A DNA stretch of 35,289 bases, from NCBI GenBank assembly GCA_023252215.1, contig JAHEXG010000008.1, positions 1 through 35,289 of the forward strand, written 5' to 3'. This document shows positions 1 through 35,289 of this stretch, one piece after another (within the stretch, counting starts at the first letter, position 1; each line of letters begins with the position of its first letter). Made by a program: the position numbers and the translations under genes. The DNA is from Candidatus Altarchaeales archaeon. GTDB lineage: Archaea > Altiarchaeota > Altiarchaeia > IMC4 > QMZM01. Under the pieces are notes generated by a model. The model was not told the DNA's origin, did no database searches, and saw only the letters and a program-made list of their open reading frames with translations.

Positions 1-2
1 TT

Positions 3-440
3 GAACGAACAGTCATGTTCCGTATACAGCAAGAATTTAATTCAAATTTTAAAAAGTGGTTTGGGATGCTTATAGACGACCCCACTAAAGAAGCAGAAAT
101 AAATGAAGAATTTACCCCGTTAATAAGACAAGATAGTGAAGATCAAGAAACAGACTTCCTTAGCGGTGGTGAAAAGACAAGCGTTGCCTTAGCATATCGA
201 CTTTCGCTCAATAGGATAGTAAAAAATATCTCAAAAGGAATGAATTCAAACTTATTGATACTTGATGAGCCCACAGATGGTTTCAGTAAGGAACAATTAT
301 TTAAAATGCGAGATATATTACAGGACCTGAACTGTCCTCAAACAATTATAGTTTCTCACGAGAAGGAACTAAGGGCGTTTGCGCAGAATGTTTTTGAAGT
401 AAAGAAGAGAATGAACGAATCAGTAATAATTCCTCAATAG
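3..440 (+). CDS. Rad50/SMC-like ATPase, C-terminal fragment cut by window edge
   Basis: The reading frame is open from base 3, so the gene starts left of the window; the first internal ATG (15) is probably not the start. About 145 residues are visible. They carry the C-terminal half of an ABC-type ATP-binding cassette: the signature FLSGGEKTSVALAYRLSLN, the Walker B with catalytic acid LLILDEPTDGFS, and the switch histidine in TIIVSHEKEL. This order is that of the C-terminal lobe of Rad50, SbcC and SMC-like proteins, which pair with the N-terminal Walker A lobe across a coiled coil and act on DNA ends. The next gene starts 61 bases later on the same strand. Base composition is AT-rich compared with the housekeeping genes further right, which fits an acquired island. 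It could be a defence-associated SMC-like ATPase rather than cellular Rad50; the missing N-terminus prevents a choice. Confidence 0.85.
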   Translation, partial: ERTVMFRIQQEFNSNFKKWFGMLIDDPTKEAEINEEFTPLIRQDSEDQETDFLSGGEKTSVALAYRLSLNRIVKNISKGMNSNLLILDEPTDGFSKEQLFKMRDILQDLNCPQTIIVSHEKELRAFAQNVFEVKKRMNESVIIPQ

Positions 441-501
441 ATAGGATATATGAAATAGCGGCGTTTCTAATCGATTTCTTAATAAGGCGGAAAACGATAA
501 A

Positions 502-990
502 ATGGATCGCTTTGTATCTGAAGAATTAGCCACTTTTGAAGACCCAAATGGAGGTTCTGGAGGTTACCAGCTAATCGAAAGAATACTTGCTTTGAGTGTA
601 TCAAAACTGTGGAAAGAGGCAAAGGAAGAATGGATTCACATAGATACATATTTTGCCGAGACATTGTCAGAAAGGAAAGCATGCACGTGTGGTCATTATC
701 CGATAAAAGAAATCTGCATAATTAAGAATATAAAGAATGAAAACGAGGCCATTGTCGGCAATTGTTGTATCCTAAGGTTTACCGAACAAGTTGATAAAAA
801 AGTGTTTAAGGCATTGTCTGAAAGAAGAATAAATCAAGCATTGATTAGTCTGGCATATAAAGATAATAAAATCAATTACAGGGAGAAAAATTTTCTACTT
901 GATGTCTGGAGGAAAAAGAGAATGACTTTAAAACAGAAATCATGGTTTAATAGTCTAAAGAATAGAATTTTTAGGGAATACATAAAATAG
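502..990 (+). CDS. Hypothetical protein with CxCG metal-site-like motif
   Basis: A 162-residue protein not assigned to a named family. The centre has ACTCGHYPIKEICIIKN followed about 20 residues later by VGNCCILRF. This gives two or more Cys pairs and a His in a pattern like a small zinc ribbon; similar CxCG...GxxC blocks occur in uncharacterised proteins of phage and accessory regions. The C-terminal third is basic and helical (many Lys/Arg, ending near WFNSLKNRIFREYIK), suggesting nucleic-acid contact. It follows the Rad50/SMC-like gene on the same strand and is probably co-transcribed. An attC-like palindrome lies 134 bases after its stop. The start at 502 is the first ATG after an AT-rich gap; only a weak purine stretch precedes it. 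Function unknown. Confidence 0.7.
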   Translation: MDRFVSEELATFEDPNGGSGGYQLIERILALSVSKLWKEAKEEWIHIDTYFAETLSERKACTCGHYPIKEICIIKNIKNENEAIVGNCCILRFTEQVDKKVFKALSERRINQALISLAYKDNKINYREKNFLLDVWRKKRMTLKQKSWFNSLKNRIFREYIK

Positions 991-1017
991 TGATTTTCTC
1001 TTCAGCGCACGGCCCCC

Positions 1018-1301
1018 CAACCCTAATTTTTGACGGAACTGGGGCAACAACACGGACGACCGGACGGGGGCGCATTTCCGAACTTCTCGTCGCCTCGCTG
1101 CGGCTCCTCGACCCTGATGGGGCGCATAACAGGCTTTTTACGGTTCGCTCCCTTCGGTCGCTCAGCCCAAATTAGCCCTTCGGGCTAACTTCGTAAAAAG
1201 CCGGACGTTATACGCAATTCGGAAACCCGGCCTCTTAGGGATACGTTGTAGCCTCAGTTCACGGACGAACGAATTTAGTTAAACGAGGGGGCGGGGGCGT
1301 C
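1018..1301. repeat. Composite repeat A: attC-like palindrome with flanking inverted arms
   Basis: This fills the gene-free stretch 991-1334. Three parts are visible. The left arm (about 1018-1123) matches the left arm of repeat B (about 4207-4311) in the same orientation, for example 1036-1051 against 4225-4240. The centre, 1124-1213, is a palindrome: GCATAAC (1124-1130), stem GGCTTTTTACG (1132-1142), stem CGTAAAAAGCC (1192-1202), GTTATAC (1207-1213), with an inner hairpin TTAGCCC-TTC-GGGCTAA (1172-1188). The right arm (about 1214-1301) is the reverse complement of left-arm sequence: 1245-1260 matches 4225-4240 inverted at 15 of 16 bases, and 1286-1301 matches 4198-4213 inverted at 15 of 16. 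The AAC...GTT box geometry resembles integron attC sites. A 61-codon reading frame inside it (990-1175) is repeat sequence, not a gene. Confidence 0.75.
1124..1213 (+). other. attC-like palindromic site A
   Basis: The 90-base palindrome has outer 7-base boxes ending in AAC (left) and starting with GTT (right), asymmetric spacers between the outer boxes and the 11-bp inner stem (1 base against 4), and a structured variable centre. Integron attC sites have this layout: an RYYYAAC box, a GTTRRRY box, extrahelical bases and a variable loop. Here the boxes are GCATAAC and GTTATAC, each deviating at one position from the strict consensus. No tyrosine integrase gene lies in the window. Resemblance is by eye; covariance-model scoring would decide. 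Confidence 0.5.
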
Positions 1302-1334
1302 ACGACGGACGACGCCTAACGAATATCGAGATAA

Positions 1335-2762
1335 TTAAACCCCACCTATTTTCCCTTTGAGTAAGGCAAATGCTATATTAAGACATTTATCAGCATCATT
1401 TTTTGTGATTTCTTTTTTGCTATTATGCGCTATGCTGTCTCTTTTCTTTTTCAATTCCTCGAAAGACCCATAGTCCTTGTCCTCCAATTTACCTGCTAAA
1501 TTAAGTATTTCAAGGGCATAATCAATGCTTCTATGTTGTAACTTTTCTTTCCTCTTATTTGTTGCTTTTTTTTCATTCAATAACTCCCCCAATTGCTCAG
1601 ATAAATATCCTTCAATTATGAGCCAACTCATGAATAGCGATTGTAGGTATTCTGAATGTCTAAAATGAGTATATGCTTCAAGAAGAAAGAGTAAGGAGTT
1701 ATCAAAAGCCGGATCTACCTTCTCTGTTTGTTGAATAATCGCTTTTAGCTTATTGTGAGGTATTTTAGAGCGTTTTAACGCTATATCCACAGGACCCATA
1801 TCCCATTTCTCCATCCCAAGATCGGTCCGCAATGTGGGTTGTCCACTCCAAGATTGACCTTTAATTTCCCATGTGTCACTGATTGTAAGGTTCTCTAACT
1901 CAGAGTCTCGTATAGTCTCGGTGGAAATGTCGTTAAACAGTAAAACCGCCATTATTTTATTGAGAATTTTCTTGGATGTTTCTTTATCATCCAAAACTAC
2001 ACCTATAAAGCCATCAACATTTACGATTACCTTCGCCCCGTTGTAGTCGACATCAAAAGATTTTTTGCAGTATTTTAAATAGCCGCCCACACCCATTTTC
2101 TCTCGGAAAGTTAACTGTGGAATTTCATCTATCCAAATTGGGGGGTAGAAATAAGTGCCAAAGCCCTGAACGGAGTTCTCTGTTGATTTTGGTTTCTGCT
2201 CTTTTTTAAATAACTCAGTTCTTTCCTTAGCTTCTTTAATAAGTCCATCAACAAAGGAAGATGCGTTTCTCTTCGTTATATCTCCCTTAATTAAACGAGC
2301 AAAACCGTGATTTTTTGTAATAGCCAGACCAAAAGAGTCTTGGGGGTTTTCATCGTGTTTTACGAACACATCCCCCTTTACTATTTTTACGATTTGTAGA
2401 AAAAATCCTTCTATAATTTTTCCATAGGTTTGATCCTGGTCTACAATGAGAAATTGCCCCTTATCTTCATCACTTAATTCTTTTTGCCATCTTCCTTCTT
2501 TCAATATTTCCTCGAAATGAGGGATAGCATCATAAATAGGTACTGCTTTATGGATTACAAAGTTCAAGTCATCCTCCCAAGTAAAGTGTGTTATTATTAT
2601 AACTTGATAAGTAGGATCTGTAAAGGATATAACCTCAATTTGACAGGGCGATAAGAAATTCCAAGAATTGCCTATTCTCTTCTGTTCTCCCTCTGAAAGT
2701 TTTTGATACTCATCTCTAAATAAAGAGATTACCTCTTCAAACCAATCTTTGATATTATCCAT
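1335..2762 (-). CDS. HEPN-domain protein of the AlbA/HEPN accessory pair
   Basis: A 475-residue protein. The last 110 residues look like a HEPN domain of the ApeA/RiboL type: a helical stretch from about residue 365 (LLFLLEAYTHFRHSEYLQSL), then KKKRDSIAHNSKK with the Rx4H motif at R441 and H446, and a closing helix. HEPN domains of this type are often metal-independent RNases in toxin-antitoxin, abortive-infection and CRISPR systems. The N-terminal 350 residues are mixed alpha/beta and not recognised. The gene is second in a minus-strand pair, starting 10 bases after the stop of the AlbA-type gene, so the two are almost surely co-expressed. It is clearly AT-rich against the window average. 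ATG at 2762 follows directly on the upstream stop; no strong ribosome site is seen. RNase activity is inferred from the motif alone. Confidence 0.7.
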   Translation of the reverse strand: MDNIKDWFEEVISLFRDEYQKLSEGEQKRIGNSWNFLSPCQIEVISFTDPTYQVIIITHFTWEDDLNFVIHKAVPIYDAIPHFEEILKEGRWQKELSDEDKGQFLIVDQDQTYGKIIEGFFLQIVKIVKGDVFVKHDENPQDSFGLAITKNHGFARLIKGDITKRNASSFVDGLIKEAKERTELFKKEQKPKSTENSVQGFGTYFYPPIWIDEIPQLTFREKMGVGGYLKYCKKSFDVDYNGAKVIVNVDGFIGVVLDDKETSKKILNKIMAVLLFNDISTETIRDSELENLTISDTWEIKGQSWSGQPTLRTDLGMEKWDMGPVDIALKRSKIPHNKLKAIIQQTEKVDPAFDNSLLFLLEAYTHFRHSEYLQSLFMSWLIIEGYLSEQLGELLNEKKATNKRKEKLQHRSIDYALEILNLAGKLEDKDYGSFEELKKKRDSIAHNSKKEITKNDADKCLNIAFALLKGKIGGV

Positions 2763-2772
2763 TATCCGTGTA

Positions 2773-4131
2773 TCACTGATCAGTAATTTCCCATCGTCCC
2801 CCTTTGGCTGGACCGATCCGTCTTATTATGCCTTTCTTCTTTAGCTTTGCCAGGTTATCCTCTGTTTTTCTTTGGGATATACCCACTTGTTCGGCTATCT
2901 CCCTTGCGGAAATATCCTCTTGTTTCCGGATCAGTTCTATTATCTTTTGCTGGTTTGGGGTCAGTTTTCCTCCGACCTTTTCTCCGACCTTTTCTCCGAC
3001 CTTTTCTCCGACCCTTTCAGGGACATAGTCCTCTGGAGCTTTTCTTTTGAACGTTGTTATGAATATGCCTGCGACCTCTTCGAAGGTTGTCTGTGGAGCT
3101 TTGGCTAAGATCAGTTCTATCCCGCGCCCCCATTTCTCGACCAGGTGTATCTTGTTGAACATGTCGGCTATCAGTTCGTTTCTTCTCTTGGAAACGCGCT
3201 TTGTCGTGATGTCTTTGATCGTAAGCCCACCGTATAGTCCTCCCGGGCTTCTTATTTCCAGGCGGTCGCGGAATATTGCAATGTTTACTGAGTCGTATTC
3301 GTGGTAGTCGCGGTGGCAGAATGCGTTTATTATGGCCTCTCTGAATGCGTCTTTGTCTATTTCCGGCATGTCCACGCGGTATAATCCTTCCAGTCTCATG
3401 CCGACGTTTATGTGTTCCAGCACATATTTCTGGGCAGTCTCGATCAAAGTGAATATATCCCCTGAATAGTCCTGCATGTCTATTGGAAAAGACGTATCCT
3501 TTGTGCCGAAGACCGCGCATCTTAGGCGGGCGTTTGGAAAGAACTTTTTAGGGTTTTTACCGAACAGTATCACAGCGGCATTCAAAATCTTTCTGTCGGA
3601 TAATAAGCCAAGCTTTTGAAGGGAGTTCTCAATCGTGTCAAATTTTAGACCCGCTTCTTTAAGGAACTTTCTAAGCTTCATCGGACTTATGTCCGCAAAA
3701 CCTGCCTTCTCGCATACGGCAGTATCCCAACGCAGCTTGTCCTTATTCTTATTAAGGATTATTTCTTCTATCTCCTTGGCCGAAAGCTGCCGATCCTCGT
3801 CAGCTACACGGATATATGCTCGACCATATGCATAATACGGCTTGTTGTTTCCTGAGAACTCGACCTTAATACAAATCTTACCATCTATATCCTCTTTAGA
3901 TATCTTGGGATAGATTCTCGGCTCAACGTTCTCCGAAATCGCCTGAGACACATCCCGTAAAGTCCTCTCCCCGACATCTTGGCCTAAGGCTTTGCCGTCG
4001 TTCCTTACACCAAAGTATAGAACACCTTTTCCGTGCTTGTTCAGCATCGAAGCTATTGAGATCACACCCTCCCGCAGTTCAGACGTGGACTTCTTAAGCT
4101 CCAAAGTCTCGGTCTCGGAAAGAACGGCCAT
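2773..4131 (-). CDS. AlbA_2/Schlafen-type ATPase-domain transcriptional regulator
   Basis: Predicted regulator of the COG2865 type, 452 residues from ATG 4131. The N-terminus has the AlbA_2/Schlafen fold signature (ETETLELKKSTSEL, then GKGVLYFGVRNDGKALG). The centre resembles the GHKL-like domain of this family (AIINAFCHRDYHEYDSVNIA, then a Gly-rich segment ending EKWGRGIELI). The C-terminus is a winged helix (ISAREIAEQVGISQRKTEDNLAKL). A VGEK tetrapeptide repeat encoded by 12-bp DNA repeats links the last two domains. The frame stays open up to 4239, but bases beyond about 4197 belong to repeat B, so those residues are unlikely to be conserved protein; TTG 4170 is an alternative start. The HEPN gene follows by 10 bases. 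In this family the AlbA domain is linked to nucleic-acid binding or cleavage; a defence role here is inference. Confidence 0.8.
   Translation of the reverse strand: MAVLSETETLELKKSTSELREGVISIASMLNKHGKGVLYFGVRNDGKALGQDVGERTLRDVSQAISENVEPRIYPKISKEDIDGKICIKVEFSGNNKPYYAYGRAYIRVADEDRQLSAKEIEEIILNKNKDKLRWDTAVCEKAGFADISPMKLRKFLKEAGLKFDTIENSLQKLGLLSDRKILNAAVILFGKNPKKFFPNARLRCAVFGTKDTSFPIDMQDYSGDIFTLIETAQKYVLEHINVGMRLEGLYRVDMPEIDKDAFREAIINAFCHRDYHEYDSVNIAIFRDRLEIRSPGGLYGGLTIKDITTKRVSKRRNELIADMFNKIHLVEKWGRGIELILAKAPQTTFEEVAGIFITTFKRKAPEDYVPERVGEKVGEKVGEKVGGKLTPNQQKIIELIRKQEDISAREIAEQVGISQRKTEDNLAKLKKKGIIRRIGPAKGGRWEITDQ
2966..3013 (-). repeat. 12-bp tandem repeat encoding VGEK linker
   Basis: Three perfect 12-base units (2978-2989, 2990-3001, 3002-3013 on plus, TTTTCTCCGACC) are followed by one degenerate unit. 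Read on minus they encode VGEK repeats between the ATPase-like and winged-helix domains. The in-frame unit length means copy-number change alters linker length without a frameshift. Confidence 0.9.
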
Positions 4132-4197
4132 TATGATATTTATTGCGTCTTGACGGTTTATATCCTCCAACAGAGTGATGGAAAAGTAAACGTTGCG

Positions 4198-4398
4198 GAC
4201 GCCCCCACCCCCTAATTTATGACGGAACTGAGGCAACAACCCAACGACGCCGAACGTCGGCCGCGTTTTTGAACTTCTCGTCGCCTGCGGGCTCCTCGAC
4301 CCTGAGGGGGCGCATAACAGGCTTTTTTACGGCTCGTTCGCTTCGCTCACTCGGCCCAAATGCCCTTCGGGCACTTCGTAAAAAGCCGGACGTTATCA
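4198..4398. repeat. Composite repeat B: left arm plus attC-like palindrome
   Basis: This fills most of the gene-free stretch 4132-4472. Bases 4207-4398 repeat the left arm and palindrome of repeat A (1018-1213) in the same orientation, with the best blocks at 4225-4240, around 4271-4318 and 4377-4396. Bases 4198-4213 and 4225-4240 also match the right arm of repeat A inverted. There is no right arm here: sequence after 4398 is unrelated to 1214-1301. The segment 1207-4318 is therefore bounded by imperfect inverted repeats of about 110 bp, and the palindromes are direct repeats about 3.19 kb apart. The remainder, 4399-4472, shows nothing beyond an A-rich tract. Confidence 0.75.
4312..4398 (+). 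other. attC-like palindromic site B
   Basis: The same plan as site A: GCATAAC (4312-4318), stem GGCTTTTTTACG (4320-4331), stem CGTAAAAAGCC (4377-4387), GTTATCA (4392-4398). The inner hairpin is TGCCC-TTC-GGGCA (4361-4373), against TTAGCCC-TTC-GGGCTAA in site A. The paired bases changed together, so the stem rather than the sequence appears conserved. Divergence resumes just inside the last box, as expected if recombination occurs at GTT. Confidence 0.5.
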
Positions 4399-4472
4399 GA
4401 ATTATCACTTGGCATTCTTTTGTCCGGGCCGGGTTACATCAAGAAAAATAAAAAAAGAAAAAGACGCGGATC

Positions 4473-5765
4473 TCAGCACGAGCCCGTCGTAGACAGTCCG
4501 CCGGTGGACGCGTTCAGCGTTACGTCGCATCCTTTCAGGCCTGTGTTGTATTTGCAGAGGTTTTGTTTTACGGTTTCTGCGTCTATGGCGCTGAATTCGT
4601 AGCGGTTGTTGGCGAGCCAGGTGGGCGAGGATCCTATGTCCAGGGAGTTGGCTATCTTTATGTCGGTGCTTAGTAGTTCTTTGCCTTTGGTTCCGTTGAC
4701 GCATTTCTCGACTGTTTTAACCGCTACCGTGCTTATTCCGGCCTCGTTTGCGCAGGTGTGCCAGTCGATGCCTTTGACGCCGTTTGTGCTTCTGCAGTTT
4801 ATGTAGTCCAGCCATTCGTCCGGGCTGTATTCTTTTACGCATAGCTGTACTATGTCTTCGTCTACTTCGTATTGGCCGTGCAGGCTGCTGAATGCGCCTC
4901 CTTGTTCGTTCGCTATGTAGTGCACGTCGTAGGTTACGGCGTCTCCGAAGTTGTCAACTGCCTGTTTTAGCGCCGTTATTGCCTGTTTTCCGTAGGGGCA
5001 GTCGCTCATCACAAAGACCTGTATGTCGTTCTTGGTTGCGTTTCTGCATACCAGTTTGTCCTTGCAGCCAGGGTCATTGCAGTCCACTAGGCCGTTTGCG
5101 TCATCGTCTATGCCGTTGTCGCATATCTCGGCCGCAGGGTCGAAAGATGCGCCGATCCTCAGGGACTGGTATTTGCCCGCGGGCTCCAGGTAGTCTTGTA
5201 TCTGTGAATAGTTTTTGGCGTTCTTGACGTCGTCTGAGAACATTATCGCAGGCAGGTATTTTATCTGGGCGTCGGCGTATAGTTTCTTTCCTTCCGTTGT
5301 TCCGTAGTCTATGTTTGTCGTGGTCAGGCCGGGGAAAACGCCGGACAACTGGGTTATTACGTCGTTTACAAAGACGCATTCGGTGCAGCGCTTGTCGTTC
5401 AGTACGACGACGCTCACCTTCTGAGTCGAATCTGTAAAGAGAGTTGTGGGTGGAAGTGTCTGCGCCGTAGTTATCACAGTTATTGGAGATGTGTTGTTCG
5501 AGGAATCGTTGTATACTATCAGCCCTGTAACCTTGTTCAGGGAAGAGATCTTTCCTCCTAGGACGTTGATCTGGGCGATGGAGTAGACATTCAGGAGCAG
5601 GACCGCCACGGCAAGACCGATTACTAGGTATTGCATGGTATTCTTCGGCGTTTCTTCCATGTCTTTTCCGCGGGTAGCTTCTTCCACGACAGAATCAAAG
5701 CTGTTGTCGCTCTCAATCAAAGCATCTTTTGTATCTTTATCTGTGTTTTTTGTTTCTTCATCCAT
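4473..5765 (-). CDS. Membrane-anchored protein with two thioredoxin-like domains and a Ca-binding-like insert
   Basis: A 430-residue protein. The acidic N-terminus (about 1-42) is cytosolic, followed by one membrane helix (about 45-65, YLVIGLAVAVLLLNVYSIAQI), so the rest should face outward. The first thioredoxin-like domain has a CTEC site in VVLNDKRCTECVFV. Then comes ICDNGIDDDANGLVDCNDPGC, the Asp-rich Cys-flanked loop common in secreted proteins and read as a Ca-binding segment. The second thioredoxin-like domain has SDCPYGKQA, where the second Cys of CxxC is Gly, and HGQYEVDEDIVQLC, reminiscent of the GILT thiol-reductase family. Further Cys residues (CRSTNGVKGIDWHTC, ending STTGSC) suggest disulfides. 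A likely role is extracytoplasmic thiol exchange. The start is set by GAGGTGAGG nine bases before ATG 5765; a TATA-like box lies at 5796-5806. Confidence 0.75.
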   Translation of the reverse strand: MDEETKNTDKDTKDALIESDNSFDSVVEEATRGKDMEETPKNTMQYLVIGLAVAVLLLNVYSIAQINVLGGKISSLNKVTGLIVYNDSSNNTSPITVITTAQTLPPTTLFTDSTQKVSVVVLNDKRCTECVFVNDVITQLSGVFPGLTTTNIDYGTTEGKKLYADAQIKYLPAIMFSDDVKNAKNYSQIQDYLEPAGKYQSLRIGASFDPAAEICDNGIDDDANGLVDCNDPGCKDKLVCRNATKNDIQVFVMSDCPYGKQAITALKQAVDNFGDAVTYDVHYIANEQGGAFSSLHGQYEVDEDIVQLCVKEYSPDEWLDYINCRSTNGVKGIDWHTCANEAGISTVAVKTVEKCVNGTKGKELLSTDIKIANSLDIGSSPTWLANNRYEFSAIDAETVKQNLCKYNTGLKGCDVTLNASTGGLSTTGSC

Positions 5766-5795
5766 TTTTCAGGCCTCACCTCGACCAAATAAGAA

Positions 5796-5806
5796 TATAT
5801 TATACA
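5796..5806 (-). promoter_or_regulatory. TATA-like box for the thioredoxin-domain gene
   Basis: Read on minus the sequence is TATAATATATT, 31-41 bases before ATG 5765, which would leave a short leader carrying the Shine-Dalgarno GAGGTGAGG. By eye only. Confidence 0.4.
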
Positions 5807-5890
5807 TTTGCTGCAAAAAAGCCATATAGTTTAGGAATGTAGAGGAATTAGAGGAATATGTGCAGAAGTAGAATATAGAATGCAACAACA

Positions 5891-6364
5891 TCAGACTCCG
5901 AAAAGCCGGGGTATGGTCTGGCCCAGGAAATTGCTGGCCACGAGCACTGTAACGGCCACGGTCAGGTGTTCGGCGGTCTCCCGGAAGGGGCTGGATTTAT
6001 GGTAGATAGCAATGAAATAGCTGAGCAGGCATAGAAGCGCCATGCCGATTATTATGCAGGCAGGAACCGCGTATTGCATGGGCAGGAATAATACCAGGAA
6101 TATGAAGAGCATGGTTATTGCAACCCGGGTCAGAAAATTACTGAAGGTATAGACTTCGGAATGCTTGCATACGGGATACTGCGATTCCCGGTATATGTGT
6201 ATCCCCAGCGAATCAGAGATGTTGTCTGCGAAGGCTATCACAAGCAACGCGGGAATGATGCTCATCTTGGGGTTCACGGCGGATTCCAGGCCGACGATCA
6301 ACGCCAGGCTGGTGATGATCGCAGACGTTGCGCCGAAGGAATATTTGCTTAGGTCCTGCGCCAA
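5891..6364 (-). CDS. VIT/CCC1-like small membrane protein
   Basis: A 157-residue membrane protein with about five hydrophobic helices. The opening KYSFGATSAIITSLALIVGL resembles the first helix of VIT1/CCC1 vacuolar iron and manganese transporters, and ADNISDSLGIHIYRESQ follows the second helix. The usual metal-binding cytosolic helical domain of VIT proteins is absent, so this is a short variant and transport of iron or manganese is only a guess. The frame has an upstream stop 36 bases before and no ATG, so TTG at 6364 is the only common start codon. An AGGTGAT motif lies about 33 bases upstream, too far to serve it well. The MscS-like gene ends 71 bases from it on the same strand. Confidence 0.6.
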   Translation of the reverse strand: MAQDLSKYSFGATSAIITSLALIVGLESAVNPKMSIIPALLVIAFADNISDSLGIHIYRESQYPVCKHSEVYTFSNFLTRVAITMLFIFLVLFLPMQYAVPACIIIGMALLCLLSYFIAIYHKSSPFRETAEHLTVAVTVLVASNFLGQTIPRLFGV

Positions 6365-6435
6365 TGCCGAATCGGTTCCGAAGATTTTCGTATGGTATCA
6401 CCTGTTTAGTAGATATGCTCTTAGGGGGATTAATA

Positions 6436-7503
6436 TCATTTGGCGTAGTATATTTTTCGCACAGGCCAGGATATCTCTATTCCTTCTATGTCGTATCTGC
6501 GCTTCAATGCCTTCATGAACTCGTGTATGACCGCCGGCCGGTCGGTCACTTTTTCCACGCGCAATATGACTGTAAAATCGATATTCGAGTCAGCGAACTT
6601 GTTGTAGCGGATGAAAGGCTCGTGTTCTTTTACCGCTCCGGGAATAGTCTTCTGTATGTGTCTTGCCACCTCGGTGGTTATTTTTTCCACGCGGTCCATG
6701 TCGCAGGTATAGGCCACCCCGCAATCCACGAGAGCGGTAGTCTGCGGATCAGGCATTGCATAGTTGGTGATGGTGCTCTCGGCCAGCTTGGAATTGGGGA
6801 CGATGACGATGTTGTTAGAGAGTGTCCTGATCCGCGTAGACCTCCAGCCGATGTCTTCTACGTAGCCGGAGACGCCGTCTTGTAGCTCGATATATTCGCC
6901 CACGCTGATTGGGCGGTCGGATATGATGTGTATGCCTGCAAAGAAGTTTGAAAGCGTGTTCTGCAACGCCAGGCCAACCGCTATTCCTCCGATGCCCAAT
7001 GTAGCTATCAGGGGCGTTATCTCTATGTTGAAGTGGCCTAGGACGATGAGGAAGGCGATCGCGTATACGACCACGGTCAATATTTTTGCCAGGAGTTGCG
7101 GCGTCTTTTCGAAGCCTCTTTGCACTTTAAGCCAGCGGCTCATAAGCAGACCTAGAACCCGTGCGGCGACGAATGATCCTATCAGCACGAAGGAGATGAA
7201 GAATATGCCGTCTATCGGCGAAGAATATGGGGCAAGCACTGGGAGAGTCTTTAGGGCATAATAGGCGCCTGATAATGTGATGGAGATTATTATGGGCTTG
7301 GTAACTATTTTCAGGATGAGATCGTCCAGGTCTGTTTTGGTCTTCTCGGTAAGCTTTTTAACATATGTTTTTAGTACGAAACTGAATATTTCTGCGAAGA
7401 CGAATGATCCGAGGATTATCAGAAAAAACGTGAGGTATTCGTTTCCAACGTAATTTCCGAATAAGAGAAATTGTCCGCTGCCTGTCAGGTTGGAATATTC
7501 CAT
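6436..7503 (-). CDS. mscS: Mechanosensitive channel, MscS family
   Basis: A 355-residue protein of the small-conductance mechanosensitive channel family, which opens under membrane tension to release solutes after osmotic downshock. Four hydrophobic segments precede the hallmark pore helix TPLIATLGIGGIAVGLALQN (about 163-182), then LSNFFAGIHIISDRPISVGEYIEL leads into the beta domain and PNSKLAESTITNY closes it. The C-terminal alpha/beta vestibule ends near residue 350. One more N-terminal helix than minimal MscS is typical of archaeal members such as MscMJ. It begins at ATG 7503; a TTTTTTTAAG TATA-like box about 27 bases upstream suggests a leaderless transcript. It is divergent from the P-type ATPase gene with a 102-base gap, so envelope ion and osmotic functions are adjacent. 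Confidence 0.93.
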   Translation of the reverse strand: MEYSNLTGSGQFLLFGNYVGNEYLTFFLIILGSFVFAEIFSFVLKTYVKKLTEKTKTDLDDLILKIVTKPIIISITLSGAYYALKTLPVLAPYSSPIDGIFFISFVLIGSFVAARVLGLLMSRWLKVQRGFEKTPQLLAKILTVVVYAIAFLIVLGHFNIEITPLIATLGIGGIAVGLALQNTLSNFFAGIHIISDRPISVGEYIELQDGVSGYVEDIGWRSTRIRTLSNNIVIVPNSKLAESTITNYAMPDPQTTALVDCGVAYTCDMDRVEKITTEVARHIQKTIPGAVKEHEPFIRYNKFADSNIDFTVILRVEKVTDRPAVIHEFMKALKRRYDIEGIEISWPVRKIYYAK

Positions 7504-7605
7504 GTGTTTTTTATTTGATTCAGGGCTTAAAAAAAGAGCCTGTGAGGAGAACTTGTGTCTTTTTACTCAGGCTTTTCTAAGGTATAACCCGGAAAGGGTT
7601 TGACA

Positions 7606-10035
7606 ATGGAACAAGATACCGACATAAATGCCGGCCTAAGAGGCTCTGAGGCGGTTAAAAGGCTTGCCGTATACGGGCCCAACCGGTTATCAAAGCCTTA
7701 TGAGGTAAAGTTCGCAGCCATCGTAAAAGAGGAGATAAGCGAGCCTATGATAATGCTGCTCCTGGTAGTGGGATTCTTCTATACTTTATGGGGGAAGCTG
7801 GAAGACGCCCTGACCATAATAGTCGTCATCTTACTCCTGGTTTTCGTCGAAGTATGGAACGAGTACCGGGCCAAGAAATCCATCTCTGCGCTCACGAAGA
7901 TATCAGCCCCGAAAACCAAGATCCTGAGGGATGGCACCATATACGAAACGGATACGGCAAACATCGTACCGGGCGACGTACTGATACTTGCTGCGGGAAC
8001 AAGGATAGTAGGGGACGGAAAAATAGGGGTATCATACAGTCTCCAGGTCGACGAATCTTCGCTTACGGGAGAATCATTCCCGGTAGACAAAAAAGAGGGT
8101 GATTCGATATTTGCCGGAACCCTGGTCTTGTCAGGCGAAGGAAAAGCAGTCGTAGAACAGACCGGAAAGAATGCAAAGATCGGGAAGATAGCGGAAATGG
8201 CCGCATCCATCAAGCCCCCAAAGACTCCGCTGCAACTGTCCATGAAGGCGCTATCCAAGCAGCTCGTATGGGTTGCATTGTTCTTTTCGATCGTAATACC
8301 GTTGGTCGGGTTCCTGCGCGGGCAAGACCTCAAGGAGATGGTGCTAACAGGGCTTTCACTCGCATTCGCAACCATCCCGGAAGAGCTTCCGATAATTATA
8401 ACCATGGTACTCGGCCTTGGGGCATACACTCTTTCAAGAAGGCATCTACGCATAAAAAAATTGAAGGCCGCGGAGGCCCTTGGGAACACAACGGTCATAG
8501 TAACCGACAAAACAGGCACCATAACGGAAAACAGGATGGGCATAGTCGCGGTCTATCCTGAGGAGAAAAGGAAGGAAGTGCTGGAAACCGCATACTTGGC
8601 AATAACCGGCATATCCGTAACGCCCATGGACAGGGCAGTAGCCGAAAAAGCAGAAGAACTAAGCTTGCCCAGGGGGAACGGCATACTCAGGGAACGAAAT
8701 TTCGGCGACGGCCGGAAGACCAAATCCATACTCAGGGAATCAGGCGAAGTCCTCATGCTCTACATGAGCGGAGCACCTGAGGAAGTGTCGTCATACGTCG
8801 CAGACGGAAAAGGGATAATAGAAAAACAAGTCGCGCTAGAAACAGAGAAAGGCCGCCGCGTAATAGCGGTAGCATGCAAAAAAGTCTCCCCGTCAAGGGA
8901 GAATGCGCCATTCGCAGAACTGGAAAAGGACCTGTTATTCACAGGCCTCATCTCATTCGAAGACCCTGCAAGAAAAGGGGTAAAAGACACCATACTCGCA
9001 GCCAAGAACGCAGGCATCAGGACGATCATGGTAACAGGAGACCACCCCAGGACCGCAGCATACATAGCCGATGACGTGGGAATCTACGCGGGAAAGATCC
9101 TTACAGGAGTAGAGCTTGACAAGATGTCAGACGCAGAACTGCAAAAAACAGTCGGAGAGGTCTCGGTATATGCCAGGACCACCCCGGAAAACAAATACCG
9201 CATAGTCAAAGCCCTGCAGAAGAACGGAGAGATAGTTGCAGTCACAGGGGACGGGGTAAACGACACCCTGGCATTGAAGGAAGCAGATATTGGTATCGCC
9301 ATGGGCCAGCGGGGAACCGACGCAGCCAAGGAAGCCGCAGACATCGTGCTTGCAGACGACAACTATGTAACGATAGAAGGGGGCATATTCGAAGGCCGCA
9401 AATTCTACGACAACCTCAAAAAAGGAGTAAAATACTACCTATCCGTGAAGACGGCGCTGGTTCTCGTATTCCTGCTGCCCATACTCCTGGGTACGCCCTT
9501 CCTGTTTGCGCCCATACAGATAATAATGCTGGAACTGTTCATGGACCTGGCCGCATCATCCGCATTCGTGGCCGAGCCCGCAGAAAAAACAATATACAGT
9601 AGGCCTCCGAGGAACCCCAAAGAAAGCCTCATCAACAAAAAGACCCTCCAGGGGATACTCATATCAGGCGCAAGCCTCTTTGCCGCAGTATGGATAGCAT
9701 ACTACTATGCGTCCACGCAGAACCTGCCCCTGGTACAGATACAGACCTACGCCTTCACCGCATGGATAACAGGCCACCTCATACTCGCATACGTATCCAG
9801 GTCGGAGACAGACCCTTTATACAAGCTGGGATTCTTCTCAAACAGGATCATGAACTACTGGGCAGTGCTCGTAATATTATTCCTTGCAATACTGATGTAC
9901 GTGCCAGTCGCAGGAACGCAACTGAGAGTAACGCAGATACCCATAAAAGAGATAGCGACGATAACAATGTTTTCGTTCATTGCATTATTCTGGCAGGAAA
10001 TATTGAAAACTATAAAATACCTGAAAAGTAAATAA
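7606..10035 (+). CDS. P2-type cation-transporting ATPase
   Basis: A P-type ATPase of 809 residues from ATG 7606, chosen because GGAAAGGG lies seven bases upstream; TTG 7600 would sit on top of it. All core motifs are present: TGES (T154), IPEELP in M4 (E259, E260), DKTGT with the phosphorylated aspartate D301, TGDHPRTA, and GDGVNDTLAL in the hinge. The family pumps cations outward, most members Ca2+ or Mn2+. Two positions differ from SERCA and PMR1: the nucleotide-domain KGAPE is SGAPE (S388), and the M6 Asn-Asp pair is Glu-Asp (E643, D647, in MLELFMDLAASS). The M4 site is PEEL rather than PEGL. These point to the less-characterised bacterial and archaeal PEE(F/L)P branch, so the transported ion cannot be named. 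The C-terminal M7-M10 are complete. Confidence 0.93.
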   Translation: MEQDTDINAGLRGSEAVKRLAVYGPNRLSKPYEVKFAAIVKEEISEPMIMLLLVVGFFYTLWGKLEDALTIIVVILLLVFVEVWNEYRAKKSISALTKISAPKTKILRDGTIYETDTANIVPGDVLILAAGTRIVGDGKIGVSYSLQVDESSLTGESFPVDKKEGDSIFAGTLVLSGEGKAVVEQTGKNAKIGKIAEMAASIKPPKTPLQLSMKALSKQLVWVALFFSIVIPLVGFLRGQDLKEMVLTGLSLAFATIPEELPIIITMVLGLGAYTLSRRHLRIKKLKAAEALGNTTVIVTDKTGTITENRMGIVAVYPEEKRKEVLETAYLAITGISVTPMDRAVAEKAEELSLPRGNGILRERNFGDGRKTKSILRESGEVLMLYMSGAPEEVSSYVADGKGIIEKQVALETEKGRRVIAVACKKVSPSRENAPFAELEKDLLFTGLISFEDPARKGVKDTILAAKNAGIRTIMVTGDHPRTAAYIADDVGIYAGKILTGVELDKMSDAELQKTVGEVSVYARTTPENKYRIVKALQKNGEIVAVTGDGVNDTLALKEADIGIAMGQRGTDAAKEAADIVLADDNYVTIEGGIFEGRKFYDNLKKGVKYYLSVKTALVLVFLLPILLGTPFLFAPIQIIMLELFMDLAASSAFVAEPAEKTIYSRPPRNPKESLINKKTLQGILISGASLFAAVWIAYYYASTQNLPLVQIQTYAFTAWITGHLILAYVSRSETDPLYKLGFFSNRIMNYWAVLVILFLAILMYVPVAGTQLRVTQIPIKEIATITMFSFIALFWQEILKTIKYLKSK

Positions 10036-10049
10036 TAACGTGATATCAA

Positions 10050-10298
10050 ATGAAGATCGGAGTCTGCGGCATAGTCTGCGAAAAATGTCCCAAGATGGTC
10101 AAGGGAACGTGCCCGAACAAGGAGACCGGATGCCTGCCAAAGGATAACCCGTACTGCAAGATAGCGTCCTGCGCTTATCATAGGGGAGTGAAACTGTGCT
10201 TTGAATGCCCGGCCTTCCCGTGCGAGACTACGAAGGCAGGACCCATAAATTACGGATACTGCCAGTACCTGTCAGGAAAAGACATCAACGGGCTGTGA
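10050..10298 (+). CDS. Cys-rich DUF3795-like small protein
   Basis: An 82-residue protein with 11 cysteines in the pattern CGIVCEKCP, CPNKETGC, CKIASCA, CFECPAFPC and YC. It resembles the DUF3795 family, whose Cys clusters are thought to bind zinc or an Fe-S cluster; function is unknown. It begins at ATG 10050, 14 bases after the ATPase stop, so it may be the second gene of that unit. It ends against the convergent exporter gene with no gap (stop codons adjacent at 10298 and 10299). Length fits the short form of the family. Confidence 0.75.
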   Translation: MKIGVCGIVCEKCPKMVKGTCPNKETGCLPKDNPYCKIASCAYHRGVKLCFECPAFPCETTKAGPINYGYCQYLSGKDINGL

Positions 10299-11813
10299 TC
10301 ATTCGACTATCACGTGGGCGTCTTTCAGGTCCTTGTCCACCTTCAGGAAGAGCGCGGCAAAAGCCCCAAGAAGAAGTATCAGAGACGCTATGTAGAAGTC
10401 CGTCCTGTATGCTATGATCTGCGCTTTGAGTATGACCAGGTTCATCACCTGCCCGTATATCAGGGGATCTTTTGTGTTTATGATGGTGTTCTGCGCCAGG
10501 TTCATGACTTGGTCCTCGGTCGTGTATCTTATCACAGTCGCGAAGAATGCTATGCCGAAGGCTCCTGCGATGTTCCTTGCCAGGGCCAGCACCGATGAGG
10601 AGATGCCTATCTCTTCTTCCGGCACGACAGCGGCTATGATGTTCGTTCTCTGCGCCATTCCCAGCCCCATCCCGAAAGCCAGGGTGAATACTGCGAACAT
10701 TATTTCAAGGGCGGTCGACCTTACGTCGAGCGTCATGAAAAGAGACATCCCGAATGCGGCTAAAAGGGTGCTAAACGCTATTACGTACCTGGGCTCAACT
10801 TTTCCGGTCAGGCTTCCTCCGATGGGTGCTGCGAGCATCATTCCTGCGGCCATGGGCATGAAGAGGTACCCGGTCTGCGTCGCATCGTACCCAAGATAGG
10901 TCTGCGCGAAAAGAGGCAGGATGAATATTCCCCCCATCATCCCCATGAAGATTATGAAATTGTTCAAAAGCGCGCCAAGGAATATCTTTTCACGAAGATA
11001 CTTAAAATCTACCATAGGCTCCGGGTGCTTGTCGTCTATCAGGTAAAAGAGATAGAAGAACAATAATCCAATAGCGTAGCAGGCTAATGCCTCCGGCGAA
11101 CCCCAGCCCCAGTCCACGCCTTTGTCCAGCACAAGAACGAGCGCGGAGAGTGCGACTCCCAAAGTGATGGCGCCCCACCAGTCAAAGTTCAGCGTCCTGC
11201 GCTCTGAAGTCGATTCCTTGACGAATATAAGCGCCATTACGAGGCCTAAAACGCCCACCGGGAGGTTTATCAAAAACACTGCCCTCCATCCGAAGTTGTC
11301 TATCAGCGGGCCGCCTATCAAGGGGCCGAAAACGGCAGCTGCCGCGAATGACGCAGACCATATGCCCAATGCCATGGAGCGCTCCCGGCCTTTCCTGAAA
11401 GTGACTGCGATGATGGCCATGGCAGTAGGATAATCTGCGGAACCGGCGATTGCCTGTATGACCCGGAAGACTATCATAGAGTTCAAGTCCCATGCAAGGC
11501 CTGCGAGAACCGAACCGATTATGAAAACAGTAAAACCGATAATGTATATCTTTTTACGCCCCAACGTGTCCCCCAGTTTGCCCCAGATAGGAACGAAAAC
11601 CGCGTTCGCAAGAATGTACGCGGTAGCGATCCATCCGGCAGAGGAAAGCGTTATGTTAAAATCAGCTATTATCTTCGGCAAGGCGAGATTCACGATGGTC
11701 TGGTCCAGCCTCCCAAGAAAGGTCCCGACAATAACAGTCAGGAGAACCCACCATTTCAGGCCGTTCCCATTGCCGTTTGCTCCGTTACCGTTTTCCATGA
11801 TGCTGCGACCCAT
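10299..11813 (-). CDS. DHA2-family (EmrB/QacA-type) multidrug exporter
   Basis: A 504-residue major facilitator with about 14 hydrophobic segments, as expected for DHA2. Signatures are LDQTIVNLALPKIIADF in TM1 (motif D1), WGKLGDTLGRKKIYIIGF between TM2 and TM3 (motif A), RVIQAIAGSADYPTAMAII (motif B) and FGPLIGGPLIDNFGWRAVFLINLPVG (motif C region). The family exports hydrophobic compounds by proton antiport. The start was set at ATG 11813 because it overlaps the stop of the HlyD-like gene as TGATG, implying translational coupling; ATG 11798 and GTG 11828 are alternatives. The short Asn/Gly-rich N-terminus (NGNGANGNGNG) is a flexible tail. It is last in the surface protein-MarR-HlyD-exporter operon, so its substrate is probably the MarR ligand. 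Confidence 0.93.
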   Translation of the reverse strand: MGRSIMENGNGANGNGNGLKWWVLLTVIVGTFLGRLDQTIVNLALPKIIADFNITLSSAGWIATAYILANAVFVPIWGKLGDTLGRKKIYIIGFTVFIIGSVLAGLAWDLNSMIVFRVIQAIAGSADYPTAMAIIAVTFRKGRERSMALGIWSASFAAAAVFGPLIGGPLIDNFGWRAVFLINLPVGVLGLVMALIFVKESTSERRTLNFDWWGAITLGVALSALVLVLDKGVDWGWGSPEALACYAIGLLFFYLFYLIDDKHPEPMVDFKYLREKIFLGALLNNFIIFMGMMGGIFILPLFAQTYLGYDATQTGYLFMPMAAGMMLAAPIGGSLTGKVEPRYVIAFSTLLAAFGMSLFMTLDVRSTALEIMFAVFTLAFGMGLGMAQRTNIIAAVVPEEEIGISSSVLALARNIAGAFGIAFFATVIRYTTEDQVMNLAQNTIINTKDPLIYGQVMNLVILKAQIIAYRTDFYIASLILLLGAFAALFLKVDKDLKDAHVIVE

Positions 11814-12487
11814 CACTTGTATATCCACATCTTCGCAGACATGCCGTTCCTTAGTTCAGGATACGCGTATACGTCATATTTCACCTTGACGTCAAACTGC
11901 CTCTGCTCCCTCCGATCGGAGATAGAGAAGACAATATCAGAAGACCGGGCAGTAGGGCTTATACTATCTACGACGCCACTATACTCCTTTGAACCGAAAG
12001 CGTCAACCGTAAAAGAAACCTTCTGCCCGACTCTTATCTGGGTCAGGCCCTTAGTCTCATCGACGCGGCCCACAACCCGCAATTCCTTCGGATCGATCAA
12101 CTTGACCACTGAACTAGAACTGCCCACGACCTGTCCGGGAACGTTCGACACCGACAAGACTATGCCGTCGGTTCCCGCGCGTATCACCGAGCCGTCGCTT
12201 AGCTTCGCAACTACCTTATTCTTGCTCACCCGGTCGCCTTCTTTGACCAAGACCTCGTCCAGGATAACAGTCGACGTAGGCGGAACCGCAGGCGAAAGGG
12301 ATATGATAGGAGCGCTTATCTCCGACTTTTCCACGTAGACCCTGCTCTGGTCGGTCTGCCAGTAATTCAGGCCTGCGACCGATATTCCTAGCAGGATGAG
12401 CGCGATAACGCCCAATGCCACGGGGCTTTTTCTTATCTTTTGCAGGATGTTCTTCTTTGGTTTGGCTTCATGGCTCTTGTTTGGCAT
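11813..12487 (-). CDS. HlyD/EmrA-like membrane fusion protein
   Basis: A 224-residue adaptor. A basic N-terminus precedes one membrane helix (about 24-43, VALGVIALILLGISVAGLNY). Outside it comes a barrel-sandwich (lipoyl-like) hybrid domain in two halves: ILDEVLVKEGDRVSKNKVVAKL and IRAGTDGIVLSVSNVPGQVV. A beta-barrel segment follows (LRVVGRVDETKGLTQIRVGQKVSFTVDAFGS), with the end PELRNGMSAKMWIYK. The alpha-hairpin usual in Gram-negative EmrA/HlyD is reduced to a few residues, which fits a cell with no outer-membrane channel to reach. It overlaps the MarR gene by 20 bases upstream and the exporter by one base downstream, so a complex with the exporter is likely. It begins at ATG 12487. Confidence 0.85.
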   Translation of the reverse strand: MPNKSHEAKPKKNILQKIRKSPVALGVIALILLGISVAGLNYWQTDQSRVYVEKSEISAPIISLSPAVPPTSTVILDEVLVKEGDRVSKNKVVAKLSDGSVIRAGTDGIVLSVSNVPGQVVGSSSSVVKLIDPKELRVVGRVDETKGLTQIRVGQKVSFTVDAFGSKEYSGVVDSISPTARSSDIVFSISDRREQRQFDVKVKYDVYAYPELRNGMSAKMWIYK

Positions 12488-12935
12488 TTTTATCCTCCTC
12501 GCATACTTTCATGAATATCTCTCTGATCTTGTTAAGCGACGCGCATAGTTCTTCCAGGTCTTCGTCGGAAATTTTTGAAAAGTTTTTCTTCATCTCCTCT
12601 TTTTCTTCTATGCGATGCGTTCTCATGAACGCCTTTCCTTTTTCAGTCAAGGAAACGTTTATTATCCTTCTGTCGCTTGAGTCATACGTTCTTTCCAGTT
12701 TCCCGTCTTCTATAAGACGGTCTGTAAGAAAGGTCGTCCCGGGTTTTGACGCGCATATCTTGCGCCCCAGTTCAGACATGGACATGGGGCCTTTGTGCAT
12801 GAGGATACCCATTACCATGTAGTGTCCGGGATTATACCCCTCGGAATTCTTGTGCCAGGCGAGAACCTTCCGGTAAAAAAAAGGCAGGAACACTTGCAGC
12901 CGGTCTACTATATCCCCGAGTTTTTTGTCGTCCAT
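12468..12935 (-). CDS. MarR-family transcriptional regulator
   Basis: A 155-residue winged-helix repressor. After N-terminal helices, the recognition region is MSMSELGRKICASKPGTTFLTDRLIEDGKLERTYDSSDRRIINVSLTEKG, which has the MarR helix-turn-helix and the DRR wing (SSDRRI). The C-terminal helices (MKKNFSKISDEDLEELCASLNKIREIF) form the dimer interface. MarR proteins bind palindromes and release them on binding small phenolic or cationic ligands, usually controlling efflux. Here the gene lies inside the efflux operon, 8 bases after the surface-protein stop and overlapping the HlyD-like gene, and two dyads sit at the operon promoter (14580-14598, 14603-14615). Autoregulation is therefore likely. 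Confidence 0.92.
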   Translation of the reverse strand: MDDKKLGDIVDRLQVFLPFFYRKVLAWHKNSEGYNPGHYMVMGILMHKGPMSMSELGRKICASKPGTTFLTDRLIEDGKLERTYDSSDRRIINVSLTEKGKAFMRTHRIEEKEEMKKNFSKISDEDLEELCASLNKIREIFMKVCEEDKNAKQEP

Positions 12936-12943
12936 TTTTCCTA

Positions 12944-14557
12944 TCAGGCACTCTCCTTTTCGGACAAGCCCCCGGCTTTGGATTTTTGACCCGCGCCAGG
13001 CCGGAAGACAAACGATGCGATGAGCGCAACAACTATCAAGCCCATCAATATCTCAAGCCCGCTTATTACCATGGAAAGGCTCCCGGGCTGATGCCCTGCC
13101 GCGTAGTCCTGCGCCGAGAGGACGCCGACAGGGATATCCGAGGACTCGACTGTGTCTGCGTTGCTGTTCGTTTCCTTGTATTTCAATTGTACCTTCAAAG
13201 GCATCGTTCCAGAGGACGTGTTTTTGTTGACGGTTATATCAAAATCCTGAGTCACAGTCGCATCGGAATCAAGGTTCCCGATGTATGATTCCGCGGGAAG
13301 GGTTAGGTCATAGCTTTCCGTTGGAAGCAAACTGACGCTCAGGAACTTCACTTCCGCAAATCCTTTGTTGACTACACTTACAGTTACCCTGCCTTTGCCT
13401 CCGGGAGTCAAAGGATCGTTTCTTTCAAGGAATACTTGTAGGTCGGGCTTTCCGTCAAGGGCCAGGCCGATGGTCTTATTAATAGTGTATTTGGTCCCTG
13501 CGTCATCGAAGTAGTCTATCAGGAGAGGTATCGCATATGATTTTACATCCGCAGAAGAATCCACCGACAGCTGGAAGGACGCATCCTTCTTACCGTGTTG
13601 GCCTATCGCCCCAAGGTAGCGCTCGGATGAGCCTATCGGAGTAAACGGGGTGGAAAGCTGCGCAGTAACGCTCACGTCGTTTGCCTGCGCGCTGCCAAGG
13701 TTTTCCAGGGATACTGTAACGTTCACGGCAGTTCCCGGACTGGAACCGGTATATGAGACATCTGTTATCTTGAAGTCCACGTCGCTTCTCCCTACGTCAA
13801 TACTCACTGGAAGCGTTTCTTTCATGGTGTTCCCGGATACGTCGGAATAGTCCATCAAAAGAGAGAAGGAACACACCCCGACCAAAATAGGTTTGATCTC
13901 ATACTCCATCCGGAAATTCTGCCTGCCGGAAACGTCTCCCACAAATAGCTTAGATGAGCCGATGACCGATGCGCATGCCGCATCCCCGGACGCCGGAGAC
14001 AAAGTCGCAGAAACGCTCTTCGCCCCGTCCTGGGTTGTTCCGACGATAACGAGCTTGCCTGCTAGATCCTTCGAGAACACGCCTTTTTCCACGGATAACT
14101 GGAAGTTAGCGCTCACATAGACCCTTACGGGAAAGTCCCAGACAGTCTCCTGATCGTTCTCCCGCTGTCCTCCACTGTCGTATCCGTCGTAATTGATCCT
14201 GACCTGCATATTGTGCAGGCCGATGTATGCGTCTTTTGAGACGGTGAGCGTAGAAGATACTGTTTTGGTGGAATAGGCGTCCATCTTGCCCAGGTCCCAT
14301 CTCTTATTGACTGAAATGCCCCCGGTATCTGGAACGTAAAGCTGCACATTCTCGGCAGCCTGCGGACCGACGTTGCGTATGACTATCTGCAGTATTCCCG
14401 AATCGCCTGGCCGCAGATTTCCGTCGACGTGCGTAAGATCGTAGTCCAGCACGACGTTCGTGGGGCTGAGGCTCGTGTCCGCTGCATAGGCCTTGGCGCC
14501 TGCCAGGGCGAATAGTGTCATCAATACCAATAGTCCAAAATAGTTCCTTTTTTCCAT
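12944..14557 (-). CDS. Secreted, C-terminally anchored CARDB-type surface protein
   Basis: A 537-residue protein from ATG 14557; ATG 14587 is possible but lies inside the operator. The signal peptide is KRNYFGLLVLMTLFALAGAKAYA with cleavage likely after AYA. About four immunoglobulin-like beta domains follow, each opening with a CARDB/COG1361-style phrase: LRPGDSGILQIVIRNVGPQAA, SPGTAVNVTVSLENLGSAQA, LTPGGKGRVTVSVVNKG. A single membrane helix near the C-terminus (ISGLEILMGLIVVALIASFVF) and a short basic tail anchor it facing outward. Such proteins are common in archaeal cell envelopes. Being first gene of the MarR-HlyD-exporter operon is unusual and suggests it is an external part of the export machinery or a protein made when the exporter is induced. 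Confidence 0.82.
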   Translation of the reverse strand: MEKRNYFGLLVLMTLFALAGAKAYAADTSLSPTNVVLDYDLTHVDGNLRPGDSGILQIVIRNVGPQAAENVQLYVPDTGGISVNKRWDLGKMDAYSTKTVSSTLTVSKDAYIGLHNMQVRINYDGYDSGGQRENDQETVWDFPVRVYVSANFQLSVEKGVFSKDLAGKLVIVGTTQDGAKSVSATLSPASGDAACASVIGSSKLFVGDVSGRQNFRMEYEIKPILVGVCSFSLLMDYSDVSGNTMKETLPVSIDVGRSDVDFKITDVSYTGSSPGTAVNVTVSLENLGSAQANDVSVTAQLSTPFTPIGSSERYLGAIGQHGKKDASFQLSVDSSADVKSYAIPLLIDYFDDAGTKYTINKTIGLALDGKPDLQVFLERNDPLTPGGKGRVTVSVVNKGFAEVKFLSVSLLPTESYDLTLPAESYIGNLDSDATVTQDFDITVNKNTSSGTMPLKVQLKYKETNSNADTVESSDIPVGVLSAQDYAAGHQPGSLSMVISGLEILMGLIVVALIASFVFRPGAGQKSKAGGLSEKESA

Positions 14558-14579
14558 TTTTAATCGTTCACTAACAAAA

Positions 14580-14598
14580 TAGTTCAATTAATGAACTA
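14580..14598. promoter_or_regulatory. MarR-like operator 1
   Basis: A perfect dyad: TAGTTCA (14580-14586), five-base centre, TGAACTA (14592-14598). It lies between the TATA-like box and the start of the surface-protein gene, with the half-site core (AGTTNA) shared with operator 2. MarR-family operators are typically AT-rich dyads of this size. Assignment to the MarR gene three kilobases into the operon is inference from context. Confidence 0.65.
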
Positions 14599-14602
14599 TT
14601 AT

Positions 14603-14615
14603 TTAGTTGAACTAA
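14603..14615. promoter_or_regulatory. MarR-like operator 2
   Basis: A perfect dyad TTAGTT-G-AACTAA at the expected transcription start, 17 bases downstream of the TATA-like box. Its centre is 20 bases from that of operator 1, about two helical turns, so two dimers could bind on the same DNA face and block polymerase. Confidence 0.65.
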
Positions 14616-14631
14616 TTATGGACATTACGGG

Positions 14632-14641
14632 TTTAAAAATA
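14632..14641 (-). promoter_or_regulatory. TATA-like box of the efflux operon
   Basis: Read on minus it is TATTTTTAAA, about 75 bases before ATG 14557. Expected transcription start near 14610 falls within operator 2. Called by position and composition only. Confidence 0.45.
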
Positions 14642-14735
14642 GACCCCCAGGTGAAAGACAAAAATTTAAGCAACGGAACCAATATTAAAGTAATATAATA
14701 ATAAAGGAAAAAGAGACAGAGAGTAAATAAAAAAA

Positions 14736-15167
14736 ATGGACTACAAGGACTGCATAAAATTTGCAAACCAAAATCCGGTCTGCTATCTTGCGACCGCCGA
14801 AGGCGACCAGCCCAGGGTGCGGGCACTGCTATTCTGGTACGCCGATGAGACAGGCTTCTACCTGCAGAGCGGCACAATGAAGGAACTGTATTCTCAGCTA
14901 AAGAAGAATCCCAACGCGGAGATATGCTTCTACCGCCAGGACCCGAAAGCGGGAGCAATGATGCGAGTCGCCGGAAAAGTAGAATTCGTCGAAGACATAA
15001 ACCTAAAAGCAAAAGCCCTGGAACAAAGGCCGTTCCTGAAAGGACTCGGGATCGCGTCGCCGGAGGACCAAAAACTAGTGATCTTCAGAATACCCAAAGG
15101 CGTCGCCTGCTTCTGGACCATGGAAACGAATTTGGCGCCAAAGGAATACATCAGGTTCGGCAAATAG
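14736..15167 (+). CDS. Pyridoxamine 5'-phosphate oxidase-like flavin-binding protein
   Basis: A 143-residue single-domain split-barrel protein. The start CIKFANQNPVCYLATAEGDQPRVRALLFWY matches the FMN-binding opening of the PNPOx-like superfamily, followed by TMKELYSQLKKNPNAEICFY and a final strand VIFRIPKGVACFW. Members bind FMN or F420 and reduce small substrates; true pyridoxine oxidases are longer with a C-terminal dimer region, so vitamin B6 synthesis is not implied. It is followed after ten bases by a decayed flavodoxin, then a cupin and an intact flavodoxin, forming a small flavin and redox group. It is divergent from the MarR operon; a TATA-like AATATAATAA at about 14692 could serve it. 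Confidence 0.85.
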   Translation: MDYKDCIKFANQNPVCYLATAEGDQPRVRALLFWYADETGFYLQSGTMKELYSQLKKNPNAEICFYRQDPKAGAMMRVAGKVEFVEDINLKAKALEQRPFLKGLGIASPEDQKLVIFRIPKGVACFWTMETNLAPKEYIRFGK

Positions 15168-15177
15168 AATAAAAAAA

Positions 15178-15357
15178 ATGAGAACGCTTATAGCGTATTA
15201 CCCCAAGACCGGGAAAAACGAATCCACGGCAAAAGCCCTGCAAAAATAAACCGGCGCAGACATAGAGAAGATAACTGACAAAAAAAAAAGCTCCCCCGGA
15301 CCGATCGCGCGGCTCCGAAGCGGACAGATCAAAGCATTCGCATCGACCCAAAAATAG
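15178..15357 (+). pseudogene. Decayed flavodoxin gene
   Basis: In the frame of ATG 15178 the sequence reads MRTLIAYYPKTGKNESTAKALQK, then an in-frame TAA (15247-15249), then TGADIEKITDKKKSSPGPIA and on to TAG at 15355. This is the N-terminal third of a flavodoxin: first strand, phosphate-binding-loop-like YYPKTGKN, helix, and the GADIEKI second strand. Both pieces are in the same frame, so a single substitution interrupts it and the rest of the gene is missing. An intact flavodoxin (15719) lies 361 bases downstream. The piece is too short and too interrupted to fold. Confidence 0.75.
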
Positions 15358-15371
15358 GTTTTTACCAAAGG

Positions 15372-15722
15372 ATGGACGATTACCCTAAATTCATGAAGGA
15401 CAAAAAGAACGCCATAGCCGAAGGCTCGCAGAGCAAAGGCATCGAAGGCTACGTTTTCGACGGAGCCGACGGGAGCCAGATGATCCACTGGACCTGCAAA
15501 GTAGACGGGAAATCGGACGAGCATGTCCACGATTACGACGAATACTTCATCGTCGTGGAAGGCGTATACACCCTCATAATCAGGGGGGAAAAGATCCCTG
15601 TATCCGCGGGCCAGGAATATCATATTCCAAAGAAACTGCCGCATGCGGGAGAATTCATCGCAGGCACGAGAACCATCCACGCCTTCGGCGGAGCGCGCGC
15701 CAAAAGAAATAAAAAAATATGA
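15372..15722 (+). CDS. Cupin-domain protein
   Basis: A 116-residue single cupin barrel. The metal-ligand motifs are visible: HVHDYDEYFIVVEGVYTLII gives the two His and a Glu of cupin motif 1, and PHAGEFIAGTRTIHAFGG gives the motif 2 His. VSAGQEYHIPKKLPH is the usual turn before motif 2. Small cupins are mostly metal-dependent enzymes or sensors, and nothing here fixes the substrate. Its stop overlaps the start of the flavodoxin gene as ATGA (15719-15722), so the two are translationally coupled. AAAGG lies immediately before ATG 15372, tight for a ribosome site. Confidence 0.85.
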   Translation: MDDYPKFMKDKKNAIAEGSQSKGIEGYVFDGADGSQMIHWTCKVDGKSDEHVHDYDEYFIVVEGVYTLIIRGEKIPVSAGQEYHIPKKLPHAGEFIAGTRTIHAFGGARAKRNKKI

Positions 15723-16201
15723 CCTCATTAGTCGTATATTATTCCCTTGAGGGAAGCACGAAACTGATGGCAGAGAACGTAGCATCCGTTCTGGGGGCGG
15801 ATCTTTTGGAACTAAAACCCTTGAAGAAACAGATAGGCCCCAAAAGTTTCCTGAAATTCTTCTGGGGCGGCCGGCAGGTCGTTCTAAAGAAAAAGCCCAT
15901 ACTTGCGCCTTACGACATTGACGTGGAGAAATACGATCTAATCGTTATCGGAACCCCTGTGTGGGCATTCAATTATACTCCGCCGATAAGGACTTTTCTA
16001 TCGCAAACAATTATCAAAGGCAAGAAAGTCGCCGTTTTTTGCTGCCACGAAGGCACGCCGGGAAAGACATTGGAGAACCTTGAAAAGGAGCTTGCAGGGA
16101 ATACGATGATCTGGAAAAACGATTACGTGAACGTTTTCAAAGACATGGAAGGAAATGCACGGAAAGCTAGGGACTGGGCTTTGAGCCTGAAAAATCTATG
16201 A
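15719..16201 (+). CDS. Flavodoxin
   Basis: A 160-residue flavodoxin-fold electron carrier. The FMN phosphate loop is YYSLEGSTKLMAENVA (residues about 7-22), the second flavin loop is IGTPVWAFNYTPPIRTFL, and the core strand is KKVAVFCCHEGTPG. The length matches short-chain flavodoxins or flavodoxin-like NAD(P)H reductase partners. It overlaps the cupin gene by four bases, suggesting joint function, perhaps electron supply to the cupin or the PNPOx-like protein (inference). The first third of a second, decayed flavodoxin is upstream (15178-15357). A T-rich tract at 16204-16228 may terminate transcription. Confidence 0.9.
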   Translation: MTSLVVYYSLEGSTKLMAENVASVLGADLLELKPLKKQIGPKSFLKFFWGGRQVVLKKKPILAPYDIDVEKYDLIVIGTPVWAFNYTPPIRTFLSQTIIKGKKVAVFCCHEGTPGKTLENLEKELAGNTMIWKNDYVNVFKDMEGNARKARDWALSLKNL

Positions 16202-16203
16202 AA

Positions 16204-16228
16204 GAGTTTTTATTGCTTTTTTCTTCAT
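16204..16228 (+). terminator. T-rich terminator-like tract
   Basis: Several T runs (TTTTT, TTTTTT) start three bases after the flavodoxin stop, the usual form of archaeal intrinsic termination. Read by eye. Confidence 0.35.
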
Positions 16229-16256
16229 AAATCAATATTTTAACTGCTTAGATAAT

Positions 16257-16595
16257 ATGAAATCAGGTTTTTGCCGGAAGGATTTCCAAAAAGAGGTCGA
16301 GAGCATCGTCGAACAGGTCAGAGTCAAGTATAAGCCTGAGCGTATAGTCTTGTTCGGATCCTCGGCCAGGGGAACTATGCATGAGGGAAGCGACGTAGAC
16401 CTGTTGATAGTCAAGGAAACGTCTAAGAGGCGCGTGGACCGCGTAAAAGAGGTCCTTTCCCTGGTGGATTACAACATTCCCTTCGAGCCGGTTGTCTACA
16501 CAAACAAGGAACTTGCAAAACGGCTTGAACTGGGAGATCCTTTTGTGAAGAAAGCGCTTAAGGAGGGCAAGATTCTGTATGGCTCCAAAACCTGA
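16257..16595 (+). CDS. mntA: MNT-type minimal nucleotidyltransferase (antitoxin-like)
   Basis: A 112-residue protein with the polymerase-beta-type nucleotidyltransferase motif IVLFGSSARGTMHEGSDVDLLIV: GS, then DxD for metal binding. Minimal nucleotidyltransferases of this size pair with HEPN proteins; in characterised pairs (MntA/HepT) they are antitoxins that add AMP to the HEPN partner. The partner follows with a 17-base overlap (16579), MNT first. The gene has its own start ATG 16257 after an AT-rich leader. Confidence 0.88.
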   Translation: MKSGFCRKDFQKEVESIVEQVRVKYKPERIVLFGSSARGTMHEGSDVDLLIVKETSKRRVDRVKEVLSLVDYNIPFEPVVYTNKELAKRLELGDPFVKKALKEGKILYGSKT

Positions 16596-16980
16596 TGTCA
16601 TCGCAAGCGAATGGTTCGCAAGAGGGGACAACGATCTGAGAAATGCGACAATCCTTTTCGAACATGACGGCTCTGATGAGGCAGTGTGCTTTCTTTGCCA
16701 GCAGGCCGCGGAAAAATACCTCAAAGGATTTCTCGTATCAAATAAAAAGACGTATAAGCTCACGCATGATTTGTATCTGACACTAAAAGATTGCACAGAG
16801 CTTGATAAAGAATTCACGTCCCTGGAAGATGCCTGCCGCTCCCTGACTTCATATTATATAGAGACACGTTATCCGACAGCCGTGGAAGAGTTTACCCGTA
16901 AAGACTCAAAGGAAGCATTAGAAGCAGCAATCAATATAATAGAATTCGTGAAAGATCGGGCAGAAAAGAAGAAGAAATAA
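16579..16980 (+). CDS. HEPN-domain partner of MNT
   Basis: A 133-residue all-helical HEPN protein: WFARGDNDLRNATILFEHDG, then VCFLCQQAAEKYLKGFLV and YKLTHDLYLTLKDC, and near the end YYIETRYPTA. These are signatures of the pfam05168-type HEPN family. The strict Rx4-6H RNase motif of HepT is not evident, so it may not be an active RNase; members of this type can be substrate-binding partners of the nucleotidyltransferase. Overlap with the MNT gene shows co-expression. Toxin-antitoxin function is plausible but not shown. Confidence 0.85.
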   Translation: MAPKPDVIASEWFARGDNDLRNATILFEHDGSDEAVCFLCQQAAEKYLKGFLVSNKKTYKLTHDLYLTLKDCTELDKEFTSLEDACRSLTSYYIETRYPTAVEEFTRKDSKEALEAAINIIEFVKDRAEKKKK

Positions 16981-17003
16981 CTGAGACTAATGAGCGCGCT
17001 AAA

Positions 17004-17552
17004 ATGAAAATCCTCTTCGCAACATCTAATCCGCACAAGCTGAAGGAAGCAAACGACGTAGGCAGCGGATATGGCATAGAATTCGTGCAGGCAAAAGAGC
17101 CTTACCCGGAGATCAGGGACGAAGATGTGGGAAAAGTTGCGGAAGCGGGCGCAAAGTACGTCTTTGAGCGGGTGCGCCAGCCGGTCGTCGTAGACGACAC
17201 GGGATTGTTCATCGATGCCCTCAACGGTTTCCCAGGTCCCTACTCGGCTTACGTTTTCAGGAAGATCGACTCCGCCGGCGTATTAAAGCTGATGGACGGT
17301 GTGGAAAACCGCAGGGCCTTGTTTGTTTCGGCAGTCGGATTCTGCAACGGCAAAACCGTCAAGGTCTTCAGGGGAGAATGCATCGGAACTATCGCAAAAG
17401 AGTTGAGAGGCGAACAGATATTCGGCTATGATCCGATCTTTGTGCCCGAGGGCTGCGCTAAGACCTTTGCAGAGGACGCGGTTACGAAGGAGCGGATATC
17501 GCACAGGAAGAAGTCGTTTGATGCGTTCTGCCGCTGGTTCCTGTCGTTATAA
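17004..17552 (+). CDS. rdgB: XTP/dITP diphosphatase (Ham1/RdgB family)
   Basis: A 182-residue housecleaning enzyme that hydrolyses non-canonical purine triphosphates (XTP, dITP, ITP) to monophosphates. Motifs are FATSNPHKLKEA at the start, VVDDTGLFIDALNGFPGPYSAYV in the middle with the catalytic acids, and GYDPIFVPEG and ERISHRKKSFDAF near the end. Length is as in archaeal members. It begins at ATG 17004, 23 bases after the HEPN stop, and may be co-transcribed. It converges with the phosphoribosyltransferase gene, overlapping by six bases at the 3' ends. Confidence 0.94.
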   Translation: MKILFATSNPHKLKEANDVGSGYGIEFVQAKEPYPEIRDEDVGKVAEAGAKYVFERVRQPVVVDDTGLFIDALNGFPGPYSAYVFRKIDSAGVLKLMDGVENRRALFVSAVGFCNGKTVKVFRGECIGTIAKELRGEQIFGYDPIFVPEGCAKTFAEDAVTKERISHRKKSFDAFCRWFLSL

Positions 17553-18197
17553 AGAAGCCGGGAATTCCTTTAACAGTTCCGTTACTTCCTCGTCTCTCAT
17601 GTCGTGGAAATCGAAGTAAAAAGACGCCACTGCGAAACTGAACGTAGGTTTCTCCCAGAGGGTTACTAATTCGTCCGCATATTTCCTGACCTTCTCTGCT
17701 GCATCCCCGGGCGAGACCGGCACCGCAGCTATCACCTTTTTTGGTCCCTGCTTTCTTACGGACTGTATGGCTGCGATCATTGTGTATCCCGTGGCCAGGC
17801 CGTCGTCCGTTATTATCACGGTTTTTTCCCGCAGGGACGGCATAGGCTTGTTCCCCCTATATGTCTTGAGGCGGCGCCGTATTTCCTTATAGACGGTGGC
17901 TGCGATCTTTTTTATTTCATCGTCTGACATCCTTAGTTCGTCTGCTATTCCGGGATTCAGTATGACGTCTCCAGTGGACGTTATTGCTCCGAATCCTACT
18001 TCCGGGCTCCAGGGGATCGGGAGCTTCCGGGGTATTATCACATCGAGAGGCGCATTCAGGGCTTTTGCTATGGGGTAGCCTATGGGCACTCCGCCGCGGG
18101 GTATGCCAAGAACTATGACGTCCGCTCCCCGGTATTTTTCCAGCAGCTTTGCAAGCTCTTCTCCCGCGGATATCCGGTCTTTGAACAGCAGGTTCAT
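17547..18197 (-). CDS. Phosphoribosyltransferase-family protein
   Basis: A 216-residue type I phosphoribosyltransferase fold. The N-terminus has VIVLGIPRGGVPIGYPIAKAL and DVIIPRKLPIPWSPEVGFGAI, and the PRPP-binding loop is TVIITDDGLATGYTMIAAI, where two acids precede GLATG. These place it with the COG1926 predicted phosphoribosyltransferases rather than a named salvage enzyme, so the base it uses is unknown. Its ATG overlaps the stop of the IMPase-type gene (ATGA, 18194-18197), so the two form an operon of sugar-phosphate metabolism. Confidence 0.85.
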   Translation of the reverse strand: MNLLFKDRISAGEELAKLLEKYRGADVIVLGIPRGGVPIGYPIAKALNAPLDVIIPRKLPIPWSPEVGFGAITSTGDVILNPGIADELRMSDDEIKKIAATVYKEIRRRLKTYRGNKPMPSLREKTVIITDDGLATGYTMIAAIQSVRKQGPKKVIAAVPVSPGDAAEKVRKYADELVTLWEKPTFSFAVASFYFDFHDMRDEEVTELLKEFPASL

Positions 18198-18967
18198 TGT
18201 TTGAGCAATTCGAGCAATTCCTTATGGACTAATCCGTTGGATGCCACGGCATCCATTGATTTTAGGTTGAAGGGTTTTCCGTCTATGTCGGTTACCCGGC
18301 CTCTGGCCTCCCGGACGATCAATGTCCCTGACGCAACGTCCCAGGGATTCTGCGCGAGCATGTAGAATGCATCCACGCGGCCGCAGCCAAGATAGGATAG
18401 TTCCAGTTCGGAGGCGCCTATCTGGCGCAGGCGGTCGGTAAGAGGCTTGATCTTTGCGTAGGCGTCCGTGGCCTTTTTAACGGTCTTTTGATCGTGGCCG
18501 TGGCAGAAGCAGATGAATGCGTCGCGCATGCTGCCGGTCGTGGATACTTGTATCTTTTCTCCGTTGAGGTATGCTCCGCCGTCTTCTGTTGCGTAAAACA
18601 ATTCGTCCTGGAATGGGTAGTAGACTACGCCGAGGACCGGGGAATCGTTCTTTGCCAGGGCTATTGACACGTTGTAGAACGGGTTTTTTATGGAGTAATT
18701 CGTTGTCCCGTCCAATGGGTCTATGACCCATTCGTATTCCGAATGATTGTCTTCCAGGCCGGATTCCTCCGCAAGGAAGGAGTATCCGGGGAATTCTTTT
18801 TTAAGGATGTCTTTTATCAGTTTCTCGGATGCAAGGTCTGCGTCTGTGACTATGCTGCGGTCTTTTTTGTATCTGGGAGTAACTTTCCCGTAGTATGCCA
18901 GAAGTATTTTTCCAGCCTCCCTGGCGGCTTTTATTGCAGTTTCCAGTTCTTTTGCTCTGACAGACAT
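18194..18967 (-). CDS. Inositol monophosphatase / fructose bisphosphatase family
   Basis: A 257-residue Mg-dependent phosphatase from ATG 18967 (ATG 18982 and 19000 are in-frame alternatives). Metal-site motifs are FLAEESGLED, the family hallmark WVIDPLDGTTNYSIKNPFY, and near the end NPWDVASGTLIVREARGRVTDIDGKPF. Archaeal members often act on both inositol 1-phosphate and fructose 1,6-bisphosphate, serving inositol lipid synthesis and gluconeogenesis. The N-terminal ITDADLASEKLIK-like segment (SIVTDADLASEKLIKDILKK) is intact. It is first in a two-gene unit with the phosphoribosyltransferase and divergent from tgtA across 92 bases. Confidence 0.93.
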   Translation of the reverse strand: MSVRAKELETAIKAAREAGKILLAYYGKVTPRYKKDRSIVTDADLASEKLIKDILKKEFPGYSFLAEESGLEDNHSEYEWVIDPLDGTTNYSIKNPFYNVSIALAKNDSPVLGVVYYPFQDELFYATEDGGAYLNGEKIQVSTTGSMRDAFICFCHGHDQKTVKKATDAYAKIKPLTDRLRQIGASELELSYLGCGRVDAFYMLAQNPWDVASGTLIVREARGRVTDIDGKPFNLKSMDAVASNGLVHKELLELLKQ

Positions 18968-19059
18968 TTTATTCTTTCGCATAAGGGATATGGAAAACAT
19001 GATTTAAGAAACACCCCATGGGCCCGACATATAGGCCTAAAAAACCAATATCTGACCTT

Positions 19060-20769
19060 ATGGCAAAGGACGTATCATTCGAGATAAAAGACAAAGACAT
19101 AGCAGGGAGGATCTGCAGGCTGAGGATAGGCTCACGCGAACTGGAAACCCCTGCGCTTATGCCAGTCTACAGTCCCATAAAACCGGTTATCAGCCCGCAG
19201 GAGCTTTGGAGCGTGTTCGGCTGCAGGGCGCTGATGACCAATTCTTACATAATACTCAAAAACCCGAAATTAAAGGAAGACATACTCAAGAGGGGAATAC
19301 ACGACTTCCTCGGATTCCAAGGCATCGTAGCAACCGACTCCGGGTCCTACCAGCTTATGGAGTACGGGAACGTCACGGCAACGAATAAAGAGATCATCGA
19401 CTTCCAGGGGGATATCGGTTCGGACATCGGCTCGTTTTTGGACATACCCAGTCTCCCGGACGCTTACAAGATGCGGGCCGAGGAGCAACTGGAAATAACC
19501 CTGGAAAGAGCCAAAGAGGCGACGGATGCCAGATTCCTAGTCAACGCCGGAATACAGGGCTCCACACACCTGGACCTGCGAAAGAAAGCCGCAACAGAAC
19601 TGGGCAGGGACTACAAACTGTGCGCGGTCGGAGGCATCGTGAAACTCATGGAGGCCTACCGGTTCTCGGATCTTGTAGACATCATATCCACGGTAAAGCA
19701 GAACATCCCGGCCAACAGGATAGTACACGCCTTCGGCCTCGGACACCCGATGGTATTCTCCCTGGCCGTTGCCATGGGATGCGATCTGTTCGACTCCGCA
19801 GCATACGCATTATACGCCGAGGGCATGCGGTATCTGACTCCCACGGGAACGATGAGGCTGGAGGAATTAACGTACCTTCCATGCAGCTGCCCGGTCTGCT
19901 CAAAACACGGAACAGGACTAAAAGAACTGCCCCATGAAGAAAAAGTACGAGAACTGGCCCGCCACAACCTCTACGCAAGCATGCAGGAAATAAACACGAT
20001 CAAGGAGGCCATAAAGGAGAACACGTTATGGGAGCTTGTGAACATGAGATGCCGCGCCCATCCGCAGCTATACAAGGCACTAAAGACATTACTGGAACAG
20101 GAATACCTCGCAGAATACGACCCCATAACCAAAAAATCGGCGTTCTATTACCAGGGCGCAGAATCAGAGAAAAGAACAGAAGTAGTCAACGTAAAAAAGA
20201 GGCTAGCCAACGTCGAGTCAAACAACAAAGCAGACATCCCGCCCTACGGCCCGGTCCCCTGGGAGCTGTCAGACATATACCCCTTCAACTCCCTAAAAGA
20301 CGAAATAGAATACGCAGGCTGCAAGATATCCGACCTGTGCAAGGTAAGGGCCATAATGGACTACCAATTCGGAATAGGCGCAGGAGAACTGATACCTGAC
20401 AAAGCCCTCATAAAAAAATCAAAGGCCACCAGGAGGATACGCGGGATCTACGAAGGAAAAGAACTGATAGCCGCAGTACGCGCCTCCGACCATTTCATAA
20501 TACCCCACGAAAAGCTGGCAGACAGGCTGCACGCAAAATTCCCCTACCCGAAACTGCGGATAAAAATAGACGACGAAGCAGTAGAATACGTAAAAGACGG
20601 AAAAAGCGTCTTCGCCAAATTCGTAACAGACATCGATCCCGACCTGAGAGCAGGAGACGAAGCACTCGTCGTGGACAAAGACGACAAACTGCTCAGGACC
20701 GCGACCCTGGTTATGTCCCCGAAAGAGGCTCTGGACTTCGACAGAGGGATGGCGGCAACGGTTAGATAA
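19060..20769 (+). CDS. tgtA: Archaeosine tRNA-guanine transglycosylase (tgtA)
   Basis: A 569-residue enzyme that exchanges guanine-15 of tRNA for preQ0, the first step to archaeosine. The catalytic domain shows TDSGSYQLMEYG with D93, the AVGGIVKLMEAYRF phosphate region, GLGHPMVFSLAVAMGCDLFDSAAYA with the likely nucleophile D245, and the zinc site CSCPVCSKHG (C275, C277, C280). The C-terminal part has the archaeal C1-C2 domains and a final PUA domain (about 490-560), with which archaeal enzymes bind the tRNA. ATG 19060 is preferred to ATG 19018 because the family sequence begins at FEIKDKDIAGR shortly after it. A complete full-length TGT is a strong archaeal marker. Confidence 0.95.
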   Translation: MAKDVSFEIKDKDIAGRICRLRIGSRELETPALMPVYSPIKPVISPQELWSVFGCRALMTNSYIILKNPKLKEDILKRGIHDFLGFQGIVATDSGSYQLMEYGNVTATNKEIIDFQGDIGSDIGSFLDIPSLPDAYKMRAEEQLEITLERAKEATDARFLVNAGIQGSTHLDLRKKAATELGRDYKLCAVGGIVKLMEAYRFSDLVDIISTVKQNIPANRIVHAFGLGHPMVFSLAVAMGCDLFDSAAYALYAEGMRYLTPTGTMRLEELTYLPCSCPVCSKHGTGLKELPHEEKVRELARHNLYASMQEINTIKEAIKENTLWELVNMRCRAHPQLYKALKTLLEQEYLAEYDPITKKSAFYYQGAESEKRTEVVNVKKRLANVESNNKADIPPYGPVPWELSDIYPFNSLKDEIEYAGCKISDLCKVRAIMDYQFGIGAGELIPDKALIKKSKATRRIRGIYEGKELIAAVRASDHFIIPHEKLADRLHAKFPYPKLRIKIDDEAVEYVKDGKSVFAKFVTDIDPDLRAGDEALVVDKDDKLLRTATLVMSPKEALDFDRGMAATVR

Positions 20770-20904
20770 ATTTTTGTACAACTTATCCGTTATGCCTCAT
20801 TGAATATAGTTCCTGACCTTTCCGTGTTGTGTCTTCGACCCCACTGAACAAGTGCTTAGAAAAAGCAAATTATCAATATACAATACACTCTTAATTAGTC
20901 GTCA

Positions 20905-20930
20905 GTGCCATTGAAAATGGCACCTTTTTT
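20905..20930 (+). terminator. Hairpin plus T-run
   Basis: GTGCCATT (20905-20912) and AATGGCAC (20916-20923) form a perfect 8-bp stem with a 3-base loop, followed one base later by six T. It lies 136 bases after the tgtA stop, in the 253-base gene-free stretch 20770-21022. It has the shape of a Rho-independent terminator, unusual for archaea, which mostly use T tracts alone. Confidence 0.5.
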
Positions 20931-20947
20931 CTTTTGGGGGTGAAGCA

Positions 20948-20974
20948 CCTTTTCTTTTTCTTAAAAAGAAAAGG
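20948..20974. repeat. Perfect 12-bp inverted repeat, pyrimidine/purine arms
   Basis: CCTTTTCTTTTT (20948-20959), loop CTT, then AAAAAGAAAAGG (20963-20974). AGC (44-46) and GCT (76-78) extend the stem beyond one mismatch. It lies 18 bases after the preceding hairpin and about 50 bases before the small transposase-like ORF. It may be a second terminator, or the end of a degraded mobile element. Confidence 0.55.
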
Positions 20975-21022
20975 GGCTCAGGTAGTGCCTAACTTTTTAA
21001 GTGAGAGTAATCATATAATAAC

Positions 21023-21196
21023 ATGGTCTATGTCCGCGGAAAGAAGATCAAGGGCCAGACTTATTATTATCTGGTAAAGTCCGTGCGGGAGGGGGAACGG
21101 GTCAGGCAGGTTTCTCTGGAGTACCTGGGCGCTGAAAAGCCGGCCGCGGAAAAGGTGCGCAGGCTGGGCAAAAAATACGGAAAAGACAAGACATAG
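21023..21196 (+). CDS. 57-residue transposase-N-terminus-like small protein
   Basis: ATG 21023 to TAG 21196 encodes 57 residues beginning MVYVRGKKIKGQTYYYLVKS, followed by VREGERVRQVSLEYLG and a Lys/Arg-rich end. The opening is like that of IS1634-type transposases and the stand-alone small proteins related to them in archaea. The remaining transposase is absent. It may be a relic start of a transposase or a small nucleic-acid-binding protein kept on its own. A CTTTTTAAG TATA-like box lies about 25 bases before the ATG, suggesting a leaderless transcript and real expression. Two hairpins lie upstream (20905-20974). Confidence 0.6.
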   Translation: MVYVRGKKIKGQTYYYLVKSVREGERVRQVSLEYLGAEKPAAEKVRRLGKKYGKDKT

Positions 21197-21280
21197 TAGT
21201 CCGGGAGCTGCGTATGCCTTTTAGAGGTGTTGTAATCATTTAAATGTATATATTGTGCTATATTATACGAGGTGTTTGTG

Positions 21281-21511
21281 ATGTCTGAATTCGTAGTAAA
21301 CGTACCGGATGAGTTGATTCCCGGATTCAGGAAGCTAGACCAGAAAGAGGTTAATGCAGTGTTCTCTAAAGCATTAAAAGAGAGGTTAGCCGAGAGACTC
21401 ATGTTCAAAGTCGCCGATGAACTACTCAAGGACTCAGAGATAACGGACGAATTAGCCCTGGAATGGGGATCAGAACTTAAGGAACATGCGGCCAAGCAAC
21501 GCAGGAAATAA
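21281..21511 (+). CDS. VapB-like antitoxin
   Basis: A 76-residue protein. GAGGTG at 21269-21274 is spaced six bases from ATG 21281, so this start is preferred to GTG 21272. The sequence EFVVNVPDELIPGFRKLDQKEVNAVFSKALKERL gives a short beta strand followed by helices, and the charged C-terminus (ALEWGSELKEHAAKQRRK) is typical of antitoxins that wrap a PIN toxin. The gene precedes a PIN-domain gene by 12 bases. The DNA-binding type cannot be fixed from sequence alone. Confidence 0.75.
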   Translation: MSEFVVNVPDELIPGFRKLDQKEVNAVFSKALKERLAERLMFKVADELLKDSEITDELALEWGSELKEHAAKQRRK

Positions 21512-21523
21512 GATATAGGCGTA

Positions 21524-21973
21524 ATGGATAAATTACCGGAAACCCTGGTTGTAGATGCCTGCATACTTTTCTCATTCTTCAACAAAGACTCGGATAGGCG
21601 CAGGCTCATCGAAGAATTATCCAACCGGGGCTGCAGACTAGTTTCGCCGGCATTCTCCTTAAAAGAGCTTTCAGCCAAGGGCGAAAGAATAAAGAAATAC
21701 GGAAAAATAAACGACCTCGGATTCGCATTCCTGCTCTCATTGCTTGAAAAGAAGATCGAATTATACCCTGGAGAATCATACGCTTCGTTCATGCCTGAGG
21801 CAAACGAGATATCACCGCACGGGGAAGAAACCATGGACGACCCATACTTTGCACTCGCACTGTCGCTAAACGCCTCAATCTGGTCGGATGAAAGAGCATT
21901 CAAACAACAAGAATCAGTTAAAATATACAACACAAACGAACTATTCAGTCTACTATCAGAGAAAGCGCCATAA
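21524..21973 (+). CDS. PIN-domain RNase (VapC-like toxin)
   Basis: A 149-residue PIN domain. The first acidic residue is in LVVDACILFSFFNKDS, the second is the Glu in SPAFSLKELSAKGERI, and the later acids are in MDDPYFALALSLNASIWSDERAF. This is the four-acid metal site of PIN nucleases, which cut RNA, often tRNA or rRNA, when their antitoxin is degraded. It pairs with the VapB-like gene upstream. A conserved FALALSLNASIWSDE run resembles archaeal PIN proteins. The convergent AIRS-family gene ends 25 bases away. Confidence 0.85.
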   Translation: MDKLPETLVVDACILFSFFNKDSDRRRLIEELSNRGCRLVSPAFSLKELSAKGERIKKYGKINDLGFAFLLSLLEKKIELYPGESYASFMPEANEISPHGEETMDDPYFALALSLNASIWSDERAFKQQESVKIYNTNELFSLLSEKAP

Positions 21974-21998
21974 CTTTGGGTTCAGGAAAACTGCTGGG

Positions 21999-22817
21999 TC
22001 ACATAACCCGTCCCACTACATAGAAGCCCGCACCCGAATCCCTGCAGACCGCCTTAATGCGTTTACATTCGTTCTCTGGGACACAGACCAGGAAATTATC
22101 CAGGTTCCGGGTAAGAGAAAAAGGTATGTCGCTATAAAGCTCGTATTCCCTGCCGGATTTCTCGCATACTTCGTATACCGCGGAAATAAGGCCTCCCTTG
22201 GTAACGTCCTTGGACGCATGTATGTTTGGGCCTTGCTCCAATAGAGCGTACCATGCTTTGAAAAGTGTCTTGGCCTTTTTGATCCTCTCGGCCCGGCTGC
22301 CCCATAACGGGTCTCCTATCAAAGCGATCGCGTCTCCTTTGCAGGCGCCGCAGTCTCTTATCGGCTCATCGCATAATAGTTCTCCGATAACTGTCATACT
22401 GCATCTGGGCTCCGCATCCGGCTCTATCATAGTGTTTCCTCCAAGGATCGGGATGTTCATTGCGAGCGCCTGTTCTTTTAAGCTTGAAACCATCTCCTTG
22501 ACGTCGTCTATGTTGCCGGTTAGAGTATCCAATGCAAAAAGAGGCCTTGCGCCCTTCACTACGATGTCGGTTGCGGAATGTATTAGCGCTGATTTCATGA
22601 CGAGCCTTTTTGTGTATGGGCCGTCCACGCTTGCGACAAGGGTTTTTCCGCCGAAATTCAGTGCAACGGCGTCGTCCCAGGAGGCTATGCCCATCACGGG
22701 GTCTATCAGCGGGTCCATTACCGCGAATTCTTTTTTCATCCATGCAAGGGAGTTGATGTGTTTTTCTATTAGGGAATCGTATTTTCCGCAAACATCTGCC
22801 TTTTTTACGCCGGACAT
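21999..22817 (-). CDS. AIR synthase-related (PurM/ThiL/HypE-like) protein
   Basis: A 272-residue protein of the AIRS superfamily, which bind ATP and phosphorylate or activate a substrate. Visible signatures are ASWDDAVALNFGGKTLVASVDGPY, ATDIVVKGARPLFALDTL, ILGGNTMIEPDAEPRCSMTVIG and, in the C-terminal domain, ASKDVTKGGLISAVYEVCEKSG. The second half is short compared with ThiL, PurM or HypE, and the specific product is not clear. ATG 22817 is chosen because ATG 22868 would overlap the divergent HMG-CoA reductase gene; the two starts are then 38 bases apart, so they may share a promoter region. Confidence 0.75.
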   Translation of the reverse strand: MSGVKKADVCGKYDSLIEKHINSLAWMKKEFAVMDPLIDPVMGIASWDDAVALNFGGKTLVASVDGPYTKRLVMKSALIHSATDIVVKGARPLFALDTLTGNIDDVKEMVSSLKEQALAMNIPILGGNTMIEPDAEPRCSMTVIGELLCDEPIRDCGACKGDAIALIGDPLWGSRAERIKKAKTLFKAWYALLEQGPNIHASKDVTKGGLISAVYEVCEKSGREYELYSDIPFSLTRNLDNFLVCVPENECKRIKAVCRDSGAGFYVVGRVM

Positions 22818-22855
22818 ATTAAATATATGGAAGACATACGAAATTAGTATCGACG

Positions 22856-24115
22856 ATGGAAAAAACATCCCAGGTATCCGGCTACTATAAGCTGAAGAGG
22901 GAAGAGCGCCTAGCCAAGGTAAAGGAATTCGCAGGCCTCACAGACGATGAGGCAAAGATGCTGGAAGCGGGCCTAGGCTTTGAGCAGGCCGAGAAGATGG
23001 TGGAAAACGTCGTCGCAACCTTCAGGCTGCCCCTGGGGATAGCGGTCAATTTCCTTATCAACGGAAAAGAATACATGGTTCCGATGGCTACGGAAGAGAC
23101 CTCGGTCGTGGCTGCCGCAAGCAATGCAGCAAAGATGTGCAGGGCGTTCGGCGGATTCAAAGCATCATCCACGGACCCTATAATGATAGGCCAGATACAG
23201 CTCCTAACAAAAGACGCAAAGAAGGCAAAAAAGGCCATAGAGGATAACAAGAAAAAAATACTTGAGACCGCCAACGCCAAAGATCCCAGGCTTGTGTCGC
23301 TCGGCGGCGGGGCAAAAGACCTGGAAGTGCGCATCATCAAGACCGGCAGGGGAGAGATGGCGATAACGCACCTCTTTGTAGACGTCCGCGACGCGATGGG
23401 AGCGAACGCGGTCAATACCATGTGCGAAGCAGTAACGCCTTTGATTGAAGATGCGACAGGGGATAAGACGCTTCTAAAGATAATATCCAATCTAGCAGAC
23501 AGGCGCCGTGCGATGGCGGAAGTAACCGTGAGCAGCGAAGAACTCGGAGGAGCGGCCGTAGTGGATGCCATAGTCAACGCATACGAGTTCGCAGCCGCAG
23601 ACCCTTACAGGGCCGTTACCCACAACAAAGGCGCAATGAACGGGATAACCGCAGTAATCATCGCCACCGGGAACGACTCGCGGGCAGTCGAGGCAGGAGT
23701 CCATGCCTACGCATCCATAACAGGTAGATACAAAACCATCACATCCTGGGAAAAAGACGGGAAAGGGAACCTCCATGGAAAAATAGAGCTGCCGCTGGCT
23801 GTCGGCATCGTCGGAGGAGCGACCATGAACCCCTCCGCAAAGATAAACCAAAAGATCCTCGGAGTAAAGAGCGCAAAAGAATTATCAGAGGTCATGGCCT
23901 CGGTGGGACTGGCCCAGAACCTGGCCGCCCTGCGCGCCCTGTCAACGGAAGGAATACAGAGAGGACACATGTCCCTGCACGCTAAAAACATCGCCATGAT
24001 GGCGGGAGCGAGCGGAAAAGACATAGACGAGATAGCCGACGTCATGGTAAAGGAGAAGAACATAAACGTAGACCGCGCAAAGAAGCTATTAGACGAAAGA
24101 AAGAGGAGTAGATAG
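22856..24115 (+). CDS. mvaA: HMG-CoA reductase, class II
   Basis: A 419-residue enzyme that reduces HMG-CoA to mevalonate, the committed step of archaeal lipid isoprenoid synthesis. The sequence follows the class II (Pseudomonas mevalonii-type) form: FRLPLGIAVNFLINGKEY, ATEETSV (E80), HNKGAMNG with K258, GNDSRAVEAG with D274, and SLHAKN with H375. The 16-residue spacing between catalytic Lys and Asp equals that of the P. mevalonii enzyme (K267, D283). Class II genes are found in some archaea as transfers from bacteria; class I is commoner. It is first of five plus-strand genes ending in mevalonate kinase. Confidence 0.94.
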   Translation: MEKTSQVSGYYKLKREERLAKVKEFAGLTDDEAKMLEAGLGFEQAEKMVENVVATFRLPLGIAVNFLINGKEYMVPMATEETSVVAAASNAAKMCRAFGGFKASSTDPIMIGQIQLLTKDAKKAKKAIEDNKKKILETANAKDPRLVSLGGGAKDLEVRIIKTGRGEMAITHLFVDVRDAMGANAVNTMCEAVTPLIEDATGDKTLLKIISNLADRRRAMAEVTVSSEELGGAAVVDAIVNAYEFAAADPYRAVTHNKGAMNGITAVIIATGNDSRAVEAGVHAYASITGRYKTITSWEKDGKGNLHGKIELPLAVGIVGGATMNPSAKINQKILGVKSAKELSEVMASVGLAQNLAALRALSTEGIQRGHMSLHAKNIAMMAGASGKDIDEIADVMVKEKNINVDRAKKLLDERKRSR

Positions 24116-24116
24116 A

Positions 24117-24515
24117 ATGGACAGATTAAGGGTTAGGGACTATATGTCGACCGAGGTTGTGACCATCAGCAGGGATGCGACACTGCATGACGCGATAACA
24201 AAGATGCTGGAACACAACATACACGGCCTGATAGTAGTGGACGGCGCAAGCAGCCGCCCGGCCGGAATAGTCACGACAGACGACATACTGGCGCTCATCG
24301 AAAACAGCCAGCCGGAATCGGATATGCCGGTAGGCGAATTCATGACCGCAGGACTTGTAAGCACTGACCCGGACTACGACCTGCAGAAAGCGGTTTCCAT
24401 AATGACCAGGAACAAGATACACAGGCTGCCGGTTATAAAAGACAAAAAACTCCTGGGCATAATAACGGGAAGCGACATAATGCGAGTATTCAAAGACTTA
24501 AAACTAAGAAAATAG
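24117..24515 (+). CDS. CBS-domain pair protein
   Basis: A 132-residue stand-alone Bateman module of two CBS domains: [22 protein letters not shown]...IHGLIVVDG...[12 protein letters not shown] and [22 protein letters not shown]...[24 protein letters not shown] pairs bind adenosine nucleotides or other ligands and regulate neighbouring proteins. It begins two bases after the HMG-CoA reductase stop, so it is translationally linked. A regulatory role over the mevalonate enzymes according to energy state is plausible but inferred. Confidence 0.92.
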
Positions 24516-24522
24516 ACATAAA

Positions 24523-25650
24523 ATGAAAACCCACAACATAGCTCTCCTACCCGGCGACGGCATCGGGCCGGAGATAATAGCTGAAGGGAAAAAAGTAATA
24601 GAAGCAGTAGCGGAGAAAGAGAGATTCAAGATTAAATGGAGGCCTTACCCGTTCGGCGCGGACCACTACCTTGCCACAAAAGAGCTGCTAAACGAAGACG
24701 CGCTCAAAGAGATGGGAAAGATGGACGCAATATACCTCGGCGCCCTAGGCGACCCACGCGTGCAGCCTGGCATCCTGGAAAAAGGAGTCCTACTCGCGCT
24801 AAGGTTCTACTTCGACGAATACGTGAACCTGCGGCCCATAAAACTACTGGAAGGAGTAGAATGCCCGCTGAAGAACAAAACGCCCAAAGACATAGACTTC
24901 CACGTCGTAAGGGAGAACACCGAAGACTTCTACGTAGGCATAGGCGGCGCCATACCGAAAGGAAAAAGCAAACAACTCCTGGAAGTAAAGAGGACGCTCT
25001 ACAACGTCAAATTCAACCTCGACATCGAAGCGGACGGCGACGAACTCGCATACCAGATAGGCGTCCTTTCAAGCAAAGGAAGCAGGCGCGTAATAAAATA
25101 CGCATTCGAACTCGCAAAAAAGAAACACAAAACAAGAGTGACGGCAGTCGACAAAGCAAACGTCCTATCCAATATCTACGGCCTATGGAGAAAAGTCTTC
25201 GAAGAAGTCAAAAAAGACTACCCAGGCATGGAAACAGAATATAATTTCGTCGACGCTATCACCATGTGGTTCGTCAAACAACCCGAATACTACCAGGTAG
25301 TCGTCGCACCGAACATGTTCGGAGACATCATAACAGACCTCGGCGCAATGATACAAGGAGGCCTCGGCCTAGCCCCGGGCGGAAACATAAACCCGGACGG
25401 AATATCCATGTTCGAACCGATACACGGATCAGCTCCAAAATATAAGGGAATGAACAGGGCAAACCCGATAGCGACGATATGGGCAGGGGCACTGATGCTA
25501 GACGAAATAGGCCAGGAAAAAGGCGCAAACGACATAGTTAAAGCGATCGAGGAAGTCATAAAAGAAGGCAAGGTGCGCACAAAGGACCTCGGCGGGACGG
25601 CTACGACGAGCGATATGGGGGATGCTATCACAGGAAAAATTTCGGAATAA
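24523..25650 (+). CDS. Isocitrate/isopropylmalate dehydrogenase family enzyme
   Basis: A 375-residue beta-decarboxylating dehydrogenase. Motifs are [18 protein letters not shown] at the start, [16 protein letters not shown] for substrate carboxylates, [17 protein letters not shown] with the catalytic Lys, [13 protein letters not shown] for the metal and nucleotide, and GSAPKYKG in the cofactor loop. The substrate helix GVLLALR is of isopropylmalate type (hydrophobic), while PKY matches Lys344/Tyr345 of E. coli isocitrate dehydrogenase, used for NADP. It may be an isopropylmalate, homoisocitrate or tartrate-type enzyme. No other leucine-pathway gene is in the window. It lies between HMGR and mevalonate kinase, which need NAD(P)H and ATP; a supply role is speculation. 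Confidence 0.9.
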
Positions 25651-25669
25651 AATCCTTACATAAAATAAA

Positions 25670-26260
25670 ATGGACCAAACCGACAGCAAAAAGCCTCAAA
25701 AAGGCATACTGGATTACTCCATCGGGAGTAAAACAGTCAAGCAATACCTCGGAATAATAAAGACGCCACTTCTCGCCCTGATCGGCCTGGACGTATTAAG
25801 CTTTCTGACGGGCCTGCTCAACTACATGCCGGTCATAGGTTTTATCTTTTCCGTCATGAACTTCTTCGTCGGCGTGATCCTCCTCCTGGCAGGCCTTTTG
25901 GTAGGTGCGTACATCGGCTACCGCGTCGTAAAGAAACACTCCGGAGACCTCCTCGACTCCGCCGCAGCAGGAGCGATAGCAGGCTTTATATCCGGGGCAA
26001 TCAATGGAGTCCTGAATATTTTCTCGACGAGCATCGGCATAGGTGCCGGCCATGGATCTTCCACAGCCATTGCAATGGTTGCCGCAGTGGTAGGCCTGAT
26101 ACTATCGCCGGTATTCGAAGCGATACTCGTGGCAATACTCTCATTAATCGGCGGAGCAGTCGCAGGCGCACGAACTTTCGGCCCATACAGCGCGCAGTCC
26201 GTTAAGACCGAACCCCCTAAAACCAAACCGGCGAAAACCGAACAACAACCGAAGACGTAA
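25670..26260 (+). CDS. Multi-pass membrane protein of unknown function
   Basis: A 196-residue protein with about four hydrophobic segments, rich in Gly and Ala (for example FFVGVILLLAGLLVGAYIGY and AGAIAGFISGAINGVLNIF). The C-terminal 25 residues are a Pro-Lys-Thr tail (KTEPPKTKPAKTEQQPKT) that should be cytosolic and flexible. The GAIAGFISGAINGV block resembles the Gly-zipper type helices of DUF5518-like archaeal membrane proteins, without firm assignment. It sits 20 bases after the dehydrogenase gene and 10 bases before mevalonate kinase, so it belongs to the same transcription unit. Confidence 0.7.
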   Translation: MDQTDSKKPQKGILDYSIGSKTVKQYLGIIKTPLLALIGLDVLSFLTGLLNYMPVIGFIFSVMNFFVGVILLLAGLLVGAYIGYRVVKKHSGDLLDSAAAGAIAGFISGAINGVLNIFSTSIGIGAGHGSSTAIAMVAAVVGLILSPVFEAILVAILSLIGGAVAGARTFGPYSAQSVKTEPPKTKPAKTEQQPKT

Positions 26261-26270
26261 AGAAAAAGAC

Positions 26271-27215
26271 ATGGCCACGAAAGCCTCCGCCCCCGCAAAG
26301 GTCATCCTCCTCGGCGAACACGCCGCAGTCTACGGTAACCCTGTACTTGTCGCAACCGTCGGCCTGCGCACGTACGTCAAGGCAAGCAAGAGAAAGGATG
26401 ATCGTTTCACCCTGACGAATAAATCCACCGGAGTAAAGAATCTTGAATTCTCGTACAAGGATTTTCCCGGGCTGAAGAAGGAGTGGAGCACGATCTTAAC
26501 CATTGAATGCATCGAGAAGACGTTCGAGAAGATCGGCAATTCGACGGGCCTCGACATTGAGATAACTTCCGAAGCGCCGGTATCTTCCGGTTTGGGCAGC
26601 TCCGCTTCGGCGGCCTCCGCTTTTGTTCTTGCGGTTTCGACAGAGTTCGGCCATAAATTAAAGAAGGAGGAGATAGCAGAGCTTTCATGGAATATCGAGA
26701 ACGTCATCCACGGAAAATCCTCCGGCGTAGACCCATACGCCGTCACCTACGGCGGCGTCCTCAGGTACAAGAAAGGCGAGGCAGTGCGCCTGAACGTAAA
26801 AAAGTATCCGCAGCTTACGATCGGAAATACGGGGATAAAAGCCGACACGAAAGACGCGGTCATGGATGTCATGAAGATCAAAGATAGATACCCTGGTTTC
26901 TTCGAAAACTATCTTGAGGCGATGACGCGCCTCGTCGACTACGGTCAAAAGTTCCTCGAAGAAGGAGATATGCAGCGCCTCGGAGAAGTGATGAACATAA
27001 ACCACGGCCTGCTATGCTCGATCGGCGTATCTTCTCCCGAGCTCGACGGGCTGGTATGGGCCGCGAGGAAAAAGTCTCCCGGGGCGAAGCTGTGCGGGAA
27101 AGGCAGAGGCGGGATAATGGTAGCCCTCGGCGACGCCGAGAAAGAGATAAAAGAGGCAGGCGGAACCGTGATAAAGACGAAGATATGCAACGAGGGCGTA
27201 AGAGTAGAGGATTAA
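26271..27215 (+). CDS. mvk: Mevalonate kinase
   Basis: A 314-residue GHMP kinase that makes mevalonate 5-phosphate from mevalonate and ATP. The N-terminal motif is PAKVILLGEHAAVYGNPVL (motif 1), the phosphate loop is VSSGLGSSASAASAF (motif 2), and the substrate region is GKSSGVDPYAVTYGG. Motif 3, usually a GAGGGGC-type loop, reads KLCGKGRGGIMVAL here: two Gly positions are basic, a possible lineage trait. Length fits archaeal enzymes. As the last gene of the HMGR-led unit it ties the run to isoprenoid lipid synthesis. It ends six bases from the convergent CDC48 gene. Confidence 0.93.
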   Translation: MATKASAPAKVILLGEHAAVYGNPVLVATVGLRTYVKASKRKDDRFTLTNKSTGVKNLEFSYKDFPGLKKEWSTILTIECIEKTFEKIGNSTGLDIEITSEAPVSSGLGSSASAASAFVLAVSTEFGHKLKKEEIAELSWNIENVIHGKSSGVDPYAVTYGGVLRYKKGEAVRLNVKKYPQLTIGNTGIKADTKDAVMDVMKIKDRYPGFFENYLEAMTRLVDYGQKFLEEGDMQRLGEVMNINHGLLCSIGVSSPELDGLVWAARKKSPGAKLCGKGRGGIMVALGDAEKEIKEAGGTVIKTKICNEGVRVED

Positions 27216-27221
27216 AAAAAA

Positions 27222-29390
27222 TTAGCCTCTCTCCCCTATCTGCTGGCGTATTCTGTCCCAGTGCGCCCGGTCTTCGTCCGTGGTCGAGGGCCGAACTTGT
27301 TTCAGGGCTTCTTTAAAATATTTCATGGATACTTTCTTTGCCTTCGGATTCTCTTTGTTCTCTGATATGGCCTCGCGTATCGCATCCATCCCGGCTTCCC
27401 TGCATACCGCGTCTATGTCCGCCCCGGTGTATCCGTCCGTTAATTCTGCCAGCTCTTCAGTCTTCACGTCTACGCCGACATTCATCTTCCGGGTGTGCAC
27501 GTCGAATATCTTTTTTCTTGTCTCCCTGTCGGGGTAGGATACGTACACTATCTTATCGAATCGCCCGGGCCTCATCAGCGCTTCGTCCAGTAGGTCCGGC
27601 CTGTTGGTTGAGCCTATTATCATCACATCCTTCAGGTCGGATACTCCGTCCAGTTCCGCCAAAAGCTGGGCCACAACTTTTTCTGTCACGTCGTTCCCGA
27701 AGTCCTGTCCCCTCTTGGGCACCAGGGAATCCAGTTCGTCGAAGAAAATAATAGACGGCGCAACCTGCCTTGCCTTGCGGAATATCTTTCTCACTCCGCG
27801 CTCTGATTCTCCGACGTATTTATTTAGCAGCTCCGGGCCTTTCACTGTAAGGAAGTTGACTCCTGATTCAGTGGCAACGGCCTTTGCAAGAAGCGTCTTA
27901 CCGGTTCCCGGAGGACCGTACAGGAGGACTCCTTTCGGCGCCTTTATCCCGGTCTCCTTGAAAAGGTGAGGATACTTGATGGACCACTCGATGCTTTCTT
28001 TCAACTGCTGCTTTACCCTGTCGAGTCCGCCGATGTCGTCCCATTTCACGTTCGGGATCTCTACTGCGACCTCTCTCATAGCGGAGGGCTCTATTCGGGT
28101 CATTGCGTCTGAGAAGTCCTCGCCGGTCACTTTTATCTTGTCCAGGATGCTCTTGGATAACTGCGTGCCCTTGGCCTTCTTTATGTCGGGCATCACTTTC
28201 CGAAGGGCCTTCATCGCCGCTTCCTTGGTCAAAAATTCCAGGTCCGCGCCTGAATAGCCGTGCGTTACGTCAGCCATCCGATCCAGGTTCACGTCCTGTG
28301 AAAGAGGCATACCCCGCGTATGTATTTCCAGCACTTCCTTTCTTCCATTGCGATCGGGTACGCCTATCTCGATCTCTCTGTCGAATCGACCGGGCCTTCT
28401 CAGGGCAGGATCAATGGAGTCGGGCCTGTTAGTGGCTGCGATGACTACCAGATCGCCTCTTGATTCTAGGCCGTCCATCAATGTAAGCAGTTGGGAGACT
28501 ATCCTCTTTTCCACTTCGCCCGATACTTCCTCCCTGCTGGGCGCTATCGCGTCTATCTCGTCTATGAATATTATCGAGGGCGCGTTCTCCTGCGCCTGCT
28601 TGAATACGTCGCGCAGGTTCTCTTCGCTCTGGCCGTAGTATTTGCTCATTATCTCAGGGCCGTTAAGAGATATGAAATGGGCGTCGGTTTCGTTTGCGAC
28701 GGCCTTTGCAAGAAGCGTTTTTCCAGTTCCGGGAGGCCCGTAGAGCATGACTCCTTTAGGAGGCCGTACGCCCAGTTTCTTGAAAACCTCGGGGTGCTTC
28801 ATGGGGGTCTCTATCATCTCTCTTATGGTCTCTATCTCGGTTTTCAGGCCGCCGATGTCTTCGTATCTTATGCCGGGGGAAACGTCGACTGCCTTCACGG
28901 GTTTCTTGGATATGACTACCTGGGTGTCCTGGGTTATTCTCACAACGCCCTTGGGCTTCACGTTCACGACCGAGAGAGGAAGCTGCGTTCCCATCACGTC
29001 TATTACTATCGAGTTGCCCTGCAGGAGGGGCATGTTGATTATGCGCTCCTGTATGTATGCGGGAAAGTCTTCCGAGAATTCGATCGCCTGGGGCGGCGCA
29101 AGCTGTATCTCTTTTGCGTCGCTGCATTCGGTCTTTGTTACCTTTATCTCGTCGTCGAGCGCGACGCCTGCGTTGTGTCGCAGTATTCCGTCCAGGCGTA
29201 TTACGTTCTTTCCTATGTCGTCGCGGGGGCCTGGCCATACGAGTGCCGCTGCTTTGCGTTTTCCTTCGAGCAGGAGAACGTCTCCGGAATACAATTCCAT
29301 TTCCTTGAAGAACGCAGGGTCGACTCTTGCTATCCCTCTTCCGACCTCGTTTACACGGGCCTCTTTTACTTTTAGAATTGCTTCGTCCAT
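27222..29390 (-). CDS. cdc48: CDC48/VAT AAA ATPase
   Basis: A 722-residue double AAA+ unfoldase (archaeal VAT, p97/Cdc48 homologue) that unfolds proteins for the proteasome. The N domain (about 1-180) opens with [19 protein letters not shown]1 has GPPGTGKT near residue 217 and [11 protein letters not shown]2 has a second GPPGTGKT near 490, [10 protein letters not shown] and SRH-type [20 protein letters not shown]. The C-terminal tail is short and ends QQIGERG. AAGGTGG is six bases before ATG 29390, a strong ribosome site. It follows the HTH gene by 21 bases in the same unit and is divergent from hsp20, making a proteostasis cluster. Confidence 0.96.
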
Positions 29391-29411
29391 TTACAACCAC
29401 CTTGTTAGAAT

Positions 29412-29825
29412 TTAGTATCGCCTGTATTTTACGCCTATGTGTTCGTCTACGTCTTTTGCTATTTGCTCTATGTCTTCGAATATGCGGTCTATGTCCCTGT
29501 GCATCTCGTTTATTGTCTGGAAGAGGCTGGCGCAGCGTATCCTGTACTCGTTGCCGTCTTTTACGACGAGGCCGGAGCGCATCATCCTCTTGAGATGGTT
29601 CAATGCCGCGGCCCGTGTGACGCTGGTCTCTTCCCCCAGGCGGGTGCTTGAAAGGCCTCCGCCGCCGGTGCGGGATTCCAGCAGTTTCTTGAATATGAGG
29701 GAAGCCGTCTTGTCCCGGTCAATGTGTTCATAGAAGCCGAAGCATTCGCATATCCATTCGATGTCCTGTTCTATGTTCTTTTCCGGGGGTTTTTCCAAGT
29801 CTCTGATAAGCACTTTAGTGGCCAT
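29412..29825 (-). CDS. Winged-helix transcriptional regulator of the CDC48 unit
   Basis: A 137-residue protein. Residues about 20-105 form an ArsR-like winged helix: ASLIFKKLLESR, then EETSVTRAAALNHLKRMMRSGLVVKDGNEYRIR, where LNHLKRMMRSGLVV is the recognition helix and wing. The C-terminal helix (INEMHRDIDRIFEDIEQIAKDVDEH) is a likely coiled-coil dimer segment. It is first in the unit with CDC48 and shares an intergenic region with hsp20. By analogy with the archaeal heat-shock regulator Phr, which represses hsp20 and an AAA ATPase, it is a candidate heat-shock regulator, but this is inferred from context and not homology. Confidence 0.75.
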   Translation of the reverse strand: MATKVLIRDLEKPPEKNIEQDIEWICECFGFYEHIDRDKTASLIFKKLLESRTGGGGLSSTRLGEETSVTRAAALNHLKRMMRSGLVVKDGNEYRIRCASLFQTINEMHRDIDRIFEDIEQIAKDVDEHIGVKYRRY

Positions 29826-29875
29826 TCTGGCTTTTTAGTTAGTTGGTTTTTATTTATGTAATAGTATTTAGTACT

Positions 29876-29889
29876 TTTGTATATAAAAA
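29876..29889 (-). promoter_or_regulatory. TATA-like box, HTH-CDC48 unit
   Basis: Minus-strand reading is CTATTTTTATATAC, about 50 bases before ATG 29825. A second candidate, CATAAATAAA at about 29850-29862, lies nearer and would give a leaderless message. The AT-rich region between the divergent genes (29826-30035) has no other gene. Confidence 0.4.
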
Positions 29890-29939
29890 TAGTGATTATT
29901 TATTTTTAAACATGTGATGTATAGTATATTACATAACAA

Positions 29940-29958
29940 AGTTAATAAAGTATTAACT
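29940..29958. promoter_or_regulatory. Perfect dyad between CDC48 unit and hsp20
   Basis: AGTTAATA (29940-29947), loop AAG, TATTAACT (29951-29958): 8-bp perfect arms, 78 bases before the hsp20 start. A second, weaker dyad GCAGA-N7-TCTGC lies at 29961-29977. They are possible operators for the neighbouring HTH protein; the assignment is inference. Confidence 0.55.
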
Positions 29959-30035
29959 GGGCAGATTAGTCGTCTGCAGAACACAAGGACAAATAGGCTT
30001 GTAGGGAGCCCCATAATTCCTGCAAAAAAAAACCA

Positions 30036-30569
30036 ATGGCAAAAATACCTTTGAGAAGGAAAAAAACGGAAAGGCCCTTTGACGATCTATCGGATATGGG
30101 CCGTTTCTTTGATGAATACATGAACAGGATAGATGAGGAAATGGCGGATTTCTTCGAGGACGTGATGGCTTCGCATGGGCAGAGCAGAGGCTTTGTCTAC
30201 GGATTCCAGATGACTAGCGGGCCCGACGGAAAGCCCGTTATAGAGGAGTTCGGAACCGATCTGGGCGTAGAACATGAGCAGGCGGATGAAAAACCCTTGC
30301 AGAAGAATCCAAAAACCCAACTCTCTGAGATGGAGCCCTTGACAGACGTAATAGAAGGCGAAAAAGACGTCCGAGTACTGGCAGAGCTTCCGGGAGTCGA
30401 GAGAGAAGACATAAAAATAGAGGTAAAACCCACGGACGTTGTCATAAACGTTGATACTGCGACGCGAAAGTACCTCAAGGACATAAAACTGCCCTGCGTA
30501 GTCAGGACAGATGACGTAAAAACCACCCACAAAAACGGAATATTGGAAATAATAATAAGTAAAACATAA
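30036..30569 (+). CDS. hsp20: Hsp20-family small heat-shock protein
   Basis: A 177-residue small chaperone. The first 100 residues include MGRFFDEYMNRIDEEMADFF and VYGFQMTSGPDGKPVIEEFG, typical of archaeal Hsp20 N-terminal arms. The alpha-crystallin domain (about 105-175) has EPLTDVIEGEKDVRVLAELPGVEREDIKIEV and ends with KTTHKNGILEIIISK, in which the usual A-x-x-x-n-G-v-L is HKNGIL. No IxI tail follows. Small Hsps hold unfolding proteins for later refolding or degradation. It is divergent from the HTH-CDC48 unit and upstream of an Lrp-type gene on the same strand. Confidence 0.92.
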   Translation: MAKIPLRRKKTERPFDDLSDMGRFFDEYMNRIDEEMADFFEDVMASHGQSRGFVYGFQMTSGPDGKPVIEEFGTDLGVEHEQADEKPLQKNPKTQLSEMEPLTDVIEGEKDVRVLAELPGVEREDIKIEVKPTDVVINVDTATRKYLKDIKLPCVVRTDDVKTTHKNGILEIIISKT

Positions 30570-30603
30570 TAGTATACTGGAAAGACCTTTTTGAGGTGGA
30601 ATA

Positions 30604-31077
30604 ATGAAGATTGACAAACTAGATCTGGAGATAATAAAAAGTCTGCAGGAAGATGCAAGACTGAGCTTTAGACAACTGGCAAAGAAACTGAACATACCGC
30701 ATACCACAGTATTCACACGAGCCGAACGCCTGGTAAAGAAAGGCGTGATAAACAAATTCGCAGCCATCATGAACCCGCATGATCTGGGCCTGCAGACCGG
30801 ATACATAATAATAAACGCGCCGCCCGCAGAGTCCAAGAACATCGCAAAGAAACTGGCGTCTTATAACGAAGTACAGGACGTATTCAGGACATTCGACGGA
30901 AAAGTCATATCCAAAGTAGTAGTGCCCAACAAAGGCAACAACACGGGATTCGAAGAATTCCTGACAAAACTCGAAGACTGCAACTTCACGGCATACCCGG
31001 TACACGACGTAGTAAAATACGGAACATCCATACAGACAGACATGCTCAAGACACTGGACATATACGAAGACAAATAA
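30604..31077 (+). CDS. Lrp/AsnC-family regulator
   Basis: A 157-residue regulator. The N-terminal helix-turn-helix is LDLEIIKSLQEDARLSFRQLAKKLNIPHTTVFTRAERLVKKGVINKFAAI, the classic Lrp motif. The C-terminal RAM-like domain follows (GYIIINAPPAESKNIAKKLASYNEVQDVF), which in relatives binds amino acids or other effectors. The strong ribosome site GAGGTGG lies a few bases before ATG 30604. It is 34 bases after hsp20, so read-through is possible. Its targets cannot be read from the window. Confidence 0.92.
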   Translation: MKIDKLDLEIIKSLQEDARLSFRQLAKKLNIPHTTVFTRAERLVKKGVINKFAAIMNPHDLGLQTGYIIINAPPAESKNIAKKLASYNEVQDVFRTFDGKVISKVVVPNKGNNTGFEEFLTKLEDCNFTAYPVHDVVKYGTSIQTDMLKTLDIYEDK

Positions 31078-31078
31078 A

Positions 31079-31107
31079 ATTCTTTCTTCCATATTTTTCC
31101 TTTTATC
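31079..31107 (+). terminator. Pyrimidine-rich terminator-like tract
   Basis: A T-rich run (TTCTTTCTTCCATATTTTTC and on) immediately follows the Lrp stop and lies just before the convergent membrane gene end. Archaeal termination commonly occurs at such T tracts. Confidence 0.4.
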
Positions 31108-31115
31108 CAAAACGC

Positions 31116-31862
31116 TTAGAGGAAGCCCTGCGGAACAACGCCCAAGAAAAACAGGAGCGCAATTATCACAGGCTGATGCAACAGATAGACAAGCAACGAA
31201 TGCCTGCCAAGCAAACAAAATAAAGACGCGGCAAAATTTTTCGAATAATCCGGGACCGCGTATTTTCTAGCGCCTGCAGGATACAGATTCTTCCCAAGGA
31301 ATATGCCTAACAGCACCACGCCGAACCAGGGCAGCAGAGGAAAATAATCCAGCGAGGAAAAACCTTCAGGAGCAAAACCAATGAACAACAGGTAGGGAAA
31401 AGAAAAAGACATGGGAGCAAGATACAATCCCGCGCCGATGCATGCCATTCCCAGAACCAGATTCCGATAGTTCCATTCCAGGAAGAAATATGACAGAACG
31501 ATCGATAAGCCTATGAAATGCAGGATGCCGAAGACTATGTATTCGTCCCTGACATAGACCCATGTGACGACGGTTATTACAAGGCCCCAGAAGAATATGC
31601 CTGCGCCCCTTCGCAGGTATTTTCTGTAAAGCGCATTAGACGTAAGGCTCTTCGAGCGGGCATAGCTTATAGAGAGAGACACCCCCGCCAATAGGATGAA
31701 CATAGAAGCGATAATCCTGGGCGAAAAAAACCAGAAGGATTCGCTTAAACCTATTGCCCCAATGCCAAAGAAGCGCAGGTCGTATAGTAAATGAAACGCC
31801 GCCATCAGTACCAGTGATATGCCGCGCAAAAGATCGATCTCCCATAATCGCTCATTGGCCAT
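31116..31862 (-). CDS. DUF1624/HGSNAT-like membrane protein
   Basis: A 248-residue membrane protein with about seven hydrophobic helices. The opening RLWEIDLLRGISLVLMAAFHLLYDLRFF, with the paired Asp and His of the first helix, is that of the DUF1624 family, related to the catalytic domain of heparan-alpha-glucosaminide N-acetyltransferase. Near the C-terminus LLGRHSLLVYLLHQPVIIALLF is the other family signature. These proteins are proposed to move acyl groups across the membrane to an acceptor sugar; nothing identifies the substrate here. The TATA-like CTATTTAAC about 22 bases before ATG 31862 suggests a leaderless message. Confidence 0.82.
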   Translation of the reverse strand: MANERLWEIDLLRGISLVLMAAFHLLYDLRFFGIGAIGLSESFWFFSPRIIASMFILLAGVSLSISYARSKSLTSNALYRKYLRRGAGIFFWGLVITVVTWVYVRDEYIVFGILHFIGLSIVLSYFFLEWNYRNLVLGMACIGAGLYLAPMSFSFPYLLFIGFAPEGFSSLDYFPLLPWFGVVLLGIFLGKNLYPAGARKYAVPDYSKNFAASLFCLLGRHSLLVYLLHQPVIIALLFFLGVVPQGFL

Positions 31863-31912
31863 GGATAAAATGAGGGGGATTAAGTTAAATAGTTACATCA
31901 TTATCCGGTCTT

Positions 31913-32173
31913 TCACTGCGTTCTTTTGTAAACGCTCTTCCTGTGACCGACAAACCTGACAATTAATTCATCCGGATTGTAAGAGACATCGACCAATATG
32001 CGGTAATCCCCGGCCCGTATTTTATATCCATACTCATGTTCCGTGAGCGGTTCAAGGAACCTTGCCGTCTCTCCTGCGAGTCTCACCCTTGCAAGTATCC
32101 TAACAACAACGTCCCTAGGAAGTTTCTCAAGCTGTTTTGCAGCCTTAGGATCCCATTTAACGGAAAAACTCAT
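31913..32173 (-). CDS. RelE-family toxin
   Basis: An 86-residue RelE/ParE-fold protein: FSVKWDPKAAKQLEKLPRDVVVRI at the start, then the strand cluster YGYKIRAGDYRILVDVSYNPDELIVRFVGHRKSVYK, in which RAGDYRIL and HRKSVYK hold the basic and Tyr/His positions used for ribosome-dependent mRNA cleavage. Its ATG overlaps the antitoxin stop (ATGA at 32170-32173). Length is typical. Confidence 0.9.
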   Translation of the reverse strand: MSFSVKWDPKAAKQLEKLPRDVVVRILARVRLAGETARFLEPLTEHEYGYKIRAGDYRILVDVSYNPDELIVRFVGHRKSVYKRTQ

Positions 32174-32367
32174 AGAAACTTCCTCTCGATTTCCTCCTGA
32201 GAAAGAAGCTCTCCCCTATCTCTTTTCCGTGAATCCTCGATCTGTTTCTTAACCTCGCCGGTAAGCTCAAACCTGCCCTCTTCAATATAATCCTTTATCT
32301 CCTTCACATCCCTCTTAAGGGCCTTCAGATCGTCACGTATCGCCTTCAACGAAACCGATTCACTCAC
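32170..32367 (-). CDS. Antitoxin of the RelE pair
   Basis: A 65-residue helical protein beginning at GTG 32367. SLKAIRDDLKALKRDVKEIKDYIEEGRFELT is a heptad-like amphipathic helix and SRKRDRGELLSQEEIERKFL the toxin-binding tail, a form seen in archaeal RelB-type antitoxins. It overlaps the RelE gene. A TATA-like TATAAATT at 32380-32388 (minus) is only 13-21 bases upstream, which suggests a leaderless transcript with GTG as first codon. Confidence 0.75.
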   Translation of the reverse strand: MSESVSLKAIRDDLKALKRDVKEIKDYIEEGRFELTGEVKKQIEDSRKRDRGELLSQEEIERKFL

Positions 32368-32379
32368 GTTCCCACCCCA

Positions 32380-32388
32380 TAATTTATA
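32380..32388 (-). promoter_or_regulatory. TATA-like box of the RelBE pair
   Basis: Read on minus, CTATAAATT followed by ATGGGGTGGGAACGTG. The box is near the GTG start, so a leaderless transcript is expected. The G-rich stretch after it resembles the minus-strand reading of repeat B (TAAATTAGGGGGTGGGGG at 4202-4219). Confidence 0.4.
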
Positions 32389-32418
32389 GGACTTTACCGT
32401 ATTTATTATAATACGTAC

Positions 32419-32921
32419 TCACCTGCACAGGCCCGCAACGGGATGATCCATGCAAACCAACTCCAAAAGTTCCCGGATTTTCACCTTGACATCACTGTTC
32501 TCCGCCTCCAACAAATCATTCTCCTTCCCAGATCATTGACCTGTTTTTGCTGCTCCTGCATGGCCCCTGCAAGCACCGGTGTAATCTTCTCATAGGAAAT
32601 ACCCTTGTAGCCGTTGTTGTCCTCGGTTACCAACTAAGGAAGGACCCCCTCCATGTCCTGCGCGATGAAACCGATCTGAGTGCCATTAGGGAATGACGTA
32701 TTTGTATCATTACGCCAACATGAAATGAACAGGCCAAAGACCCATCACCTTGCCAAGAGAGCCGCCATGAAGCAGTATATTCTTAGTTCCATCACACATC
32801 AGAACCAGACCATGTACCACTGGTGACCTAGGCAGTCCCGCTAACGGTTAAAGTATAGCAGTGGCTCGTCGTACCGATGCCGACGCTGCCGATAGTATCT
32901 ATCATCACATCGCCAGGAGTT
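32419..32921 (-). pseudogene. Decayed fibre-protein C-terminus with peptidase S74 domain
   Basis: Read on minus from 32921, frames interrupted by stops and shifts give a fibre end. It begins GDVMIDTIGSVGIGTTSHCY and TLTVSGTA, then a stop (TAG), then VTSGTWSGSDV, a stop, a shift, and GGSLGKVMGL. Next come WRNDTNTSFPNGTQIGFIAQ, DMEGVLP, a stop, LVTEDNNGYKGISYEKITPV and LAGAMQEQQKQVNDL. After a further shift it ends KENDLLEAENSDVKVKIREL and LELVCMDHPVAGLCR to a stop at 32419. This is the S74 intramolecular chaperone domain of tail spikes (IAQDME...L, GYKGISYEKITP) with its closing coiled coil. Three stops and about three shifts show it is no longer coding. It starts exactly where the intact fibre gene stops. 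Confidence 0.85.
32867..32890. repeat. 24-bp repeat, copy in decayed fibre end
   Basis: These 24 bases are identical to 33249-33272. Both encode the VGIGTT motif, but in the decayed end and the intact gene respectively, 382 bases apart. Together they enclose the C-terminal module of the intact gene and could have served as homology for its insertion. Confidence 0.85.
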
Positions 32922-34991
32922 CTATTCTTCGTAAATAACAGTAATTGTAAAAGGTTTTGATACTGCCGCTGATGCAGTTCCCCCAAGACGAAGGTTAACA
33001 TTTGTCCCATCCGCCCATATATCATATAAATAATTCGCATCCAGGGTTTTATCTGGCGGAATAGCGTAAGTACCAGTTTGCACTATGCCCATTAAAGAAA
33101 TTATTTTTGATAAGGTTAATCCATGTGCTACGGAAACAACGCTTCCCACTGTAGCTCCAGTAGTTCCTGTAAGTTTTTTAATCTTTATCTTAGGAGCATC
33201 GCTGCCTAATTGCGTATAACCATTTACATCTAATGCAACATCAGGAGTCGTCGTACCGATGCCGACGCTGCCAGTACTTGTTATTGTTACTCTATCCCCA
33301 GCGGACGCGCCAGCGTTGTAGAAATTTAAATTGCTTGATGTCCCGGGGATATACATTATCCAGTCGGCATTGGTTGTGCCAGTTTTTAACCGCAACGCGG
33401 CTTGATAATCGCTGCGGGCATTTTCCACCATGAGATAATTGTGGTTGGCTGATCCTGCCGGATTGTAGGTATGCAACAATGCTGCCGGTGCCGTCGTACC
33501 GATGCCGACGTTGCCAGTGCCTTTTATAGTTAAAATTTTATCGGTCCATGTTTTATAGCCAGCATTGTAAAGCCCCCCAAAATACATATTCGTATTGGCT
33601 CCGTCCCAATCCACGCCAATGGTTCCAACCGTGCTTGATCCATCTCGCCATTGCAATCCCATCTGATTATTCGAGCCGGGATAAGTACTCATTCCAGCAC
33701 TCGAACTGATAGTGATAAGCCCCTGATTACCGGTTGAAGATGTCTGAACATCCAGTTTGGAATTTGGCACCGTCGTCCCGATGCCGACGTTGCCAGTATT
33801 TCCTTGAATAGCCAAAACATCACGCACAGAATTTGGAAAGTCTTTTACTTTAAACAAATAGTCCACATTTGCACTACTTGGACTGTTGGGAACAATATCA
33901 AGATAATAATTCGTCGGATCGCCAGCGCTCCCTATAATACGAAAAGCAGGAGTACTGCCGTCGGCATCTTGCACAACAGTCAACTTCGCCCCCGGCGCCG
34001 TCGTCCCGATGCCGACGTTGCCTGATTTATCTATTCTTAGCCTTTCAGACATGATTCCCGCATTTGTCGTAAAAAACGCCAAACGCCCCGAATTAACCTC
34101 CCCGTCGGTAAGCGATGAAAGTTGCGCCAACCGCATTTCATCAGTCCCTTCAACGCCCGCGGCTGTATTCACAAAGGAAACAATACCAACCAAACCGTTT
34201 GATACCGTGGCCTGACTCTTACTCAATACCAGCCCCGAAGAAACGGATGAACCCCCTGCAACTTCCAAAATCGATTTACTCTGACCGGAGAACCCGGAAT
34301 ATAACTGCGTAAGGGCTGTTTTATATCCAATAACCGCATCCACCGTACCCGAAGAACCATAAACATTCAATTTCGCCCCAGGACTCACCGTCCCGATGCC
34401 GACATTGTATGACGTAGAATTAGGATAAAGACTGGAACCGCTTAAATTCCAATAACCCCCGCTCCCGTTCCCACCTATTCCACCGCAATTGCTCCCGCCA
34501 CAGGAAATGTTCCCGGAAGCATAAATATCACCCACAACATGAAGATTATACGCCGGAGTAATCGTACCAATACCAACACTACCATTATCAGTGATCGTAA
34601 ACCGGGTCCCGCTATTACCATAAAAAGAAAAACTATTACCAGTCAAACCCACGCCCTTACCCACAGTCCAACCACCCTCAAGACTCTGATCAGAGCTCCT
34701 AAAACTTATAGCTGCTTCGCCGCCGGAAACAGTATTGGTCAAATGAAGAAAACCATAACTAGAAACCCCGGAACTAACATGCAAAGGCGACTCCGGCCCA
34801 GCCGTACCAATACCAACACTACCAGGAAAACTCCACACATCACCCGCCACACCATAAAATGCGCCAGAACCGACCTGAGTCGCATTATGACCCGGATTAG
34901 GAGTGGAAGAATACGCAGGAACTACAAACAGACACGTGATCATGGATAACGCCATCATAAGATCCCAATTTATGCTTTCCTTGTTTTGCAT
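32922..34991 (-). CDS. Secreted fibre-like protein with VGIGT repeats
   Basis: A 689-residue protein from ATG 34991, chosen for AAGGAT eight bases upstream; an ATG at 35078 is less likely. A signal peptide (WDLMMALSMITCLFVVPAYS) precedes SSTPNPGHNATQ. Seven copies of a G(S/N)VGIGT(x)3Px3L(x)V motif are spaced unevenly, near residues 40, 95, 155, 300, 365, 455 and 560. This motif marks trimeric phage tail-fibre and adhesin shafts. The C-terminus (IKIKKLTGTTGATVGSVVSV to FTITVIYEE) is a different, non-S74 end. A relic S74 end follows at once. Two DNA styles of the motif occur: GC-rich (33249-34400) and AT-rich (34560-34820). It may be a surface adhesin or a provirus fibre. Confidence 0.8.
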   Translation of the reverse strand: MQNKESINWDLMMALSMITCLFVVPAYSSTPNPGHNATQVGSGAFYGVAGDVWSFPGSVGIGTAGPESPLHVSSGVSSYGFLHLTNTVSGGEAAISFRSSDQSLEGGWTVGKGVGLTGNSFSFYGNSGTRFTITDNGSVGIGTITPAYNLHVVGDIYASGNISCGGSNCGGIGGNGSGGYWNLSGSSLYPNSTSYNVGIGTVSPGAKLNVYGSSGTVDAVIGYKTALTQLYSGFSGQSKSILEVAGGSSVSSGLVLSKSQATVSNGLVGIVSFVNTAAGVEGTDEMRLAQLSSLTDGEVNSGRLAFFTTNAGIMSERLRIDKSGNVGIGTTAPGAKLTVVQDADGSTPAFRIIGSAGDPTNYYLDIVPNSPSSANVDYLFKVKDFPNSVRDVLAIQGNTGNVGIGTTVPNSKLDVQTSSTGNQGLITISSSAGMSTYPGSNNQMGLQWRDGSSTVGTIGVDWDGANTNMYFGGLYNAGYKTWTDKILTIKGTGNVGIGTTAPAALLHTYNPAGSANHNYLMVENARSDYQAALRLKTGTTNADWIMYIPGTSSNLNFYNAGASAGDRVTITSTGSVGIGTTTPDVALDVNGYTQLGSDAPKIKIKKLTGTTGATVGSVVSVAHGLTLSKIISLMGIVQTGTYAIPPDKTLDANYLYDIWADGTNVNLRLGGTASAAVSKPFTITVIYEE
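33249..33272. repeat. 24-bp repeat, copy in intact fibre gene
   Basis: Identical to 32867-32890. Similar copies with one to three changes lie at about 33489-33512, 33771-33794, 34001-34024 and, more diverged, 34383-34400. Each encodes VGIGT. Confidence 0.85.
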
Positions 34992-35289
34992 TTTTCGTTT
35001 ATCCTTAATTAAAAAATCGTTTGAATAATTATCATAAAAAAACACCAGCCCCGGACCCCAAAAACACAGAACCCCCATCCGCGCAGAGATTTTCTCCGAC
35101 CCAGAACAAGCTTACAGAACCCGCATCATCGGCACTAAAACTAAACACAAACACACCAACGAACCGAACAAAACCAAAACCAGAATCAGCAACACAAAAA
35201 TCCGAGAACACAACACCACAACCAGATACGCAACAACGAGCAGTCTCTACCAAACCAGACCTAAAACCAAAAACACAATACGACCCCCC
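34992..35289. other. Gene-poor right end
   Basis: This 298-base end has no convincing gene. Bases 34995-35040 are AT-rich and would hold the fibre-gene promoter. From about 35041 on, the plus strand is strongly A and C rich (many AAC, ACA and CCA triplets) with few G or T. A 73-codon minus-strand frame (35032-35253) looks like composition bias, not protein. The window ends here. Confidence 0.5.

Follow-up and report, generated by a model that had tools for sequence, protein, structure and literature searches.

A gene cassette of a probable integron-like system with hairpin recombination sites and Xer-type integrases in an Altiarchaeota genome

Positions 1208-4393 of the window (the whole stretch of DNA analyzed here, 35,289 nt) most probably constitute one gene cassette of an integron-like system that is found widely in archaea, a reading to which we assign a probability of approximately 0.85. 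Its architecture, the exact boundaries, the covariation of the hairpin sites, the presence of attI beside integrases and the occurrence of homologous cassettes at different addresses can all be read from the sequence itself.

Organization and boundaries of the unit

The first 6 kb of the window contain the following features.

1-1207, plus strand: 3' part of an upstream cassette that is truncated at the contig end and closes in hairpin 1
15-440, plus strand: open reading frame, PADLOC mad3 (5.6e-16), weak SMC_N
502-990, plus strand: open reading frame without a match
1012-1121, plus strand: conserved arm 5' of hairpin 1, in the 84% direct repeat; similar copies on C32 and C54
1122-1214, plus strand: attC-like hairpin 1, crossover G1207^T1208; covariance model R2, 89.3 bits
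1208-1219, plus strand: 12-nt cassette-start arm TTATACGCAATT, conserved across 58 sites just past the crossover
1208-4393, plus strand: complete gene cassette, 3186 bp, between two crossovers
1208-1320, plus strand: cassette 5' end, an imperfect inverted copy of the 3' arm
1335-2762, minus strand: 475-aa protein, weak AbiV (HEPN-type) similarity (PADLOC E 0.0015)
2773-4131, minus strand: AlbA_2/Schlafen, HATPase_c_4 and winged-helix protein (SLFN_AlbA_2 7e-17, HATPase_c_4 1.4e-20)
4201-4309, plus strand: conserved arm 5' of hairpin 2, in the 84% direct repeat
4310-4399, plus strand: attC-like hairpin 2, which closes the cassette; crossover G4393^T4394; R1 104 bits, R2 81.7 bits
4394-5765: array end and start of flanking DNA, no further hairpin
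4473-5765, minus strand: GILT-domain gene (PF03227, 8.4e-9)

As described in the initial annotation, direct repeats lie about 3.19 kb apart: 1012-1211 aligns with 4201-4396 at 84% identity, the offset staying at about 3188 throughout, and the local alignment score is 704 compared with 251 for the best of 200 shuffles. The inverted ends are also real. The reverse complement of 1208-1320 aligns with 4186-4318 with a score of 166, against 87 ± 13 for dinucleotide shuffles (0 of 1000 as high), and both of the inverted blocks originally proposed are present, namely 1245-1260 with 4225-4240 (94%) and a second one inside 1280-1301 and 4198-4219 (86%). An independent homologous unit with the same ends, C54 10884-14054, gives an inverted-end score of 174 against 80 ± 13, again with 0 of 1000 shuffles as high. 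However, the span 1207-4318 that was assigned to the unit does not hold, as the real boundary runs from G1207^T1208 to G4393^T4394. Likewise, each of the palindromes (1122-1214 and 4310-4399) is a complete hairpin site that closes a cassette. Because the hairpin closes a cassette, the present one starts only at 1208, and 1012-1207 is part of the one before it. The original observation of the repeats is confirmed, and its interpretation was right in part.

The two minus-strand genes had been taken for an AlbA/HEPN pair; the AlbA assignment stands, whereas the HEPN assignment is weak, and a Pfam search with the 475-aa protein gave no match. The AlbA gene likely starts at the ATG at 4131, judging from the sequence and the C54 homologue, which gives a protein of approximately 452 aa; an alternative TTG start at 4239 falls within the repeat. 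A tandem 12-bp repeat, TTTTCTCCGACC, is present at 2966-3013 in this gene. The open reading frame at 15-440 encodes a protein truncated at the contig end, and mad3 belongs to the MADS defence system. A scan of the whole 35,289-nt stretch with the hairpin model gave no match beyond hairpin 2, a search of 1-6000 against Rfam revealed no RNA family, and no tRNA target was found in the stretch.

Sequence and fold of the hairpin

Each cassette ends in a hairpin of about 90 nt that joins the next cassette at CG^TTA and consists, in order, of an R''-like box (CATAACA), an L stem, a tip (CCCAAAT...ACTTCG) and an R'-like box (CG^TTA). The copies are conserved on the left up to ...CGTTAT and the right-hand sequence differs from copy to copy, which indicates that the hairpin is the site where different right-hand sequences were joined. 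A 12-nt arm, TTATRCGMAATT, is conserved after the crossover, with the information at background from base 13 on (58 sites); in length it resembles a Xer arm, and ACTTCGTWAAA in the hairpin can be read as its inverted partner. Automatic reading found G-T-T at the crossover of 58 of the 64 sites. The R' box does not follow GTTRRRY, the fifth base being T in 45 of 58 crossovers, and GTTAGGC/GCCTAAC boxes are present in a minority of sites.

Across 45 aligned sequences, pairing in the L stem reaches 92.5%, and 10 of its 11 pairs show double-sided change. Covariation over the whole structure is 0.405; shuffling lowers it to 0.141, and sliding to 0.106 or less. Of the 61 sites whose strands differ in stability, 55 have the stabler fold on the bottom strand and 6 on the top; the bottom strand of hairpin 1 folds with a z of -4.5, versus -2.5 for the top. 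The hairpin has an asymmetric internal loop, and the bulges of the L stem vary between sites.

It is rather unlikely, in our estimate, that the cassettes are real but recombine through double-stranded sites, the hairpin being incidental or a terminator with no folded single strand involved. Such a reading would suit enzymes without the IntI-specific insertion, in which the I2 helix lies; however, the compensatory change in the L stem and the stability of the bottom strand point to selection on the folded strand.

Integrases and attI sites

The sole recombinase of the phage-integrase family (PF00589) in this genome is the 285-aa protein encoded on C62, and related integrases in other genomes comprise 270 or about 350 aa. 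The ~350-aa enzymes (G026:C2 699-1757; L083, L085 and L079) are extended at the N-terminus by a domain of about 65 residues that has no clear Pfam match and that we take to resemble HARP-like domains. A complete unit is found on G026:C2, where the integrase (699-1757) and an attI-like palindrome are accompanied by seven hairpins (at 4552, 5473, 7727, 8461, 9575, 10243 and 10791), neighbours being separated by one or two genes. Palindromes ending in G^TT are located just downstream of the ~350-aa enzymes (G013:C49, G013:C11 and G008:C121) and upstream of several 270- to 285-aa enzymes (C62 of this genome, G005, G015 and G108). In G015, G008, G005 and G108, of which G108 is outside the phylum, an integrase lies within about 0.25-0.7 kb of a hairpin. 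The first cassette follows attI beside the integrase in several genomes, as is classical for attI. A cassette start TTAGTTTCAATTTTTGAGAATGCCTACAAG follows attI beside the integrase in G134 (L172), and the same start lies downstream of the integrase in G174 (L177).

In this genome, attI lies at the start of the C62 integrase gene, and copies that are 85-90% identical are situated at array starts on three other contigs. The attI-like copies, at least four with three away from the integrase, are as follows.

C62, 12113-12175
C86, 26755-26826
C11, 22588-22657
C8, 18059-18123

One of these copies directly follows a hydrogenase gene, and another follows a uvrA-like gene. Additionally, the C54 unit begins at a diverged version of attI. 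The C62 contig, scanned with the hairpin model, contains attI and no detectable hairpin. In one set of 24 hairpin-bearing genomes, 13 have no recombinase above the cut-off; several of these genomes are incomplete.

With the XerA_Arch model (cut-off 220 bits), four enzymes score 234.7-241.8 bits, including 234.7 for the C62 enzyme, and those of G015 and G008 score 226 and 199. With the integron-integrase model TIGR02249, all six enzymes tested fall below the cut-off (175-229 versus 265 bits), and the alignment to the V. cholerae IntI (2a3v) breaks at residues 171-248, where 78 aa face 36 in the query. On these comparisons, the array enzymes lack the IntI-specific insertion (the I2 helix region). 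In a structure model of moderate confidence (pLDDT 78, pTM 0.55), only short strands are present between H230-243 and H261-274; its best PDB matches are 2a3v and XerAs at TM values of about 0.4-0.55, and the model therefore adds little.

These enzymes could instead belong to the host, in which case the cassettes would be IMEX-like elements that use the chromosomal XerA, and the attI-like palindromes would be dif or dif mimics. The only PF00589 recombinase here does pass XerA_Arch (234.7 versus 220 bits), the conserved right arm is Xer-sized, and hairpin-mediated Xer integration is known from CTXphi (PMC7790495). We nevertheless regard this as improbable, in that the ordered integrase-attI-cassette layout is the layout of an integron, a ~350-aa integrase accompanies the arrays in other genomes, and attI occurs in several copies, unlike the single dif. 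No dif was identified in this genome. In part, the difference from the integron-like reading is one of naming.

Very improbable, in our view, is that these are ordinary integron cassettes (CALIN) whose usual mover, a canonical IntI, is missing from these genomes or was not sampled in them. The overall architecture is the same, archaeal CALINs and IntIs have been published, with most of those archaeal integrons lacking an IntI (PMC9668308), and the minority of sites with GTTAGGC/GCCTAAC boxes would fit. However, the array enzymes are below the TIGR02249 cut-off and without the IntI-specific insertion, T stands in 45 of 58 crossovers where GTTRRRY needs a purine, and attI adjoins the Xer-like enzymes in several lineages. 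Of the classical features, attI by the integrase, a co-oriented array and a foldable attC with the bottom strand favoured are present, and the IntI-specific insertion and GTTRRRY are absent; the system is therefore described as integron-like and not as a plain member of the integrons.

Distribution and mobility of the cassettes

This genome contains 11 full hairpins according to the covariance model and 14 blast matches to the repeat family. The hairpin model matches 21 of 29 genomes of this archaeal phylum, and in a wider set hairpins are found in 38 of 198 archaeal genomes, 21 of which are outside the phylum; the genomes compared are mostly MAGs. A search of viral contigs with the hairpin pattern gave 0 matches. 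Contamination is unlikely for the site family because the C32 site has archaeal-type ribosomal and RNA-polymerase genes next to it, and the C36 site a thermosome gene (by reading). The hairpin pattern also matches a MAG labelled Methanocellales STD1_76 (L024; 82.5 bits with the model) and one labelled Marinilabiliales BM718 (L025; no model match), and these matches represent transfer, mis-binning or chance.

Neighbouring hairpins are on one strand in 24 of the 24 pairs analyzed, and the intervals between them usually hold one or a few open reading frames, which fill 53-96% of the interval (at least 75% in all but one of the 24 pairs). The genes of the 1208-4393 unit and the cassette genes of C86 are oriented opposite to their arrays, unlike those of the typical integron cassette.

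Looking in related genomes for the same ends around other genes, as had been suggested, revealed many more hairpins, and the arms are not confined to one fixed region, given that the 11 hairpins here enclose different genes. A 2.26-kb cassette is common to G015 and G026 (76.5%), with homology from the 12-nt arm through the R'' box and different stems beyond. In L106 and L107, the 5' ends of homologous cassettes come after attI, in L122 and L124 after hairpins, and the alignments begin at the first base after G (base 1). On such comparative grounds the cassettes count as mobile, related ones being found at different addresses with the homology beginning at the crossover. The initial suspicion of a mobile unit without its own recombinase was borne out, as a cassette that would be moved in trans. 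The search for an empty site, also proposed at the outset, yielded orthologues without cassettes but no clean empty site, because the downstream gene order differs in relatives: orthologues of the C86 hydrogenase gene in G001 (same genus) and G015 lack cassettes, but the order downstream is different, and orthologues of carB (C54) in relatives show no clean empty site.

A transposon or MITE with inverted terminal repeats of about 110 bp, to which the collinear inverted ends had seemed to point, was rejected as extremely improbable, since the ends are unequal, just one of them carrying a hairpin, several units abut head to tail at common boundaries and domain searches detected no transposase domain in the 1208-4393 unit; the transposon-like, nested description was wrong in kind, and the unit is an integron-type cassette between hairpin recombination sites.

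Cargo genes

On the contig studied here, the cargo consists of the AlbA and 475-aa proteins, with the mad3-like fragment upstream. Two AlbA proteins are carried on C54, an XcyI-type restriction system within a hydrogenase operon on C86 and a dGTPase on C8, and DpnII-type restriction genes are located beside the C36 site. The cargo in other genomes is mixed (FkbM methyltransferase, amine oxidase, ParA and DUF998). For the most part, the cargo of this genome is defence-like (Schlafen-AlbA, restriction-modification and dGTPase) and by homology would be mainly antiviral, and the AlbA/475-aa genes are likely a virus-defence pair.

Proposed mechanism

A cassette has the 12-bp recombinase arm TTATRCGMAATT first and the hairpin last. 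The cassettes would circularize, and in the circular form the long inverted ends would flank the hairpin and lengthen its stem. A Xer-like tyrosine integrase would then join the hairpin of the circular cassette either to the palindromic attI or to the hairpin of a cassette already in place, in each case at G^TT, and repeated joining would build arrays with all hairpins pointing one way. The resident integrase may carry out this reaction, namely the C62 protein (285 aa) here and its 270-aa or ~350-aa relative elsewhere, with the folded bottom strand as the probable substrate; the cargo would then serve in defence. Since arrays at several chromosomal loci begin with a copy of attI, a single integrase would act in trans on many platforms.

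We tentatively consider it possible that this is a distinct integron class of many archaeal lineages, in which Xer-type integrases without I2 recombine folded single-stranded hairpins and one integrase serves several dispersed attI platforms with defence genes, as either a living Xer-to-integron transition or an independent invention.

Relation to known systems

The archaeal integrons reported by Ghaly et al. in 2022 (PMC9668308) are also arrays of folded-site cassettes in archaeal MAGs with attI by the integrase, many of them without an integrase and with restriction and methylation cargo. Their IntIs, however, have the IntI-specific domain around patch III, which the enzymes described here lack, and the present sites are mostly non-GTTRRRY, with a conserved 12-nt start and hairpin tip and with attI at multiple loci. 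Some attC clusters of that study could be of the present kind. Bacterial chromosomal integrons (IntI/attI/attC) share the G^TT crossover, the hairpin with R and L boxes, the same-strand arrays, the bottom-strand bias and the integrase with attI at one end, whereas no I2-bearing integrase is present here and the spacer, roughly symmetric in those integrons, is asymmetric (about 1 nt versus 4 nt).

The C62 and related enzymes resemble archaeal XerA (PDB 4a8e and 5hxy) in that they pass XerA_Arch or score near it and align continuously across the catalytic domain; unlike in XerA, attI and hairpin arrays adjoin the gene, and one subtype has the additional N-terminal domain of ~65 residues. In IMEX/CTXphi-type integration, a Xer-type enzyme acts on a hairpin, as would be the case here, but those are single phage-like elements at dif, in contrast to cassette arrays with attI and many cargo genes. 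A search of mainly open-access literature, bioRxiv excepted, found no paper on an integron with XerA-type enzymes.

The I2 helix docks extrahelical bases of attC, and integron integrases are thought to have passed from double- to single-strand recombination by gaining this helix, possibly in a Xer-like ancestor (PMC7790495). With Xer-like enzymes that lack the I2 insertion and are accompanied by attI and folded sites, this idea becomes directly testable. The system bears on the origin of integrons from Xer recombinases and may be a separate or ancestral form of the integron, and it suggests that the capture of genes in cassettes, here antiviral ones, is commoner in archaea than surveys based on IntI and canonical attC would show.

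Follow-up and report, generated by a model that had tools for sequence, protein, structure and literature searches.

Can the replacement of a fibre tip be read from the DNA that it leaves behind? Mosaic fibres are known as finished products, and a tip swap is rarely caught in DNA. The window analysed here, which is the entire 35,289-bp contig C1 of an archaeal genome (1.55 Mb in 90 contigs), contains an intact fibre gene with VGIGT repeats, directly followed on the same strand by the decayed remains of an S74 chaperone end. An earlier note on this DNA had proposed that recombination between VGIGT repeats brought in a new tip and displaced the old one. In this study, we address the following: (i) the origin of the tip that the fibre carries at present; (ii) the role of VGIGT DNA in the exchange of fibre modules; and (iii) whether the stranded S74 end was once the tip of the same gene.

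Anatomy of the fibre locus

The features of the locus are listed in Table 1. The open frame of the fibre gene (32922-35078, minus strand) is unbroken up to the stop at 32922, and the ATG at 34991 is the likely start because the alignments with the paralogues begin at this position. The gene sits among cellular genes, and no recognisable provirus surrounds it. According to the alignments, its anchor (..SSTPNPGH.A.Q.G.G.F.G..DVWSFPG) is common to two paralogues of the same genome and to the Aenigmatarchaeota genome AUK155. The modules of the stalk are separated by seven VGIGT repeats, with valine codons at 34817, 34577, 34403, 34016, 33788, 33509 and 33266, and the protein closes with ...FTITVIYEE-stop. 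A Pfam search of the full protein returned no match, including none to S74. The comparison of C-terminal modules among paralogues, which had been advised in the earlier note, set this non-S74 end beside two S74 ends, those of the fibres on contigs C34 and C38.

Table 1 Features of the fibre locus in the window
Feature	Positions	Strand	Remarks
Region upstream of the fibre gene	35106..35237	minus	85% identical to the C34 paralogue
Intact VGIGT-repeat fibre gene	32922..34991	minus	689 aa; Bd2133 match, E 6.5e-9; PHROG tail-fibre matches
Signal peptide-like start and conserved anchor	34818..34991	minus	precedes the first VGIGT
Stalk, six modules separated by VGIGT repeats	33249..34817	minus	
24-bp VGIGT repeat, left copy	33249..33272	minus	seam of the tip join; GC3 change point 33248
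Non-S74 tip, phage-type terminal domain ending IYEE-stop	32925..33248	minus	108 residues; phrog_3018, E 9e-18
Decayed S74 chaperone end and coiled coil	32422..32920	minus	5'-truncated, 3'-complete; 3 frameshifts and 3 stops
24-bp VGIGT repeat, right copy	32867..32890	minus	perfect repeat; first part of the decayed end
Small ORF in antitoxin position	32170..32367	minus	about 55 bases past the stop of the decayed end
ParE-type toxin gene	31913..32173	minus	PF05016

The decayed end occupies about 500 bases directly behind the fibre stop. It encodes TPGDVMIDTIGSVGIGTTS..YTLTVSGTA, then the S74 pieces GTQIGFIAQDMEGVLP and LVTEDNNGYKGISYEKITPVL, and in its 3' part a coiled coil followed by ..LVCMDHPVAGLCR-stop, with the pieces spread over three frames. 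The Pfam S74 model (PF13884) scores 21.1 bits (E 6e-4), below the 22-bit cut-off, because the frameshifts leave only half of the domain in any one frame. A frameshift-tolerant alignment with the S74 end of the C34 paralogue spans 32902-32425 and scores 161 over the last 140 residues, against a maximum of 32 in 12 shuffles. The catalytic SDxxxK motif is broken by an internal stop and has lost its lysine, whereas it is intact in the paralogues (SDLRWK in C34 and SDARIK in C38). Stop-codon readthrough was considered and rejected: translating TAG would not mend the frame, since frameshifts and a TGA stop are present besides the TAG stops. The 5' truncation leaves only about 12 stalk codons ahead of the VGIGT, and the decayed end begins 0-10 bases past the stop of the intact gene.

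Three structural observations of the earlier note were recovered by these analyses, namely a short non-S74 domain at the end of the intact fibre, placed from about 33240 and found to run from 33248 to 32925; a decayed VGIGT, S74 domain and coiled coil right after the stop; and a perfect 24-bp repeat enclosing the new end.

The region upstream of the fibre gene is matched at positions 5203-5328 of the C34 locus (L020), and both contigs end nearby; the two loci may therefore lie next to each other in divergent orientation, or a longer repeat may be common to both.

The small ORF beyond the decayed end is a putative antitoxin gene from its position, and no Pfam family was found for it above the cut-off. 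The toxins of the window and the C34 locus resemble each other only weakly (39% over 36 aa), the ORFs in antitoxin position are unrelated, and a common cassette of tip plus toxin-antitoxin pair is thus unsupported by sequence.

An imported phage-type tip

The tip matches the C-terminal third of phrog_3018 (236-340 of 341), with a single profile position left over at the end. Its third-position GC content (GC3) is 22%, compared with 44% in the rest of the fibre gene; the best change point lies at the edge of the 24-bp repeat, and none of 500 permutations gave one as strong. Homologues 33-46% identical to the tip were found in six IMG/VR contigs using a degenerate DNA pattern that describes the terminal KPF..YEE-stop, followed by a two-sequence scan. 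Scanning the viral contigs by exact back-translation of the tip, alone or with the anchor, gave no match, and neither did tblastn of the tip against annotated phages and plasmids. The stop follows YEE directly in all but one of the phage homologues, and IYEE-type tips are joined to VGIGT or LGIGT stalks in loci L055 and L057. A phrog_3018 search did not find the tip in the other 246 archaeal genomes, one of which has a match limited to the stalk portion of the profile, and the tip is carried by 0 of the 28 relatives from the same phylum.

Most phage tips share the composition of their own gene, so the low GC3 is not intrinsic to the domain; the same break occurs in the middle fibre gene of phage L055 (IMGVR_UViG_3300005077_000012), where GC3 is 16% in the tip and 42% in the stalk. 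The composition break at 33248, together with a domain common to phages, gives good support to the conclusion that the present tip was imported as a module and joined to the stalk at a VGIGT repeat. The segment sits between two VGIGT repeats as other modules do, and it could accordingly have been an internal module from the outset, with a nonsense or frameshift mutation severing the VGIGT-S74 end in place. Such a truncation is extremely improbable, given that the phage proteins carry the segment as their terminal domain with the stop placed as described, that the profile match runs practically to the profile's end, and that the distance from repeat to repeat is 382 bases, which is no multiple of three.

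The fold of the tip was predicted from seven sequences as all-beta (pLDDT 76.5), a single-sequence prediction being unusable (pLDDT 31). The nearest solved structures to the model are the receptor-binding ends of pyocin and phage fibres and H-type lectins; the resemblance is suggestive, with all Z scores at or below 6.5, too low to name the fold. Tips of mosaic adhesive trimers (MAT) are missing from the list of top structure matches, which is no evidence against a likeness to MAT.

VGIGT DNA as a recombination seam

The two 24-bp copies are members of a set of VGIGT-coding repeats, near-identical to one another, in the window gene and its paralogues, and their identity is therefore unremarkable in itself. 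They are the only copies of the GTC-GGC type with AGC ahead of the VGIGT codons, a shared variant that counts in favour of displacement. A 17-bp form of the motif, allowing up to 4 mismatches, does not occur in positions 1-31000 of the window.

Shared blocks of DNA repeatedly stop at these repeats. The C34 and C38 paralogues have in common a 281-bp stalk module (93.6% identity) at different positions, and identity drops to chance at VGIGT DNA on either side. Between the window and C34, the upstream DNA (85%) and the anchor (74%) are alike up to the first VGIGT. AUK155 has a pair of complete fibre genes in tandem, whose anchors agree and whose ends differ; they share 304 bp of upstream region plus anchor (85%), ending at the first VGIGT, and also a 140-bp module (90%) bounded by VGIGT. 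In G005, a genome of the window's own family, two loci (L029 and L031) share 252 bp of promoter plus anchor (89%), ending exactly at GTCGGCATCGGA. Phage L055 carries three fibre genes in a row (675-3908), ending in S74, an IYEE-type tip and S74, and the blocks shared among them are again bounded by VGIGT DNA. The placement estimate for eight block edges inside the repeat is 3e-7, an indicative figure only, as the edges depend on one another and alignment ends are pulled towards the repeat by the conserved motif.

The codons of the motif are more uniform than elsewhere in the same genes: valine is GTC in 12/15 cases against 15/105 (p 5e-7), threonine ACG in 13/14 against 42/131 (p 1e-5) and isoleucine ATC in 11/15 against 16/69 (p 4e-4). 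AUK155 shows the same bias for valine and threonine. This uniformity fits repeats that were copied or homogenised as DNA. The same pattern would be expected after recent duplication of modules, although most modules lying between VGIGT repeats are unrelated. The shared blocks stopping at VGIGT in this genome, in two other archaeal genomes and in the phage array, combined with the uniform codons, make the role of VGIGT DNA as a recombination seam well supported.

Several further observations were made on these repeats and loci. Two sets of repeats seem to exist: the first VGIGT copies (window 34803-34817 and 34563-34577; L020 4970-4983) use GTT GGT ATT GGT codons, and the downstream copies GTC GGC ATC GG. 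The GTC GGC ATC codons of the window genome also occur in a VGIGT fibre of the sister species G001 (L005, contig C219, 742-2358), whose end is weakly like Peptidase_G2 and represents a further type of tip. The G005 genes are short fibre genes that continue beyond GTCGGCATCGGA into unrelated, cysteine-containing ends.

Origin of the stranded S74 end

Displacement of the fibre's own former tip is, in our assessment, the best single explanation of the locus, and we consider it moderately probable as a whole; that the S74 end once terminated this very gene is likely. It amounts to an entire S74 end like those of the two intact paralogues, it starts at a module border with no trace of a second anchor, and one event plus decay suffices for the window. 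Under this explanation, the DNA coding for the capping loops, near-identical between modules, would act as the seam. A foreign, AT-rich tip of the phage-fibre type with its own stop would have been joined in frame at the left 24-bp copy, a step for which the composition break and the phage homology speak directly. The other end of the incoming DNA would have been attached by a non-homologous join inside the last stalk module, upstream of the previous VGIGT-S74 end, which would then have stayed untranslated behind the new stop and decayed. Homology-facilitated illegitimate recombination (PMC3240628) is a known process that, by analogy, would have the right shape: homology guides the join at one end and plays no part at the other.

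The earlier proposal thus fares differently in its parts. A new tip brought in by VGIGT recombination is supported by the GC3 break and the phage domain, and the stranded S74 end as the gene's own old tip is likely rather than proven. Exchange at VGIGT recurs in the C34/C38 and G005 blocks, but a simple crossover between the two 24-bp copies is insufficient: the right junction is found at the stop codon instead of a repeat, and the lead-in to the VGIGT of the decayed end follows 3' of it. An illegitimate join is required there under every model, and this weighs against displacement. The same S74 end fused in frame to this stalk, which the earlier note had advised looking for in related genomes or strain reads, was found in none of the relatives compared. 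The flanking acyltransferase served as a guide in the search for the orthologous locus; G001 also keeps the next stretch (window 31077-29801), including an Lrp-type regulator. The VGIGT motif was not found on that 11.8-kb contig, which therefore cannot show the ancestral state.

The decayed end could instead be the remnant of a tandem neighbour, a second S74 fibre gene that lost its anchor and most of its stalk before the rest decayed. Complete tandem fibre genes exist in AUK155 and in L055, which makes this a serious rival. In L055 the first two genes overlap by 4 bases and the S74 gene follows the IYEE-type gene after 4 bases, in the order of tip-fibre and then S74-fibre that the window would have had; furthermore, two other fibres of the window genome end in S74. 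However, the sequence separating the stop from the decayed end shows no trace of an anchor, a signal peptide or another stalk module, and the deletion would need to end almost exactly at the stop, since the decayed end begins within 10 bases of it. This explanation also costs more, since it needs a neighbour and a large deletion besides the import of a tip, the first gene's tip being itself imported. Taken together, a tandem neighbour is possible but rather unlikely, and under it an earlier tip exchange in the first gene may still have occurred. The earlier note had named two separate full-length fibre genes, with no exchange of ends, as the pattern opposed to its reading. Full-length fibre genes side by side are present at another locus of another archaeon (AUK155) and in phage L055, yet stalks or ends have also been exchanged at VGIGT in both.

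An S74 end abutting a fibre stop was seen once more, in genome G197, which speaks for displacement as a comparable anatomy and against the loss of a neighbour. In locus L045 (G197:C20, 1012-1342, minus strand), an intact S74 fibre ends in TAG, and an in-frame, open S74 end follows at most 6 bases on; it is 5'-truncated and lacks the catalytic SDxxxK front. The intact tip and this remnant are 77% alike in DNA, so the case could be a tandem duplication; it could also be an orphan tip or, with its single in-frame TAG, a readthrough product. Stranded S74 ends occur in only 2 of the 13 archaeal S74 loci examined, which counts against displacement.

An assembly chimera at the 24-bp repeat, uniting two fibre loci of a mixed population, was also weighed. 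In its favour, VGIGT DNA is repeated, and two fibre loci lie on contigs that both break off in an upstream region common to them. Assembly k-mers are usually longer than this 24-bp repeat; besides, the tip, low in GC3, continues the reading frame of the stalk, the decayed end is genuinely decayed and G197 has a comparable anatomy. A chimera is very improbable.

A further stranded VGIGT fragment lies in C34 (L020, 2980-3150, minus strand), downstream of the intact S74 fibre and past the ParE toxin gene; it is 82% identical to the decayed end of the window over 60 bp, and a degenerate VGIGT copy stands directly behind the stop of the toxin. This likeness, too, counts in favour of displacement. 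As a wider and rather doubtful idea, VGIGT DNA may be kept in archaea and viruses as a short seam for taking ready-made tips from a shared phage pool, and stranded tips, at times with a toxin-antitoxin pair between (as in C34), may mark successive swaps and could re-attach.

Stalk, seam, imported tip of phage type and broken S74 end can all be seen at one locus, and if the swap is real, this is a rare snapshot of fibres changing their adhesion targets. An S74-terminated fibre, whose self-cleaving chaperone would trimerise it, would have become a fibre with a self-folding tip, and its binding target would presumably have been altered. A rule open to testing also emerges from the analysis, namely that VGIGT DNA is where tips and modules are exchanged.

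Comparison with known systems

Among the closest known systems are the MAT fibres of Bdellovibrio bacteriovorus, which include S74 and non-S74 members and for which 'tip swapping' has been suggested (Caulton et al. 2024, PMC10769870). Both kinds of fibre have long stalks with VGIGT loops that carry S74 or non-S74 tips, together with a conserved N-terminus and a variable C-terminus. The best PDB sequence match of the window fibre is Bd2133 (8ond), and phmmer also matches 8oml; the stalk repeats VGIGTTxPxxxL contain the MAT capping-loop motif V-G-G/N-x-x-x-P-x-x-x-L; and S74 and non-S74 tips occur in one genome (C34 and C38 versus the window). The beta-rich N-terminal domain of about 130 aa is absent: the first VGIGT lies about 58 residues from the start and the anchor measures about 35-50 aa, leaving no room for it, and we therefore call the fibre MAT-like rather than MAT. 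It differs further in its archaeal host, its short anchor and the DNA trace of a swap. The word archaea is absent from the main text of the MAT paper (PMC10769870), and the present fibres extend the MAT-like type with exchangeable tips to archaea. The fibre is probably trimeric and, with its signal peptide-like start, would be secreted and displayed at the surface; it would consist of the conserved anchor, stalk modules headed by VGIGTxxPxxxL and an exchangeable C-terminal tip.

In Rhs genes, C-terminal tips are displaced and the old tip is left downstream (Jackson et al. 2009, PMC2935791), so that a core with exchangeable tips of differing GC content is followed by a silent displaced tip behind a piece of core. 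The locus has a tip whose GC3 is unlike that of its core, with the break at a repeat; a loose downstream tip preceded by a core fragment (VGIGT plus the adjoining stalk codons); and the same anchor with different ends in the window, C34, C38, AUK155 and G005. Unlike Rhs, the seam is a 24-bp repeat inside the stalk and not a long core, the remnant is single and decayed, the product is an adhesive fibre and not a toxin, with no immunity gene shown, and a circular intermediate alone does not account for the right junction.

Modular phage tail fibres with an S74 (endosialidase-type) intramolecular chaperone share the stalk, the S74 end and the IYEE tip family, with three such genes in a row in L055; the window gene differs in its signal peptide-like start and cellular neighbours. 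By analogy, the gene appears to work like a MAT fibre with C-terminal displacement of the Rhs type.
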